Positions 1 to 64,000 of a DNA stretch of 64,000 nt are shown here, piece after piece. Origin of the DNA: Pontibacter pudoricolor (GTDB lineage Bacteria > Bacteroidota > Bacteroidia > Cytophagales > Hymenobacteraceae). The stretch spans positions 1,054,001-1,118,000 of the forward strand of contig NZ_CP048106.1 in the NCBI RefSeq assembly GCF_010092985.1, in the 5' to 3' direction. The translations under genes and the position numbers were made by a program. Below the pieces are notes generated by a model. That model was not told the origin of the DNA. It worked only from the letters and a program-made list of their open reading frames with translations, and did no database searches. How positions within the stretch are numbered: position 1 is the first letter of the stretch; each line of letters starts with the position of its first letter.

Positions 1-179
1 ATGTGTTCCGTTAGCTCAGCTACATCTTTTTTACTGTAAGAAGCTTCTATTATATGCCGTATATTTATACCCTGAACACTATGGACGTGCTTTGTGGAAT
101 CGCTTTCCTGGGCTATAGTTGGTACTGAAATCAGGAGCAGGCTAAGAATAGCCCCTGCTGTGCGTAAAGTTTGTTTCAA
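1..179 (-). CDS. N-terminus of a secreted protein, cut by the window edge
   Basis: The reverse strand from 179 to the window edge is open (59 codons) and begins with TTG; no in-frame ATG precedes it before the stop at 213-215. The N-terminus (MKQTLRTAGAILSLLLISV) is a typical Sec signal peptide: two basic residues, a hydrophobic stretch, then a probable cleavage site after Thr-Ile-Ala, before Gln-Glu-Ser. The mature part visible is only about 35 residues, polar and without a recognisable domain. The CTATAG motif lies within the signal-peptide codons (Thr-Ile-Ala). Function unknown; export to the periplasm or outer membrane is the only inference I support. Confidence 0.6.
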   Translation of the reverse strand, partial: MKQTLRTAGAILSLLLISVPTIAQESDSTKHVHSVQGINIRHIIEASYSKKDVAELTEH

Positions 180-242
180 GAGACTTATAGTTTGGTTGAA
201 TATTGCCTGAAATTAAAAAATATATTCAAATCTATATATACC

Positions 243-274
243 AAAAGAGCGCAAGCTTTTAGGCTAGCGCTCTT
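243..274 (-). terminator. Hairpin terminator after the exported MBL-fold gene
   Basis: AAGAGCGC (245-252) pairs with GCGCTCTT (267-274). On the minus strand the hairpin is followed by TTTT, just after the stop of the MBL-fold gene at 298. Confidence 0.6.
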
Positions 275-297
275 CTAATCAAACTATAGTTTACAGT

Positions 298-1092
298 TTA
301 GTTCTTCTTTGCTCCTGCGTTGTTTTTCTTTGATGCTTCAGGATACCAGTTTCGCAATCTTACATCAATATTTTTGTCCTTCTCATTCACCATGCGCTTA
401 AAAGCTGCTACATCGGCCAAACCTTCGGTGCCGCGGTAATGATAGGGATAAATTACTTTTGGTCTGAAGGCCAGCACGCCGCTGGCAGCCTGGTTAATGT
501 CCATAGTATACGGCAGGTTCATGCTCACAAAGGCCACATCAATATTCTTCAGCGCACGCATTTCGGGGATATCCTCCGTGTCGCCGGAAATGTAGATGCG
601 CTTGCCTCCCAAAGTTAAAATATAGCCGTTGCCCCTGCCCTTGGGATGTTTGGCATCAGCAGTTTCTGGCAAATTATACATGGGCAGCGCTTCTATGGCA
701 ATGCCAGCCTGGTTTGTTGTTTCGCCGTTACCAATAACTATAGCCTGTGCTTTATACTTCTCCGGCAACTGGTCGGCTACAGCCTGTGGCACTACAAACG
801 TAGTTCCTTTCAGCTCCAGGCCATCCAGCGTCTTCACATCCAGGTGGTCGCCATGTATATCGGTGATCAGCACCAGGTCCGGCTTGGGAATGGTTTTATA
901 GGCTTCGGCACCTCCATACGGATCAACGTAAATGTTCTTTCCGTGCCAACTCAGCACCAGCGAGCCATGTGTAACGGGCTGTACTTTCAACTGCCCCTGA
1001 TCCGTTTTGATCATGTCAGCTTGAGGCTGCTGAGCCTGTAGTTGCACTATAGCCAGTGCAAAAACCAGTGTAAAAAAAGCTTTCAGTTTCAT
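298..1092 (-). CDS. Exported MBL-fold metal-dependent hydrolase (UlaG-like)
   Basis: 264 residues with an N-terminal signal peptide (hydrophobic run to about residue 20, cleavage probably after Leu-Gln-Ala), so periplasmic or surface. The body has the layout of COG2220/UlaG-like metallo-beta-lactamase-fold proteins: an early Val-Asp-Pro strand motif near residue 57, the metal motif TDIHGDHLD near 77-85, and Ile-Ser-Gly-Asp-Thr-Glu near 170, which supplies the bridging aspartate. The metal motif is DxHxDH rather than HxHxDH. The late histidine is probably in Tyr-Pro-Tyr-His-Tyr-Arg near 218. Substrate cannot be told from sequence. Single gene, with a terminator on its 3' side. Confidence 0.8.
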   Translation of the reverse strand: MKLKAFFTLVFALAIVQLQAQQPQADMIKTDQGQLKVQPVTHGSLVLSWHGKNIYVDPYGGAEAYKTIPKPDLVLITDIHGDHLDVKTLDGLELKGTTFVVPQAVADQLPEKYKAQAIVIGNGETTNQAGIAIEALPMYNLPETADAKHPKGRGNGYILTLGGKRIYISGDTEDIPEMRALKNIDVAFVSMNLPYTMDINQAASGVLAFRPKVIYPYHYRGTEGLADVAAFKRMVNEKDKNIDVRLRNWYPEASKKNNAGAKKN

Positions 1093-1170
1093 AGTTATCA
1101 GTTTTAAGTGTGTGCAACTATAAAGCGTATAGTTCGCTTTTTTGTTTACGTAACCCGAACAGAAACTCTA

Positions 1171-1965
1171 TTACACGGCCACCGGCGCTTTAATACCCGG
1201 GTGTGGGTTATAGTTAACCAGCTCGAAGTCTTCAAACTTAAAATCGAAGATGTCTTTTACATCCGGATTGATAACCATGGCTGGCAGCTGACGTGGCTCG
1301 CGGGTAAGTTGTAGTTTCGACTGCTCCAGGTGGTTGGTATACAGGTGCGTATCGCCGCCCGTCCAGATAAATTCGCCGGGTTCAAGTCCGGTAACCTGCG
1401 CCATCATTAACACCAGTAAAGCATACGAGGCAATGTTAAAAGGCACACCCAGGAACACATCGGCAGAGCGCTGGTATAGTTGGCAGCTTAGTTTGCCTTC
1501 AGCTACATAAAACTGGTAAAACGCGTGGCAAGGCGGTAGCTTCATGTTCTCAATCTCAGCCACATTCCAGGCGCTGACTATAATCCGGCGAGAGTCGGGG
1601 TTATTTTTTAGTTGGTTTACTACCTGCGTGATCTGATCGATGTGGCGACCATCGGGCGTTGGCCAGCTGCGCCACTGCGAACCATATACCGGTCCCAGGT
1701 TGCCATTTTCATCGGCCCACTCATCCCAGATGCTTACACCATTTTCTTTCAGGTAAGCAATATTGGTTTCACCTTTCAGGAACCACAGTAACTCATGAAT
1801 AATAGACTTGAGATGCACTTTTTTAGTAGTAACCAGCGGAAAACCTTCGGCCAGGTTAAAGCGCATCTGGTAACCAAAGACACTCAGGGTACCCGTTCCG
1901 GTTCTGTCTTCTTTCTTCACCCCGTTATCCAGGATGTGCTGCATCAGGTCTAAATATTGTTTCAT
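1171..1965 (-). CDS. thyA: Thymidylate synthase
   Basis: Makes dTMP from dUMP using methylenetetrahydrofolate. 264 residues, the same length as the E. coli enzyme. Visible signatures: the N-terminal [12 protein letters not shown] loop that binds phosphate, the catalytic cysteine in [12 protein letters not shown] (about residue 146), the [18 protein letters not shown] block, and the C-terminal [11 protein letters not shown] that closes over the substrate. Usually followed by folA in bacteria, but no dihydrofolate reductase gene is present here; the next gene downstream is the unrelated exported MBL protein. Confidence 0.97.
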
Positions 1966-2033
1966 GGGTATGTATTGGCGAAAATGTAGTTAAAAGTTGA
2001 ACGTTAAAGATAATAGCAAACCGCTGTAAAACA

Positions 2034-2064
2034 AAAAGCCTCCTGGATTTGGCAGAAGGCTTTT
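2034..2064 (-). terminator. Terminator between the small Cys/His-rich gene and thyA
   Basis: AAAAGCCT (2034-2041) pairs with AGGCTTTT (2057-2064), giving a stem with A and T runs on both sides. It ends transcription from 2355, so thyA needs its own promoter in 1966-2033; a TATCTTTA -7-like box is visible there on the minus strand. Confidence 0.6.
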
Positions 2065-2085
2065 ACTTGTACTATAATACTATAG

Positions 2086-2355
2086 TTACTTTATCTCTTT
2101 TGATTCTTTGGAAGTTTTTGAGGCATCGGCTTTTACATCTTTTTTCATGCAGCACGAAGCAGTTTTGCCCGAATCAGCAGTTGCTGGTTTCATATGGCAG
2201 CTTTCAGCAGAGGCCGTCGCTTTCTTGTCTTTTTTACCTTTTTTGTCTTTGTCTGAGTGCTCCATTTTGCATTTACCACCTTCGCAGGCAATTGCAGGAG
2301 ATGCGCCGGCACCTAGAAAGCCAGCCAGTGCTAAAACAAGTACTAATTTTTTCAT
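2086..2355 (-). CDS. Small secreted Lys/Cys/His-rich protein, possibly metal-binding
   Basis: 89 residues. Signal peptide of about 22 residues (MKKLVLVLALAGFLGAGASP), then a highly charged, low-complexity tail. It carries CEGGKCKMEHS, a Cys-His-Met triplet and CCMKKD: five Cys plus His and Met in a lysine-rich background, as seen in small periplasmic copper or other soft-metal binding proteins. No named family recognised. The gene is flanked by a terminator and diverges from the coiled-coil gene. Metal binding is inference from composition only. Confidence 0.6.
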   Translation of the reverse strand: MKKLVLVLALAGFLGAGASPAIACEGGKCKMEHSDKDKKGKKDKKATASAESCHMKPATADSGKTASCCMKKDVKADASKTSKESKEIK

Positions 2356-2538
2356 GATACCGGGGTTAAAAAGCTTGTATTATTAGAATTTATAAATGTA
2401 AAGATAGCTGAATTACGCAACCGGCAAAATGATGTTCATCATTTACATGAAACTATAGTTCCGGGTGTGCACTATAGCTATTTTGTAAAATATATCAGGC
2501 TTTATCCAATATGCTTGCCATATTTGCGTGTAAGTAAC

Positions 2539-3165
2539 ATGGCAACAAAATTAACAATGAAGAAAAACATAATACTCCTGTTGGTGCTGCTGTGTGCTGT
2601 ATTTAGTAACGTGCAGTCTCAGGATACACCATCAAAGGAAAAAGAAAAAACACAGGAAGACAAAATTGCCCGCCTGATGGGTGAGCGCGAGCAGTTGGTG
2701 CTGGAGTACCAGTACCTGAACCAGCAGAACAACAGCTTCTGGGGAAACAAATCAAAGAAAGACCTGCTCAGTATAATTGATACCCTCAAAGAACTTATCC
2801 GCAAAGACTCAGAGCTGATAGCCGCGGTAAAAGAAGCCAGTATTAAGAAGATCGCTAAAAGCACTGTCGAGAACCAACGTTCCGGCAAACAGATAGTAGT
2901 AGATCAGCGCCAGATCAACAATCGCATACAGGGTTTACAGAACCAGGTAGATGGCCTGCAGAACCAGTTAAAAAGACGTGAAGCTGTAGTAAAAGACCTG
3001 CAACTACAACTACAGGAAGCTGACGAGAAACGCTATGGCAAAGACAAAGTTATTTCTGTGCTGGCTATAGTTTCAGCCATTCTCCTTTTATATGCCATTA
3101 TCTTACAGGTACGCCTGAACAACGCAAAAGCAAAACCTAAAACTGCCCGTAAAAAGAATGTATAA
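2539..3165 (+). CDS. Exported coiled-coil protein with C-terminal membrane anchor
   Basis: 208 residues from the ATG at 2539 (another ATG at 2557 gives a tighter signal peptide; the open frame to 2467 adds an unlikely leader). After the signal peptide, ending near Val-Gln-Ser-Gln, come about 130 residues of heptad-like sequence rich in Gln/Lys/Glu (LQNQVDGLQNQLKRREAVV), then one membrane segment (VLAIVSAILLLYAIILQV) and a basic tail. Probably an envelope spacer or scaffold; function unknown. The TAA stop overlaps the first base of an AACTATAGTT palindrome (3165-3174). Confidence 0.7.
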   Translation: MATKLTMKKNIILLLVLLCAVFSNVQSQDTPSKEKEKTQEDKIARLMGEREQLVLEYQYLNQQNNSFWGNKSKKDLLSIIDTLKELIRKDSELIAAVKEASIKKIAKSTVENQRSGKQIVVDQRQINNRIQGLQNQVDGLQNQLKRREAVVKDLQLQLQEADEKRYGKDKVISVLAIVSAILLLYAIILQVRLNNAKAKPKTARKKNV

Positions 3166-3263
3166 ACTATAGTTAAAACTATAAAATACGGAATTAATAG
3201 ACACAAAATTTATGTTATAGTTTGCTTGCCTTTTGGCGGGCACACGTATACAACTGCTACTAC

Positions 3264-3302
3264 AAGGCAAGGGCTGGCGTGACTATACCAGCCTTTATTT
3301 TT
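3264..3302 (+). terminator. Terminator-like hairpin before the helicase gene
   Basis: AGGGCTGG near 3270-3277 pairs with CCAGCCTT near 3288-3295, followed by a T-rich tract. The tract overlaps a possible -7 promoter box at 3296-3303. Confidence 0.45.
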
Positions 3303-3303
3303 G
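3296..3303 (+). promoter_or_regulatory. TAnnTTTG -7 promoter box for the helicase gene
   Basis: TATTTTTG matches the Bacteroidota sigma-A -7 consensus and ends only 6 bases before the ATG at 3310, implying a very short or absent 5' leader. I see no clear -33 TTG at the expected spacing. Confidence 0.4.
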
Positions 3304-3309
3304 ATATAG

Positions 3310-5250
3310 ATGAGAGACATTTTTGAAGAACTGAAGCAGGTACAGGAACTGCTTAAAATAGAACAGGAAGAAGACCGCCAGCAATACAAGATCAAGAGCT
3401 TGAAAAGTACGATTCAGGAGCGTAAAAATATGGGCTTCTGCTGGTACCCGGTCGTTATTTCGAAAGAGGAGATCGGTTTTGGCAATAAAGTAGTTATAGA
3501 ACTGGAGCGCACATCCGGCCGCGATCAGCTTCACCTTTTCCAGACGGGTAAAGCGGCTGCCTTGTTTAGCAATAGTGGCGAGCGTAATAACCTGAATGGT
3601 GTTATAGTTGGCCTTAAACGCAACAAAATCCTGTTGGCCACTAATAAAGAAGACCTGCCCGACTGGATAGATGACGGGAAGCTCGGTATTGACCTGACCT
3701 TTGATGAAATGAGCTACCGCGAGATGGAATTCGCTCTAAAGAAAACCATCGAAGCAACTAAATCCCGTCATGCAGAGCTGCGCGATGTACTGTTAGGAAT
3801 AAATGAGCCTGTTTTTACAGATGCGAAAGTACCTGAAATCTCAGTATTGAATGATTCCCAAAATGAAGCCGTAAGAAAAGTAGCGCAGGCGAAAGACGTG
3901 GCGATTATACACGGCCCGCCGGGTACCGGTAAAACCACCACGCTGGTACAGGCCATCTTATATACCTTAAAAACCCAGAAGCGCCTTCTGGTAACGGCTC
4001 CATCTAACACGGCTGTAGATTTGCTAACTGAAAAACTGGCTAACGAAGGCGTAAATGTGATCCGAATCGGTAACCCGTCGCGGGTATCTGATGTGTTGCT
4101 GGAGCATACGCTGGACGCCCAAATCATGGATCACAAAGCCTATAAGGATCTGAAAACAGTGCGTAAAACGGCTGAAGAGTATAAGCGCATGGCCTTCCAG
4201 TTTAAACGTAAGTTCGGGCACGAAGAGCGTATGCAGCGCCAACTATACAAAGCAGAAAGCAACCGCCTGCTGGAAGAAGCTGATAACATTGAGCATTACA
4301 TTACCGAAGATTTGCTGGAGAATGTACAGGTCATTACGTGTACGCTGGTTGGTGCTGCCAATAAGGCCATCCGCCACCTGCATTACGATACTGTTTTTAT
4401 AGACGAAGCTGCCCAAGCCCTGGAACCAGCCTGCTGGGTTCCGATCTCACGCACCAACCGCGTGGTACTGGCTGGAGACCATTGCCAGTTGCCACCAACC
4501 GTTAAATCTTTTTTGGCCGACCAGAAAGGCTTAAGCAAAACACTGTTTGAGAAATGCATCGAGCGGCAGCCAAATGTTTCGGTGATGCTGAAAACGCAGT
4601 ACCGCATGCACCACCATATCATGCAGTTCTCGAACGAACAGTTTTATAACGGAGAATTAACTGCCCACGAAAGCGTGCACAGCAGCGACCTGCATGGTTA
4701 CGATACTTTCTTTAAACCCGGCCTTGCCTTAGAATTTATTGATACGGCTGGCTGCGGCTACAATGAAGTCGTAAACCCGGAAGCGCAAAGCTCTGCCAAT
4801 CCCGAAGAGGCTGATCTGCTGCTTAACCATCTGCAATTATTATTGAAAGACTACGTGCAGGATGAAGAAGTCGCCCCACTTAAAATTGGTGTAATTGCGC
4901 CTTACCGAGCCCAGATAAATTACCTGCAGGATAAAGTGGAGCACATGCCGCATCTGCACGAACTATACCTGAAACGCGAGCTTTCAATCGGTACCGTGGA
5001 TAGTTTCCAGGGGCAGGAGCGCGATATTATTTACATCAGTATGGTGCGCAGCAACGAAACCGGGGAAATTGGGTTCTTGAGCGATATCAGGAGAATGAAC
5101 GTGGGCATGACACGGGCTAAAAAGAAACTGGTTATAGTTGGCGACAGCGCCACACTTTCCAATCATCCTTATTACGATGCTTTTCTAAAGTATACTGAAA
5201 GTATCAATGCTTATAAAAGCGCCTGGGAACTTACAGAGTGCCTGCCTTAA
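3310..5250 (+). CDS. Superfamily 1 DNA/RNA helicase (Upf1/IGHMBP2-like)
   Basis: 646 residues. The N-terminal about 190 residues carry a small beta-barrel-like region as in IGHMBP2-type helicases. Walker A is HGPPGTGKTTT (about residues 201-211), Walker B/motif II is DEAAQALEPACW (about 365), motif III is GDHCQLPPT, and the C-terminal RecA domain has QYRMH, GVIAPYRAQ, TVDSFQGQERD and NVGMTRAKK (motifs IV-VI). This AAA_11/AAA_12 architecture unwinds nucleic acid with ATP. Common in Bacteroidota as a free-standing gene; the cellular role is unproven. Not in an obvious operon. Confidence 0.9.
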   Translation: MRDIFEELKQVQELLKIEQEEDRQQYKIKSLKSTIQERKNMGFCWYPVVISKEEIGFGNKVVIELERTSGRDQLHLFQTGKAAALFSNSGERNNLNGVIVGLKRNKILLATNKEDLPDWIDDGKLGIDLTFDEMSYREMEFALKKTIEATKSRHAELRDVLLGINEPVFTDAKVPEISVLNDSQNEAVRKVAQAKDVAIIHGPPGTGKTTTLVQAILYTLKTQKRLLVTAPSNTAVDLLTEKLANEGVNVIRIGNPSRVSDVLLEHTLDAQIMDHKAYKDLKTVRKTAEEYKRMAFQFKRKFGHEERMQRQLYKAESNRLLEEADNIEHYITEDLLENVQVITCTLVGAANKAIRHLHYDTVFIDEAAQALEPACWVPISRTNRVVLAGDHCQLPPTVKSFLADQKGLSKTLFEKCIERQPNVSVMLKTQYRMHHHIMQFSNEQFYNGELTAHESVHSSDLHGYDTFFKPGLALEFIDTAGCGYNEVVNPEAQSSANPEEADLLLNHLQLLLKDYVQDEEVAPLKIGVIAPYRAQINYLQDKVEHMPHLHELYLKRELSIGTVDSFQGQERDIIYISMVRSNETGEIGFLSDIRRMNVGMTRAKKKLVIVGDSATLSNHPYYDAFLKYTESINAYKSAWELTECLP

Positions 5251-5325
5251 CCGATAATTTGAACCGAAGGATGGCAAAGCAAGTATAATTCTTTACCTTG
5301 CTGTCATCAAAAAATCAACGATAAA

Positions 5326-5838
5326 ATGAAAATTGAAAAGAACAAAGTAGTAACGCTTACCTACGAACTGCGTGTGCAAAACGAAAGCGGAGAGCAAAGC
5401 GTGATAGAAATAGCGAACGAAGAACAACCAATGGCTTTCATTTACGGCATGAGCGGCCTGCCAGATCAGTTTGAAGAAAACCTGAGCAACCTGAGCGAAG
5501 GCGACAACTTCGACTTTAAACTGGACGCAGAAGAAGGCTACGGCGAGTACGATGAAAACGCTGTGGTTGAATTGCCAATGAACGTTTTTGAAGTAGAAGG
5601 TGCTGTACCGGATAACATGCTGGAAGTAGGCAACTTTATACCAATGACAGACAGCGAGGGCAACCAGTTACAGGGCCGCGTAGCAGCAGTTACCGAATCA
5701 AATGTAAAGATGGACTTCAACCACCCGCTTGCTGGTAAAGAACTATACTTTAAAGGTAAAGTTGCTCAGGTGCGTGAGGCTACCAAAGAAGAGTTAGATC
5801 ATGGTCACGTACATGGTGCTGGCGGTCATCATCATTAA
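5326..5838 (+). CDS. SlyD-like FKBP peptidyl-prolyl isomerase
   Basis: 170 residues: an FKBP domain with an inserted IF (chaperone) domain, in the order MAFIYGMSGLPDQFEENL, GDNFDFKLDAEEGYGEYDE, the IF insert (about 70-125), then the diagnostic NHPLAGKELYFKGKV. The tail HGHVHGAGGHHH is a short metal-binding His stretch, as in SlyD. Cytoplasmic folding catalyst, possibly with nickel/zinc handling. The gene symbol slyD is commonly used for such proteins but orthology is not shown here. Strong terminator follows. Confidence 0.9.
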   Translation: MKIEKNKVVTLTYELRVQNESGEQSVIEIANEEQPMAFIYGMSGLPDQFEENLSNLSEGDNFDFKLDAEEGYGEYDENAVVELPMNVFEVEGAVPDNMLEVGNFIPMTDSEGNQLQGRVAAVTESNVKMDFNHPLAGKELYFKGKVAQVREATKEELDHGHVHGAGGHHH

Positions 5839-5857
5839 TAGTTGAATTGACTAAACG

Positions 5858-5894
5858 AAAAAGCAGCATGAGTATAAACTTGTGCTGCTTTTTT
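5858..5894 (+). terminator. Intrinsic terminator after the SlyD-like gene
   Basis: AAAAAGCAGCA (5858-5868) pairs with TGCTGCTTTTTT (5883-5894): GC stem with a T run. Confidence 0.8.
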
Positions 5895-6120
5895 GTTTAG
5901 CCTCTTTTCTTCAAGGTTTAATGTCATTACAAGGTTTTTAAATCTGTTTATTTTTCCGCTTTTGTGATTTTGAACATTCTTGAGACGCTAGTCGAAGAGA
6001 GGCTGCGTAGCTGTGAGAAATCTGGGTTCTATAGTTTGATATTTTACTTTCCGAACCAAGCCTTTTCTTTTATAGCTGCTTCTAATCCTGGGAGCTCTAC
6101 TCACCTATCGTTCTATAGTT

Positions 6121-6264
6121 GGCTTTGGTGCCCTCACGGCCGGGAGGCCTCGTCTTCGGGCATCGCGCTGCTGCTTTCTTGCTACCCTCGCTCTGCTCGT
6201 GTTGCCTGGCGGCACCGCAACAAAGCAAAGGCGCTCAACCCAAAGACTGCGATCAGCTCGATAG
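6121..6264 (+). repeat. Core repeat module, copy A
   Basis: GC-rich 143-bp unit running from GGCTTTGGTGCCCTCACGG to GCTCGATAG. Its reverse complement at 17808-17951 differs at only five positions that I can find. Contains internal complementary segments such as GGTGCC and GGCACC, so it could fold. Confidence 0.85.
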
Positions 6265-6330
6265 TAACTGCTTTAACTTTAGTTTGAAAGGCAATAGTTG
6301 CATCGACTTTTCGTGGCTATAGTTCCGTAG

Positions 6331-6350
6331 GGACAGGTCGAGACCTGTCC
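6331..6350. repeat. REP-like hairpin
   Basis: GGACAGGTC, two bases, GACCTGTCC: a 9-bp inverted repeat within the island. The counterpart in island B (17727-17746) is a full 20-bp palindrome. Confidence 0.8.
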
Positions 6351-6684
6351 GATCTTGGTCTGAACTATAGCCGCTAACTATAGCTAATTCAGATTTCTCC
6401 TGCAGGTCGAAATGACAAGTTGAAAAAACCGTAGCAGAAAGTCCCCCTTCAAATGGGGCAGGGGGATGACCAACGGTAACTATAGAACTTTTACCAAACT
6501 ACACTATAGCCAAAATTCCCCTCCTCGGAGGGGCAGGGGTGGGTTAAAACCAAAACTATAGAACTACAACCTAAACTATAGCAAAGGCCGAAAGCTCCTT
6601 CCCCTGTTCTGGGGAAGGGGCCTCGATAAAAGGAGAAGGCTGGGAAGTGGTAAAACGGCAACTATAAAACTATAGTTAGCAACC

Positions 6685-7269
6685 TCAAATTATATGCTTC
6701 ATTTCCTCCACATAATGCACCAACTCCGGGAAAAACAACTCAAAATCCCGGTGATACAAACTATAGTTTATAGTCAGCTCCTCTCCTGCCGTTTCCATTC
6801 CGGATTCAAAACTTGTGCGGCGGCTGAGCCCTGTTAATGCACGGCCTATCCCTTCTATTTCAGCATAACCAAGCAGCCAGTTCTGCTCCATCATGTACGG
6901 GAAAAAATACTGCACCCGCTCCGGTAAAGCTTCAAAATGACTGTTGATCAGACGATAGGTACGTTGGGTATAATTCTCTAACGACTCGTTAGCGAACCTG
7001 TCAAAATGCTTTGCCAGAAAATGGTCGAAATATAAATCTGCCACCACCGGCGCGTACTTTTTATACTTTTCGCGCAGACGTACTTTTGTTTCTAAAACTA
7101 CCGGGTGCGTATCTGTATAAGTATCGATCAGGCGATGTAGTTTTATGCCCCGGGCAATACCCGGACTATAAAGTGTTGCCTTGTTGCCTTTTACAGCATC
7201 CGCAATAAAGTTGCCAAGCAGCAGTTCTTCGTCGTTACCAGACAAGTATAAATGAGCGAGATAATTCAA
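6685..7269 (-). CDS. ACP phosphodiesterase (AcpH/DUF479 family)
   Basis: 194 residues, the usual length of the AcpH family, which removes 4'-phosphopantetheine from acyl carrier protein. The start codon is TTG (7267-7269), chosen because it begins the family-typical N-terminus MNYLAHLYLSGNDEELLLGN; no ATG fits. Conserved features: the early His and Asp of AHLYLS and NFIADAVKG, and the DLYFDHFLAKHFDRFANESLENYTQRTY region in the middle. An AACTATAGTT palindrome (7270-7279) touches the start codon and another (6668-6677) lies just past the stop. Some family members may have other esterase activity. Confidence 0.85.
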   Translation of the reverse strand: MNYLAHLYLSGNDEELLLGNFIADAVKGNKATLYSPGIARGIKLHRLIDTYTDTHPVVLETKVRLREKYKKYAPVVADLYFDHFLAKHFDRFANESLENYTQRTYRLINSHFEALPERVQYFFPYMMEQNWLLGYAEIEGIGRALTGLSRRTSFESGMETAGEELTINYSLYHRDFELFFPELVHYVEEMKHII

Positions 7270-7400
7270 AACTATAGTTTAAGGTAGATCACTTTAAACA
7301 TCTTATACTTTGTATTGTTCTCAAAAGTATAAACTCAAGGTTACAAACCCTTTACTTTAAGGGCGCGTAATCAGAAACACTAATCCAAGAAAATAAAACT

Positions 7401-7895
7401 ATGAATAACGAACAAAACGAGAACCTGCAAAAACTGATAGATAAGATCAAGGATATTGACATTGCCATGATGACCACCGCAGACGATGACGGCAGCCTGC
7501 GCAGCCGCCCGATGCGTAACATGCAGATCAAGGAAGATGGTATTATCTGGTTCTTTACTGGTTACGAATCTGCCAAATCGCATGAGCTAAAAAATGACTC
7601 GCATGTAAACCTTAGTTATGCAGATCCTTCGAATAACCTGTATGTATCGGTATCTGGCAGGGCTTCTTTGTCAAGAGATAAAGCTAAGATTGATGAATTA
7701 TGGAATCCGGCTATGAAAGCCTGGTTTCCGGAAGGCATAGACGATCCGAATGTGGGCTTGATAAAAGTAACGATAGATAAAGCAGAATACTGGGATTCGC
7801 CGAACAGCGCCGTAGTACATTTATATGGCGTGGTAAAAGCGGCTATAACCGGTGAGCGCGCCGATCCGGGCGAAAACAAAAAGATCAACCTGTAA
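7401..7895 (+). CDS. Pyridoxamine 5'-phosphate oxidase-fold protein (general stress protein 26-like)
   Basis: 164 residues with the split-barrel flavin-binding fold: AMMTTADDDGSLRSRPM (strand and phosphate loop, about 27-43), WFFTGYESAKSHELKNDSHVNLSYAD (about 55-80), YVSVSGRASLSRDKAKIDELWNPAMKAWFPEG and the typical aromatic VTIDKAEYWDSPNS. This matches COG3871 stress proteins, which bind FMN or FAD; no substrate can be assigned. Stand-alone gene with its own terminator. Confidence 0.88.
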   Translation: MNNEQNENLQKLIDKIKDIDIAMMTTADDDGSLRSRPMRNMQIKEDGIIWFFTGYESAKSHELKNDSHVNLSYADPSNNLYVSVSGRASLSRDKAKIDELWNPAMKAWFPEGIDDPNVGLIKVTIDKAEYWDSPNSAVVHLYGVVKAAITGERADPGENKKINL

Positions 7896-7924
7896 GTATA
7901 AAACTATACCTATAGCTTGAAAGC

Positions 7925-7958
7925 AACACCTGCCTTACTCCCGTTCGGCAGGTGTTTT
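7925..7958 (+). terminator. Intrinsic terminator after the flavin-fold gene
   Basis: AACACCTGCC (7925-7934) pairs with GGCAGGTGTT (7947-7956), ending in TTTT. Confidence 0.8.
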
Positions 7959-8037
7959 GCGTATAGGCGTTTAATTAAACGATGCATTTTCAGGATAACA
8001 TGTAACTTTCAACTCTAAACTCTTAACCTGTTTTCCC

Positions 8038-8769
8038 TTGTCTTCAACTATAGTTCCTGCACCGCGCCTGACGACGCTCACCTTGTTTGGTATTAAAAAG
8101 GGCCACCTGCGCTGGGGGTTGGCACAAATGGGTGCGGCTGGCCCGAAGTTAGCGAAAGTACCGGGCTTGTTTTTTTATAAACTACTGGGTAGCGGACGTG
8201 GCAGAGGATTTAGCATCAAACCAAATTTTTATCGTTACGGTATGCTTTGTACCTGGGAAAGCGATGAAGCGGCTGATAACTTTTTCCGGAGCTCCGACCT
8301 GATAAAAGAATATGAACAGCATACATTTGAACGCTGGACCTGCTACCTGCACCCCTTGCATAGCCACGGGCAATGGGACAAAAAAGAACCGTTCTCACCC
8401 CTTTCAAGTTTAAACTATAGTTCAGGGCCTATTGCAGTGCTTACCCGTGCCAGCATAAACATGCGGGCTTTGCCCAACTTCTGGCGTTTTGTGCCGCAAT
8501 CCAGCAAAGCGCTGGATGAGGCAGATGGATTGGTTTGCTCGATTGGTCTGGGTGAATTACCACTAATCCGCCAGGCAACGTTCAGTATCTGGGAGTCGGC
8601 AGAGGCTATGAAAAAATATGCCTACCGCAACCCGAAGCACCAGGAAGTAATCAGAAGAACCCGCTCCGAAAACTGGTACTCCGAGGAGCTTTTTGCCCGG
8701 TTTATCCCGCTGAAAACAGTCGGTACCTGGAACGGAACAGACCCGGTAGGTAGCTACGTGGCTGGTTAA
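8038..8769 (+). CDS. Spheroidene monooxygenase-like (CrtA family) protein
   Basis: 243 residues. Resembles CrtA, a carotenoid ketolase/hydroxylase: LTLFGIKKGHLRWGLAQMG, KLLGSGRGRGFSIKPNFYRYGMLCTWESDEAADNFF, an internal beta strand GPIAVLTRASINMRALPNFW and SIGLGELPLIRQATFSIWESAEAMKKYAYR. It fits a pigmented Cytophagales, where CrtA-like enzymes modify acyclic or myxol-type carotenoids. Start is TTG at 8038; no in-frame ATG lies upstream, and the next ATG (residue 31) would cut into the conserved N-terminus. Two AACTATAGTT copies fall within the gene (8046, 8413). The 3' end overlaps the convergent DUF1003 gene by 4 bases. Confidence 0.8.
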   Translation: MSSTIVPAPRLTTLTLFGIKKGHLRWGLAQMGAAGPKLAKVPGLFFYKLLGSGRGRGFSIKPNFYRYGMLCTWESDEAADNFFRSSDLIKEYEQHTFERWTCYLHPLHSHGQWDKKEPFSPLSSLNYSSGPIAVLTRASINMRALPNFWRFVPQSSKALDEADGLVCSIGLGELPLIRQATFSIWESAEAMKKYAYRNPKHQEVIRRTRSENWYSEELFARFIPLKTVGTWNGTDPVGSYVAG

Positions 8770-9485
8770 TGCTTTTTGCTTTTTAAGCCTACCATAATAT
8801 CTTCCAGCAGGTCTACCTGAATTTGCTGTATCTCTATCAGGCGCTGGTTTTGGTTGATGATCAGGTGATCTATCTTTTCGTGCAGTAATCGTATTTCCAG
8901 TTCCGCTTTCAGGTTCACCTGGTAATCATATTCCGAGCGTTGCCGGTCTTTTGCCTCTTTCCGGTTCTGGCTCATCATAATAATAGGTGCCTGTATAGCA
9001 GCCAGGCAGGAAAGTATCAGGTTTAAAAGGATAAAAGGGTAAGGATCAAAGGGCCGGGTAGCTGCAAAGTATACATTGATGGCAATCCAGAGAAAAAGAA
9101 ATGAAAAGAAGATCAGGATAAATGTCCAGCTTCCACCAAAAGTCGCAATTTTATCGGATACACGTTCCCCGAACGTAAGGTTTTCGGAGAGTTCTGTTTC
9201 TATGTTAGAAGACAGTAACTCATGTTCGTTTATGCTTTTGATTACCTCTTTTTCCAGCTCCGACAATTCTCCCAGCTCGCTGGTAAGCATATTTTCGAGG
9301 TACTTATTACGGTACTGGTTTAGCACAGCAATAGAAACAAAACCTTTCTCATCAAAATGAGGATGTTCTGCTTTCATTAAATCCAGGATGCCCTTGCGTA
9401 TGTCTGTGCCGGACACCAGTTGCTGCATAGGCAAATGTTTTCCGGTTACCTGGCAAACGCCGCTGTTGCTACGATGCATTTTCAT
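8766..9485 (-). CDS. DUF1003 membrane protein
   Basis: 239 residues. The N-terminal part (to about 110) is soluble: CQVTGKHLPMQQLVSGTDIR has a Cys pair-like start and the AVLNQYRNKYLENML block. Two adjacent membrane segments follow (WTFILIFFSFLFLWIAINVYF and FILLNLILSCLAAIQAPIIM, about 125-175), then MSQNRKEAKDRQRSEYDYQVNLKAE and a C-terminal helix. This is the DUF1003 layout, of unknown function. Ends convergent and overlapping with the CrtA-like gene. Confidence 0.85.
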   Translation of the reverse strand: MKMHRSNSGVCQVTGKHLPMQQLVSGTDIRKGILDLMKAEHPHFDEKGFVSIAVLNQYRNKYLENMLTSELGELSELEKEVIKSINEHELLSSNIETELSENLTFGERVSDKIATFGGSWTFILIFFSFLFLWIAINVYFAATRPFDPYPFILLNLILSCLAAIQAPIIMMSQNRKEAKDRQRSEYDYQVNLKAELEIRLLHEKIDHLIINQNQRLIEIQQIQVDLLEDIMVGLKSKKH

Positions 9486-9549
9486 ATGTTTCTGGCATTA
9501 CCTTTAAAGTGCCATACGCAGAAAACGGAAGCGGCGGTATTTGTAGGGT

Positions 9550-10203
9550 TTATTTTAGGTCGTTGATCTGTTTTAGTGCATTCTTGAGCAGCATATCCAT
9601 AGCTTCATACGTTCTATAACCTCGGCTCAGCAGATGCACTTCATGTCCGTTGAGCAGGTACATACTCGGGAAAGCAATGGCCTGCAGGTGGCGGGCGATC
9701 ACAAAATCCTGCTTGGTTTTCTCTCTCATGTCATCGGAGTTAAACTTCTCCAGAAAGGTATCTTCTTCAATCCCGAAGGTAGAAGCAATCTCAGCCAGCA
9801 CAACGCCATTTGTAACATCGTTATTACCCGCATAAAAAGCATCCTGCACCTTCTCAGCCATTAGCAGCTCAGATTCCGGATGTAAATAGCGCATGGCAAC
9901 TACCGCCCGGCAAGCCGGCTCAGTGTTATAGATAAAATCTGTTCTGTTAAAAAAACTATAATCAAACGGTTGACCGGTAACCTGCTCCACATCCTGCCAA
10001 TGCTGCTTGGTTTTGGCTAGATTTTCTGCATCCATCGGTTCTGTATTTGCACGGAGTCCGCCCAGTACCAGTTTAAAGTTCAGTTTGCCCTCCTGTTCCT
10101 GTTTTATGCGATGCAGTACCGGCGCAAAACCATAGCACCACGAGCACATGGGGTCCATTACATAGATCAGGTGCGGCACATCCAGCAGATCGTATTTTTC
10201 CAT
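9550..10203 (-). CDS. DsbA-family protein (FrnE/thioredoxin fold), cytoplasmic
   Basis: 217 residues without a signal peptide. The redox motif is CSWC in DPMCSWCYGFAPVLHRI (about 18-23), with a DsbA-type helical insertion and the cis-proline region FPSMYLLNGHEVHLLSRGY near 178-197. This matches the COG3531/FrnE-like group, predicted to act as a cytosolic disulfide oxidoreductase or isomerase; partner unknown. Divergent from leuS across a 230-bp gap with an inverted repeat. Confidence 0.85.
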   Translation of the reverse strand: MEKYDLLDVPHLIYVMDPMCSWCYGFAPVLHRIKQEQEGKLNFKLVLGGLRANTEPMDAENLAKTKQHWQDVEQVTGQPFDYSFFNRTDFIYNTEPACRAVVAMRYLHPESELLMAEKVQDAFYAGNNDVTNGVVLAEIASTFGIEEDTFLEKFNSDDMREKTKQDFVIARHLQAIAFPSMYLLNGHEVHLLSRGYRTYEAMDMLLKNALKQINDLK

Positions 10204-10246
10204 TTCTATAGTTCTCTATTAAAAGTGCAAAGGTAACGTAATTGGA

Positions 10247-10379
10247 CCAGTGATTAAAGGGATTAGAATGATTTACAATGATTAAGTGTACCGCCAAACT
10301 ACAGCACTACAGCGTTATGAGGCATAATTAAAACTAAAGCAGAAATCATTTTAATCAGTAAAATCTCTTTAATCACCGG
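10247..10379. repeat. Imperfect inverted repeat upstream of leuS
   Basis: Left arm CCAGTGATTAAAGGGATT (from 10247) and right arm AATCTCTTTAATCACCGG (to 10379) are near reverse complements and continue inward (AATGATTT/AAATCATT), with about 65 bases between. Looks like a small dispersed element or a long hairpin; no gene inside. Confidence 0.6.
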
Positions 10380-10432
10380 TCAATGAATTATCTTAGCGGT
10401 TTAAGTTAGAACAAGCGAATTCGATTTAAACT

Positions 10433-13198
<2,766 letters not shown>

Positions 13199-13227
13199 GA
13201 GTATTCCATTTTACCAACTAACTCACT

Positions 13228-13259
13228 AAAAGCCGTCAGGAACCCATCTGACGGCTTTT
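13228..13259 (+). terminator. leuS terminator
   Basis: AAAAGCCGTCAG (13228-13239) pairs perfectly with CTGACGGCTTTT (13248-13259). Confidence 0.85.
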
Positions 13260-13286
13260 AGCATTTAGGTTCGGTCTACACCAAAC

Positions 13287-13320
13287 AAAAAGGTGATCAT
13301 GCTTTGTGCATCATCACCTT
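13287..13320 (-). terminator. MarR gene terminator
   Basis: AAGGTGAT and ATCACCTT (13313-13320) form the outer stem, with TGCAT/ATGC inside; on the minus strand TTTTT follows. Confidence 0.7.
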
Positions 13321-13352
13321 AGTTATGTTGGAGGTACTATAGTTCAGTTGGT

Positions 13353-13841
13353 TTATGCCGGAGTTGCACGAATACGCTTAGAGGCAGTTTTTATTGATTT
13401 GCGTACTTTCGATAGCAGTTCACTCAACTGTGTAGCTTCTTCTTCACTCAAATCATGAAGCAGGCCATCTAACAGGCTAAGTTCAGGATCAATCCCGGCC
13501 ATCATGTCGTGGCCCTTCTCAGATAGTATTATGTTTACCAATCGCTTATCATGCGGATTCTGCTTTACTTCCACAAACCCCTTTGCATTTAACCGGCTCA
13601 CTAACCTGGAAGTATCTGACATTTTATCCAGCATCTTATCCCGAAGTCCGGATGTTGAGATGGGTGTTGGAAACTGATCCCTTAAAATACGTAATGCGTT
13701 ATATTGCTGTGTAGTAAGGCCATGGCGTTTAAAAAAGCTCTCGTACCCATTAAAAAGAAACCCAGAAGTATAAAGAAGGTTCAAGCTCGCCTTCTGCCAT
13801 TCGTTGCGGATTTTAACCCCAACTTCATTCTCAAAATGCAT
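13353..13841 (-). CDS. MarR-family transcriptional regulator
   Basis: 162 residues: an N-terminal dimer helix, the winged helix-turn-helix (FFKRHGLTTQQYNALRILRD, then STSGLRDKMLDKMSDTSRLVSRL as recognition helix, about 60-95) and the wing FVEVKQNPHDKRLVNIILSEKG. The DKR of the wing is the typical MarR marker. Ligand and targets unknown; no adjacent divergent effector gene gives a clue. Confidence 0.92.
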   Translation of the reverse strand: MHFENEVGVKIRNEWQKASLNLLYTSGFLFNGYESFFKRHGLTTQQYNALRILRDQFPTPISTSGLRDKMLDKMSDTSRLVSRLNAKGFVEVKQNPHDKRLVNIILSEKGHDMMAGIDPELSLLDGLLHDLSEEEATQLSELLSKVRKSIKTASKRIRATPA

Positions 13842-14066
13842 AATTTAGTCTCAGGTGTGCTCCAATTATACTTAAAAATTCTGAATAAATAAGATAGACG
13901 GCTAAATAAATCATCTCAATGCCTATCATCTATCGACCAACTGCAAATCAGGTCAACATACCAGGTCATTCGGTTTTACCCGTTCTTCATATCCCTTGTT
14001 ACAAGTACCAGCTGGCGCAGTAAATAACAAAGAAATATATCTTACCGATAAAGAAGTATAAGGTTG

Positions 14067-14426
14067 CTACATCTTAAAATTTATAGACTGCTTTTGTGCC
14101 TTTGTTAATTTAGAAGCTACTAAAAAGTATGAATGATCTATAAGTTCCTGTAATAACTGCCCTGGTAAACCTGCCTCAGGAAGCACAGTGTTCCAATGCA
14201 GTTTGTTCATGTGGTATCCGGGTTTAATTTGCTGGTATTGCTCCCGTAATAAAACAGCCTGTTCAGGGTCGCACTTTAAAGCAATGCCTTTCTCAAATTC
14301 TGAAATGCTGCATAGTGCATACATTTTTCCGCACACTTTAAAAACCAGCGTATCCTCATCAAAAGGCAGTTCTTCTGTGGTGCCGGGCTTGGCCATGCAA
14401 TAATCTCGGAACGCTTCTATATCCAT
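14067..14426 (-). CDS. YjbR/MmcQ-family protein (first of two)
   Basis: 119 residues from the ATG at 14426. The longer frame to 14495 would start inside a terminator hairpin and add an unlike leader, so I reject it. Family marks: MDIEAFRDYCMAKPGTTEELPFD, FKVCGKMYAL, KCDPEQAVLLREQY and PGYHMNKLHWNTV. This is a CyaY-like fold (PF04237), sometimes described as DNA-binding; function not established. A relative lies at 53873. Confidence 0.88.
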   Translation of the reverse strand: MDIEAFRDYCMAKPGTTEELPFDEDTLVFKVCGKMYALCSISEFEKGIALKCDPEQAVLLREQYQQIKPGYHMNKLHWNTVLPEAGLPGQLLQELIDHSYFLVASKLTKAQKQSINFKM

Positions 14427-14461
14427 ACCTGTAATGACGTAAATTATAGCTCTAATGTAAT

Positions 14462-14491
14462 AAAAAAAGGAGAACTGTGTAGCCCTCCTTT
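14462..14491 (-). terminator. Terminator between the microprotein gene and YjbR/MmcQ gene
   Basis: AAAGGAG (14466-14472) pairs with CTCCTTT (14485-14491); on the minus strand a T7 run follows. Confidence 0.8.
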
Positions 14492-14515
14492 CCATAGTAT
14501 ATAGTTTAGTTCTGC

Positions 14516-14680
14516 CTAAATATGCTTGATAATAAAGTAAATGATAGCAGCCAGGAACATCAGGATAGATATTTTATTGATCGTGTGCATGGCACGCAGG
14601 TTAAAGGTGCTCTTGCGGTTCGGGTCTTTTTTACGGAAAAAGTAAGTCGCTACTTCCGTGAAATCAAATAATCCCTTCAT
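14516..14680 (-). CDS. 54-residue membrane microprotein (DUF6728-like)
   Basis: ATG at 14680, stop TAG at 14516-14518. Sequence MKGLFDFTEVATYFFRKKD continues with PNRKSTFNLRAMHTINKIS and one C-terminal membrane helix (ILMFLAAIIYFIIKHI). The YFFRKKDP and NLRAMHTINKISI blocks match what I recall of DUF6728, a small protein family of Cytophagales/Hymenobacteraceae. Followed by a strong terminator. Function unknown. Confidence 0.75.
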   Translation of the reverse strand: MKGLFDFTEVATYFFRKKDPNRKSTFNLRAMHTINKISILMFLAAIIYFIIKHI

Positions 14681-14786
14681 ATGGTTTTCAGTTAATATTT
14701 ATCAGTACTCAAAAAAGCAGTAACTATAGTTTTAGCTGCCCTACATCACATTACTTAAAGATAACAAAAGATTTATAGTTGGCAGA

Positions 14787-16781
14787 CTATTCTTCCAGTA
14801 TAACCGGTTCAATCCAGCGGGCATCTTCGCGTATCAGTTCAATCAGTTCATCAACGGCGCGGTCGGCGGGTACCGATTTTTTAACTACTGTCTGCCCACG
14901 ATACAGCGCAATCTTATCTTTACCTACCCCAACATAGCCATAATCAGCATCAGCCATTTCACCGGGACCGTTCACGATACAACCCATAATCCCGATCTTC
15001 ACGCCTTTCAGGTGGTCGGTGCGTTTACGGATCATAGCCGTAGTTTCCTGCAGATCAAATAGAGTTCGTCCACAGCTCGGGCAACTGATGTACTCTGTTT
15101 TGCTCATTCGTGTGCGGGCCGCCTGTAGTATGCCGAAACTTAGTTTATTCAGCGTATCTATAGTTTGCAGCCACGCTCCTTTTTCCTGATCCGGTAACAG
15201 TTCGGTGCCTAGCATTACTCCATCTCCCAGCCCATCAATCAGCAAGCCACCCATATCGGTAGAAGCGTATAGTTGAACTTCATCTGAAGTTAGCAGTCCG
15301 TATTCTCTTTTAATGATACACGGTGCCTGTACGCCATTATTCATCAGCCTGAAAAAGCATTTGCGCAGTTCGGGCATGGCATGTTCGTTGGTCGTATGCA
15401 GCATAAGAACGGCTGTTCCATCGGTCTTGAGCCTTTCTATTACCTCCTGGGTCAGGTCAGCTATAGTTGCCAGTACAAAGTTAAGCTTGGCATGACGAGG
15501 CTGATCTGCCAGGTATTGCGCTGCAGTTAAAAGTGGATGTCTGTGTTCGCTATGCGCTGCTTTCTGCCACGAACTATAGTTTACGATCTCCTTCAGCCCG
15601 TTTGGCAACATAAACGTGATCGGGTTATCGCCGGTATAGATATAGTCAGCACCCAGGTCGTTCATGTTAAACTTATCGAGCAGCATGGAATACAAATGGC
15701 CCACACTTTTCAGGTCTGCATATTGTACTTCTGTAAGGCGGCTCAGGTCAGCAATAACACGGGGAACATTCTGTGCGCCTAGGTTTTCTACTTCTATCGT
15801 TTCCCTGCGGTGATACTGGAACGGATCTATCGGAACATTGCAGATCGGCTTAATCGGAGCGGCTTTTTCGGCGCGATGCGTATAGCGGTCGATCAATGCT
15901 TTGGCTACCGGCGCTTCTGCCTCAGGAGCTTCGGTTAACGAAACGCGAACAGTATCGCCCAGGCCATCTTCCAGCAAAGTACCAATACCAACTGCCGACT
16001 TAATACGCCCATCTTCTGCTTCGCCGGCTTCAGTTACGCCCAAATGTAACGGATAGGGTTGTAAACCTTCCTCATCAAGCTTCTGGACAAGCAAACGATA
16101 CGCCTGCACCATTACCTGCGTATTCGAAGCCTTCATCGAGATAACCAGATCATAGTAGCCTTCGCTTTCGCAGATACGGATAAACTCCAGCGCACTTTCC
16201 ACCATGCCAATTGGGGTATCTCCGTAACGGCTCAGGATTCTGTCTGATAACGAGCCGTGGTTGGTACCAATTCGCATGGCAGTACCGTGTTCTTTACAAA
16301 TGCGCACCAGTGGCAAAAAGCGATCACGGATGCGGTCAAGCTCAGCCTGGTACGTTTCGTCGTTATATTCTATTACTTCAAATTTCTTCTTGTCAGCATA
16401 GTTGCCCGGGTTTACGCGAACCTTCTCAACTATACGGGCAGCAACTTCAGCGGCATTCGGCGTAAAATGGATGTCAGCAACAAGGGGTACATTATAACCA
16501 CGCCTGTTCAGTTCATCTTTTATGTTCTTCAGATTTTCAGCTTCTTTTATGCTGGGCGCCGTAATCCGGATATACTCACAACCGGCTTCAATCATCCGGA
16601 TGCACTGCTCCACAGAACCCATCGTATCCATGGTGTCCACTGTCGTCATCGACTGCACCCGAATCGGGTAATCGCCGCCCATCGGAACACCGCCTATAGT
16701 TACAACACGCGTTTTACGACGTTTATATTCTGTCAGGCTCGGGCAATAGCTCTTATTCATTTGATCGATCTCGCAATTCAT
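14787..16781 (-). CDS. ispG: 4-hydroxy-3-methylbut-2-enyl diphosphate synthase, long form
   Basis: Iron-sulfur enzyme of the MEP isoprenoid pathway. 664 residues, the extended type found in Bacteroidota, Chlamydiae and plants, with an extra domain between the TIM barrel and the Fe-S domain. N-terminal barrel: VQSMTTVDTMDT, VPLVADIHFTP, VRVNPGNYADKKKFEV. C-terminal Fe-S ligands: ISCPSCGRTLFDLQ (about 565) and GIMGCIVNGPGEMADADYGYVG (about 598). The ATG at 16760 (MNKSYCPSLTEY) is an equally good start. Supplies precursors for the pigments the CrtA-like gene would modify, though not co-transcribed. Confidence 0.96.
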   Translation of the reverse strand: MNCEIDQMNKSYCPSLTEYKRRKTRVVTIGGVPMGGDYPIRVQSMTTVDTMDTMGSVEQCIRMIEAGCEYIRITAPSIKEAENLKNIKDELNRRGYNVPLVADIHFTPNAAEVAARIVEKVRVNPGNYADKKKFEVIEYNDETYQAELDRIRDRFLPLVRICKEHGTAMRIGTNHGSLSDRILSRYGDTPIGMVESALEFIRICESEGYYDLVISMKASNTQVMVQAYRLLVQKLDEEGLQPYPLHLGVTEAGEAEDGRIKSAVGIGTLLEDGLGDTVRVSLTEAPEAEAPVAKALIDRYTHRAEKAAPIKPICNVPIDPFQYHRRETIEVENLGAQNVPRVIADLSRLTEVQYADLKSVGHLYSMLLDKFNMNDLGADYIYTGDNPITFMLPNGLKEIVNYSSWQKAAHSEHRHPLLTAAQYLADQPRHAKLNFVLATIADLTQEVIERLKTDGTAVLMLHTTNEHAMPELRKCFFRLMNNGVQAPCIIKREYGLLTSDEVQLYASTDMGGLLIDGLGDGVMLGTELLPDQEKGAWLQTIDTLNKLSFGILQAARTRMSKTEYISCPSCGRTLFDLQETTAMIRKRTDHLKGVKIGIMGCIVNGPGEMADADYGYVGVGKDKIALYRGQTVVKKSVPADRAVDELIELIREDARWIEPVILEE

Positions 16782-16916
16782 CTATCTCTTAACTAAAGTT
16801 GCGTCTGCTTTGTTCAAAGGGGAAATTACGTAAAATTAGCTTTTTTCAGCATAACATTAAGCAGGCCGCACAGAAGTGTTATGATTTACGTATGAAGCAT
16901 TATAAATCAGCAACTT

Positions 16917-17282
16917 ATGATACACATGCGCGCTTTCATGCCCGATAATACGCAACAGCGGTTAAGCGACCTGCTGCGCTGGGGCAAACTACGGCAGGAT
17001 CAGGTAAGTCAGGCTATTCTTATTACCAACGAATCAGTAATAGGATTTCTGAAACGCCAGTTACAAAAAGGTAACTGGAGAGCCGTGAACGATGTGCTGG
17101 AAGGCAAACCTATGACCAAAGCCGGACAATTCATGCTAAACGAACTCCGGGACCACATCGCCACCAACCTGATCATGCGTCTTGGCTTAAGAAAAGTTAT
17201 TGCCGTGGGTATAGCCCTGGTTATTCTGCCACTTGTACTCGCAAAATTAAGTGGAAGTGTGATAAACAGGTTTAAAAGCTGA
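16917..17282 (+). CDS. Hypothetical protein with C-terminal membrane helix
   Basis: 121 residues (ATG at 16917; alternatives at 16926 and 16938). The soluble part (MPDNTQQRLSDLLRWGKLRQ, then QVSQAILITNESVIGFLKRQLQKGNW) is helical and moderately basic. The end has one membrane segment (VIAVGIALVILPLVLAKLSG). No family recognised. Single gene, facing the repeat island. Confidence 0.55.
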   Translation: MIHMRAFMPDNTQQRLSDLLRWGKLRQDQVSQAILITNESVIGFLKRQLQKGNWRAVNDVLEGKPMTKAGQFMLNELRDHIATNLIMRLGLRKVIAVGIALVILPLVLAKLSGSVINRFKS

Positions 17283-17726
17283 AATAAGTAGCTGACAGTG
17301 GATGTTAACCTGCTCCCTACCAAAAAGGGATTTTGGTTATAGTTGTAGTGCTATAATTGCTGTGATCTTACCACACTCAACTCTTCGGCTTTAACTTCTA
17401 AATTGTTTCCCGGTAGGCTGAGGCGGGGAGTTTTTAGGCCATGGCTATAGTTTTACCCCTTCCCAGCCTTCCCCTAAAAACAGGGGAAGGAGCTTACCAG
17501 CCTTTGCTATAGATGGAGTTATAGTTTTATAGTTGCTGTTCTAACCCACCCCTGCCCCTCCCAAGAGGGGAATTTTGGCTATAGTTAAAGCTTAGCTATA
17601 GTTTTATAGTTTCTGTTTGTCATCCCCCTGCCCCCTTCAAAGGGGGGCTTTTCTGCTACGACTTGTCCATCTGTCATTTCGACGTTAGGAGAAACCTGAA
17701 TTAGCTATAGTTACAGCCTGTCGAGC

Positions 17727-17746
17727 GGACAGGTCGCGACCTGTCC
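17727..17746. repeat. REP-like 20-bp perfect palindrome
   Basis: GGACAGGTCGCGACCTGTCC is self-complementary, flanked by CCTACGG on one side. Counterpart of the hairpin at 6331-6350. Confidence 0.85.
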
Positions 17747-17807
17747 CTACGGAATTACAGCCACGGTAAAGCTAAGTGCAATAGAGCTTCACTTAACTAT
17801 AGTTTAG

Positions 17808-17951
17808 CTATCGAACTGATCACAGTCTTTGGGTTGAGCGCCTTTGCTTTGTTGCGGTGCCGTCAGGCAACCCGAGCAGAGCGAGGGTAGCAAGAAAGCA
17901 GCAGCGCGATGCCCGAAGACGGGGCCTCCCGGCCGTGAGGGCACCAAAGCT
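17808..17951 (-). repeat. Core repeat module, copy B
   Basis: Reverse complement of 6121-6264 with five substitutions over about 143 bp and no gaps that I can find. Flanks are also related but much more diverged. Confidence 0.85.
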
Positions 17952-18131
17952 AAATTGAAACTGTAGGTTCATAAAGCTCCCAGGATTGGAAGTGGCAATA
18001 GAAGAAAGGCTTTGTTCAGGTTAGAAGTAAATCAAACTATAGCACTCAGATTTCTCCTGACGTCGAAATGACAAAAGTGGAATTATAGGACTCATAAGCT
18101 CCCCGGCTTAGCTCGGAATGAAAAGAAAAAC

Positions 18132-18160
18132 AAAAAGGGACATCTTTTCAGAGGTCCCTT
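18132..18160 (-). terminator. Glutamine synthetase gene terminator
   Basis: AAGGGAC (18135-18141) pairs with GTCCCTT (18154-18160); T-rich tract follows on the minus strand. Confidence 0.8.
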
Positions 18161-18181
18161 CTCTATAAAACCAAAATACGA

Positions 18182-20374
18182 TTAATGACGGAACATCAGT
18201 TCGCGATACTTCACTAAAGGCCAGTCTTCATCGTCAACCATCAATTCCAACTTATCTACGCTGGTACGGATCGTATCGAAATAGCTGAAGATCTGCTCAC
18301 GGTACATGATGGCTTTCTCACGAACATCTTCTACCTGATTGGCTACTTTACGGGTCTTGATCATGTCGACTACGTTACGCTGGATGGTCGAAATATGGCG
18401 CGAAATACGCTTTATGCTTTCCAAAGTAGTTTCCATGTATTCATCTTCCAGGCCCAGGTCTTTCAGGCCACGGATATTCTGGATCAGTTTGTTCTGATAA
18501 GCAACTGCCGTTGGGATAACGTGATTCACAGCCAGGTCACCCATAATACGGGATTCGATCTGGATCTTTTTAATGTAATCTTCGAGCAAAATTTCGTGGC
18601 GGGCTGCTAACTCAACTTCTGTAAAAATGCCATTTCTTGAGAATAACTCTTTAACATCAGCTCTATGGAAAACATCCAGCGCCAGCGGTGTAGACTTAAC
18701 ATTAGATAACCCACGACGTTCCGCTTCTTCTTCCCACTCTTTAGAGTAGCCGTTTCCTTCAAAACGAATAGCTTTGGAAGCTACTACATATTCGCGCAAT
18801 ACCTGGATGATGGCCAGTTCCTTTTTCATGCCTTTCACCTCGATCAGTTCATCCACAACCTTGCGGAATTCGATCAACTGGTCGGCAACTATAGTATTCA
18901 GCACCGTCATGGATGAGGAGCTGTTGGCAGATGAACCTACTGCACGGAACTCAAATTTATTACCTGTAAAAGCAAATGGTGACGTACGGTTACGGTCGGT
19001 GTTGTCGCGAAGTACTTCCGGGATACGGTCGATGCCCAGTTTCAGGTACATGTTATCGCCTTTCTCCATCGGCACTTTTGAAGTACGCTCCAGTTCATCC
19101 AACACTGCAGATAATTGCTGCCCCACAAATACAGACATGATGGCCGGCGGAGCTTCGTTTGCACCTAAACGGTGGTCGTTGCTGGCAGATGCAATGCTGG
19201 CGCGAAGCAGATCAGCGTGCTTATGAACCGCCATTACCGTGTTAATGAAGAAAGTAAGGAACTGCAGGTTCTCTTTTGGCTTTTTACCCGGGCTCAGCAG
19301 GTTTATACCTGTGTTTGTGCTTAATGCCCAGTTATTGTGCTTACCGCTACCGTTTACTCCTTTATAAGGTTTCTCATGAAGTAATACCTTAAAGTGATGA
19401 CGTTCTGCCACGCGCGCCATAATATCCATTAAAAGCTGGTTATGGTCTACAGCAAGGTTGGCATCTTCGTAGGTCGGAGCACATTCGAACTGGTTTGGAG
19501 CTACTTCGTTGTGACGTGTTCTAACCGGAATCCCCAGGCGCAAGGCAGACTTTTCGAAATCTACCATAAAGGCGTGCACACGGCTTGGAATAGAACCAAA
19601 ATAATGGTCTTCGAGCTGCTGCCCTTTTGCAGGCGAGTGTCCGAACAATGTGCGGCCGGTCATCACCATATCCGGGCGGGCCTCATACAAAGCCCGGTCT
19701 ACCAGAAAGTATTCCTGCTCAATCCCTAACGTGGTATTTACTTTGGTAACATCTTTATCAAAATACTGGCAAACCGGCAAAGCCGCATTACTCAATAAAT
19801 TAAGAGACTTTAATAAAGGTGTTTTATAGTCAAGGGCCTCACCTGTGTAAGACACAAAGATCGTGGGAATACAAAGCGTTTTGGCACCGGCATTTTCGAT
19901 CAGGAAAGCTGGCGAAGAAGGATCCCATGCACTATAGCCACGCGCTTCGAATGTATTACGAATACCACCACTCGGAAACGAAGAGGCATCTGGCTCCTGC
20001 TGTACCAGTGCACTTCCTCTAAAGCTTTCAATAGCTTCACCTTCAGAGGTCAGGTCAAAGAATGAATCGTGCTTTTCGGCAGTGGCACCATTTAGTGGTT
20101 GAAACCAATGCGTATAGTGTGTGGCACCTTTGCTCATAGCCCACGTTCTCATGGCTGCAGCAACAGCATCGGCCAGGTTGCGGTCTACTTTTTCGCCGGA
20201 ATCTATCGTTCGCTTTAGCTTCTTAAAGAATTCAGAAGACAATGTGGCGCGCATAGCCTGCAGGTTAAATACATTTTCGCCAAAGTAGTCTGAAGCAACT
20301 TGTGAAGGAAGATTTACTTCACAAGGTTTGCGCTGGCTTACAAGCTCTAGCGCTTTGAAACGAAGTATTGCCAT
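18182..20374 (-). CDS. glnN: Glutamine synthetase type III
   Basis: Makes glutamine from glutamate, ammonia and ATP. 730 residues, the length of the dodecameric GSIII family of Bacteroidota and some cyanobacteria, with MAILRFKALELVSQ, DNVF-type start region, AMRTWAMSKGATHYTHWFQPL, FDLTSEGEAIESFRGSALVQ, GIEQEYFLVD (active-site glutamates), RTRHNEVAPNQFECAPTYED, GVNGSGKHNNWALSTNTGIN and DRNRTSPFAFTGNKFEFRAVG. Single gene with its own promoter and terminator. Nitrogen regulation is expected from the family, not visible here. Confidence 0.96.
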   Translation of the reverse strand: MAILRFKALELVSQRKPCEVNLPSQVASDYFGENVFNLQAMRATLSSEFFKKLKRTIDSGEKVDRNLADAVAAAMRTWAMSKGATHYTHWFQPLNGATAEKHDSFFDLTSEGEAIESFRGSALVQQEPDASSFPSGGIRNTFEARGYSAWDPSSPAFLIENAGAKTLCIPTIFVSYTGEALDYKTPLLKSLNLLSNAALPVCQYFDKDVTKVNTTLGIEQEYFLVDRALYEARPDMVMTGRTLFGHSPAKGQQLEDHYFGSIPSRVHAFMVDFEKSALRLGIPVRTRHNEVAPNQFECAPTYEDANLAVDHNQLLMDIMARVAERHHFKVLLHEKPYKGVNGSGKHNNWALSTNTGINLLSPGKKPKENLQFLTFFINTVMAVHKHADLLRASIASASNDHRLGANEAPPAIMSVFVGQQLSAVLDELERTSKVPMEKGDNMYLKLGIDRIPEVLRDNTDRNRTSPFAFTGNKFEFRAVGSSANSSSSMTVLNTIVADQLIEFRKVVDELIEVKGMKKELAIIQVLREYVVASKAIRFEGNGYSKEWEEEAERRGLSNVKSTPLALDVFHRADVKELFSRNGIFTEVELAARHEILLEDYIKKIQIESRIMGDLAVNHVIPTAVAYQNKLIQNIRGLKDLGLEDEYMETTLESIKRISRHISTIQRNVVDMIKTRKVANQVEDVREKAIMYREQIFSYFDTIRTSVDKLELMVDDEDWPLVKYRELMFRH

Positions 20375-20406
20375 GAGTTCTGGATTGAGATGTTTATTTG
20401 TAACTG

Positions 20407-20435
20407 CAAAGTTAGAGGTAAAATAAAAAAGTCAA
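20407..20435 (-). promoter_or_regulatory. Bacteroidota-type promoter of glnN
   Basis: On the minus strand TTG (20433-20435), 18 bases, TAACTTTG (20407-20414): a close fit to the -33/-7 consensus. It lies about 32 bases before the glnN ATG. Confidence 0.75.
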
Positions 20436-20630
20436 CTATTAGGGGTGTGTTTTTTTAGGGGTGTTTTGAAAATTAATTACCATTTTAAACTTCACCCCCT
20501 AATTTGTAACAGGGCAGATAAGGAAAAAGTCATCGTTATTACTGAACACCCTTCATAACTAATACCTATAGTTGCTTTATGGTGGGAATTTACTTCTGCC
20601 AAACTATGTTTATTCAGGTTGGTAAGTGAT

Positions 20631-20638
20631 TATCTTTG
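20631..20638 (+). promoter_or_regulatory. TAnnTTTG -7 box for the LTA-synthase-like gene
   Basis: TATCTTTG ends 5 bases before the GTG at 20644. The open frame reaches GTG at 20626, but that codon lies upstream of the -7 box, which supports the 20644 start. Confidence 0.5.
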
Positions 20639-20643
20639 CACCC

Positions 20644-22482
20644 GTGAAAAAAGCCTTATACTTTCAGCCACTCTATTTCCTGTTCTGGGTACTCTTTTTT
20701 ATAGTTGCCAGGGCCGCCTTCCTGCTTTATCATCTCGATAATTCTTCGGAGTTAACTATAGCTGAACTGGCAGGTACGTTTTGGTATGGCTCCAGGCTTG
20801 ATTTTTCGTTTGCGTCTTACCTGAGCGCGCTACCTTTTATAGTTGCTTTTGTTGGTGTTGTCTGGAAACGTTTTCCTGCTGCTGCTATTATTCGATGGTA
20901 CACATTTGTATTGCTGGGCATTACTTCGGTGTTGCTTGCTGCAGACCTGGAACTATACAAGCACTGGGGCTTCCGGATGGATTCTACGCCTTTACAGTAT
21001 ATTAATACGCCTACTGAGATGGCTGCATCGGCCGGCTCTGCCCCTGTTATATTACTGAGTTTTGTAGCCTTGGCCCTTACCGGTATTTTTGTGCTGCTCT
21101 ATAAGTTATTCTTCGATCTTCGAAACTATAGATCAGTCCGATTTTCGTGGGTGACGACAATACTTTCCTTTATATTTATTGCCTTGCTGATTTTACCCAT
21201 GCGCGGTGGTGTGCAGCAAATACCGATCAATCAAAGCACCGCTTATTTTTCTGACCGCCCATATACGAACCATGCCAGCCTGAACATGCCCTGGAACATG
21301 TTGCATTCCATGCTAAAATATGGCGAGCACAGCTCAAATCCTTACCTATACTTACCCGCCGACTCCGCAGCACATAAAGTACAGCAACTATACGCTGCTG
21401 TTTCAGATTCTTCGGAGCAATTGGTAAAACCGGGCAAGCCTAATGTGTTGTTCATCATTTTAGAAAGCTATACTGCAAAAATGGTAGAGCACCTGGGCGG
21501 TGAGAAAGGTGTAACACCAAACCTGGACAGGCTGGCAAAAGAAGGCATCACATTTACAAACTTTTATGCCAGCGGCGACCGCAGCCAGAAAGGTATGGTT
21601 TCTATCTTAAGTGGTTACCCTGTTCAGCCGGCTACCTCTATCGTTAAAGTGCCGAAAAAATCAGAAAAGCTGCCGCAACTAAGCCATACGTTTGAGCAGC
21701 AAGGCTATAAAACCAGTTTTTATTATGGTGGCGAGCTGGAGTTCGCTAACCTGAAATCTTATTTTTTAAATGGTGGCTATGATAAACTGATTGACAAGTA
21801 TGCTTTCCCGGATGAGAGCTATAACAGCAAATGGGGCGCTCACGACCATGTTTTATTCGAGCGTGTGCTAAAAGATCTGAAATCAGAAAAAGAACCATTT
21901 TTCAGCACAGTTTACACCTTAAGCAGCCACGAGCCTTTCGAGATTCCGATCAAACCAAAGTTCCCGGTAACAGACGAGATTAGTAAGTTCAGGAATAGTG
22001 TATACTATACCGACTGGGCACTGGGCAACTTTATAGAGGCAGCCAAAAAAGAACCCTGGTGGCACAATACGCTGGTGGTTTTAGTAGCAGACCACGGCCA
22101 TCCGTACCCGAATAACGACCCGAACCATGTACCGAGCAAATTCCATATACCGTTTATACTGACAGGCGGTGCTCTTACAACACACGGTTTAACTATAGAT
22201 ATGCTTGGCTCGCAGACTGATATTGCAGCAACTATACTTTCGCAGCTTCAATTGCCGCACAACGATTACGTTTGGAGCCGTAATTTATTAGCCCCAACTT
22301 CAAATCCATTTGCCTTTTATGTATTCCAGGATGGCTTCGGGTATCTGACGCCAGCCGGTACAGTGACCTTTGATAATACTTCTAAAAAAGTCATAACCAA
22401 AGACGAAGGAGTCTTAGAAGACCAACTGGAAATGGGTAAAGCCTATCTGCAATATTCGTTCGATGATTTTCTGAAAAAATAA
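20644..22482 (+). CDS. LTA synthase-family (sulfatase-fold) membrane enzyme
   Basis: 612 residues from the GTG at 20644. About five N-terminal membrane helices (to about residue 175: FLFWVLFFIVARAAFLLY, FIVAFVGVVW, FVLLGITSVLLAA, and two more), then an extracytoplasmic alkaline-phosphatase-fold domain: PNVLFIILESYTAK (metal site start), FYASGDRSQKGMVSILSGYP (nucleophile region), GAHDHVLFERVL, YTLSSHEPFEIP and VLVADHGHPYPNNDPNH (metal ligands). In Gram-positives such enzymes make lipoteichoic acid; in Bacteroidota they are predicted to transfer phosphoglycerol or phosphoethanolamine to envelope glycans. Substrate unknown. Confidence 0.88.
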   Translation: MKKALYFQPLYFLFWVLFFIVARAAFLLYHLDNSSELTIAELAGTFWYGSRLDFSFASYLSALPFIVAFVGVVWKRFPAAAIIRWYTFVLLGITSVLLAADLELYKHWGFRMDSTPLQYINTPTEMAASAGSAPVILLSFVALALTGIFVLLYKLFFDLRNYRSVRFSWVTTILSFIFIALLILPMRGGVQQIPINQSTAYFSDRPYTNHASLNMPWNMLHSMLKYGEHSSNPYLYLPADSAAHKVQQLYAAVSDSSEQLVKPGKPNVLFIILESYTAKMVEHLGGEKGVTPNLDRLAKEGITFTNFYASGDRSQKGMVSILSGYPVQPATSIVKVPKKSEKLPQLSHTFEQQGYKTSFYYGGELEFANLKSYFLNGGYDKLIDKYAFPDESYNSKWGAHDHVLFERVLKDLKSEKEPFFSTVYTLSSHEPFEIPIKPKFPVTDEISKFRNSVYYTDWALGNFIEAAKKEPWWHNTLVVLVADHGHPYPNNDPNHVPSKFHIPFILTGGALTTHGLTIDMLGSQTDIAATILSQLQLPHNDYVWSRNLLAPTSNPFAFYVFQDGFGYLTPAGTVTFDNTSKKVITKDEGVLEDQLEMGKAYLQYSFDDFLKK

Positions 22483-22502
22483 AAGTGAAGGTTATATTAG
22501 AT

Positions 22503-22570
22503 GGCTAAATGGCTGTATTTCAGTATTCAACAATCCCTCATTTAACAATACATCCATTAACCATTTAGCC
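22503..22570. repeat. 10-bp inverted repeat between LTA-like gene and mtaB
   Basis: GGCTAAATGG (22503-22512) and CCATTTAGCC (22561-22570) are exact complements with a 48-base loop and a T-rich tract after. Could act as a terminator or be a small dispersed repeat. Confidence 0.5.
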
Positions 22571-22580
22571 TTATTTTTTA

Positions 22581-22588
22581 TACCTTTG
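22581..22588 (+). promoter_or_regulatory. TAnnTTTG -7 box of mtaB
   Basis: TACCTTTG, 9 bases before the ATG at 22598. The in-frame TTG at 22586 lies inside this box, which favours the ATG as true start. Confidence 0.5.
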
Positions 22589-22597
22589 CGGTTGATT

Positions 22598-23917
22598 ATG
22601 AAAAAGGTAGCTTTTTATACATTAGGTTGTAAACTCAACTATTCGGAGACCAGCACGATCGGGCGTATTTTCCAGGAGCGCGGTTTTGAGAAGGTGGAGT
22701 TTACCGATACGCCTGATATTTATGTGATAAATACCTGTTCTGTTACCGATAACGCGGATAAAAAGTGCAGGAAAATAGTGAAGGAAGCGCAAAAGCATTC
22801 GCCTAACGCTTTCATAACTATATTGGGGTGCTATGCCCAGCTTAAACCAAAAGAGATTGCTGAAATTCCGGGTGTGGATGCCGTGTTGGGTGCTGCCGAG
22901 AAATTTCAGTTAGTTGATATACTGGAAGGCTTTACAAAAAAAGATAAGGCCGAAGTCTACGCAAGCCCGATCTCGGAAGCCAATACATTCCATAACTCCT
23001 ACTCTTTCGGCGACCGTACCCGCACGTTCCTGAAAGTGCAGGATGGCTGCGATTATTCCTGCTCATTCTGTACTATACCGCTGGCACGTGGCAACAGCCG
23101 CTCTGATACTATAGAAAACGTAGTTCGATCTGCCAATGAGATTGCCGAATCAGGGGTAAAAGAAATTGTGCTGACAGGCGTAAACACCGGCGATTTTGGT
23201 TTGCAGGATGGCACGCGCGTAGAATCATTCTTCGACCTGGTTAAGGAGCTGGATAAGGTGGAGAATATCGAACGGTTCCGTATTTCTTCTATAGAGCCTA
23301 ACCTGCTGAAAGATGAGATCATTGAATTTGTAGCGCAAAGCAACCGCTTTATGCCGCATTTTCATATTCCGTTGCAATCGGGCTCAAATAAGATTCTGAA
23401 ACTGATGCGCCGCCGATACCAGCGCGAACTATACGCTGACCGCGTTAGTAAAATAAAAGCCTTAATGCCGCATTGCTGCATTGGCGTGGATGTTATAGTT
23501 GGCTTCCCGGGCGAGACAGAAGAAGATTTTATAGAGACGTACAATTTTATAAACGGACTGGATGTAAGTTACCTGCACGTATTCCCATACTCAGAACGGG
23601 AAAATACACTGGCACCTGAAATGCCGGGTAAGGTAACTATAAAAGAACGCAACCGCCGCGCCGATATGCTGCGCATTCTGTCAGAGAAAAAGAAACGCTA
23701 CTTTTACGAGCAGAATATAGGCCGTGAGTTTACGGTGCTTTTTGAAGATGATGTGAAAGATGGCGTAATGGAAGGCTGGACAGAAAACTATGTACGTGTA
23801 GCTGCCAAGTATGACCCAATCCTTGTTAACGAAATGAAGCACGTGCGCCTGACGGAAATAAATGCGGCAGGGTTAATGGAAGCAGAAGAAACTTATACTG
23901 AAGTTTTAAAACATTAA
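22598..23917 (+). CDS. mtaB: tRNA t6A37 methylthiotransferase
   Basis: Radical-SAM enzyme that adds a methylthio group to N6-threonylcarbamoyl-adenosine 37 of tRNAs. 439 residues. N-terminal UPF0004 domain with MKKVAFYTLGCKLNYSET (first Fe-S Cys), NTCSVT and GCYAQ. The radical-SAM CxxxCxxC is DGCDYSCSFCTIPLARG (about 150-165). HIPLQSGSNKILKLMRRRY and VDVIVGFPGETEEDF follow, then a C-terminal TRAM-like beta domain. The GCKLNYSET start and IPLARG pattern place it in MtaB rather than MiaB; miaB itself is at 36378. Confidence 0.94.
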   Translation: MKKVAFYTLGCKLNYSETSTIGRIFQERGFEKVEFTDTPDIYVINTCSVTDNADKKCRKIVKEAQKHSPNAFITILGCYAQLKPKEIAEIPGVDAVLGAAEKFQLVDILEGFTKKDKAEVYASPISEANTFHNSYSFGDRTRTFLKVQDGCDYSCSFCTIPLARGNSRSDTIENVVRSANEIAESGVKEIVLTGVNTGDFGLQDGTRVESFFDLVKELDKVENIERFRISSIEPNLLKDEIIEFVAQSNRFMPHFHIPLQSGSNKILKLMRRRYQRELYADRVSKIKALMPHCCIGVDVIVGFPGETEEDFIETYNFINGLDVSYLHVFPYSERENTLAPEMPGKVTIKERNRRADMLRILSEKKKRYFYEQNIGREFTVLFEDDVKDGVMEGWTENYVRVAAKYDPILVNEMKHVRLTEINAAGLMEAEETYTEVLKH

Positions 23918-23962
23918 CTATATTTACCAACTAACAACCTTTTTAACTTAATTAACCAACCT

Positions 23963-24598
23963 GTGAAATTAACAAAGCTTGCCCTTGGCGTAACCATGGC
24001 CTCTCTTTCGCTGGCTGCCTGTAAGCAGGAGCCTGTAAAAACTGACGGCTCTACTACAACTACAACTTCTGATTCTACTGTAACAGCCGCTATCGGAGAT
24101 GTGGTTTATGTAAATGCTGATACCTTATTAGCAAACTATGATCTGTTTAAGGATGTTAGAACCCGCCTGCAGGGCAAAGCGCAGAAAGCTGAGTCAGACC
24201 TGAAAGGTAAAGCATCGGCATTCGAGAAAGAAGTTGGTCAGTACCAGCAGCGTGCAGCAGGCATGTCTCAAGAGCAGCGTGCTGTAACGGAGCAGCGCCT
24301 GGCCCGCAAACAGCAGGAACTTGCTAACCTGAACCAGTCTGAGAGCAACCGACTGATGAGCGAGGAATCAGAGGAGCAAAAGAAGATCTACGACAAAGTA
24401 GAGACGTTCCTGAAGGACTATAGCAAAGAAAAAGGCTATAAAATGGTTCTTTCTTATTCCCGTGGCAACAGCGCCATTCTTTACAGCGACGAATCACTGG
24501 ACATTACACAAGATGTTTTGAAAGGGCTGAACGAAGCATACGCTAAAGAGAAAACTGCTCCGAAAGAAGAAGCTAAACCTGAAGCAAAAAAGAAATAA
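23963..24598 (+). CDS. OmpH/Skp-like periplasmic chaperone with lipobox
   Basis: 211 residues, GTG start. The N-terminus (MKLTKLALGVTMASLSLAAC) ends in a lipobox, so lipid anchoring at that Cys is expected, unlike soluble Skp. Then a Thr/Ser linker, GDVVYVNADTLLANYDLF (family strand), a long Gln/Lys/Glu coiled coil (about 70-150; VGQYQQRAAGMSQEQRAVTEQRL) and the returning strand YKMVLSYSRGNSAILYSDESLDIT. Lys/Glu-rich tail. Predicted to hold outer-membrane proteins during transit. Strong terminator follows. Confidence 0.88.
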   Translation: MKLTKLALGVTMASLSLAACKQEPVKTDGSTTTTTSDSTVTAAIGDVVYVNADTLLANYDLFKDVRTRLQGKAQKAESDLKGKASAFEKEVGQYQQRAAGMSQEQRAVTEQRLARKQQELANLNQSESNRLMSEESEEQKKIYDKVETFLKDYSKEKGYKMVLSYSRGNSAILYSDESLDITQDVLKGLNEAYAKEKTAPKEEAKPEAKKK

Positions 24599-24620
24599 GC
24601 TTCAGCAAACTATAGAAAAG

Positions 24621-24646
24621 AAAGGCGGGTAATTCCCGCCTTTTTT
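24621..24646 (+). terminator. Terminator after the OmpH/Skp-like gene
   Basis: GGCGGG (24624-24629), TAATT loop, CCCGCC (24635-24640), then six T. Confidence 0.9.
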
Positions 24647-24727
24647 ATTTGCTAAAACTTGGTGAGACTGGAGTTAAGAGTTTAGGGATTCATGCTTCTT
24701 AAATGTAGTGACAAAAGCACAAAAGCT

Positions 24728-24800
24728 CTTTCGGACTTCCGAGTCCGAAAGCACTCTGCCGGGGACATCCTTGTCCCCGTTACACGCATAAAGCGGACAA
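24728..24800. repeat. REP-like double-hairpin patch (island C)
   Basis: Two stacked hairpins with four-base loops: CTTTCGGACT/AGTCCGAAAG with loop TCCG (24728-24751) and GGGGACA/TGTCCCC with loop TCCT (24761-24778), followed by GCGGA/TCCGC near 24792-24809. Non-coding; the open frame across it is a repeat artefact. It lies in a 410-base gap between convergent genes, with two AACTATAGTT copies (24900, 24937) beyond it. Confidence 0.75.
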
Positions 24801-24955
24801 GGATCTCCGCAGCAGGCAAAGTTTCAGACACAAATATCCGAAACAGCAATTTACGCTCATTTGCCTGACGACTATGCAGAAAACACAAAAAAAATGGGAA
24901 ACTATAGTTAAGTCAAAACCTTTCGGTTACCAGGCCAACTATAGTTTTATATAAT

Positions 24956-24995
24956 AAAGAATGGCCACTGCGTTACTTCAGTGGCCATTCTTTTT
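24956..24995. terminator. Bidirectional terminator before the FtsX-type permease gene
   Basis: AAAGAATGGCCACTG (24956-24970) pairs perfectly with CAGTGGCCATTCTTT (24979-24993), with T runs on either strand. It ends the minus-strand permease gene. Confidence 0.85.
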
Positions 24996-25011
24996 ATAGT
25001 TTGAACTATAG

Positions 25012-26256
25012 TTACTCGTAGCGAAGCGCCTCAATAGGGTCTAGTTTAGAGGCACGGTAAGCTGGATAGGAACCTGATATAACACCAACCACTACACAAA
25101 TTGTAAGGCCAACCATAACCCAGAGCCACGGAACTATAAACCCGCCATCCCCGATAAGCGCTGCAATGCCATTCCCCATCAGTATACCCAGCATCACGCC
25201 TACAAAACCGCCCAGCAAACAGATAACGACAGCTTCGATAAGGAACTGCTGACGGATCTGGAAGGCTGTAGCACCCAATGCTTTTCGAACACCAATCTCA
25301 CGGGTACGTTCGTTCACAGAAACCATCATAATGTTCATTAAACCCACAGATGCACCCAGCAGCGTAATAAAGCCGATCACGAAACCACCGATCTTCAGGT
25401 AACCCGATATCTCGTTCAGACTTTCCAGCAGGGAGTCGCTGCGCTCAATCTCAAAAGACTCTTCCCGGCCTAAGGCATCCTGGCGTACGTTACGCATTAT
25501 ACCGGTAGCCTCACCCATCACATAGTCTAATTCCTCAGGCTTCGAAATGATAGTTTTGATATCGTAGTTCAGCACGGCGTTACCGGCGCGAGGTATTTGT
25601 CTGCCAGTTTCCAGCGGAATGATAATAGAACGGTCACCGGCATTGCCGCCCATGCTACTGCCTTTTGATTCAAGCATTCCCACTATTTTAAATCTGCGAC
25701 CCAAAAAAGATACATACTCCCCGATGGGGTTTGATTTAGGGAAAAGGTTCTTTTTGATCTCGCTTCCAATAATGGCTACGTTGGTGCCAAACTCTAATTC
25801 ATAGTTAGAAAAGCCTCTGCCCTGCTCCAGGTTAAGGCTTTTGCTTTGCAGGTAATGCTCATCACCGGCAATAATGTTAATGTTGGGGTTAGTTTTATCT
25901 TTCTCGCTTTTAACTACTGTTGCCCCGGATATATAAGCCGATAAGCTTACATTCGCTTTATCGCCCAAAAGTTCTTTATATTGGGTAGCCTGCTCGTAAG
26001 TAATCGCCGGATAAACTTTTTGAGCGCGGCCCTGCTGGTTGCCACGGTTGTTATTGCCTTTACGTTCTATATCAAAGGCATTTGCGCCCAGGCTGGAGAA
26101 TGTCTGATCGAGGGAGTGCTTAATGCCGTCTACCGCCGTAAGAATACCAACCAGCGACATTATACCTATCGAGATGATGAGACCGGTAAGTACGGTTCTG
26201 AGCAGGTTACTCCGGATAGCACGAAGGCTCTCCCGTATGTTCTCGATGAAGTTCAT
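25012..26256 (-). CDS. ABC transporter permease (MacB/FtsX type)
   Basis: 414 residues. N-terminal membrane helix (LLRTVLTGLIISIGIMSLVGIL), a periplasmic MacB_PCD domain (about 45-270: GIEYEQ-like core, NVAIIGSEIKKNLFPKSNPIG, FKIVGMLESKG), then three C-terminal helices with the FtsX signature SVNERTREIGVRKALGAT (about 313-330) and the closing SGSYPAYRASKLDPIEALRYE. Partner ATPase not adjacent in this window, so the transported or mechanically coupled substrate is unknown. Its TAA stop (25012-25014) overlaps an AACTATAGTT palindrome (25004-25013). Confidence 0.92.
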   Translation of the reverse strand: MNFIENIRESLRAIRSNLLRTVLTGLIISIGIMSLVGILTAVDGIKHSLDQTFSSLGANAFDIERKGNNNRGNQQGRAQKVYPAITYEQATQYKELLGDKANVSLSAYISGATVVKSEKDKTNPNINIIAGDEHYLQSKSLNLEQGRGFSNYELEFGTNVAIIGSEIKKNLFPKSNPIGEYVSFLGRRFKIVGMLESKGSSMGGNAGDRSIIIPLETGRQIPRAGNAVLNYDIKTIISKPEELDYVMGEATGIMRNVRQDALGREESFEIERSDSLLESLNEISGYLKIGGFVIGFITLLGASVGLMNIMMVSVNERTREIGVRKALGATAFQIRQQFLIEAVVICLLGGFVGVMLGILMGNGIAALIGDGGFIVPWLWVMVGLTICVVVGVISGSYPAYRASKLDPIEALRYE

Positions 26257-26384
26257 AGTATATTTTGTGCGCTTTTGGAGCTTTTATCGTTTATAATGAC
26301 AACAGGCTGGCAACTAAGTTAGCTTCTTTTCTTTAATTAAGATTTGAAATTTATACTTTTAGTAAGATTTTAACGGCAAACCCG

Positions 26385-27650
26385 ATGATTTTAAGGACTA
26401 TCACGCTTATCTTCTGTGCTTTTCTGCTGCATGTAACGGCATTTGCCAGTACTGTGCTCATTCCCATGGATGAGTCGCAGAAAGATCACCTGAAATCGTA
26501 TGGTGCTGCGTATTGGGTGCTATCTAAAAATGTATCTGTAGACTGGCTGCTGAATTTTAAGGGAGGCAGTTTCGCTTTTACCCATGCCCCGCAACTCGAG
26601 AACGAGCTTATAGTCAGAGGCATCTCCTACCAGGTTATTTCTGATGCCCAGTACACTTCCATACTGAACCAGATTGCTGATCCGGAAGCTAACATGGATA
26701 TTATGAAGCTCGAAAAAGTGCCGAAAATAGCGGTTTATTCTCCAAAATCGAAAATGCCCTGGGATGATGCCGTAACGCTGGTACTTACTTATGCCGAAAT
26801 ACCTTACGATATCGTTTACGACGATGAAATATTAGGCGGAGAACTTCCTAAATACGATTGGATACACCTGCACCACGAAGATTTTACCGGGCAATATGGG
26901 AAATTCTATGCCAGCTTCCGGCATTACCCCTGGTACCAGGAACAGCAACGCGAGTCAGAGGAATCTGCGGCTAAGCACGGCTTTAAAAAGGTGTCGCAGA
27001 TGAAACTGGCTGTTGTAAATAAGATAAAGGAATTCTGTGCCGGCGGTGGTTTCCTGTTTGCCATGTGTTCAGCTACCGATACCTATGATATTTCGTTGGC
27101 AGCTGAAGGCATAGATTTTATAGAAGCCATGTACGACGGTGATGGTTCTGACCCGAACGCACAACAAAAGCTCGATTTCAGTAAGACGTTTGCCTTCCGC
27201 GATTTCAAACTGGTGCGTAACCCAATGGAGTACGAATACTCTAACATTGATGTGCAGCCGCAGGAAAGACCGGTTACAGAAGAAAACGACTTTTTCCAGC
27301 TATTTACCTTTTCAGCTAAATGGGACCCCATCCCTACAATGCTGACACAGAACCACGCTAAAACTATAAAAGGCTTTATGGGCCAGACGACGGCTTTCCG
27401 CAAAGGCCTGATTAAACCGGAAGTAGTGATTATGGGTGAGAATAAAGAACTGGGCGAGATACGATACATGCACGGCACTTACGCCAAAGGCACCTGGACT
27501 TTTTATGGGGGCCACGACCCGGAAGATTACCAGCATTTAGTAGGCGAAGACCCGACAGACCTGGCACTGCACCCTAACTCACCGGGTTACAGGCTCATTC
27601 TTAACAACATCCTCTTCCCGGCTGCCAAGAAAAAGAAGCAGAAAACGTGA
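26385..27650 (+). CDS. Secreted protein with glutamine-amidotransferase-like fold
   Basis: 421 residues. Signal peptide (MILRTITLIFCAFLLHVTAFA), then a conserved block STVLIPMDESQKDHLKSYGAAYWVL. The central region has a Rossmann-like class I amidotransferase layout: KIAVYSPKSKMPWDDAVTLVLTYAEIPYD, DWIHLHHEDFTGQYG, and the turn CAGGGFLFAMCSATDTYDISL (about 216-236) that resembles a nucleophile elbow with Cys. Homologues in related genomes are often labelled asparagine synthetase B, which I think is wrong: no synthetase domain is visible. The C-terminal GQTTAFRKGLIKPEVVIMGENKELGEIRYMHGTYAKGTWTFYGGHDPED is well formed. Function unknown. Confidence 0.65.
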   Translation: MILRTITLIFCAFLLHVTAFASTVLIPMDESQKDHLKSYGAAYWVLSKNVSVDWLLNFKGGSFAFTHAPQLENELIVRGISYQVISDAQYTSILNQIADPEANMDIMKLEKVPKIAVYSPKSKMPWDDAVTLVLTYAEIPYDIVYDDEILGGELPKYDWIHLHHEDFTGQYGKFYASFRHYPWYQEQQRESEESAAKHGFKKVSQMKLAVVNKIKEFCAGGGFLFAMCSATDTYDISLAAEGIDFIEAMYDGDGSDPNAQQKLDFSKTFAFRDFKLVRNPMEYEYSNIDVQPQERPVTEENDFFQLFTFSAKWDPIPTMLTQNHAKTIKGFMGQTTAFRKGLIKPEVVIMGENKELGEIRYMHGTYAKGTWTFYGGHDPEDYQHLVGEDPTDLALHPNSPGYRLILNNILFPAAKKKKQKT

Positions 27651-27654
27651 TGTT

Positions 27655-27707
27655 AATGAGTAATGAATAATGATGAATCAATAATTAGTCACTATTCATT
27701 ACTCATT
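27655..27707. terminator. 15-bp inverted repeat between convergent genes
   Basis: AATGAGTAATGAATA (27655-27669) and TATTCATTACTCATT (27693-27707) are exact complements with a 23-base loop. AT-rich, so weak as an intrinsic terminator, but it fills a 68-base convergent gap and probably marks both 3' ends. Similar AATGAGTAATG strings occur at 36224. Confidence 0.5.
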
Positions 27708-27718
27708 CCTCATTAAAC

Positions 27719-28330
27719 CTAGTGCATTCTGTCCGGGCGGGGTTCCAGGTTTTTGATGATGTCGGCCTCAATCACCAGGAGTTCGTTCAGTCTTGCATCT
27801 ACCTCGTCGGCAGGCATGTATTCCTTAGCCAGCTTCACGAAACTAACATAGTGCCCGGCTTCTGAAACCATCAGTTCATAATAGAACTTCTGCAGTTCTT
27901 CATCTGCAATATTTTTCCAGAGTAGTTTAAATCGTTCGCAGCTACGGGCTTCTATAAGTGCATTTACCAGCAGGTGGTCCATCAATTGGCGCTCGCGTTT
28001 GTTGCCTTTCCGGATATGCTTAGCCAGCTCAACAACATACTCGTCAGGCCTGTTTCTGCCTAAGCTGAAGCCCCTTTTTTTCAGCTGCTCCAGCACACGT
28101 TCAAAGTGACTCCATTCTTCTGCTACCAGGTCCGTCATTTCTTCTACAAGGCGGGTTTTATCAGGGTACTTCACTATAAGTGAGATGGCAGATGTTGCGG
28201 CTTTCTGCTCACAGTACGCGTGGTCTACCAATATATCCTCAATGTTCTTTTCAGCAATATTAACCCAGCGCGGGTCTGTAGGCAGGTGCAGCCGAAGTAT
28301 AGTTTTAGTAGGTTGATGTGTTGTAGACAT
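27719..28330 (-). CDS. miaE: tRNA-(ms2io6A)-hydroxylase-like (MiaE family) diiron protein
   Basis: 203 residues from ATG 28330 (the frame extends to 28366, but the MSTTHQPTKTILRLHLPTD start is typical). Ferritin-like four-helix diiron fold; ligands appear in VDHAYCEQKAA, EEWSHFERVLEQLKKRGF, ALIEARSCERFKLL and MVSEAGHYVSFVKLA (E, ExxH, E, ExxH). Hydroxylates ms2i6A37 in tRNA; the window also carries miaB (36378), which makes the methylthio part of that base, supporting the assignment. Not adjacent to it, however. Confidence 0.85.
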   Translation of the reverse strand: MSTTHQPTKTILRLHLPTDPRWVNIAEKNIEDILVDHAYCEQKAATSAISLIVKYPDKTRLVEEMTDLVAEEWSHFERVLEQLKKRGFSLGRNRPDEYVVELAKHIRKGNKRERQLMDHLLVNALIEARSCERFKLLWKNIADEELQKFYYELMVSEAGHYVSFVKLAKEYMPADEVDARLNELLVIEADIIKNLEPRPDRMH

Positions 28331-28374
28331 AAAAAAAGGCAACAGTTTATTAATTAAGCAATTCAACCATACTT

Positions 28375-30408
28375 TTAATCAAAGAACATCCACTTAAGGC
28401 CAAATGTCAGGCTGCGGCGCAGACCTGGATAGCCAGGAGTTTCATAGTAGCCCGGCTCCCACAAGTCATAGTTGGCATGAGCCATTTTTACAAAAACATT
28501 CACCGTTTTAATATCTGCCGTCAGGAAAACGTCGAAAACCGGGTAAGTTTTGGTCGTAAAATCGTTCTGCAGATAAAACTGCTGTGTTACCGGCATATAA
28601 GCATCAGCTTTGTAACCAGTTGGCAAAAACATTTCTACCCCAATCTGGGTAAAAAGCGCATTTTTGAAGATATATCCCTGGAAATACAGTTTTGAATTAA
28701 CCAGCCACTCCGGTACCCGGATCGCTGGCGCCTCATCGGTATTGGTATAATTGATGAAGTTTTCGAAGTGGATACTGCCCAGGCGAAGATGATTCGCGAA
28801 CTGCACCTCCAGTAACTGCTGGTTTCCGGTAAGCTGCGCTGGTTCTGCGTCTGTGTTATAAACTACAAGCCTGTTGATAGTGGTGTAAGCGCCACTCAGT
28901 TTCAGAAACAACCGGGTTCCGAATTGCTGGCGCAGGCTGGCCCGGCTCTGGTCCGTTATTGTTGTTTTAAAATCACGGTTATTCCAGGTAAAATGGTTGC
29001 TGATAAGATACTGTTCCATCAAGGAAGGGGATTGCCGCACACGGCTTTGTACAAACTCCAGACCTTTAAAGCGTGCTCCGGCCTGCAACCTATAGTTATC
29101 TACAAGCTGATACTCTCCCTCGCCGAACAGCAGATATTTATCCTGGTAATTAAACCGCAGCTTACCACCAATAAAAACCTGGTTCTCAACCAAGTCATCC
29201 GTAACTATAGCGCCTATGGCATTTGTATCCGGTTTTATAGTTTGAATGGCGCTATAGTCTACTTTGCTATTCCGCTGCTTTATGTAGGCCTTATAGTACG
29301 AAATACTGGTGTTACCCGACAAACCAAATTCATTTTCAAACTCACGGTAGTTGGTCTTATCCAGGGTGCGGGCCGAACTATAGATTGCCTCCGGATAAAA
29401 ATCCAGTGCACCTTCTGCATTTTTCGGCAGCGCATCGTCGCGGTAGGTAGTATTTTGTTTGCGCCAGTCAAAACGGTGATATGCTTTCAGGTTCTCGCCA
29501 ACAATCTTAAGCATGTGCAGCAGGTGATAATTATGGCGTATTTCATCCGTAACGGCCTGCTCTAAAAATACTAAATCATCCTCGTACCTGAAAAGGCTGT
29601 CCGGCGTATCGTCTGCATCGGCTGGTTTCACACCACCTGTTTCTATCTGCTCGTGGTTCAGGTGTGTATAGTTCGAGAACAGGTTGTAATTATTGTTTTT
29701 GGAGCGGTAATGTGTAAACGCTTTTACAGCCTGGTTGTCAATTAAACCATCGTCGCGCAGGCTTGTAGTTCCAAACTGCTTGTCTGCCGCAATTATCTGG
29801 TAAGCCACTCCAAAATTGAAACGCTCCGTAATGTTTCGGGCATAGATAACTTCAAATACCTGTTCGCCACGCTGGCCCTGCACATAATATAAATGAGAAT
29901 AAGGAGACCTGGTATCGAAGTAATTTATTTTGTTAGAGTCGTAGGCATAACGGTCGAATGCATTTTTACCAAACCTGGCCCCTATGCGCGTTGGTAATTT
30001 ATATAGCAAAGGCTGCGATGCAGTACCAATGTTACCCAGGTGCTGATAATAAGCAGTATCCTGAAACCAGTAGCGTTGGTTTTGTATGTTCTGTATAGTT
30101 GTATCGATGCGTTGCTCGCGGTATATCCCTTCCAGAACATCGTTCTCATAAAGGCGCAGCGTGGTTTTAGGGCCATACAATGCTTTGGTCGTATCATCGA
30201 GTATACTTCCCGGCTTTTTAACCCTGGCCGTATCCTGCACAGACCTGTTAGGCTGTTGTTGCTGGGTTCTTTGCGGATTCTGTTGCGCGGGATTCGTCGG
30301 AGTAGTACGCTGCCCCGGCTTCTGGCGAGGCCTTATCTGGGCAAACGAGTCCGTTGCACTGAGCAGCGCCAGCAAAAACAGGAGTATTGTAAAGCTTTTA
30401 ATTCTCAC
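28375..30408 (-). CDS. Putative porin (Porin_10-type outer-membrane protein)
   Basis: 677 residues. Signal peptide (FTILLFLLALLSATDSFA), a low-complexity Gln/Pro/Arg linker (QKPGQRTTPTNPAQQNPQRT, about 30-60), then YFDTRSPYSHLYYVQGQRGEQVFEVIYARNITERFNFGVAYQI, the mark of the Bacteroidota Porin_10/putative porin family, and many alternating beta strands ending in an aromatic C-terminal residue pattern (LKWMFFD). Forms an outer-membrane channel of unknown solute range. Same strand as miaE, 44 bases upstream of its ATG, so possibly co-transcribed. Confidence 0.88.
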   Translation of the reverse strand: MRIKSFTILLFLLALLSATDSFAQIRPRQKPGQRTTPTNPAQQNPQRTQQQQPNRSVQDTARVKKPGSILDDTTKALYGPKTTLRLYENDVLEGIYREQRIDTTIQNIQNQRYWFQDTAYYQHLGNIGTASQPLLYKLPTRIGARFGKNAFDRYAYDSNKINYFDTRSPYSHLYYVQGQRGEQVFEVIYARNITERFNFGVAYQIIAADKQFGTTSLRDDGLIDNQAVKAFTHYRSKNNNYNLFSNYTHLNHEQIETGGVKPADADDTPDSLFRYEDDLVFLEQAVTDEIRHNYHLLHMLKIVGENLKAYHRFDWRKQNTTYRDDALPKNAEGALDFYPEAIYSSARTLDKTNYREFENEFGLSGNTSISYYKAYIKQRNSKVDYSAIQTIKPDTNAIGAIVTDDLVENQVFIGGKLRFNYQDKYLLFGEGEYQLVDNYRLQAGARFKGLEFVQSRVRQSPSLMEQYLISNHFTWNNRDFKTTITDQSRASLRQQFGTRLFLKLSGAYTTINRLVVYNTDAEPAQLTGNQQLLEVQFANHLRLGSIHFENFINYTNTDEAPAIRVPEWLVNSKLYFQGYIFKNALFTQIGVEMFLPTGYKADAYMPVTQQFYLQNDFTTKTYPVFDVFLTADIKTVNVFVKMAHANYDLWEPGYYETPGYPGLRRSLTFGLKWMFFD

Positions 30409-30450
30409 AGTTCAAAATTAGTGTTTTTATCACAACAAACAGCGAAATAG

Positions 30451-31497
30451 TTACCTGCCGGTGTAGCTCTTCACATGCTGCAGTATCAGTTCGTTAAAGT
30501 TATCGCCACCACACTGAAAGTAAACTTCTACAGGTATATAAAACAGCGGTAACTGCAGGCTATAGTTCTGTAACGATGCATCCATCAGTTTTACTGCATC
30601 CTTACGAGTTGTAAGCACGATCGTATCTTTAGGATGCTTCTTTAACTCTTCCTTCAAATACACCATATCTGATGATCTATAACTATAGTGGTCCGGAAAG
30701 GATGCGTGGTGCAAAAGCTTAAAGTGGTGTTCTTTTAAATATTGCTTCAACGGCTCGGCATTGGCAATACCAGTCAGCAAAACAATGTGTTTGCTCAGTT
30801 GCCCGGTGTTCCCTATTGGTACTGGTTGCCCGTACCGGAATCCGGTAAAAAAAACGGGTGTTCCTTTGCGCGTATAGGTCTGTACCCGGGAAGTTATACT
30901 GTTCATTTCGGAAGTCTGTATAGTTGCAGGGCATTTGCTAACTATAACAGCATCGGCCCGGCGTGCTCCATATTTCGGTTCGCGCAGCAAGCCTGCGGGC
31001 AGCATGTGGTCCTTGTAAAAAAGGCGGTTATAGTCTGTTACAAGCAGGTTCAAGGATGGCTGAATGGCACGGTGCTGCATGGCATCATCCAGCACTATAA
31101 CTTCCGGTCTGGGTTTCAGCTGTAAAAGCTGCTCCACTCCTTCCACTCTTTTTTCACTGACAGCTACCTGCACCTCCTTAAAATCTGCATGATACAGGAA
31201 AGGCTCGTCTCCTATAGTTGCGGCAGTGGCTTTTTCATCCGCCAGCACAAAACCTTTGGTATTCCGTTTATAGCCACGGCTTAAGGTGGCAACTCTATAG
31301 TTGTGCAACAACCGAAGCAGGTACTCTACATGAGGCGTTTTGCCTGTTCCGCCTACTGTTAAGTTGCCAACTGCAATTACCGGCAAATTAAACTTACGCG
31401 AAGCAAACCAGCCTTTCGTGTAGGCCGTATTCCGGAGCGATGTAACACCTCCGTATAGTGCAGCAAAAGGCCAGAGCAACAGTTTCAGTTTATCCAT
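30451..31497 (-). CDS. lpxK: Tetraacyldisaccharide 4'-kinase
   Basis: Phosphorylates lipid A precursor at the 4' position, inner membrane. 348 residues from ATG 31497 (MDKLKLLLWPFAALYGGVTS); the frame extends to 31548 but that adds a second hydrophobic stretch. The N-terminal membrane helix is followed by the P-loop VGNLTVGGTGKTPHVEYL (about 43-60), SRGYKRNTKGFVL, VDYNRLFYKDHMLPAGLLREP-like LVTDYNRLFYKDHMLPAGLL and VIVLDDAMQHR. Neighbour of the porin gene in one minus-strand run. Confidence 0.95.
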   Translation of the reverse strand: MDKLKLLLWPFAALYGGVTSLRNTAYTKGWFASRKFNLPVIAVGNLTVGGTGKTPHVEYLLRLLHNYRVATLSRGYKRNTKGFVLADEKATAATIGDEPFLYHADFKEVQVAVSEKRVEGVEQLLQLKPRPEVIVLDDAMQHRAIQPSLNLLVTDYNRLFYKDHMLPAGLLREPKYGARRADAVIVSKCPATIQTSEMNSITSRVQTYTRKGTPVFFTGFRYGQPVPIGNTGQLSKHIVLLTGIANAEPLKQYLKEHHFKLLHHASFPDHYSYRSSDMVYLKEELKKHPKDTIVLTTRKDAVKLMDASLQNYSLQLPLFYIPVEVYFQCGGDNFNELILQHVKSYTGR

Positions 31498-31575
31498 GTA
31501 TGTTTGTATCAGAAGCAAATTTAAAATTAATTTTAACGACCTGACCACGGCTGTATAAATTATAAACGATAAACA

Positions 31576-32676
31576 ATGCCACAGATAAAAGATATAGTTC
31601 GCCTGCTAGAACAATACGCCCCGCTCGCATACCAGGAAAGTTACGATAACGCCGGCCTGCAAACCGGTAACCTGAACGACGAAGTAACAGGTGTATTACT
31701 TACGTTGGACTGCACAGAAGCTGTTATTGAAGAGGCTGTTAAGAAAGGTTGCAATATGGTCGTCGCTCATCACCCGGTTATTTTTAAAGGCATTAAGTCA
31801 CTCACAGGTAAAAGTTATGTGGAGCGAACTATAATTAAGGCCATCCGGAATAACGTCGCTATTTACGCCTCGCACACCAACCTGGACAGCGTGCACAATG
31901 GCGTTAATGCCAAAATTGCCGAAAAACTTGAACTCAAAAACATAAAAGTCCTTTCCAAGAAGCCCCATACATTAATGCAACTGGCTTTTTTTGTGCCTGT
32001 TGCTGATACCGAAAAAGTATTGAAAGCCGTGCATGAAGCCGGTGCCGGGCAAATTGGGGAATACAACGATTGTAGTTTCCAGGTGCAGGGAACAGGCCGC
32101 TTTACCCCATCCGAGAACGCAGACCCGACGATAGGCGAAAAGGGTAAACCGGAACAGGTACAGGAAAACCGTATCGAAATGGTTTTTCCGGCTTTCAAGC
32201 AGCACAAAATTATGGATGCCTTGCTACAGGTACACCCCTACGAAGAGGTAGCCCATTACCTGACGCTGCTTGAAAACCCGAACCAGGAAGTAGGGATTGG
32301 TATGCTAGGCGAACTTGAAAATGAATTAACGGAAGAAGCTTTTCTTGACTATTTAAAAGTTAAGATGAACCTGCAGGGGCTGCGTTTTACAACTATTGGA
32401 AATAAACCGGTTAAAAAAGTAGCCGTTTGCGGAGGGGCCGGAAGTTTCCTGATTAAAGATGCAATACGCTCAGGTGCTGATGTTTTGGTAACCGGCGACG
32501 TGAAATATCACGAGTTTTTTGATGCGGATGGTAGGCTGATGATAGCCGATATAGGCCATTATGAAAGCGAAGTATATACAAAGGAGATTTTTTATGATAC
32601 TATATCGAAAAACTTTCCTAATTTTGCAGTCTATTTATCAGAAATAAACACAAACCCTATCAGATACACCTATTAA
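31576..32676 (+). CDS. Nif3-like dinuclear metal-centre protein
   Basis: 366 residues, the long YqfO-type with an inserted central domain (about 125-230). Two conserved His pairs: VVAHHPVIFKG (about 62-72) and ASHTNLDSVHNGVN (about 97-110), and the closing GDVKYHEFFDA (late His ligand). It forms toroid hexamers in relatives; sometimes called GTP cyclohydrolase 1 type 2 by homology, but catalysis is unproven. First of a run with the next gene 3 bases downstream; divergent from lpxK. Confidence 0.92.
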   Translation: MPQIKDIVRLLEQYAPLAYQESYDNAGLQTGNLNDEVTGVLLTLDCTEAVIEEAVKKGCNMVVAHHPVIFKGIKSLTGKSYVERTIIKAIRNNVAIYASHTNLDSVHNGVNAKIAEKLELKNIKVLSKKPHTLMQLAFFVPVADTEKVLKAVHEAGAGQIGEYNDCSFQVQGTGRFTPSENADPTIGEKGKPEQVQENRIEMVFPAFKQHKIMDALLQVHPYEEVAHYLTLLENPNQEVGIGMLGELENELTEEAFLDYLKVKMNLQGLRFTTIGNKPVKKVAVCGGAGSFLIKDAIRSGADVLVTGDVKYHEFFDADGRLMIADIGHYESEVYTKEIFYDTISKNFPNFAVYLSEINTNPIRYTY

Positions 32677-32679
32677 TAC

Positions 32680-33411
32680 ATGGAAAGTACGGTAGCCAGC
32701 AAATTGGAAGCATTACTAAAGCTTCAGAGCATCGATTCGCAGCTTGATGAAATTAGACGCGTAAGGGGCGATTTACCCGAAGAGGTTCAGGACCTTGAAG
32801 ATGAAATTGAAGGCTATGAGGTTCGTGTTCGCAAGTTTGATGACGAAGTTGCAGCCCTAAACGATTCTATCGCGCAGCGCAAACAGTCTATAAAAGACGC
32901 AGAGTCACTTATCCGTAAGTATGAAGACCAGCAGCAGAACGTTCGTAACAACCGCGAGTACGATGCTATCACGAAAGAGATAGAACTGCAGAAACTGGAA
33001 ATTCAGGTTGCTGAAAAGAAAATCAGAGAAGCCCACTACCAGATCGAGCAGAAAATTGCGGAGATAGAAGGTACAAAAGGCAGGCTGGAAGAGCGTCGCA
33101 AGGACCTTGACAACAAGAGGCACGAACTGGACCAGATCGTATCTGAGAGCGAAGAAGAAGAAAAAGGGTTAGAGCATGAGAGAGAGACAGCATCTCATAA
33201 CATAGAAGAGCGCCTGCTTTCTGCTTATAACCGAATCCGCAAAAATGTGCGTAATGGCCTTGCAGTAGTACAGGTGAAGCGTGATGCCTGTGGTGGTTGC
33301 TTCAACACGGTTCCTCCGCAGCGCCAGGCCGACATTGCAGCTCAGAAAAAAGTTATCGTTTGCGAGCACTGCGGCCGTATTCTGGCTGGTGTAGAGCAGC
33401 GAGTATTCTAA
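32680..33411 (+). CDS. Coiled-coil protein with C-terminal C4 zinc ribbon
   Basis: 243 residues. Long antiparallel coiled coil (about 15-180, very rich in Glu/Lys/Arg/Gln) with the early LLKLQSIDSQLDEIRRVRGDLP block, then a zinc ribbon CGGCFNTVPPQRQ and CEHCGRIL (four Cys). This COG1579 layout is often coupled to Nif3-like genes, as here (3-base gap), suggesting a functional link. Relatives have been proposed in translation-linked or flagellar roles; role here not known. Confidence 0.9.
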   Translation: MESTVASKLEALLKLQSIDSQLDEIRRVRGDLPEEVQDLEDEIEGYEVRVRKFDDEVAALNDSIAQRKQSIKDAESLIRKYEDQQQNVRNNREYDAITKEIELQKLEIQVAEKKIREAHYQIEQKIAEIEGTKGRLEERRKDLDNKRHELDQIVSESEEEEKGLEHERETASHNIEERLLSAYNRIRKNVRNGLAVVQVKRDACGGCFNTVPPQRQADIAAQKKVIVCEHCGRILAGVEQRVF

Positions 33412-33421
33412 TTCAGAATCT

Positions 33422-34936
33422 TTGCGCATTATTCGCATACATAGTATAGTAAAAAGGATGGCTCAACCCCATCCTTTTTTTTTGTTCCTGCTGGCTAACC
33501 TTTGCCTGCAACTGTCCTCCTATGCCAATTCGCACCTTAATACCGAGCTAACCAGAGCCTATTCCGAATCATTGAAATTAAAGCTGGCCAACAGCAAAGC
33601 TATAGTTCAGAAAGAGCTTAAGAAAAATGATAAGAATGCGGTTTCGCTGCTGCTTGCCAACTATAACGATTTCCTGGAGATCTGTACAGAGCAGAACCAA
33701 AGGGAACTTGATAAGTTGATTGATGCGCAGGAAGTGCGGTTGGATAAACTGGATGACTTAAAAGAAAAGTCAGTTTGGGTGGATTATGCGAAGGCGGAGA
33801 TAAGAGCACAACTGGCCACGAGCAAACTGTTGTTTGGTAACCGCGTAGCTGCCGCCTGGGATTTCAGGAAAGCGTACCTGCAGTTTCAATCTAACGCAAA
33901 AAAGTATCCAGATTTTATGCCTAACCGCAAAACGCTGGGTGTCATGCAGGTGCTCCTTGGTTCTGTGCCTGATGAGTACAAATGGTTTCTGAACATAATT
34001 GGGCTGGGCGGCAATACGGCTGCAGGACTTGCTAACCTACAGCAGGCGACACAGGAGCCAAATCTTTTTCAGGACGAAGCCAAACTATTGCACGCTTTGC
34101 TCCTGCAATTACTTGATGAAGACAACGCCAGGTCCACGTTACCGCAGATTACAGCATTAACCAAAGAGCAGCCCGATAATCTGCTTTATAATTTTATGGC
34201 AGTGCTGCTGCATAAAAAAGCAAAGAAAGCAGAGTTAGCGCTACAGTTCTACCAAACTCGTCCAACGGGTGGCAACTATAGTTCCTTCCCTTACATGCAT
34301 CATATGGCTGCCGATCTTTATTTGTTCCGGGGAGACTTTGATACATCCATCAAAGAGAACCGATACTTTCTGGAGCAAAACCAGGGCAAACATTACCTGA
34401 AAGCGGCTAACTTTAAGCTGTACCTGGCTTACTGGCTAAGCAACCATAAACCGCAGGCTAAGTGGCATTACAAGCAGGTCAGGCAGATGGGCACAACTAT
34501 AACCGAAGAAGATAAATATGCGGAGAATTTTGTTAGCCGAAATGAAAAACCAAACAGGCTTTTGCTGCTGGCACGTTTACATTCCGACGGTGGCTATTTT
34601 GACCAGGCCCTGACAGAAGTGAACAAACTGGAAATAACTAAAGAAACACCTTTACCTGTTCGTGCTGAATACTACTACCGTAAGGCCCGTATTTACCATG
34701 GCCGGCAGCAAATAGCAGCGGCCATTAAAAACTACGACATAACTATAGCTACGTGTGCAAATGAGCCTTTGTACTTCTCAGCTCATGCTGCGCTACAACT
34801 GGGTTATATTTACCAGCAACAACAGAAATACGATTTAGCCAGAAAATATTACCTGCAGGCGCAAAACTATAGCAACCACGCCTACAAAAACAGCATACAG
34901 GCAAAAGCTAAACTGGCGCTCTCCACCCTCCCATAG
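33422..34936 (+). CDS. Exported TPR-like protein
   Basis: 504 residues from TTG 33422, or 492 from ATG 33458. The longer form has the more convincing basic n-region (RIIRIHSIVKR) before the hydrophobic FFLFLLANLCLQLSSYA; the ATG form is shorter. Helical TPR-like pairs run throughout, e.g. AAWDFRKAYLQFQSNAKK, LLGSVPDEYKWFLNIIGLGG, YYRKARIYHGRQQIAAAIKNYD, HAALQLGYIYQQQQKYDLARKYY. Periplasmic scaffold inferred. A terminator-like hairpin (33451-33483) covers the ATG. Confidence 0.65.
   Translation: MRIIRIHSIVKRMAQPHPFFLFLLANLCLQLSSYANSHLNTELTRAYSESLKLKLANSKAIVQKELKKNDKNAVSLLLANYNDFLEICTEQNQRELDKLIDAQEVRLDKLDDLKEKSVWVDYAKAEIRAQLATSKLLFGNRVAAAWDFRKAYLQFQSNAKKYPDFMPNRKTLGVMQVLLGSVPDEYKWFLNIIGLGGNTAAGLANLQQATQEPNLFQDEAKLLHALLLQLLDEDNARSTLPQITALTKEQPDNLLYNFMAVLLHKKAKKAELALQFYQTRPTGGNYSSFPYMHHMAADLYLFRGDFDTSIKENRYFLEQNQGKHYLKAANFKLYLAYWLSNHKPQAKWHYKQVRQMGTTITEEDKYAENFVSRNEKPNRLLLLARLHSDGGYFDQALTEVNKLEITKETPLPVRAEYYYRKARIYHGRQQIAAAIKNYDITIATCANEPLYFSAHAALQLGYIYQQQQKYDLARKYYLQAQNYSNHAYKNSIQAKAKLALSTLP
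33451..33483 (+). terminator. Terminator-like hairpin overlapping a gene start
   Basis: AAAAAGGATGG (33451-33461) pairs with CCATCCTTTTT (33469-33479), 7-base loop, T9 run (33475-33483). It contains the ATG at 33458 and its T run encodes Phe-Phe-Leu of the signal peptide. Confidence 0.75.
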
Positions 34937-34944
34937 TTACACCT

Positions 34945-36237
34945 ATGCCATCGCTAGAAATAAACTATAAAAAACTACCTGTAACTCCTGAAGAATTCCG
35001 GCTGAAGGCGCTTGCCTGGGCTGATACTTTTGCATTGGTTGCTTATTATCACGACCACAATATTTCGTATCCGCACGATGGTTTCAGGCACATGCTGGCT
35101 GTGTCAGGCGGGGCAACTAAAGCTTTTGATTCTGTAAACCCGTTTGAGAGTCTGAGGCAGGAACTTCAGAAGCAGGACATGCTATGTGGCTATTTAGGCT
35201 ATGATCTGAAAAACAACATAGAAAAACTGGACAGCAAAAATTCCGATGGCTTAGGCTTCCCAACTATGCTTTTCTTTCATCCTGAAATCATTTTATACTT
35301 TAATGAAGTAAGTATAACTATAGAGTGCTCAGATGCTTATATTCAGAATATACTGGAAACTATACTGGAAACTCCGGCAGCCAGGGCAGCAAAACCGAAA
35401 GGCGTAAACATACAGCAACGTGTCTCGAAGGAGGCGTATATAGCACAGGTTGAAAAGGTAAGGCAGCACATTCTGGAAGGCAATGTGTATGAGTTAAATT
35501 ACTGTATGGAGTTTTTTGCAGAAAACACATCTATAGATCCTTTGCCCTTGTACCTTGCCTTGTCCGAAACTTCTCCTACTCCATTTTCCGGTTACCTGAA
35601 GTTCAATGAGAACTACCTTCTTTGTGCATCGCCAGAACGCTTCCTGAAAAAGACAGGTGCAACTATAGTTTCGCAGCCCATAAAAGGAACTATAAAACGC
35701 GGCACAACTCCGGAAGAAGACGCACAGCTCCGTAACCAGTTACGCCACGACGAAAAGGAACTGGCTGAAAACATGATGATCGTAGACCTGGTGCGCAACG
35801 ACCTGAGCCGGTCTTGTGCCACTGGCACCGTTAAAGTAGAGGAAATGTTTGGTACCTATGCATTCAAACAGGTATGGCAGATGATCTCGACTATTACCGG
35901 AACTATAAAACCCGGAAAAAACCTGTTGGATGTGTTGCTGGGCGCTTTCCCGATGGGCAGTATGACCGGTGCGCCGAAGATCAGTGCCATGCAGCTCATT
36001 GAAGAACTGGAAGCAACCAAACGTGGGCTTTACTCAGGTGCTTTTGGGTACATTACTCCCGACCAGGATTGTGATTTTAATGTCGTGATCCGTAGTATAC
36101 AGTATAATGCTGCGCAAAAATACCTTTCCTTTATGGTTGGCAGCGCTATCACCTACGACTCGGACCCGGAAAGCGAATACGAAGAATGCTTACTGAAAGC
36201 GCAGGCGATGATGAATGTTTTAATGAGTAATGCATAA
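34945..36237 (+). CDS. pabB: Aminodeoxychorismate synthase component I
   Basis: Chorismate-using enzyme of p-aminobenzoate/folate synthesis. 430 residues with the chorismate-binding domain in the C-terminal two thirds: YELNYCMEFFAE, PTPFSGYLKFNENYLLCASPERFLKK, DLVRNDLSRSCATGTV, GAFPMGSMTGAPKISAMQLI and YSGAFGYITPDQDCDFNVVIRSI. The diagnostic PIKGT (about 244-248) has Lys, as in PabB, where anthranilate synthases have PIAGT. The glutaminase partner (pabA) is not adjacent. 8 bases after the TPR gene, same operon likely. Confidence 0.92.
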   Translation: MPSLEINYKKLPVTPEEFRLKALAWADTFALVAYYHDHNISYPHDGFRHMLAVSGGATKAFDSVNPFESLRQELQKQDMLCGYLGYDLKNNIEKLDSKNSDGLGFPTMLFFHPEIILYFNEVSITIECSDAYIQNILETILETPAARAAKPKGVNIQQRVSKEAYIAQVEKVRQHILEGNVYELNYCMEFFAENTSIDPLPLYLALSETSPTPFSGYLKFNENYLLCASPERFLKKTGATIVSQPIKGTIKRGTTPEEDAQLRNQLRHDEKELAENMMIVDLVRNDLSRSCATGTVKVEEMFGTYAFKQVWQMISTITGTIKPGKNLLDVLLGAFPMGSMTGAPKISAMQLIEELEATKRGLYSGAFGYITPDQDCDFNVVIRSIQYNAAQKYLSFMVGSAITYDSDPESEYEECLLKAQAMMNVLMSNA

Positions 36238-36348
36238 CTACCAATCCTATTATCTTAAATCAGGCTACAGAAATACTTATTAATCATTAATCATTATTAA
36301 TTAATCATTCTCCCTGCCATTCTGTCACGGTTTTAAAACGGAATGTAG

Positions 36349-36356
36349 TATATTTG
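36349..36356 (+). promoter_or_regulatory. TAnnTTTG -7 box of miaB
   Basis: TATATTTG, 21 bases before the ATG at 36378. No TTG -33 at ideal spacing. Confidence 0.5.
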
Positions 36357-36377
36357 TAGCTCAAAGAGTTTTTTAGC

Positions 36378-37817
36378 ATGAATCCAATCCTTGATCTTGA
36401 TTTTATAGATAATCGTACGCCGGAACAAGCCACTGCGGCAGCATCCTGCGATACACAGGTTTCGAAAGAGACAAATACCGGGCGTTCCCGCAAACTATAC
36501 ATCGAAAGTTATGGTTGCGCCATGAATTTCTCGGATAGCGAGATCGTGTCGTCGATCATGTTCGACCAGGGTTTTGATACCACTGCTGATATTGCCCAGG
36601 CTGACCTTGTGTTCCTGAATACCTGCTCTATCCGTGAGAAAGCTGAGCAGACCGTTCGTAACCGCTTAGGCCAGATAAACCACTATAAGAAAAAGAAGCC
36701 GGGAATGATGGTTGGCATATTGGGCTGTATGGCCGAACGCCTGAAAAAATCATTACTGGAAGAAGAAAAGATAGTAGACCTGGTAGTTGGCCCGGATGCT
36801 TACCGCGACCTGCCTAACCTGATTAGTGAGGTTGATGGCGGTCAGAAGGCAGTTAACGTATTGCTTTCGAGAGAAGAAACCTATGCCGACATCAACCCTA
36901 TCCGCCTGAACAGTAACGGTGTGAGTGCTTTTATTTCGATCATGCGTGGTTGCGATAACATGTGCTCTTTTTGTGTAGTGCCTTTCACCCGTGGCCGTGA
37001 ACGCTCCCGCGATGCACATTCTATAGTTCGGGAAGCGGAAGCGTTGGTGGCACAAGGCTATAAAGAAGTAACGCTGCTTGGGCAGAATGTGGACTCTTAC
37101 AAATGGGCTTCGGAAGATGGCTCAGAATCAGTGAACTTTGCACAGCTGCTGGAAATGGTCGCTTTACTTTCTCCTGACCTGCGCGTTCGCTTCTCCACTT
37201 CACACCCGAAAGATATTACCGATGAAGTACTTTATACTATAAAGAAGTATGACAACATCTGTAAATACATACACCTGCCGGCACAAAGCGGTAACTCGCG
37301 TGTGCTGGAGCTGATGAACCGTACTTATGACCGCGACTGGTATATAAACCGTGTGGATGCGATCAGAGCTATTCTTGGCGATGATTGTGGTATTTCTTCT
37401 GATATGATCGCTGGTTTCTGTACAGAGGCAGAAGAAGAACACCAGGATACCCTGAGCCTGATGGATTATGTGCAGTACGATTATTCCTACATGTTCTTCT
37501 ACTCCGAGCGACCAGGCACGCTGGCGGCCCGTAAACTGGAAGATGATATTCCGCTGGAAGTAAAAAAACGTCGCCTGGATGAGATCATTAACAAGCAGCG
37601 CGAAACTTCTCTGGCGCGAAACAAACGCGACATTGGTAAGATGCACAAGGTTTTAGTAGAAGGAACTTCTAAGAAATCAGAAGACCAATTGAGCGGCCGA
37701 AACGACCAGAATAAAGTAGTGATCTTTGATAAGAAGCACTATAAAAAAGGCGACTACGTGAATGTGCTGGTACATGATTGCAGCGTAGGAACCCTGTTCG
37801 GTGAAGCGGTAGATTAA
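36378..37817 (+). CDS. miaB: tRNA-2-methylthio-N6-dimethylallyladenosine synthase
   Basis: Radical-SAM methylthiotransferase for i6A37. 479 residues, standard. A short extra N-terminus (about 30 residues), then [19 protein letters not shown] (first Fe-S Cys), [31 protein letters not shown], the radical-SAM CxxxCxxC in [22 protein letters not shown] (about 190-211), [27 protein letters not shown] and a C-terminal TRAM domain ([27 protein letters not shown]). Complements miaE at 27719 for making ms2io6A. Confidence 0.97.
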
Positions 37818-37912
37818 TTTGAAGATTAGAAAATCCGGTAGTTTGAAGATGACCTGACCCGGTCAGACCTTCAAAACCATTTTCAAATCTGCTTATACCA
37901 AATCTTCAAATT
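37816..37912. repeat. Long hairpin between miaB and the sigma-54 activator
   Basis: AATTTGAAGATT (37816-37827) is complementary to AATCTTCAAATT (37901-37912), with inner pairs (GTTTGAAG/CTTCAAAAC and GACCTGACCCGGTCAG). It begins within the miaB stop. Probably a dispersed small inverted-repeat element. Confidence 0.6.
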
Positions 37913-37919
37913 TAACAAC

Positions 37920-39188
37920 ATGCGCACCATCGATATTCAAAGTATAAAACAGCGGTTCGGGATAATTGGTAACTCGCCACAGCTAAACTATGCCATACAG
38001 GTAGCAGCGCAGGTAGCTCCTACCGAGATGACAGTGCTGATTACGGGTGAAAGTGGTAGTGGTAAAGAATCTTTCTCCAAGATCATCCACCACCTTAGTC
38101 CGCGCAAACATGGCCAGTTTATAGCTATCAACTGTGGTGCTATTCCCGAAGGAACTATAGATTCTGAGCTTTTTGGCCACGAGAAAGGTTCTTTTACAGG
38201 AGCACACGATACCCGCAAAGGTTATTTTGAAGTAACTGATGGCGGTACTATTTTCCTGGATGAAATAGGTGAAATGCCACTTGGTACGCAGGCCCGTTTG
38301 CTGCGTGTGCTCGAAAATGGCGAATTTATAAAAGTAGGTTCTTCTAAAGTACAGAAAACGGATGTGCGTGTGGTAGCCGCTACCAACGTAAACCTGCTGA
38401 ATGCTGTTGAGAAAGGCCGTTTCAGAGAAGACCTGTACTATAGATTAAATACGGTACCGATTACAGTGCCCCCTTTGCGCGAACGTGGCGATGATGTGTA
38501 CCTGCTGTTCCGTAAATTTGCCAGCGATTTCGCTGAAAAATACCGCGTCAAGCCTATTACGCTCACATCAGAGGCAGTTAAATTATTACTTGATTTCAGG
38601 TTTCCGGGCAACATTCGGCAGCTCAAAAATATAGTAGAGCAGATATCGGTGCTGGAATATGAGCGTGAGATTGACTCAGAAACCATGAAGCGTTATCTGC
38701 CACGTGAACAGGCAAGCCACGTACCGGCCTTACTGAATGCTGAAAAAGCTGCTGAACAGCCTTTTTCGGAACGAGACATATTATATAAAGTGTTATTTGA
38801 TATGCGCCGCGACGTGTCGGAGCTTAAAAAGCTGGTTTTTGAGATGCTGACTCAGCAGCCTGTCGAAACCGACTTATTAAAAGAGCACGGACATTTGTTT
38901 GAGAACATTGGCCAGTTTGAAAGCCGCACCTATCCTACACAGGAACAGTCGGATGCTTTTTACCTTCCCATGAAACAGGCGCAGCCACATGAATACGACG
39001 ATCAAAAAATAGAAGACATCCAGCACGAAAATGCTGAAGAAAGTCTATCTTTAGAAGATAAGGAAAAGGAGTTGATTGTGAAGGCGCTGAAGAAGCACAA
39101 CAACAAGCGCAAATATGCCGCTCAGGACCTTGGTATATCTGAGCGAACGCTGTACAGAAAACTGAAACAGTATGAAATTGAAGAATAA
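37920..39188 (+). CDS. Sigma-54-dependent activator without receiver domain
   Basis: 422 residues. Starts almost directly with the AAA+ domain: FGIIGNSPQLNYAIQVAAQVAP, Walker A GESGSGKESF (about 42-51), the sigma-54 contact loop GSFTGA (about 90-95, Ser in place of the second Ala), Walker B GGTIFLDEIGEM, and the arginine region RFREDLYYRLNTVPI. A linker of about 120 residues (low similarity) then a Fis-type helix-turn-helix (KKHNNKRKYAAQDLGISERTLYRKLKQYEI). There is no N-terminal receiver, GAF or PAS domain, so its control is not the usual phosphorelay. Overlaps lptE by 17 bases. Confidence 0.93.
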   Translation: MRTIDIQSIKQRFGIIGNSPQLNYAIQVAAQVAPTEMTVLITGESGSGKESFSKIIHHLSPRKHGQFIAINCGAIPEGTIDSELFGHEKGSFTGAHDTRKGYFEVTDGGTIFLDEIGEMPLGTQARLLRVLENGEFIKVGSSKVQKTDVRVVAATNVNLLNAVEKGRFREDLYYRLNTVPITVPPLRERGDDVYLLFRKFASDFAEKYRVKPITLTSEAVKLLLDFRFPGNIRQLKNIVEQISVLEYEREIDSETMKRYLPREQASHVPALLNAEKAAEQPFSERDILYKVLFDMRRDVSELKKLVFEMLTQQPVETDLLKEHGHLFENIGQFESRTYPTQEQSDAFYLPMKQAQPHEYDDQKIEDIQHENAEESLSLEDKEKELIVKALKKHNNKRKYAAQDLGISERTLYRKLKQYEIEE

Positions 39189-39702
39189 CTTAACCAGACT
39201 TTTTACCTTGCCCCTGCTGCTGCTACTAACTATAGTTAGCGGCTGTGGTGTATATTCCTTTACCGGCACCACTATATCGCCGGATATTAAAACCATCTCG
39301 ATACAGAATTTTGAGAACCCGACCGGTGAAGGCCCGGCAAACTTAACGCAGCTGGTTACCAATAATTTTAAAGACTATTACCGCCGCAATACAAACCTCA
39401 CTATTCTGCAACAGGAAGGCGACCTGCAACTGGAGGGTCAGATTGTGAGCTTTACTGTTACGCCGGCCGCTATTCAGCGTGATGGCGAGCTGGACCAGGC
39501 TGCTCTGAACAGACTGACACTAGGCATACAGGTTCGATTTACAAACAACATGAACCCGGACGAGAATTTTGACCAGCTTTTTTCTATCTCTCAGGATTTT
39601 GCCCAGGACCGTGACCTGACGCAATTATCGCCTGCTGAGATCGAATCATTAACAGAGCGTCTGGTAACGGATGTGTTTAACAAAACAGTTGCAAACTGGT
39701 AA
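39172..39702 (+). CDS. lptE: LptE-like LPS-assembly lipoprotein
   Basis: 176 residues. Lipobox in LLTIVSGCGVYSFTG (Cys about 23-24). Body matches the Bacteroidota LptE family: ISPDIKTISIQNFENPTGEGPANLTQLVTNNFKDYYRRNTNLTIL, then FTVTPAAIQRDGELDQAALNRLTLGIQVRF. Works with LptD to place LPS in the outer membrane. Its ATG at 39172 lies within the end of the activator gene, so it is translated from the same mRNA. An AACTATAGTT copy (39228) sits in the lipobox codons. Confidence 0.9.
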   Translation: MKLKNNLTRLFTLPLLLLLTIVSGCGVYSFTGTTISPDIKTISIQNFENPTGEGPANLTQLVTNNFKDYYRRNTNLTILQQEGDLQLEGQIVSFTVTPAAIQRDGELDQAALNRLTLGIQVRFTNNMNPDENFDQLFSISQDFAQDRDLTQLSPAEIESLTERLVTDVFNKTVANW

Positions 39703-39731
39703 GTATTAGCCCTTTAAGCACAAATCACCTA

Positions 39732-41075
39732 ATGAATAAATCAGCTTTTCTTGAACTGATACAGAAAGCTTCGAGCATTACAGACCAGCAAACAGCGGAA
39801 CTGGAAAAGGTATCTAATGCCTTCCCTTACTGCCAGACTGCTCACCTGCTCCTTGCCAAATCTGCTTACGACAAGGGAAGCATGCTCTCCACGCAGCGCC
39901 TGCGCCGGGCGGCATCTTACGCCACCGACCGCCAGTTACTGAAGCGTGTCATTTATACCTCGCCCGTTCAAACCCCTGAATTCGACGAACCAGTTACTGC
40001 AGAGCAGGAGCCTATGCCGCAGGAAACTGAAACTGCAACTATAGCGCAACCAGAATCTATAGTTGAGGAAAGTGTAGCGCCAACTATAGATCAGGCGCAG
40101 GTTTCAGAAATTGAACCAAAAGCTGTTGCGATATCGGAAACTATAGCTACCGCTTCCACTGAAGCTGAAGATCAAACTACAGATACAGAAAAGAGTGCTA
40201 TAGTTGCTGAAACCGAGCCTTCTGAGGTTGAAATTATTACTGATGAAGAGCAGATAGAAAACCAGGCGGACGCCGTAGCAACTATCGCTACAGTAACTGT
40301 TTCTACCTCAGATTCGGAACTGGCAGACCTGCTAACTATAAGTAGCCTGAACACTTCTTTTACTGACTTGCTGGCACAAGACCCGGATCCTGAAATTACA
40401 GAGGAGCCTGTGGTAATTGAGGACCCGTTACTGCTGCATGAAACGGAGGCAGCACTGCAGGAAATTGAGCTGCAAGCTGACTTCCCGCCTCAGCAGGAAA
40501 CTATAGTTGACGTTACACCTATAGTGTCTCCATTCGTTTTCAGCAACGAGGTATCGGAAGTAATAACAGCCAATAACCCTGAAGATGCGCAGGTAACCTA
40601 TAACTATGATGAAATTGACCGCATGTACGCGGAAGATGCACTGGGTTACTGGATGGGGTCGAGCAGAATGGGCGAACAGCTGCTCCTTAAAAACGACTAT
40701 ACACGTCCTAAACCATATGCTTTCCATCCGGAGCTGATACTGGAGTATAATAAAACCCACGAACTGGAGAAAGCTATTCAGCCTGCTACCAACATACTAA
40801 GCGAGCAGCTGGATATTATTGATCAGTTCCTGAAACTGAATCCAAGGCTGAAAACGATGGCCAACATCAAGCTGAAAGAAGAGCCACAGGAAGATCTTTC
40901 GCTCCGTAATTCGAAGATGAAGAAAGGAATGGCCTCTGAAAACCTTGCTAATATCTTCTTAAAACAAGGTAAAGTTAAAAAGGCAATCAAAATATATGAG
41001 CAACTCATTTTGAAAAATCCGGAAAAAAAGAGTTACTTTGCTGAACAGATAGAAAAATTACAAAACTTAAACTAA
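39732..41075 (+). CDS. Protein with disordered acidic linker and TPR-like C-terminus
   Basis: 447 residues. N-terminal helical domain (MNKSAFLELIQKASSITDQQ, SNAFPYCQTAHLLLAKSAYDKGSMLSTQRLRRAASYATDR) resembles a small TPR-type unit; then about 80-300 is low complexity, rich in Glu/Thr/Val/Ala/Ser and very acidic; the end is again ordered (IDRMYAEDALGYWMGSS, LDIIDQFLKLNPRLKTMANI, MASENLANIFLKQGKVKKAIKIYEQLILKNPEKKSYFAEQIEKL: a TPR). No name given. The linker carries seven CTATAG motifs in 488 bp. One base before secG. Confidence 0.65.
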   Translation: MNKSAFLELIQKASSITDQQTAELEKVSNAFPYCQTAHLLLAKSAYDKGSMLSTQRLRRAASYATDRQLLKRVIYTSPVQTPEFDEPVTAEQEPMPQETETATIAQPESIVEESVAPTIDQAQVSEIEPKAVAISETIATASTEAEDQTTDTEKSAIVAETEPSEVEIITDEEQIENQADAVATIATVTVSTSDSELADLLTISSLNTSFTDLLAQDPDPEITEEPVVIEDPLLLHETEAALQEIELQADFPPQQETIVDVTPIVSPFVFSNEVSEVITANNPEDAQVTYNYDEIDRMYAEDALGYWMGSSRMGEQLLLKNDYTRPKPYAFHPELILEYNKTHELEKAIQPATNILSEQLDIIDQFLKLNPRLKTMANIKLKEEPQEDLSLRNSKMKKGMASENLANIFLKQGKVKKAIKIYEQLILKNPEKKSYFAEQIEKLQNLN

Positions 41076-41076
41076 G

Positions 41077-41469
41077 ATGTACATCGCCCTTATCAGTATT
41101 ATCATTTTCATTTGCGTGTTGCTAATTCTGGTTGTGCTAGCACAAAACCCTAAAGGAGGCGGGCTTTCCAGCCAGTTTGGAGGCAGCACCAGCCAGCTAA
41201 TGGGTGTAAAACGTACTGGTGACCTGCTTGAGAAATTAACCTGGGGTTTTGCAATTGCCCTGGTAGTATTAACACTTGGTACACACATGATGGTTGGTAA
41301 CTCCAACGAAGGTACAACAAGCAAAAGCATTAACGAAGAACGTGCACGTCAGTCACAGCTTCCGGGTGCTCCTGCTGCATTACCTGGTGCTACCACTGAC
41401 ACTACTGCTGCTATTCCTGATCCTGCTGATATACCAGCGATGGTAGACACTGCTAACAACGGACAATAG
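41077..41469 (+). CDS. secG: Preprotein translocase subunit SecG
   Basis: 130 residues: two membrane helices (IALISIIIFICVLLILVVLA and LTWGFAIALVVLTLGTHM) with the conserved QNPKGGGLSSQFGGSTSQLMGVKRTGDLLEKLTW between. Inner-membrane channel partner of SecYE. The longer Ala/Pro/Thr tail (about 85-130) is typical of Bacteroidota. Starts 1 base after the previous stop, so co-translated. Confidence 0.94.
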   Translation: MYIALISIIIFICVLLILVVLAQNPKGGGLSSQFGGSTSQLMGVKRTGDLLEKLTWGFAIALVVLTLGTHMMVGNSNEGTTSKSINEERARQSQLPGAPAALPGATTDTTAAIPDPADIPAMVDTANNGQ

Positions 41470-41494
41470 GTAACAATTACCAGAAAATATAAGT

Positions 41495-41525
41495 AAGCCA
41501 ACCTTATGCAGGTTGGCTTTTTTTA
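41495..41525 (+). terminator. secG operon terminator
   Basis: AAGCCAACC (41495-41503) pairs with GGTTGGCTT (41511-41519), then TTTTT. Confidence 0.88.
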
Positions 41526-41578
41526 TTTGCTATTTCTGCCACCTCTTCGCTCCCGTTTACCAAAAAAGTTCCTTAGTC

Positions 41579-41673
41579 TGTCATAAAATGACAAAACTGT
41601 CAGGTCTGGCAGTAGTTAAGTCTGTAAAATTGGCTTAAACTATAGCTAAAAGCAGCTTGGCACAGGAAGTGAT
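41579..41673 (+). promoter_or_regulatory. Candidate sigma-54-type control region of groESL
   Basis: A perfect inverted repeat TGTCAT-AAA-ATGACA (41579-41593), then a half-site-like CTGTCAG (41597-41603), then TTGGCAC (41657-41663), a full match to the sigma-54 -24 box. The following -12 position reads GTGAT (41669-41673) rather than TTGC, so the match is partial. The repeat sits about 65-80 bases upstream of the -24, the usual place for an activator site. No CIRCE element is present. Inference, moderate. Confidence 0.4.
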
Positions 41674-41733
41674 AAGAACTATACGGTTTCAAAGTTTAAT
41701 TTCAACCATAAAACCTAATAACAATAACAAACT

Positions 41734-42024
41734 ATGTCAATCAGCATTAAACCATTAGCAGACAGAGTGATCGTAGCTCCTGCTGCAGCAGAAGAAAAAA
41801 CGAAGTCTGGTATCATCATTCCGGACACTGCTAAAGAAAAACCACAGCGTGGTGAGGTAGTAGCCGTTGGCGAAGGCAAGGTATCTGAGCAAGGTACACT
41901 AATGCAGCCGCAAGTTAAAGTAGGCGACCAGGTGTTGTATGGCAAATATGCCGGTACTGAGATCTCAATTGATGGCGGTGACTACCTGATCATGCGCGAG
42001 TCAGATATCCTGGCAGTACTTTAA
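41734..42024 (+). CDS. groS: Co-chaperonin GroES
   Basis: 96 residues, usual length. [42 protein letters not shown] with the mobile loop (about 16-32) and the closing [28 protein letters not shown]. Heptameric lid of GroEL. First gene of the groES-groEL operon. Confidence 0.98.
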
Positions 42025-42060
42025 TCTTTTCAATAAGTAAAACTTAATCAGATCATATAA

Positions 42061-43704
<1,644 letters not shown>

Positions 43705-43729
43705 TCACACATCCCATAGTAGACTATAA

Positions 43730-43764
43730 AAAATCCCCTGTGCCGCTTGGTACAGGGGATTTTT
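43730..43764 (+). terminator. groEL terminator
   Basis: AAATCCCCTGT (43731-43741) pairs with ACAGGGGATTT (43752-43762), then T run. Confidence 0.88.
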
Positions 43765-43834
43765 GTTTTTTGTCAGAATTACGAATTAGCTAAATTGAAA
43801 AGAAAAAACCAGCTCAACTCATTAACTCCCAAAC

Positions 43835-44434
43835 TCATCGGCTCTCTAACTCTTTTATAGCTATGGTTATGTCGTGTGGAGCCACTTCGTCGCCGCCAAA
43901 GTATGGGTATAGTTGGTAGCTTTCTCCTTTTCCGGTGCAATGCCTTGGCAACTCTACAGTCTTATCATTGAGCTTAAATACATACTTATTATCGAGCAGC
44001 TGTATTTCGTAACTATAAGGTTTATTTAACTCGACTACACCAACCAATTCAGACTTCCTCACTTTGTTCAGGTAAGTGTAAGCATGTATCTCGAGGTGAT
44101 TGTTGTACCAGCGCCAGCCGTAACGTGCGCTGTTACTATGATGATCGGTGTTGCAATCTGAAATGCCGTATAGTTTGTTTATATCGGCCTGGTTTACTTT
44201 TTCTATAGTTTGGTAAACAGCTGATGCGTTAAAAGTAGCTTCAAACTTTAAAGTACTTACGGTTCGCAACGTCAGTGGCGATTTAGTATCGTGCTCGCCT
44301 TTCTTTATAGTATAAACTATAGTATCTGGCTCAGAAGTAGTGGCGACAGGGATAACTGTATCAGTTTTGCAACTATACAAGACAAAAAGTGAAAGCACAA
44401 CTATAAGCTGCCACTTCCGGGTAATAGAAAACAT
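43835..44434 (-). CDS. Hypothetical lipoprotein
   Basis: 199 residues. Signal and lipobox: KWQLIVVLSLFVLYSC, Cys about 22. The rest is beta-rich: ADINKLYGISDCNTDHHSNSARYGWRWYNNHLEIHAYTYLN has a high Tyr/Asn/His density as in sugar-binding jelly-roll folds; NKPYSYEIQLLDNKYVFKLNDKTVELPRHCTGKGESYQLYPYFGGDEVAPHDITIAI continues strands. Possibly a carbohydrate-binding or structural lipoprotein; no family named. Confidence 0.6.
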   Translation of the reverse strand: MFSITRKWQLIVVLSLFVLYSCKTDTVIPVATTSEPDTIVYTIKKGEHDTKSPLTLRTVSTLKFEATFNASAVYQTIEKVNQADINKLYGISDCNTDHHSNSARYGWRWYNNHLEIHAYTYLNKVRKSELVGVVELNKPYSYEIQLLDNKYVFKLNDKTVELPRHCTGKGESYQLYPYFGGDEVAPHDITIAIKELESR

Positions 44435-44564
44435 GGGCTAAAAGTGTAAAATTTGGCTATAAGTTTATTTATAAAATATAAGCAATAACATATATAAGCT
44501 ACTGATACCTAGGCAACTATAGCTTAGAATTTAACAGATCGCAAAAGTATAAAATTTATAATAT

Positions 44565-44600
44565 AAAAAAGGCCCTGCTAAAATTAGCAGGGCCTTTTTT
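44565..44600. terminator. Terminator of the POT transporter gene
   Basis: AAAAAAGGCCCTGCTA pairs perfectly with TAGCAGGGCCTTTTTT around an AAAT loop, symmetric for both strands. Confidence 0.9.
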
Positions 44601-44623
44601 ATAAAATTATTTTGGAATCGTGC

Positions 44624-46039
44624 TTAACCGCGACCGTGCATCATATACATCAGCTTACGTGTAAGTGCTATCAGGATTAGACCTGCCAGAATCACAAATC
44701 CGCCTATAGTAGCGAAAATGGTCATGGCACCAAGTTCTTCAACATAAGATGCAATGTAACCACCTGCGATCTGGGCAATAAATGGAGCCAGGAACCAAAC
44801 ACCCATCAGCATTGAAACCAATGTTACAGGCGCCAGGCGCGTTACCATTGAAAGACCGATTGGAGAAAGACAAAGCTCACCGATAGTGTGGAAGAAATAA
44901 GTAGCGATCAACCAGGCAAGGCTCGCTTTTATAGTTGCATCTTCAACGCCACCACGCTCCATAACAGCTCCCACCATAAAGAAGAAACCAACGCCAAGCA
45001 GGATCATACCCATACCCATTTTAGTTGGGATGCTTAAGTCTTTTCCGCGCTTGGCCAGGAATAACCAAAGCTGAGCTGTTAGAGGGGCAAACATTACAAT
45101 GAACAATGGGTTAACCGACTGGAACCAGGAAGTTGGGATCAGGTAACCAAAAACTTCACGATCGATGTATTTATCAGTATAAACTGTAAGCGAGCTACCT
45201 GCCTGCTCAAAACCTGCCCAGAAGAAAATAACGAAAATCGATATAATGAAGATAACCGATACTCGGTCGATCTCCTCTTTCGTAAGCTTATCCGCTTTTT
45301 TAGGCTGTCCGGTCGCTTCGTCAGTTTCTGCTTTTACAGGTTTTAAACCTAGGTCGCCAAGTAGTTTCGGACCTAAGGTATTAAATACGAGCTGGCCGAT
45401 AACCATACCGATACCGGCAGCTAAGAAACCATACTGGAAACCATAGTTAGTCACCGTCTCAACACCATTCACTACAGCTTTAGTGGCAAAATAATCTTCG
45501 GCAAGGTAACCGCACACCAACGGAGCAAAAAAAGCACCAATGTTAATGCCCATATAGAAGATGGTAAACGCTGAGTCGCGGCGTGGGTCGCCCTGCGCAT
45601 ACAGGTTACCAACTATAGAAGAAATATTAGGTTTGAAGAAACCATTACCTATAATTAAGAGTAACAGCCCAAGGTAGGTCATCTCCACTCCTATGTATGG
45701 CGTAGAGAACAAACTGAACTGGCCAAGTGCCATCAGCACACCACCTATCAGGATGGCACGGCGGTGACCAATAAATTTATCGGCCAACCAACCACCTATA
45801 ATAGGCGTAAAATATACGAAACCGGTAAAGTAACCATAAATTAACGCTGCATCTGCTACACTGTAGCCCAAACCGCCTTCTAGGGCAGTTTTTGTAAGAT
45901 ATAGCATTAAAAGGCCACGCATCCCGTAGTAGCTGAAGCGCTCCCATAACTCTGTAAAGAATAACAGGTACAGCCCTTTGGGATGCTTCAGATTTTCTTT
46001 ATCCGCCGCAGCATTAGGGTGTTGTAGGTTAACAGACAT
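44624..46039 (-). CDS. POT-family proton-coupled di/tripeptide transporter
   Basis: 471 residues, about 12-14 membrane helices. Family marks: the ExxER motif as FFTELWERFSYYGMRGLLMLYL (about 30-50), DKFIGHRRAILIGGVLMALGQ (MFS loop motif), GNGFFKPNISSIVGNLYAQGDPRRDSAFTIFYMGINIGAF (PTR2 signature), FWAGFEQAGSSL and SPIGLSMVTRLAP. Imports small peptides with protons across the inner membrane. Divergent from pckA. Confidence 0.93.
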   Translation of the reverse strand: MSVNLQHPNAAADKENLKHPKGLYLLFFTELWERFSYYGMRGLLMLYLTKTALEGGLGYSVADAALIYGYFTGFVYFTPIIGGWLADKFIGHRRAILIGGVLMALGQFSLFSTPYIGVEMTYLGLLLLIIGNGFFKPNISSIVGNLYAQGDPRRDSAFTIFYMGINIGAFFAPLVCGYLAEDYFATKAVVNGVETVTNYGFQYGFLAAGIGMVIGQLVFNTLGPKLLGDLGLKPVKAETDEATGQPKKADKLTKEEIDRVSVIFIISIFVIFFWAGFEQAGSSLTVYTDKYIDREVFGYLIPTSWFQSVNPLFIVMFAPLTAQLWLFLAKRGKDLSIPTKMGMGMILLGVGFFFMVGAVMERGGVEDATIKASLAWLIATYFFHTIGELCLSPIGLSMVTRLAPVTLVSMLMGVWFLAPFIAQIAGGYIASYVEELGAMTIFATIGGFVILAGLILIALTRKLMYMMHGRG

Positions 46040-46207
46040 AGATTTAGATTAGTTGATTGTTAGGTTAAATAGTAAACTTAAGCATACGAAGAAGGTAAAT
46101 ATATTAGTTTACGTACAAACTGACAAATATTTTACGTTATATAGTATATGTGTTATATCAGTGTTATTATAAATTACCGAACCATTACTTAGATATATTA
46201 TTTTTCA

Positions 46208-46215
46208 TATTTTTG
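46208..46215 (+). promoter_or_regulatory. TAnnTTTG -7 box of pckA
   Basis: TATTTTTG, 55 bases before the ATG, in an AT-rich 230-base divergent gap; no second box recognised. Confidence 0.4.
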
Positions 46216-46270
46216 TCTCATAATTAGTTATTAAACATCACCTTATTTTAATAAACCCAATAAATTTCAA

Positions 46271-47887
46271 ATGAAAGAATCTGGACATAAATCTAATGCA
46301 GTAGGTTTAGACAGCTTAGGTATTAAAGAGGCGAAAGAAGTGCTTTGGAACCTGAGTCCGGCTGAGCTGGTAGAAGAGGCCATTAAAAATGGCGAAGGTG
46401 CCCTTACTGATACCGGCGCATTGATGTGCGATACAGGTAAATTTACCGGTCGTTCCCCAAAAGACCGCTTCGTAGTGAAAGACGCCAAAACAGAAAACTC
46501 TGTTTGGTGGGGCGATATCAACATTGCATTTTCCCCAGAAAAATTCGACCAGTTACAAGCTAAAATGGTTGATTTCCTGAAGGATAAGAAGCTTTACGTA
46601 CGTGATGCCTATGCCGGAGCGCATCCTGATTACCGCTTAAACCTCCGTATAGTTAACACACAGGCATGGCAGAACCTTTTCTGTAACAACATGTTCCTGC
46701 GTTTAACTGAAGATGAGTTAGCAAACCACACGCCTGAGTTTACCATTATCTGCGCTCCTGAGTTCCAGGCTGATCCGGAAGTAGATGGTACACGCCAGCC
46801 AAACTTCGCGATCATCAACTTTACGAAGAACATGATCCTGATTGGTGGTACTGGTTACGCCGGCGAAATGAAGAAAGGTATTTTCGGCGTGCTGAACTAT
46901 ATCCTGCCGCACGAAAAAGATACGCTTTCGATGCACTGCTCTGCCAACGTTGGTAAAGATGGTGACACTGCTATCTTCTTCGGTCTGTCAGGTACAGGTA
47001 AAACTACCCTGTCTGCTGACCCTAACCGTGGCCTGATCGGTGACGATGAGCATGGCTGGGCCGCTGACAGCGTATTTAACTTTGAAGGCGGTTGCTATGC
47101 AAAAGTTATTGACCTGACAAGAGAAAAAGAGCCGCAGATCTGGGATGCTATTAAATTCGGATCTATAGTTGAAAACACGCGTTTTTACGAAGGAACACGT
47201 ACCGTTGATTATACAAACAGCTCAGTAACAGAAAACACACGTACTGCTTATCCGATCAACCACATCGATAATGCAGTTGAGCCTTCAAGAGCTGATATCC
47301 CTAAAAATATCTTCTTCCTGACAGCTGATGCTTTTGGCGTACTGCCTCCGATCTCAAAACTGAATGCCAGCCAGGCGATGTATCACTTTATTTCAGGGTA
47401 CACAGCTAAAGTTGCTGGTACAGAGGTTGGCATTACGGAACCGCAAACTACGTTCTCTGCCTGCTTTGGTGCTGCATTCCTGCCACTGCACCCAACCAAG
47501 TATGCTGAAATGCTTGGTAAAAAGATGGAAGAGAATAACGTAAATGTATGGCTGATTAACACAGGCTGGACCGGTGGCCCTTATGGCATTGGTTCGCGCA
47601 TGAAACTGCCATACACACGTGCCATGATCACGGCTGCCCTTAACGGCGAACTGAACGATGTAAGCTTTACAAAGCACCCTGTGTTTGGTATTGAGATGCC
47701 GGACAGCTGCCCTAACGTACCTGCCGAGATCCTGAACCCACGTAACACCTGGGCCAACAAAGAAGAGTATGATGCGAAAGCTACTGATCTGGCTGTTAAA
47801 TTCGTGAAGAACTTTACGAAGTACGCAAGCTATGCGAACGCTGAAATATTAGCGGGTGCACCTCAGGTTGAAGTTGCTATCGACTAA
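46271..47887 (+). CDS. pckA: Phosphoenolpyruvate carboxykinase (ATP)
   Basis: Turns oxaloacetate and ATP into PEP for gluconeogenesis. 538 residues. TGKFTGRSPKDRFVV, LYVRDAYAGAHPDYRLNLRIVNTQAWQNLFCNNMFLR, P-loop FFGLSGTGKTTLSADPNR (about 236-253), DDEHGW, NFEGGCYAKVIDLTREKEPQIW and GYTAKVAGTE, LINTGWTGGPYGIGSRMKL. ATP type, as in Bacteroidota and E. coli. Isolated gene with promoter and terminator. Confidence 0.98.
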   Translation: MKESGHKSNAVGLDSLGIKEAKEVLWNLSPAELVEEAIKNGEGALTDTGALMCDTGKFTGRSPKDRFVVKDAKTENSVWWGDINIAFSPEKFDQLQAKMVDFLKDKKLYVRDAYAGAHPDYRLNLRIVNTQAWQNLFCNNMFLRLTEDELANHTPEFTIICAPEFQADPEVDGTRQPNFAIINFTKNMILIGGTGYAGEMKKGIFGVLNYILPHEKDTLSMHCSANVGKDGDTAIFFGLSGTGKTTLSADPNRGLIGDDEHGWAADSVFNFEGGCYAKVIDLTREKEPQIWDAIKFGSIVENTRFYEGTRTVDYTNSSVTENTRTAYPINHIDNAVEPSRADIPKNIFFLTADAFGVLPPISKLNASQAMYHFISGYTAKVAGTEVGITEPQTTFSACFGAAFLPLHPTKYAEMLGKKMEENNVNVWLINTGWTGGPYGIGSRMKLPYTRAMITAALNGELNDVSFTKHPVFGIEMPDSCPNVPAEILNPRNTWANKEEYDAKATDLAVKFVKNFTKYASYANAEILAGAPQVEVAID

Positions 47888-47903
47888 TTATACCAATCTG
47901 CAT

Positions 47904-47936
47904 AAAAGCCCCGTAGCCTAAAGCTTCGGGGCTTTT
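47904..47936 (+). terminator. pckA terminator
   Basis: AAAAGCCCCG (47904-47913) pairs with CGGGGCTTTT (47927-47936). Confidence 0.88.
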
Positions 47937-47985
47937 ATATTTTATTACCTGCATCAGCATTAAAACTATAGTTTCGTATAGTTAC

Positions 47986-47993
47986 TATATTTG
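47986..47993 (+). promoter_or_regulatory. TAnnTTTG -7 box upstream of rsmE
   Basis: TATATTTG, about 90 bases before the rsmE GTG; two AACTATAGTT copies (47964, 48032) flank it. Confidence 0.4.
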
Positions 47994-48082
47994 TTTGATA
48001 AACTATAGCTGACAATTACAAACTACCTGTAAACTATAGTTAATTTAAAATGCAGCAATCAACAATTTAACAATTAAAAAAA

Positions 48083-48802
48083 GTGCACCTGTTCTATACA
48101 CCGGTTATCACCACAGAATTTTACACCTTGAGCGAGGAAGAGTCGAAGCACTGCACACGCGTATTGCGTCTCCATCAGGGCGATACAGTATACCTGGTAG
48201 ATGGTGTAGGCGGACTTTACACAGCTATAATTCAGGATGCAAACCCTAAAAAGTGCCAGTTGCAGATCATCGATAAACAGATCGAGTATGGCAAGCTGCC
48301 TTATGTTTCGCATATCGCGGTGGCGCCTACCAAGAATATAGAGCGCATGGAATGGTTTGTGGAGAAAGCGGTAGAGATCGGCGTCAGCGAAATCACCTTT
48401 CTGTTGTGTGAGCATTCGGAGCGTCGCCAATTGCGCCTGGACAGGCTGGAAAAAATTGCGATCAGCGCCATGAAGCAATCTCAGAAAGGATACCTGCCAT
48501 TACTTCATGACCTCACTCCTTTTCATAAGTTTGTGCAGCAGGCGCATCACGACCGTACGTTTATAGCTCACTTAGAAGAAGATGCCACTAAACCAATCAA
48601 GGATTACTTTAAAGTAGACAAGCCACACTGTATCATGATCGGGCCAGAAGGAGACTTCTCTACGGATGAAATAAGAGCTGCTTATGAAGCTGGTATCCGG
48701 CCTGTTACCCTTGGCGAAAGCAGGCTTCGTACTGAGACAGCTGCGCTTGTGGCCTGCCATACGTTACAAGTGCTGCATGAGATTTATTCTGCGTTAGACT
48801 AA
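48083..48802 (+). CDS. rsmE: 16S rRNA (uracil-1498-N3)-methyltransferase
   Basis: 239 residues, GTG start chosen because MHLFYTPVITTEFYTLSEEE is the family N-terminus. PUA-like N-terminal domain, then a SPOUT methyltransferase with knot motifs CIMIGPEGDFSTDEIRAAYEAG and VTLGESRLRTETAALVACHTLQ. Modifies the small ribosomal subunit in the cytoplasm. Next gene 19 bases downstream. Confidence 0.95.
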   Translation: MHLFYTPVITTEFYTLSEEESKHCTRVLRLHQGDTVYLVDGVGGLYTAIIQDANPKKCQLQIIDKQIEYGKLPYVSHIAVAPTKNIERMEWFVEKAVEIGVSEITFLLCEHSERRQLRLDRLEKIAISAMKQSQKGYLPLLHDLTPFHKFVQQAHHDRTFIAHLEEDATKPIKDYFKVDKPHCIMIGPEGDFSTDEIRAAYEAGIRPVTLGESRLRTETAALVACHTLQVLHEIYSALD

Positions 48803-48821
48803 CAAACAATAAACTATAGAA

Positions 48822-49493
48822 ATGAAACAAATCCTGCTCCTGTTTTTTTTGCTTCTTATAGTTACGCCACTGGCGGCACAGCGCTATAGTTTAAAAATTG
48901 CCAAGCTTAAATATAACGGAGGCGGCGACTGGTATGCCAACAAAACATCCCTGCCTAATCTTATAAAGTTCTGCAACCAGAACCTGAACATGAACATAAA
49001 GCCGGACGAAGATGTGGTCGAGGTTGGCAACCCGGAACTATACAGCTATCCGTTCGTGCACATGACGGGGCATGGGAATGTGGTTTTCTCTGATGCTGAT
49101 GCTCAAAACCTCCGGAACTACCTGACTAGTGGCGGCTTCCTGCACATCGACGACAACTATGGCCTGGATAAATACATCCGGAAAGAAATGAAAAAGGTGT
49201 TCCCGGAATCTGATTTTATAGAGTTACCGTTCGATCATCCGATTTACAGGCAGAAATATACTTTTAAGAATGGACTGCCTAAAATACATGAACACGACAA
49301 TAAGCCTCCACAAGGATTTGGCATTATTTATAAAGGCAGATTAGTTTGTTTCTATAGTTACGAAACCGACCTGGGCAATGGCTGGGAAGATGCTGAAGTA
49401 CATAACGATCCCGAAAACAAACGGCGGGAGGCCTTACAAATGGGCGCTAACATTTTAACGTTTGCCTTAACCCAGGGCAGCGGACTACAATGA
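48822..49493 (+). CDS. DUF4159 exported protein
   Basis: 223 residues, signal peptide (MKQILLLFFLLLIVTPLAA). DUF4159 body: IAKLKYNGGGDWYANKTSLPNLIKFCNQNLNMNI, YPFVHMTGHGNVVFSDADAQNLRNYLTSGGFLHIDDNYGLDKYIRKEMKKVFPE and the EHDNKPPQGFGIIYKGRLVCFYSYETDLGNGWED end. A GATase-like Rossmann fold is likely. Function unknown; DUF4159 genes usually lie in gliding/MoxR-type gene sets, which is not seen here. Confidence 0.85.
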   Translation: MKQILLLFFLLLIVTPLAAQRYSLKIAKLKYNGGGDWYANKTSLPNLIKFCNQNLNMNIKPDEDVVEVGNPELYSYPFVHMTGHGNVVFSDADAQNLRNYLTSGGFLHIDDNYGLDKYIRKEMKKVFPESDFIELPFDHPIYRQKYTFKNGLPKIHEHDNKPPQGFGIIYKGRLVCFYSYETDLGNGWEDAEVHNDPENKRREALQMGANILTFALTQGSGLQ

Positions 49494-49596
49494 TTGAATT
49501 TTGAATAATTGAATGAATGGATTGATCAGAACTGTAATTTATAAAAGTTGTCTGTTTTGAAGACCCTTATTCCATCTAACAAACAACAATAAACAA

Positions 49597-50097
49597 TTAA
49601 TACTTTCTGTTAAAGATCTCTGATAAAACAAAAGCATCACGCGCTGTTGTTGGGTTACGAAGGATAGACGGATCAAATTTACGGAGCGCTATTTTCGGCT
49701 TTATCTCATAGTGTTCAAATACAGATTTTCTTTCCATCTGAGGGCGGTTAGCTATAGTTCTTTCCAGCGAAACTGCAGCCGGGGCCTGATGCTCATACTT
49801 ACTAACCCTTGGAGCTTCTACAGTCTGGGCTTGCTTAACAGGCTTTTCATATACTACCTCTCTGGTTTGAGCTTTTGCCTGTTCCATTTTAGGCTGTAAT
49901 TCGCGCAGAATATCCTCAAAAGAAGTTACAGGCACTGCAGGGTTGCGCTGTGGTTGCGGGCGCTCAACAGGCGGCTCATTCTCATCACGGAACTTCTTAG
50001 GCTGGGTATTATCTTCCTTAAAATATTTCCTGAAAAAGCTGAACAGGAAATAGCCAACTGCCAGCAATATGTAAAATATGACCTTAAAATCTTCCAT
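49597..50097 (-). CDS. Hypothetical membrane-anchored protein
   Basis: 166 residues. One N-terminal membrane helix (VIFYILLAVGYFLFSFF) followed by a basic/proline-rich cytoplasmic stretch (KYFKEDNTQPKKFRDENEPP, PQPQRNPAVP), then charged helices and a final TTARDAFVLSEIFNRKY that looks conserved. No family recognised. Divergent from smc, convergent with DUF4159. Confidence 0.6.
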   Translation of the reverse strand: MEDFKVIFYILLAVGYFLFSFFRKYFKEDNTQPKKFRDENEPPVERPQPQRNPAVPVTSFEDILRELQPKMEQAKAQTREVVYEKPVKQAQTVEAPRVSKYEHQAPAAVSLERTIANRPQMERKSVFEHYEIKPKIALRKFDPSILRNPTTARDAFVLSEIFNRKY

Positions 50098-50235
50098 CTG
50101 ATCGTCGTATTACCAAATATAGCAATTTTATAGTATAAATCCTGCTTCGCTAAATCAATCCCTTGCAAACTATAGAATTAATAAAAACTATAGTTTAATC
50201 CACCTATTGTCTGTCTTAGATACGGGAAATAGTCT

Positions 50236-50243
50236 TATTTTTG
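50236..50243 (+). promoter_or_regulatory. TAnnTTTG -7 box of smc
   Basis: TATTTTTG 32 bases before the smc ATG. Confidence 0.45.
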
Positions 50244-50275
50244 AGATTAGAATTCAGAATTTCTGCTTTTAGCGA

Positions 50276-53200
50276 ATGCAAGTATCAAGATTAGAAATCA
50301 AAGGCTTCAAGAGTTTCGGCGACCGTGTGGTCATAAACTTCGACGAAGGGATAACAGGGATTGTTGGGCCAAACGGCTGCGGAAAATCGAACGTGGTAGA
50401 TGCTATCCGTTGGGTACTGGGTGAACAGAAAACCCGAAACCTGCGCTCCGACAAAATGGAGAACGTGATATTTAACGGTTCCAAGACCCGCAAGCCGGTG
50501 CAGATGGCCGAAGTATCCATCACCTTCGATAATAACCGTGGCGTTCTTCCTACCGAATATTCGCAGGTTACGGTTACCCGTCGTTATCACCGCTCCGGCG
50601 ACAGCGAATACCTGTTGAATGGTGTTCCCTGCCGCCTGAAAGACATCAACGAACTTTTCCTGGACACTGGTATTGGGTCGGATAGTTATGCGATCATCGA
50701 ACTAAAGATGGTGGACGAGATCCTTAACGATAAGGAAAACTCTCGCCGGTTGTTGTTCGAGGAAGCCGCCGGTATCTCTAAGTTCCGGGTACGTAAAAAG
50801 CAGACCCTTAAAAAGCTGGAAGAAACTGATGCCGATTTGGAGCGCGTGGAAGACGTGTTGTTCGAGATCGGCAAGAACATGAAAACGCTGGAAAGGCAAG
50901 CGAAACAAGCTATTAAGTATTTCCAGTTAAAGGATGACTATAAAAAGCATAGTTTAGAGTTTGCGCGCCGCAACATAAGCCAGTACCAACAAACGATGGA
51001 GCGCCTGGAGCAGGATGTGCAGCGTGAAACAGCTCTTAAAGAAGATTATGTTGGTGCTGTAACAGAAGCTGAAGATGCCATTGCTGACCAGAAAGAAGAA
51101 CTGAACCGCACCCAGGAACAGCTTGGCGAAATGCAGAAAACCATGCAGGTACAAACTGCCAAGTTGCGCCAACTGGAGAATGATATCAAATTAAAGGCGG
51201 AACGCAGCACCTATCTGAAAGAGCGTATTACACAACTGCGCCAGCAAATCAGCCAGGATTCGTCGAATGTAGAGCACATACAGGAAAGTATCGGGCAACT
51301 GCGCGATGAACTGGAAGCGGTACAGGAACAGTTTGGCACTGCCGAAAAGCAGGTTAAAACCCTGAAAGACGAATTACAGGAAGCCAATGAACAGAAACAG
51401 ACCTTACAGGATTCTTTTCAGGATCTGAGCCTGCAGCACCGCGATAAGCAAAATGCCGTTTTCCAGCACCACAAACAACTGGAAATTAGCAATGTGCAGA
51501 TACAAAGTATAGTTGCCGACCTGGACCGCATGGAACAGCAGCAGCTGACGGCTGATGAAGATGCCCAGCTTCTGGCTGAACAGCTTCTGGAAGCGCAGGA
51601 GTTGCTTGAAAACACCACATCAGAATTAGTAAGCCTGCAGGCCAAAGAAGAAACGCTGTTGCAGAACATCGAAAAAACGGAACAGGATATCGAAGGGCTG
51701 AAAGAGCAGCTTGTTGACCTGAATCGTACCCGCGACGCGAAGCAAAACCAGTACAACCTGACAAGATCGCTGGTCGAGAATATGGAAGGTTTTCCAGAGG
51801 CGATCAAGTTTCTGGCGCAGTCCGGCGACTGGCCAAAGCCAGCCCCGCTCCTTTCGGATATAATCGTTTGTGAGCCTGACTATAAAGGCCTTATAGAAAG
51901 CTACCTGGAGCCTTACATGAACTTCTTTGTAGTGGATGATCTGCAGGATGCCCTGGATGCCGTGGAGTTGCTGAAGAGCCAGAATAAGGGTCGCGCGAAC
52001 TTCATTATCCTTTCGGAGATAGAGGAACTGGAGCCAACCGGCACTTACTCTGAAGGTGATCTGAAAGCCGCCTACGAAGTTGTGAAAGCTGATAAGAAGT
52101 ATAGCGAGTTGCTGAAGTACATGTTAAACAATGTGTATATCAGTGATGACGTGGATCTGTATGATACAGACTATAAAACAATTCTGCTGAAGGATGGGTC
52201 CGCTATTAAAAAGCCCTTGAGCTTATCGGGTGGCTCTGTGGGCGTGCTGGATGGAAACCGTTTAGGTCGTAAGCAGAACCTGGAAACGCTGGCGAAGGAA
52301 GTAGAAGAACTGATCAGGCAAACAGATATTCTGCAGAGCCGTGTAAATGCGCAGCAACAGATCCTGCTGAACTATAAAGGGGAATCGCAGAAAGAGCGTA
52401 TTAAGGAGCTTGAGCGTGAAACAGCCAAACAGCAACAGGAACTGCTAACGATACGCATCAGACATGAACAGCATCAGCAGAACCGCCACAACTATACCCA
52501 GAAAAAAGAAGAACTGCTGCAACGCAAAGATGAGCTGAGCAGACTTTACCTGGAGATGTCGCCGGTAGCGGAAACAGACCAGCAGGACCTGAAGCGTCTG
52601 GAAGAAGAACTTGCTGTTTATACGTCGCAATTAAATCGTCAGCAGGAACAGATCGCTGTAATAAATGGGATGTATAACCAGGAGAACATTCAGTTCCACC
52701 AGCTCAAAAACCGCTTCGCCAGTTTGCAGCAGGAGATCAGCTACAAGCAGAAAACGGTTGAGACAAACCAGGAGCGCATCGAAGGTCTGAAGCAGGAAAT
52801 GACCAAAGCCGAAGAAGAAATAACTATAGCTAATGCTTTTATTGATGAGAACGAAGCTATAGTTGAGCAGATGACCGAGGCCCGCCGCGAGTTTGGCTAT
52901 GAACTGGAAGAAATCGAAAAGAAATACTTTACGCTGCGCGGTGAGTTAGATGAGAAGGACAAAATGATCCGTGAGTTACAGCGCAAACGACAGAACGCCG
53001 ATGAACTGTTGATGCGCATGCAGCAGGCCCTGAACGACACGAAGATCAAACTGGTATCAGTGCAGGAGCGTCTGGCCGTAGAGTTTAACATCGAAACAAA
53101 TGATCTTAATCTGCCTGCCGACGATACGATAGAAATGCCAACCGAAGAGCTGAGCAACTATATTTCCGGAATACGCAGTACGATCGATAAGATGGGCCCT

Positions 53201-53797
53201 GTGAACGCGATGGCTGCCGAGGCTTACGTAGAGATAGAAGAACGGAATAACTTCATCACAACACAGCGCAACGACCTTGTAAACGCCAAGAATACCCTGA
53301 TCGAAACTATAAACGAGATCGACACGGTCGCGAAAGAGAAATTCCTGGAGTCGTTCAATGAAATAAAGGGCAACTTTATTCGCGTGTTCCGCAGCCTGTT
53401 TACCGACGAAGATAACTGCGACCTGGTGATTACGGACCCAAGCAATCCGCTGGAATCAAAGATCGAGATCATGGCGCAGCCAAAAGGAAAGCGACCGTTA
53501 ACTATAAACCAGCTATCCGGAGGTGAGAAAACGCTTACGGCTATTTCGTTGCTGTTTGCGATTTACCTGCTCAAGCCTGCGCCTTTCTGTATCTTCGATG
53601 AAGTGGATGCCCCGCTCGATGATGCCAACATCGACAAGTTCAACAACATTATCCGTACGTTCTCGAACGAGTCGCAGTTTATAGTTGTAACGCACAACAA
53701 GCGTACTATGGCTTCTACAGACGTGATGTATGGTATTACCATGATCGAGGCCGGTATTTCAAGGGTTATTCCGGTTGATTTAAGGCAGAATGCGTAA
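50276..53797 (+). CDS. smc: Chromosome segregation protein SMC
   Basis: Chromosome organisation ATPase. 1173 residues. Head: MQVSRLEIKGFKSFGDRV, Walker A VGPNGCGKSNVVDAIRWVLGEQ (about 30-51). Long coiled coils (about 170-500 and 670-1000, Gln/Glu/Lys/Leu rich), hinge near 510-650 (FPEAIKFLAQSG to PLSLSGGSVGVLDGNRLG). C-terminal head: signature QLSGGEKTLTAISLLFAIYLLKPAPFCIFDEVDAPLDDANI (about 1077-1118). ScpA/B not in this window. The TAA stop overlaps an AACTATAGTT palindrome (53797-53806). Confidence 0.98.
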   Translation: MQVSRLEIKGFKSFGDRVVINFDEGITGIVGPNGCGKSNVVDAIRWVLGEQKTRNLRSDKMENVIFNGSKTRKPVQMAEVSITFDNNRGVLPTEYSQVTVTRRYHRSGDSEYLLNGVPCRLKDINELFLDTGIGSDSYAIIELKMVDEILNDKENSRRLLFEEAAGISKFRVRKKQTLKKLEETDADLERVEDVLFEIGKNMKTLERQAKQAIKYFQLKDDYKKHSLEFARRNISQYQQTMERLEQDVQRETALKEDYVGAVTEAEDAIADQKEELNRTQEQLGEMQKTMQVQTAKLRQLENDIKLKAERSTYLKERITQLRQQISQDSSNVEHIQESIGQLRDELEAVQEQFGTAEKQVKTLKDELQEANEQKQTLQDSFQDLSLQHRDKQNAVFQHHKQLEISNVQIQSIVADLDRMEQQQLTADEDAQLLAEQLLEAQELLENTTSELVSLQAKEETLLQNIEKTEQDIEGLKEQLVDLNRTRDAKQNQYNLTRSLVENMEGFPEAIKFLAQSGDWPKPAPLLSDIIVCEPDYKGLIESYLEPYMNFFVVDDLQDALDAVELLKSQNKGRANFIILSEIEELEPTGTYSEGDLKAAYEVVKADKKYSELLKYMLNNVYISDDVDLYDTDYKTILLKDGSAIKKPLSLSGGSVGVLDGNRLGRKQNLETLAKEVEELIRQTDILQSRVNAQQQILLNYKGESQKERIKELERETAKQQQELLTIRIRHEQHQQNRHNYTQKKEELLQRKDELSRLYLEMSPVAETDQQDLKRLEEELAVYTSQLNRQQEQIAVINGMYNQENIQFHQLKNRFASLQQEISYKQKTVETNQERIEGLKQEMTKAEEEITIANAFIDENEAIVEQMTEARREFGYELEEIEKKYFTLRGELDEKDKMIRELQRKRQNADELLMRMQQALNDTKIKLVSVQERLAVEFNIETNDLNLPADDTIEMPTEELSNYISGIRSTIDKMGPVNAMAAEAYVEIEERNNFITTQRNDLVNAKNTLIETINEIDTVAKEKFLESFNEIKGNFIRVFRSLFTDEDNCDLVITDPSNPLESKIEIMAQPKGKRPLTINQLSGGEKTLTAISLLFAIYLLKPAPFCIFDEVDAPLDDANIDKFNNIIRTFSNESQFIVVTHNKRTMASTDVMYGITMIEAGISRVIPVDLRQNA

Positions 53798-53819
53798 ACT
53801 ATAGTTTACCTATAAAACG

Positions 53820-53854
53820 AAAGGCTCCTGAACTATAGTTCGGGAGCCTTTTTT
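53820..53854 (+). terminator. smc terminator with the palindrome as its tip
   Basis: GGCTCC (53823-53828) pairs with GGAGCC (53843-53848), enclosing GAACTATAGTTC (53830-53841), which is itself self-complementary, then T run. The dispersed palindrome forms the apex. Confidence 0.85.
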
Positions 53855-53872
53855 ATGCATCAACTATAGTTT

Positions 53873-54223
53873 CTAAACTATAGCATCGATCTCTTTCTGC
53901 AATTTCCTGGGCAACTTAGCTTTTACCAAACTATAGCTCTGCTTAACATAAGTTTCCCACTCAGTATCTGTTAGTCCGCCCCACTCCTGCACGTTTACCC
54001 ATTTGTTGCGGGCCATGTACGGAGCCGGTATAACGAGTGGCCGGGCTACCATTTCATCAAACTGTTCATCAGTCACTTTAAACGAAACGGAATGTGGTGC
54101 ATCTATACTGGTCACGCAGAACATCTTCTCACCTACCAGGAAGCAAAGGTCAGCGCCCCACTTAATGTCCTCTGTTACACCAGGCATAGCAAGGCATAAT
54201 TCACGTAATGCTTCTATATTCAC
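53873..54223 (-). CDS. YjbR/MmcQ-family protein (second of two)
   Basis: 116 residues: MNIEALRELCLAMPGVTEDIKWG, LVGEKMFCVTS, FKVTDEQFDEMVARPLVIPAPYMARNKWVNVQEWGGLTDTEWETYVKQSY. CyaY-like YjbR fold. Related to 14067 but only in family pattern, so an old paralog rather than a recent copy. Downstream of the acyltransferase gene on the same strand (32-base gap, with a purine-rich leader). Confidence 0.87.
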   Translation of the reverse strand: MNIEALRELCLAMPGVTEDIKWGADLCFLVGEKMFCVTSIDAPHSVSFKVTDEQFDEMVARPLVIPAPYMARNKWVNVQEWGGLTDTEWETYVKQSYSLVKAKLPRKLQKEIDAIV

Positions 54224-54255
54224 TTTCTAACTTCTAAACTTTCCAACTTTCTAAC

Positions 54256-54807
54256 TTACCTTACTCCCTGCTCAGGATATTTGCCTTGCTTGGTTCTGTA
54301 GAAGGCCATTATCTTTTCCAGATCAGCCTCAATATCTCCTGTTGGATAAATGGTAGGGCCGACTCCTGCTTCTTTCTTAGCATAGTCTAAATAACCTAAA
54401 ACGATAGGTACGCCTGCTCCCTCTGCCACGTAATAAAAGCCGCGTCTCCAGCGAGGCTGATATTTGCGAGTGCCTTCCGGAGTTACCATTACACACATAT
54501 CTCCGGGGGTTTCTTTAAATATCCGGATCATGGCATCAACCATTCTGGTATTCTTCGATCTGTCGATTGGAAGTGCCCCCATTGAACGGAGCAAACCGCC
54601 AAACGGGAATCGCATAAATTCCTTTTTTATGGTATAGCGTATAGGAGCATCCATCAGGTAAAAAGCCGCACGGGCATAAACAAAGTCCCAGTTACTGGTG
54701 TGGGGTGCAGCGATCATTACGCAACGGCGGTTTTCAGGTGTAAGGTTGCCGTTCAGTTTCCAGCCGGAAACTTTAAAGAGAAGTTTAGATAAAAATTTTG
54801 CGATCAT
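54256..54807 (-). CDS. Lysophospholipid acyltransferase family (PlsC-like)
   Basis: 183 residues. HX4D motif as HTSNWD in MIAAPHTSNWDFVYARAAFY (about 35-40), glycerol-phosphate-site-like KKEFMRFPFGGLLRSMGALPIDR, and VTPEGTRKYQPRWRRGFYYVAEGAGVPIVLGYLDY (EGTR block near 110). Membrane-associated acyl transfer; which lipid is unclear (glycerophospholipid or ornithine-type lipid). Confidence 0.88.
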   Translation of the reverse strand: MIAKFLSKLLFKVSGWKLNGNLTPENRRCVMIAAPHTSNWDFVYARAAFYLMDAPIRYTIKKEFMRFPFGGLLRSMGALPIDRSKNTRMVDAMIRIFKETPGDMCVMVTPEGTRKYQPRWRRGFYYVAEGAGVPIVLGYLDYAKKEAGVGPTIYPTGDIEADLEKIMAFYRTKQGKYPEQGVR

Positions 54808-54900
54808 GTGGGTGTTTATACATCCGGTTAAGCAACGCTATAGTTAGGATTGCTTATTAGATTTGAATCAAAGTGTATAAATACGCACAAATAAGCTTTT

Positions 54901-55527
54901 TTACAAACCGATTTTGATAACATGCGCGCGTTTGCGCAGAAGGTATGCCTGGAAACCAACACCTACCAGAGGTCCGAAAGTTGAATAGGTCTGGTCATCT
55001 TTAACCTGTCGGAAATAGCGGAACGAAAGCATAGGTTCTATAGAAAATTTCTCATTAAAGAAAAAAGCATAGCCCACGCCCAGAGTTGCATCCAGCAGGT
55101 TAGACTGGAAACCATCAGAAAAGTTATGCTTGCCTATACTTGCTCCTGCTTCCCCAAAGACACCATTATCCAGGTAATAGCGCACAAAGGGGCCAGCCAG
55201 AAAATAAGTTTCCTTAAACGGCTCCTGCTCAGGATCTGAAGTTACTTTCGTATTCTCATGAAACAGATTAAGATTTAATCCTACAGCAAAATCATTGAGA
55301 ACAAAATAACCGTTCTTCGACTGTAGATTTGCCTGTATTTTTCTGCCGTCTTCCTGTGCCCCATTTAAAGAATATAGGTTATCTGACGTTTTGTAGGCAA
55401 AGCCACTAAGGGAGCCACCTATCAGGATAGAGCCATGCTTTACTTTAGCTTTAAACATGAAACTCTCGTTTTCCTGGGCAATAACTAAGGTAGGAAGTAA
55501 TAAAAATAGAAGTAGAATTCTTTTCAT
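54901..55527 (-). CDS. Outer-membrane beta-barrel protein
   Basis: 208 residues. Signal peptide (MKRILLLFLLLPTLVIA). Eight or so alternating aromatic strands (GSILIGGSLSGFAYKTSD, YFVLNDFAVGLNLNLF, YFLAGPFVRYYLDNGVFGEAGASIGKH, LLDATLGVGYAFFFNEKFSIEPMLSFRYF) fit an OmpW/OmpA-like small barrel. Function unknown. Confidence 0.75.
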   Translation of the reverse strand: MKRILLLFLLLPTLVIAQENESFMFKAKVKHGSILIGGSLSGFAYKTSDNLYSLNGAQEDGRKIQANLQSKNGYFVLNDFAVGLNLNLFHENTKVTSDPEQEPFKETYFLAGPFVRYYLDNGVFGEAGASIGKHNFSDGFQSNLLDATLGVGYAFFFNEKFSIEPMLSFRYFRQVKDDQTYSTFGPLVGVGFQAYLLRKRAHVIKIGL

Positions 55528-55659
55528 ATGCAGTAAGGGTGTGGGCTAAATATGCATATGTACGAATGATGTTAAAAACGTTTACACTATAGTTATATTT
55601 TTTTTAACTAAATGAACACTCGCCTTGTAATCAACTATAACGATAGTAGTGGTTATGGT

Positions 55660-56427
55660 TTAATTTGATTCAATAAGCTGTTTCAGATGTTTCTCTAAAT
55701 GGAGGGTATAGCGATAGCCGATATCAAAGATCTCATCTGCTTTCCGGAAACTCATCAGGCGGTAATACTTAAGCTCAGGCGGTTCGATCAGGAAGTCACA
55801 GAGGTGCAACCGCATCTTCACATTATTATTTATGGCCAGATGTGCGGTACGTTCTATCATACTTCGCAAGGTTGTAATCTTTGCCTGGTGATTAATGGGA
55901 TTTACATGTACACCAATCTTGATATCGCAATTCTGATGCAAGGGATCAACCGGCATATTGTTCAGTAAGCCGCCGTCGTTGAGTAATTTGCCCTGGTAAG
56001 CAATAGGGTGATAAAGAATAGGTACAGCAGATGAAGCTATAAGTGGCTTGATTAATTCGCCGCTCGAAAAATACACTACCACTCCTTCGTTCATTTCAGT
56101 GGCGCTAATTATTACGGGTATATTCAGGTCCTCGAAACAGGCGTTTTTGCCCAGGTACTTTTCATATAGTTTCTCCACTTCATCCAGGTGTAAAAAACCT
56201 ATTTTACCAAAAGCAGGACGAATGATCTTAAACACACTCAGCTCTCTAATCAGCTTCAGAATTTCGTCGGGTTTGTAACCTGCTGCATAAAACACGCTGG
56301 CAATGGCCCCGGAACTAACTCCGGACAAAATCGAAACTTTAATTCCTAACTCATCAAACGCTCTTAATACGCCTAAGTGTGCAATACCACGGGCACCACC
56401 ACCTGATAAGGCTAATCCAATCTTCAC
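55660..56427 (-). CDS. Patatin-like phospholipase
   Basis: 255 residues: glycine-rich oxyanion loop LALSGGGARGIAHLGVL (about 5-21), GxSxG nucleophile as GVSSGAI (about 38-44), and catalytic Asp in LNDGGLLNNMPV (about 165). Serine/aspartate dyad lipid acyl hydrolase, cytoplasmic or membrane-associated. 3-base gap after the MBL-fold gene, so one transcript. Confidence 0.92.
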   Translation of the reverse strand: MKIGLALSGGGARGIAHLGVLRAFDELGIKVSILSGVSSGAIASVFYAAGYKPDEILKLIRELSVFKIIRPAFGKIGFLHLDEVEKLYEKYLGKNACFEDLNIPVIISATEMNEGVVVYFSSGELIKPLIASSAVPILYHPIAYQGKLLNDGGLLNNMPVDPLHQNCDIKIGVHVNPINHQAKITTLRSMIERTAHLAINNNVKMRLHLCDFLIEPPELKYYRLMSFRKADEIFDIGYRYTLHLEKHLKQLIESN

Positions 56428-56430
56428 AAG

Positions 56431-57273
56431 CTATAGTTCGTTTAAGCGAAACGTCTCTTTTAACCGGACGCCTTTTTCTGTTTGCTGCACAGTACAGCAT
56501 TCATTTACTGCATCGTGCTCAAAAAACAGGACATAATTTTCATCGGCTGCCTTATCCAGGAAAGAAGCTTTCTCTTCCATTGTTATTAGCGGACGCGTGT
56601 CATAACCCATCACATAAGCCAATGGAATATGCCCAACCGAAGGTAGCAGATCAGCCATATATACCAGTTTATGGCCTTTATAATTGATGACAGGCAGCAT
56701 CATCTTGTCTGTGTGCCCATCAACATAAATGATATCATACTGTGGTATCGGCGACGGCAGTGACGGATCAATAAATTTCAAATGTCCGCTCTCCTGCACC
56801 GGCAAAATATTTTCTTTCAGGAAAGATGCTTTTTCGCGTGGGTTCGGTTCTGTTGCCCATTTCCAGTGATCGGGATTGGACCAATACGTGGCATTCGGGA
56901 ATACAAGTTCAAGGGAGCCACCCCCGTTTTTATACTTCACACCACCGCCACAATGGTCAAAATGCAGATGTGTAAGGAACATATCAGTTACATCTTCCGA
57001 GGAAAAACCAGCTGCTTTTAGCGAGCTATGCAAAGATGCATTGCCGTGTAAATAATAATGACTGAAAAAACGGGCGTCCTGCTTATCTCCTATTCCGTTA
57101 TCGATCAGGATCAGTCTATTTCCATCCTCAATCAGTAAACAACGCATTGCCCAGGTGCAAAGGTTATTCTCATCTGCCGGATTGGTTCGTTGCCAGATGG
57201 TTTTGGGGACTACACCAAACATGGCACCTCCATCCAGTTTAAAGAATCCAGTATCTATAACGTGAAGTTTCAT
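56431..57273 (-). CDS. MBL-fold metallo-hydrolase
   Basis: 280 residues, no signal peptide. HxHxDH as DMFLTHLHFDHCGGGVKYKNGG (about 100-112), preceding LILIDNGIGDKQ, and later VDGHTDKMMLPV (His ligand) and LVYMADLLPSVGHIP (Asp ligand), FEHDAVNE (last His). Quorum-quenching lactonase-like or other MBL hydrolase; substrate unknown. Co-transcribed with patatin, which hints at lipid or ester metabolism. Confidence 0.9.
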   Translation of the reverse strand: MKLHVIDTGFFKLDGGAMFGVVPKTIWQRTNPADENNLCTWAMRCLLIEDGNRLILIDNGIGDKQDARFFSHYYLHGNASLHSSLKAAGFSSEDVTDMFLTHLHFDHCGGGVKYKNGGGSLELVFPNATYWSNPDHWKWATEPNPREKASFLKENILPVQESGHLKFIDPSLPSPIPQYDIIYVDGHTDKMMLPVINYKGHKLVYMADLLPSVGHIPLAYVMGYDTRPLITMEEKASFLDKAADENYVLFFEHDAVNECCTVQQTEKGVRLKETFRLNEL

Positions 57274-57422
57274 AGTAGTTAGGGTGTTTGTGAGCTAGAA
57301 AGGTAGAAAGTTAAAGGTAATACTCCTAAAATTTCGATACGGTTTAGTTAATTGCGTTAAATGAAAGAGAGTTAACAAAGCCTTACTTCATTAACTCTCA
57401 AACTCTCAAACTCTTTAACTCC

Positions 57423-58373
57423 TTAACTCTCCAGCACCACTCCCATATCAGAGAACTTCTCGATACGCTGCATAATGCGTTCTTCTTTATCTAAAGCTTC
57501 CAGTTCGTCAAGCAACTTCACGATCTCGCGCTTCATCGTCTTCATCATCTTATCAGGTTCTGTATGTGCTCCACCAAGCGGCTCTTTAATGATACCGTCT
57601 ATCAGTTTGTTCTGTAGCATATCTTTTGCCGTAAGCTTCAAAGCTTCCGCTGCCTGCTCCTTATAGTTCCAACTGCGCCATAGTATGGATGAGCATGATT
57701 CCGGGGAGATAACAGAATACCAGGTATTTTCAAGCATCATTACACGGTCGCCGATAGCAATTCCCAATGCACCACCTGAAGCACCTTCACCAATAATGAT
57801 ACAGATAACAGGCACCTTCAGCATAAACATTTCTTTCAGGTTACGGGCAATTGCTTCCCCCTGTCCGCGCTCCTCAGCTTCTAAACCTGGGAATGCACCC
57901 GGGGTATCAATCAGTGTAACTATTGGTCTGCCGAATTTTTCTGCCATTTTCATCAGGCGAAGTGCCTTACGGTAACCTTCGGGGTTGGCCATACCAAAAT
58001 TACGCAACTGACGCTGCTTGGTATTACGCCCCTTCTGTTGCCCAATAAACATGATACTACGGCCTTCAACCTCTCCAAAGCCACCAACCATAGCCTTGTC
58101 ATCACCTACAGTTCGGTCGCCATGAAGCTCCACAAACTTATCTGTAATGCCCTTAATATAGTCTAAGGTATATGGCCTGTCCGGGTGACGGGAAAGCTGC
58201 ACTCGCTGCCAGCGCGTAAGGTTGGCATACGTTTCCTTTTTCAGGTTTTTTATTTTTTCTTCCAGAGCCTTTACCGCCTCCGAAACATCTACCTGGCTTT
58301 CGCTTGCCAGTTTTTTCATTTCCTGCAGTTTGCCTTCTAGGGCAGCAATCGGCTGTTCGAAATCTAAAAGCAT
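57423..58373 (-). CDS. accA: Acetyl-CoA carboxylase carboxyltransferase subunit alpha
   Basis: First step of fatty-acid synthesis, with AccD. 316 residues. [17 protein letters not shown]-type block [37 protein letters not shown] (about 145-180), [33 protein letters not shown] and the N-terminal [31 protein letters not shown] -7 box lies on the minus strand at 58398-58405, upstream of the ATG. Confidence 0.97.
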
Positions 58374-58397
58374 ATTTTCTTCGCTAGTAATTCGCTA

Positions 58398-58405
58398 CAA
58401 ATTTA
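58398..58405 (-). promoter_or_regulatory. TAnnTTTG -7 box of accA
   Basis: TAAATTTG on the minus strand, 24 bases before the accA start codon. Confidence 0.45.
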
Positions 58406-58434
58406 ACAGATTATGTTATTACAGGTAAGTAAGT

Positions 58435-58510
58435 AGAGAAAATATAGTGGAATTGAAAAATAAAAGTGGTGGCACACAACAAATTAGGTTTTTGAAGAGA
58501 AAATATAGTG
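58435..58510. repeat. 15-bp direct repeat upstream of the tRNA genes
   Basis: AGAGAAAATATAGTG at 58435-58449 and again at 58496-58510, 46 bases between. Role unknown. Confidence 0.6.
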
Positions 58511-58529
58511 CGAAAAATATGCATTGGTG

Positions 58530-58560
58530 TTGCAGAATACGAAAATACGCTCTACATTTG
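58530..58560 (+). promoter_or_regulatory. Promoter of the tRNA-Asp genes
   Basis: TTG (58530-58532), 20 bases, TACATTTG (58553-58560), 37 bases before the first tRNA. Confidence 0.6.
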
Positions 58561-58597
58561 CATCACTTTAACGAACAGCGTTAAGGAAAACAAAGTT

Positions 58598-58671
58598 GGT
58601 CCGGTAGTTCAGTTGGTTAGAATGCCGCCCTGTCACGGCGGAGGTCGCGGGTTCGAGTCCCGTCCGGACCG
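58598..58671 (+). tRNA. tRNA-Asp (GTC), copy 1
   Basis: 74 bases. Acceptor GGTCCGG pairs with CCGGACC, discriminator G; anticodon arm CCGCC-CTGTCAC-GGCGG gives anticodon GTC; T arm GCGGG-TTCGAGT-CCCGT. CCA not encoded. Confidence 0.97.
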
Positions 58672-58725
58672 CAGATTATCTGCGGTCAACGCATCCAGAG
58701 CAAAAGGCTCTTGTTTCACATTATT

Positions 58726-58799
58726 GGTCCGGTAGTTCAGTTGGTTAGAATGCCGCCCTGTCACGGCGGAGGTCGCGGGTTCGAGTCCCGTCCGGACCG
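58726..58799 (+). tRNA. tRNA-Asp (GTC), copy 2
   Basis: Identical to copy 1; 54-base spacer. Also without encoded CCA. Confidence 0.97.
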
Positions 58800-58814
58800 C
58801 TCTTCTAAAAGAGA

Positions 58815-58848
58815 AGCCCTTGAAATTTATTTTTCAAGGGCTTTTTTG
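58815..58848 (+). terminator. Terminator after the tRNA pair
   Basis: AGCCCTTGAAA pairs with TTTCAAGGGCT, then T run. Confidence 0.88.
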
Positions 58849-58912
58849 TTACTAATTCCCAATATTTTAGTTGCCTAGTATTATTCTTTCTAAACCATCT
58901 AACACTTACATT

Positions 58913-60010
58913 TTAATGTCTAGACGGCACTAAAGTTTTTTGTTTCTCAACGTGGCTATACTCAAAATACTTCTTGAATTTTAGCACCTTGTTTTCGAAG
59001 AAGTAGAAGCTAAGCGTTGAAATAAGGTAACTTAATAGAAAACTTCCAATCAAATCAGCAATTATACTTTCACTTCTTAAAAATCTACTATAAATGCTAA
59101 AGCAAAGAGGATGATATACGTACAATCCGTAGCTTATTTTACCAGTATAATTGAATATAGTTGAATTTAATAATATCTTAATTGTACTACTTTCCTTTTC
59201 GACCACAACATAAGTTACTGCCAAAAGAAAGAAAAGCCCAATCAACAGAGGCTTTATTATTTGAATATAACTGTTCCCTTCCCCACCAAACTTTAGAAAT
59301 AAATAAATGGTTGGTAAGGAAAGAGTTAATGCCAAAGCAATAACTACTATAGGTTTTATTCTGCTGAGCAAATTTTTGTGCTCCGCAATGGCAAGTAACC
59401 CACCTAATGACAGTACATCCATTCTCGCAAAGGTCAGATAATAAGCTTCATACCCACTACTTACTAGAAATATCCTTACTATAAGTGCTATACCTATGAT
59501 CGTAAGAATTACAATTAATAGCTGCCGACGATTTAATAAAAAAACTAACAGTGGCCATACCAAATAAAAGTGTTCCTCTACTGCTAAAGACCAGAAATGT
59601 TCAGGACCAGTATAAATCCATTGAAAAGTCATAGCAAAGTTCTGAAGATAAAGCCAGTGATAGATTTGACTACTTAAAGTTGGTATATTTTCATTAGTAA
59701 AAAGAGGTAGTATAAAATATGTTAATATAAGAAAACCGAAGTAAAGCGGAAATATCCTGATCGACCTTCGCATGTAAAACTTTTTAAAATAACCTTCCTG
59801 TTGTTTCGTATCAAGAAGAATTCGGGTGATCAGAAAACCGGAAAGAACAAAAAACAGATCGACTCCAGTCTGGCCTAGTACAGAAAATTTGAGAATAGGA
59901 GGCCAAACAGAAGATTGATACAGACGCTGTCCAAAAAAGTGGAGTATCATCACCATGAGGGCAGCAATACCACGAACACCATCTAGTTCCTTATAATAAA
60001 CTAGTTTCAT
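58913..60010 (-). CDS. Acyltransferase family 3 membrane protein (OafA-like)
   Basis: 365 residues, about ten membrane helices. Typical start LVYYKELDGVRGIAALMVMILHFFG with the catalytic-type His, GVDLFFVLSGFLITRILLDTK, YMRRSIRIFPLYFGFL and EHFYLVWPLLVFLL. O-acetylates or otherwise acylates surface sugars. Last gene of the exopolysaccharide cluster. Base composition is clearly AT-richer than the rest of the window and it has no exact AACTATAGTT. Confidence 0.88.
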   Translation of the reverse strand: MKLVYYKELDGVRGIAALMVMILHFFGQRLYQSSVWPPILKFSVLGQTGVDLFFVLSGFLITRILLDTKQQEGYFKKFYMRRSIRIFPLYFGFLILTYFILPLFTNENIPTLSSQIYHWLYLQNFAMTFQWIYTGPEHFWSLAVEEHFYLVWPLLVFLLNRRQLLIVILTIIGIALIVRIFLVSSGYEAYYLTFARMDVLSLGGLLAIAEHKNLLSRIKPIVVIALALTLSLPTIYLFLKFGGEGNSYIQIIKPLLIGLFFLLAVTYVVVEKESSTIKILLNSTIFNYTGKISYGLYVYHPLCFSIYSRFLRSESIIADLIGSFLLSYLISTLSFYFFENKVLKFKKYFEYSHVEKQKTLVPSRH

Positions 60011-60025
60011 TATACTTAGTAAAAT

Positions 60026-60781
60026 TTAATTAGTATACATAAAAAACTGTATCAGTTTCCGAAGCGGTTTCAGAAAGCGGGTAAAAAAACGGGGCTGGAG
60101 GCCATTAATAATCCATGCTTGATAATCCTCTTGATTTGCCCTGATACGATTCATCAAAGATATATTACTTTTACCCCCTACACGCATTTTTACAAGCTTT
60201 TCCTGTATATAGGTAGTTGAGATATTATGCTTATACAAGTAGCGTAGCATCAGCTCATAGTCGGCTGCACTTTTAAATTGCGTGTTATACAGACCTAACT
60301 TCTGATATACTTCCCTTTTTACATAAAAAGTTGGGTGTGGTGGCATCCAGCCATATAAAAAACTCTCCCGCTTAAAACTACCTGACACCCAGTTTCGGAC
60401 AACTTTACTTATATCTGTCTTCTGCACATATAACAAATCGGCGTACACACTATCAGTCTTATACTTCATAAAAGCTGCTGCTACTATAGTTATACTTTCC
60501 CGTGAATAGAAAATATCATCCGAGTGCAGAAAACCGATAACATCACCTGTAGCCAAGCCAATACCTTTATTAACAGCATCATACAGGCCGTTATCCTTTT
60601 CTGATACAAACCTGCTGATGCGACTTCCAAAGCTTTTTACTATTGATACTGTTCCATCCGTTGATAATCCGTCCACAACAATATATTCTACATCTGAATA
60701 CGTTTGCCCCAATACCGACTCTATAGTTTCGGCAATGGTTTCGCAGTTGTTGTAGACAATGGTGATGATAGAGATCTTCAA
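60026..60781 (-). CDS. Glycosyltransferase family 2
   Basis: 251 residues, GT-A fold: KISIITIVYNNCETIAETIESVLGQTYSDVEYIVVDGLSTDGT, VNKGIGLATGDVIGFLHSDDIFYSRES (HSDD metal site, about 88-91) and GWMPPHPTFYVKREVYQKLGLYNTQFKSAADYELMLRYL. Adds one sugar in the repeat unit; donor unknown. Related to WcaA-type enzymes. Confidence 0.93.
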   Translation of the reverse strand: MKISIITIVYNNCETIAETIESVLGQTYSDVEYIVVDGLSTDGTVSIVKSFGSRISRFVSEKDNGLYDAVNKGIGLATGDVIGFLHSDDIFYSRESITIVAAAFMKYKTDSVYADLLYVQKTDISKVVRNWVSGSFKRESFLYGWMPPHPTFYVKREVYQKLGLYNTQFKSAADYELMLRYLYKHNISTTYIQEKLVKMRVGGKSNISLMNRIRANQEDYQAWIINGLQPRFFTRFLKPLRKLIQFFMYTN

Positions 60782-60809
60782 GGAGTAAATGCTAAAAGCT
60801 AATCATAGC

Positions 60810-61385
60810 CTATGGTGTTATAATGCGCTCACGCTTCGGTGTGGCAGGGTTTCCCTGGAATATGGTATAAGCTGCTAAATTCTGCGTTGCTACAGATCCG
60901 GCTGTTAGAATGCTGTGCGTGTAACAGATTAATCCCGGACATACAATGGCCTTTGCTCCTATCCAAACTCCTTCTTCCAGGATTATACTTCCAATGATAA
61001 GATCAAAGGTGTTTTTTTTATAGTTGTGACTTCCGGTAAGCAGCATTGCTCCTTGTGACAGCGTAACATTATCCTCTATGGTTACCTGTGCCAGGTTATC
61101 GATCCAGACATTTTCTCCTATCCAAACGTGATTTCCAATATTCAGCAGCCAGGGATACTTGATATTAACCATAGGCTTTATCACTACTCCTTTACCAACA
61201 CTTGCCCCAAACATACGTAGCAACCACACCTTCAGACTGCTAAGAGGGTTCATGGGATTTATGAAGAATAGCCCGTTAATACAAAACCAAACTGTGCGCT
61301 TCACAAAGCCTGCACCTGGTTTATACCAGTTGTTGTTGTATGCCGATAAGTTTACGGTAGTTGTATTTCCTGCTTGCAAAGTCAT
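60810..61385 (-). CDS. WcaF-like hexapeptide-repeat acetyltransferase
   Basis: 191 residues, left-handed beta-helix: GASVGKGVVIKPMVNIKYPWLLNIGNHVWIGENVWIDNLAQVTIEDNVTLSQGAMLLTGSHNYKKNTFDLIIGSIILEEGVWIGAKAIVCPG. The N-terminal YKPGAGFVKRTVWFCINGLFF and GNPATPKRER end match the colanic-acid WcaF group. O-acetyl transfer to polymer sugar. Confidence 0.9.
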   Translation of the reverse strand: MTLQAGNTTTVNLSAYNNNWYKPGAGFVKRTVWFCINGLFFINPMNPLSSLKVWLLRMFGASVGKGVVIKPMVNIKYPWLLNIGNHVWIGENVWIDNLAQVTIEDNVTLSQGAMLLTGSHNYKKNTFDLIIGSIILEEGVWIGAKAIVCPGLICYTHSILTAGSVATQNLAAYTIFQGNPATPKRERIITP

Positions 61386-61466
61386 TATGCAATTAACGAT
61401 ACTGCAAGATGCAAAATTATCATGAAGTAAGTATAATAAAACAATAAGCTCCGGGCATAAATCCTC

Positions 61467-62618
61467 TCAGAAACGGAAGAGTACTTTATACTGCTCTAAC
61501 GCTTTAGGGTCAGATATAAACTCCTGAGCATGTGCAAAAGCTGCTTGTGTCATTTTCTGATATTGTTCATCCGGCATATCAGCTAATTCATATATAGCAG
61601 TAACAAAGCTTTCAGGTGCAGAAAGCGAAAGATCATACCCTATACCTCTATCTCTGAGATTGCGCCAAGGGGTTTGGTCACTTATGATTACCGGCAATCC
61701 GGCAACAAAGCTCTCCAGTATAATATGTCCAAAATTTTCGCCTTTAGTAGGCAACAGCAAAGCATGGTACTGCTGTAGTGTTGTATGAACCAGATCATTT
61801 TCTATACTCCCATGGTAGGTAACGCTAATTTGGTCCCGCAATTGCCCGATAAGAGACTGACACTCCTGCCAATAAGCCTCATCGTACACCGGGCCAAAAA
61901 TATCCAGCTTCAGGTGAGTATCTGGTTTCAACTGTTTCAAAAGTTGTAATGCAAATAGCGTGTTTTTTTCCGGTGAAATACGGCCAATGCTTACCAGGTT
62001 TAATTCTCCTCTCCTTTTTAATTTTGCAGAAAATCCATTTCCTGTACAAGACTTTGCCAGGTTTGGAGCAACCATCACTTCCTGCTCTTGGCCTAGCACC
62101 TGAAGAATATGTTCCTGCTCTGCGCTATTTGTTGCGTGGAAACGCACTTCTCTGTAAAGGCCGATAAGTTTTGTAAAGCGTAAAAACCATTTCTTTTTAG
62201 ATCCTTTTACCTGTATGGCACTAGGAGCCAACATTCCTCTCGCAGAAACAATTACATGGCTACAACCTATATACTTTGCAATCCGCAAGGGGAGCACGGA
62301 AAAATAAAAAGAATAAATTCCATTGATGAAAATGATGTCAGGGCGAACCTCAGCTGCTGCTTTTCTAAGCACACTAAATTTAAGCTCTGGTGCAGCTACA
62401 TAATATACCTGTAAATGTGACGAAAGCATATTCCAACTACCGGCTTTCACCGTAGTATAAGGCTCTGTTTCACAGTAGTCCGTATCACGTGTGATTACCC
62501 AGAAATCATACTCATTCTTTAGGTGCTCTACCATATTAGCACATGACTGAATAGGCCCGCCTGCCTTATAACCCGGCAAAAACCAGTCGATGAATATGAG
62601 GATGCGGGGTTTAGGCAT
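61467..62618 (-). CDS. Glycosyltransferase family 4
   Basis: 383 residues, GT-B fold. N-terminal FIDWFLPGYKAGGPIQSCANMVEHL (acceptor side), HATNSAEQEHILQVLGQEQEVMVAPNLA, SIGRISPEKNTLFALQLLKQL, and the donor site LLLPTKGENFGHIILESFVAGLPVIISDQTPWRNL (E-x7-E motif). Overlaps the upstream glycosyltransferase by 8 bases, so tightly coupled. Confidence 0.92.
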   Translation of the reverse strand: MPKPRILIFIDWFLPGYKAGGPIQSCANMVEHLKNEYDFWVITRDTDYCETEPYTTVKAGSWNMLSSHLQVYYVAAPELKFSVLRKAAAEVRPDIIFINGIYSFYFSVLPLRIAKYIGCSHVIVSARGMLAPSAIQVKGSKKKWFLRFTKLIGLYREVRFHATNSAEQEHILQVLGQEQEVMVAPNLAKSCTGNGFSAKLKRRGELNLVSIGRISPEKNTLFALQLLKQLKPDTHLKLDIFGPVYDEAYWQECQSLIGQLRDQISVTYHGSIENDLVHTTLQQYHALLLPTKGENFGHIILESFVAGLPVIISDQTPWRNLRDRGIGYDLSLSAPESFVTAIYELADMPDEQYQKMTQAAFAHAQEFISDPKALEQYKVLFRF

Positions 62619-63612
62619 TTTCGGACATTACTTTCTGGTATAACGCTTCATACTGAGCAGCAACAGCCTCAGGCCTAAATCGTTTTACATTATTATATCC
62701 AGCTCTTACAAGTTGCTCTCTCAAGGCTTCATCACAAATTAATTGTTTTATCGCCAAATGAATTTGAGTTGTATCCATTGGGTCTACCAAAAGCGCCGCA
62801 TTACCGGCTACCTCCGGCATGGCTGTGACATTAGAAGTAATTACAGGTCGACCTAACGCATTTGCTTCCAGAATGGGAAGTCCAAAACCTTCGTACATGG
62901 AAATAAATGTTACAATGTCGGCTATATAGTATAGCCGCTTTAGCTCCTGCTCTGATATGTTTACAAAGTTTTCATAATCAATTTGATAACTATAGAGCAG
63001 ATTAATCTGTGCATCAGATAGCTTACCTACAATAAATAGTTTGCAGTTTAAGCCGGCAAGTGCCTTTGAAAGATTCTCCAGATTCTTATTAGTCTTAGTC
63101 CCTATTTGCAACAGAATAGGTTTACCAGATAAAGGTCCTTCCTTAGGTTTAAAGTCCTCTTCCCTGAAACAGATGCAATTTGGAATAACAAAGACTTTTT
63201 CTTCTGTGATACCTGAAGCACTTAACAGCTTTTGTCTGCTATGCTCAGAAATAACAGTTACATACCTGGCTCTTTGTACAGGCAGTTTCAACCAGAACAG
63301 TTGCAAAATAATATTCTTAAACTTAGAAGAGCTATGGAGAGACTCCAGATCATGAATGGTCAGGACTGTTTTCTTTCCATCAAGCGCCAAGGCCGTGTAA
63401 TAAATATCTCCTGTTATATGGTTTATATCTCCTTGGTGCTTATGGGCATACCACATGTTATGTATCAATGCAAACGGATTTAGCGCTGATTTAAAAGGCA
63501 TATAAACCGTCCTTACTTTCGAAATCTTAAATGCTCCCGAAATTGTTCGGAAAAGATTCTCAATACTATAGAATGATGGTGTGTATTTACGAAAAATAAG
63601 GGCTACAATCAT
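62611..63612 (-). CDS. Glycosyltransferase family 4
   Basis: 333 residues, GT-B fold: [78 protein letters not shown] and [41 protein letters not shown] (donor-site E-x7-E). 2-base gap to the polymerase gene upstream. Confidence 0.93.
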
Positions 63613-63614
63613 GG

Positions 63615-64000
63615 TTAGATTTCTATTTTCAGTATATTCCTAAATAACCAGAATACTATGAACATAGCAATTGAGGCTTTGACTATATAATTTAATGTTG
63701 TGATCAGGTCAGTCTCAGCTTTTATCACCTGAAGAAATAGAAATGGTATCCAAACTAAAAGTGTAGGGTTATCTAAGCTTTTAACCAAAATAAATCTAAG
63801 TATAAAACTGAAGATAAGTCCTATTAGTAGCATGAATACCATACCTCCGGTGCGACCATAATTAGCATACGCCTCTCCTATAATACTAATATTCATACTT
63901 GTTCCCTGTTGCAATTCAATACCGGTAAATCGAAGCATATTTTCTCTACCCCCTGCAGTAGCTTTAGAGTCAGAGATAAATCGTGGCAGTAAAGAAGCTT
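63615..64000 (-). CDS. O-antigen/exopolysaccharide polymerase, C-terminal part
   Basis: Frame open to the window edge. Visible part about 128 residues: ISIIGEAYANYGRTGGMVFMLLIGLIFSFILRFILVKS, then two more membrane helices. The GEAYANYGRTGG turn followed by a helix is typical of Bacteroidota Wzy-like proteins. Polymerises repeat units in the periplasm. The start lies outside the window. Confidence 0.75.
   Translation of the reverse strand, partial: ASLLPRFISDSKATAGGRENMLRFTGIELQQGTSMNISIIGEAYANYGRTGGMVFMLLIGLIFSFILRFILVKSLDNPTLLVWIPFLFLQVIKAETDLITTLNYIVKASIAMFIVFWLFRNILKIEI

Follow-up and report, generated by a model that had tools for sequence, protein, structure and literature searches.

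Why does a single gene of Pontibacter pudoricolor carry seven copies of the palindrome CTATAG within 488 bp? The gene lies in a stretch of 64,000 nucleotides (NCBI RefSeq assembly GCF_010092985.1, contig NZ_CP048106.1, positions 1,054,001 to 1,118,000 of the forward strand), and this whole stretch is referred to as the window. A sequence-only reading had placed the copies in a low-complexity acidic part of the protein and attributed them to a process that writes the palindrome where the protein can bear insertions. All seven were indeed found there, in the middle of an ORF of 447 codons (39732-41075). The protein was laid out as a conserved N-terminal domain, a disordered acidic linker (aa ~79-289) and a conserved C-terminal TPR-like domain, and a Pfam search returned nothing beyond a weak TPR_7 match at the C-terminus, below the Pfam cut-off. 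The seven copies share the core CTATAG, their flanks differ, and not every one is a full AACTATAGTT. The features of the locus were as follows.

39732..41075, + strand: host gene of a 447-aa protein (ORF, weak TPR_7 match, orthologue alignment)
39966..40598, + strand: variable linker, 633 bp (half-word counts, orthologue alignment)
40039..40044, no strand: CTATAG copy 1, Thr-Ile-Ala frame (motif count, as for copies 2 to 7)
40057..40062, no strand: CTATAG copy 2, Ser-Ile-Val
40084..40089, no strand: CTATAG copy 3, Thr-Ile-Asp
40141..40146, no strand: CTATAG copy 4, Thr-Ile-Ala
40198..40203, no strand: CTATAG copy 5, Ala-Ile-Val
40501..40506, no strand: CTATAG copy 6, Thr-Ile-Val
40519..40524, no strand: CTATAG copy 7, Pro-Ile-Val

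When 114 sites were placed uniformly over 64 kb, 36 of 2000 placements put seven within 488 bp, which makes the crowding mildly unusual. It is therefore largely explained by genome-wide enrichment together with local tolerance; the genome-wide density is the main fact and the linker cluster is secondary. CTATAG occurred 114 times in the window versus a mean of 15.5 (S.D. 3.4) after shuffling, and none of 100 shuffles reached 114. The 4.34-Mb chromosome held 1164 copies of AACTATAGTT and 8 of its reversed control, and AACTATAG was counted 582 times on both strands of 304 kb versus 9.8 expected. Copy numbers so far above expectation are what is asked of a DNA uptake sequence (DUS/USS). The excess was confined to the genus. 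AACTATAGTT exceeded 1000 copies in 5 of 50 Pontibacter genomes, numbered 104-330 in three, and did not exceed 8 in 154 other genomes of the family; AAGTATACTT reached at least 80 copies in 22 of the 50 and at most 23 in the 154. Both spellings, counted whole, were thus restricted to Pontibacter among 204 family genomes. Twenty genomes of other genera, sampled at 15-20 kb each, had no TATA-core word, and viral contigs showed only a modest local enrichment of the word (153 loci examined of 193 reported). Our literature search, whose scope left subscription journals mostly outside, found no such word for Pontibacter or Bacteroidota. Two other words stood out in the window as a whole: CTAG was strongly depleted (30 versus 137), and TCCGGA was in excess (31 versus 8), as it was in several relatives.

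Word counts in genome stretches brought out a third spelling, AGGTATAG, in addition to AACTATAG of the window clade and AAGTATAA, so that at least three dialects exist around an invariant TATA core. They are called AAC, AAG and AGG here after the bases preceding the core. Their 7-mers were enriched 19.6 fold (AAC), 13.7 fold (AAG) and 19.7 fold (AGG), and the base 3' of TATA was preferred in the order G>A>C>T in AAC and G>C>A in AGG, with A ahead of both C and G in AAG. The palindrome AACTATAGTT was enriched 296 fold, near the square of the half-word enrichment (386). Enrichment fell well short of the square for the palindromes of AAG (38 fold, square 188) and AGG (41 fold, square 390). The comparison with the squares therefore indicated an asymmetric unit some eight bases long, for which we infer the form A-R-S-T-A-T-A-R; its letters at positions 2, 3 and 8 vary with the dialect. 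The palindrome is common in the AAC dialect because G, the preferred base at position 8, makes a second copy on the opposite strand that overlaps the first; for the most part the palindrome is an incidental by-product of this overlap in one dialect. A palindromic unit of the HIP1 type was not found, in that AAC words are often palindromic and AAG and AGG words mostly read AAGTATAA and AGGTATAG. Of the proposed process writing the palindrome, the accumulation thus stands, the palindrome as its unit gives way to an asymmetric word with dialects, and "writes" is too strong.

The 50 Pontibacter genomes were grouped by their most enriched spelling in genome samples. Forty carried a dialect, one was borderline, and nine had none, as listed below; the calls of no dialect were based on 5 to 64 kb each (G202 only 5.4 kb; G200, G201 and G203 20 kb each).

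AAC dialect: 5 genomes, including P. fetidus, which also has AAG at 5.9 fold
AAC and AAG about equal (mixed): 2 genomes, G192 and G207
AAG dialect: 20 genomes
AGG dialect: 13 genomes, G205 being atypical with several xGGTATA and GGTATAA
Borderline: G007, AAG at 4.0 fold
No dialect: 9 genomes, G002, G024, G187, G193 and G200-G204

In a tree of concatenated proteins the mixed genome G207 branched next to the AAC clade but not within it (support 89); the placement of G192 relative to P. burrus and Pontibacter sp. Tf4 was poorly supported (46). The AGG genomes minus G205 formed a single clade (support 98) in a ComEC tree of 30 genomes, over which the word-less lineages were scattered. Dialects with a conserved core were hence distributed by phylogeny, as in DUS and USS systems, with G205 atypical and G192 and G207 mixed. 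Taken together, the data strongly support a genus-wide over-represented word, A-R-S-TATA-R, on Pontibacter chromosomes that exists in lineage dialects and is maintained and replaced by spelling. One AGG-type word also occurred head to tail: G003 contains a tandem array of AGGTAT of ~15 units (L118:1974-2064).

The host gene was then read against its orthologues, among which P. populi is the nearest named relative. The alignment, which left out the borderline genome G007, was good at both ends and poor in the linker. As the sequence-only reading had anticipated, motif positions turned over between species: the linker was crowded with CTATAG at differing positions in the window genome, P. populi, P. 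fetidus, Pontibacter sp. Tf4 and P. burrus, and seven other orthologues had none in the linker, except for one copy in G002. Conservation of the residues Thr-Ile-Val through other codons was not what the linkers showed, as Thr-Ile was encoded by ACT-ATA in 38 of 48 cases in five AAC genomes and the seven non-AAC orthologues had only 6 linker Thr-Ile pairs altogether. Half-words followed the dialect of each lineage (19 of 25 further loci were dropped, having no domain anchor match). The window linker contained 8 AAC words (AACTATA/TATAGTT), no AAG and no AGG, and the conserved flanking domains none. Over the linkers of the five AAC genomes we counted AACTATA 65, AAGTATA 1 and AGGTATA 0; over four AAG-dialect orthologues AAGTATA 10, AACTATA 0 and AGGTATA 2; over two AGG-dialect orthologues AGGTATA 5 and no other; and in the G002 linker 0. 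The linker therefore accepts any spelling that its lineage uses, and it is one of the tolerant places in which AAC words have accumulated. The idea that the motif gathers where the protein tolerates it also agreed with the aligned window genes, in which motif-bearing columns were less conserved in non-AAC genomes than the others (0.743 versus 0.848; as low in 0 of 500 circular shifts); gene by gene, this was seen in only 13 of 24 genes.

Placement in the genome was permissive. The word occurs on both strands and in several sense and antisense reading frames, and is thus a feature of the DNA. AACTATA was denser in spacers (9.35/kb) than in genes (2.31/kb) of the window. Stretches of the five AAC genomes had CTATAG at 9.55 per kb in convergent spacers, 4.2 in co-directional spacers, 3.06 in divergent spacers and 1.21 in genes; a promoter or regulatory element was rejected, divergent spacers being the poorest spacers. 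CTATAG was spaced at ~1 per 560 bp (median 289 bp, CV 1.17). Three spacer features of the window illustrate the local density.

6029..6766, no strand: dense CTATAG spacer cluster inside a composite intergenic repeat (motif count, repeat comparison)
17445..18042, no strand: second dense CTATAG cluster in a spacer, an inverted counterpart to the repeat at 6119-6674 (motif count, repeat comparison)
53819..53852, + strand: terminator-like hairpin, a 15-bp stem followed by a T-run, with AACTATAGTT at the tip (sequence; RNA fold -24.2 kcal/mol, z -6.95)

The spacer around the hairpin is intergenic and word-rich. The composite repeat of ~0.5 kb has two inverted copies (6119-6674 and 17500-17953 of the window), whose longest arms match at 96% over 146 nt and at 86% over 86 nt, with shorter arms besides, and is interspersed with CTATAG and GC-rich hairpin-like blocks. 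In general, inverted word pairs at 7-80 bp were not in excess over direct pairs, as the terminator pairs of DUS would be. The second replicons of three genomes, which are probably plasmids, were poor in the word (5.0, 2.6 and 2.5 fold, versus 13.7, 17.5 and 17.6 fold on the chromosomes). This is the scarcity in mobile or accessory DNA that characterises DUS and USS; in an island of G018, likewise, the word was only 2.1 fold enriched.

We further investigated whether the word is retained, which was scored as exact conservation of the current-dialect word between genome pairs in coding DNA and compared with one-off words. In each of the three dialects the word was kept at roughly double the rate of one-off words: 60/105 versus 57/191 between the window genome and P. 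fetidus, 52/86 versus 40/149 between P. burrus and Tf4, 31/52 versus 30/103 between G004 and G008, and 22/41 versus 28/123 between G003 and G011. Permuted control words had few sites and were retained at 5/17 to 10/17 in window pairs, the difference being weak against P. populi (10/17 for controls versus 80/112 for the motif). At sites identical in the mixed genomes G192 and G207, the window genome had lost 5 of 29 AAC words and 39 of 48 AAG words, and Tf4 had lost 4 of 26 and 30 of 41 respectively; one-off AAG words in this comparison were changed in 36 of 82 cases. Words common to the window genome and G207 were lost from G192 in 19 of 43 cases for AAC and 3 of 12 for AAG. Old-dialect words thus decay after a dialect switch. 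Sites at which AAG and AAC had been exchanged directly were uncommon between the window genome and the distant G004 (2/71) and reached 13/113 against G192; AGG and AAG shared sites more commonly (G003 versus G004, 9/35). One-off ancestral words had seldom given rise to a new copy (e.g. 6/92). The data therefore amount to biased retention and dialect-specific decay, and selection, recombination-borne drive or a writing enzyme could each yield them.

The closest known system appeared to be the DUS dialects of Neisseriaceae, which Frye et al. 2013 (PMC3630211) describe as having thousands of copies, several spellings, an invariant CTG core and a phylogenetic structure. As far as that text and PMC7371117, where DUS are reported as atypical in mobile DNA, go, the Pontibacter word is alike in its thousands of copies, its spellings by phylogeny, its invariant core (TATA in place of CTG), its permissive genic and intergenic sites (PMC3630211) and its scarcity in accessory DNA (PMC7371117). 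It differs in that Pontibacter has no type IV pilus ATPase and no excess of inverted pairs, and in that the word is known here from sequence alone. For these reasons we liken the word to DUS and do not file it as one; that it works like a DUS dialect system is a serious possibility, which we hold without calling it probable. Uptake signal sequences of Haemophilus and Pasteurellaceae have lineage variants. They are likewise short self-DNA words in many copies, and differ in sequence and in a receptor that, as described in PMC7811141 and PMC12616744, is sought among type IV pilins.

The explanation that we tentatively favour is a self-recognition word in dialects, read by a system that takes up or recombines DNA and is not related to type IV pili. 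A sequence-specific reader would favour DNA carrying the current spelling, and a change in the reader would drive dialect turnover. The most likely reader would be the pathway by which natural transformation takes up and recombines DNA; alleles that carry the word may then spread through being taken up preferentially, as with DUS dialects. The genus-confined excess, the clade-structured dialects, a linker that takes the dialect of each lineage, retention, the switch, the lack of strand bias, the high density in convergent spacers, the poor second replicons and a ComEC in every genome all argue for it. Against it stand the missing pilus ATPase, a ComEC that does not track the word, the lack of an inverted-pair excess, and a word that is denser and more clustered than uptake would need. 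PF00437 (PilB/PilT/VirB11-type ATPase) gave only fragments of <26 bits and ~60 residues in all 50 Pontibacter genomes, and control genomes were positive in 14 of 14 (13 over the cut-off). The classical type IV pilus uptake machine is therefore missing, and pilus-based uptake, for which DUS systems have this ATPase, was rejected. ComEC was present in all 50 genomes, word-bearing or word-less, and is therefore uninformative as a discriminator; transformation is possible and not indicated by it. A stop in ComEC of G009 and a frameshift in that of G022 had no clear effect on the word; the latter, near residue 440 (C1 near 2771217-2771876, L434), lies in a one-contig genome and could be a sequencing error. 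We know of no uptake experiment in Pontibacter. The machine would have to be a Bacteroidota type that works without type IV pili. Riemerella, also of the Bacteroidota, transforms with ComEC, DprA, ComF, RecA and four unfamiliar proteins (according to PMC8459023), and for this reason the absence of the pilus does not exclude uptake in Bacteroidota.

Alternatively, though in our view this is unlikely, an abundant protein that organises the chromosome or is related to transcription may bind the word, with each site under weak selection. Thousands of sites, retention above neutral and a preference for the chromosome over second replicons would suit such a protein; the permissive placement would not, since the word is most abundant in convergent spacers and disordered linkers and, among spacers, scarcest in the divergent (promoter) ones.

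In cyanobacteria, HIP1 and the alternate HIPs are highly iterated short words, replaced in some lineages, as Elhai 2015 (PMC4390886) describes. By analogy the word or its core would be a methylation site whose number is raised by bias in methylation-directed mismatch repair or by selection for such repair. The word is highly iterated, its AAC dialect is near-palindromic with the core CTATAG, and ~1 per 560 bp is of the order that the cited text discusses for HIPs. However, HIPs are described there as GC-rich palindromes tied to methyltransferases, whereas the Pontibacter word is AT-rich and, in two of its three dialects, asymmetric and mostly not palindromic. Nor does any member of four DNA methyltransferase families, profiled in the 50 Pontibacter genomes, track the word: PF01555 was absent from 4 of 5 AAC genomes and fragmentary in the fifth, PF00145 had no member common to all five, PF02384 gave only weak matches in the motif-bearing G189, G006, G013, G209 and G206 (best E 9e-18), and PF02086 was present in 13 of 50. 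A palindrome-specific methyltransferase from these families was rejected as the cause, and an origin of the HIP1 kind is improbable.

We regard a Chi-like recombination signal as similarly improbable. The word would then be the asymmetric octamer of a RecBCD/AddAB-type nuclease whose specificity drifts between lineages, with which an asymmetric 8-mer in dialects and accessory replicons poor in the word are consistent. No strand preference was found in the window, a single chromosomal region (103 versus 100), and no consistent one in 13 genomes; the strand bias along the replichore that marks Chi was not seen. Chi sites are also far sparser than this much denser word, which is enriched in spacers and not in genes. 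The likeness is that of a species-specific, over-represented octamer; Chi sites are also mentioned in PMC4390886.

Pure mutational or repair bias, creating the word with no reader that benefits, would account for the local clustering and the insensitivity to spacing. It is very unlikely, as it hardly accounts for a specificity of 8 bases that changes from one sister lineage to the next and second replicons of the same cells hold far less of the word. Protein-level selection for Thr-Ile-Val, with the DNA word as a by-product of codon choice, fits the linker reading of Thr/Ser/Pro/Ala-Ile, and this codon or peptide bias is refuted by the sense and antisense frames, by spacers being densest, and by other species whose linkers have few or no Thr-Ile pairs and their own dialect instead.

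Should a non-pilus system for DNA uptake or recombination indeed read the word, no earlier word system of this sort would be known from Bacteroidota as far as the literature was searched, and G192 and G207 would be living intermediates between two dialects. The case bears on how genome-wide words (HIP1, USS, DUS) arise and change spelling. A single genus offers at least three spellings, two mixed genomes and word-less lineages, at distances short enough for site-by-site alignment, so that birth, maintenance and decay of a word become directly measurable; comparing gene content and sequence across dialects makes the reader findable. Two further word excesses turned up in the stretches counted. 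ATATATA occurred 28 times versus 0.4 expected in a stretch of G203 with a GC of 0.59 (L158, G203:C1:3140001-3160000), probably a local array, and in a genome of a different genus of the family TTTATCC/TGGGATA occurred 35-46 times versus 3-5 expected (L128, G043:C2:1270001-1290000), possibly a local repeat.
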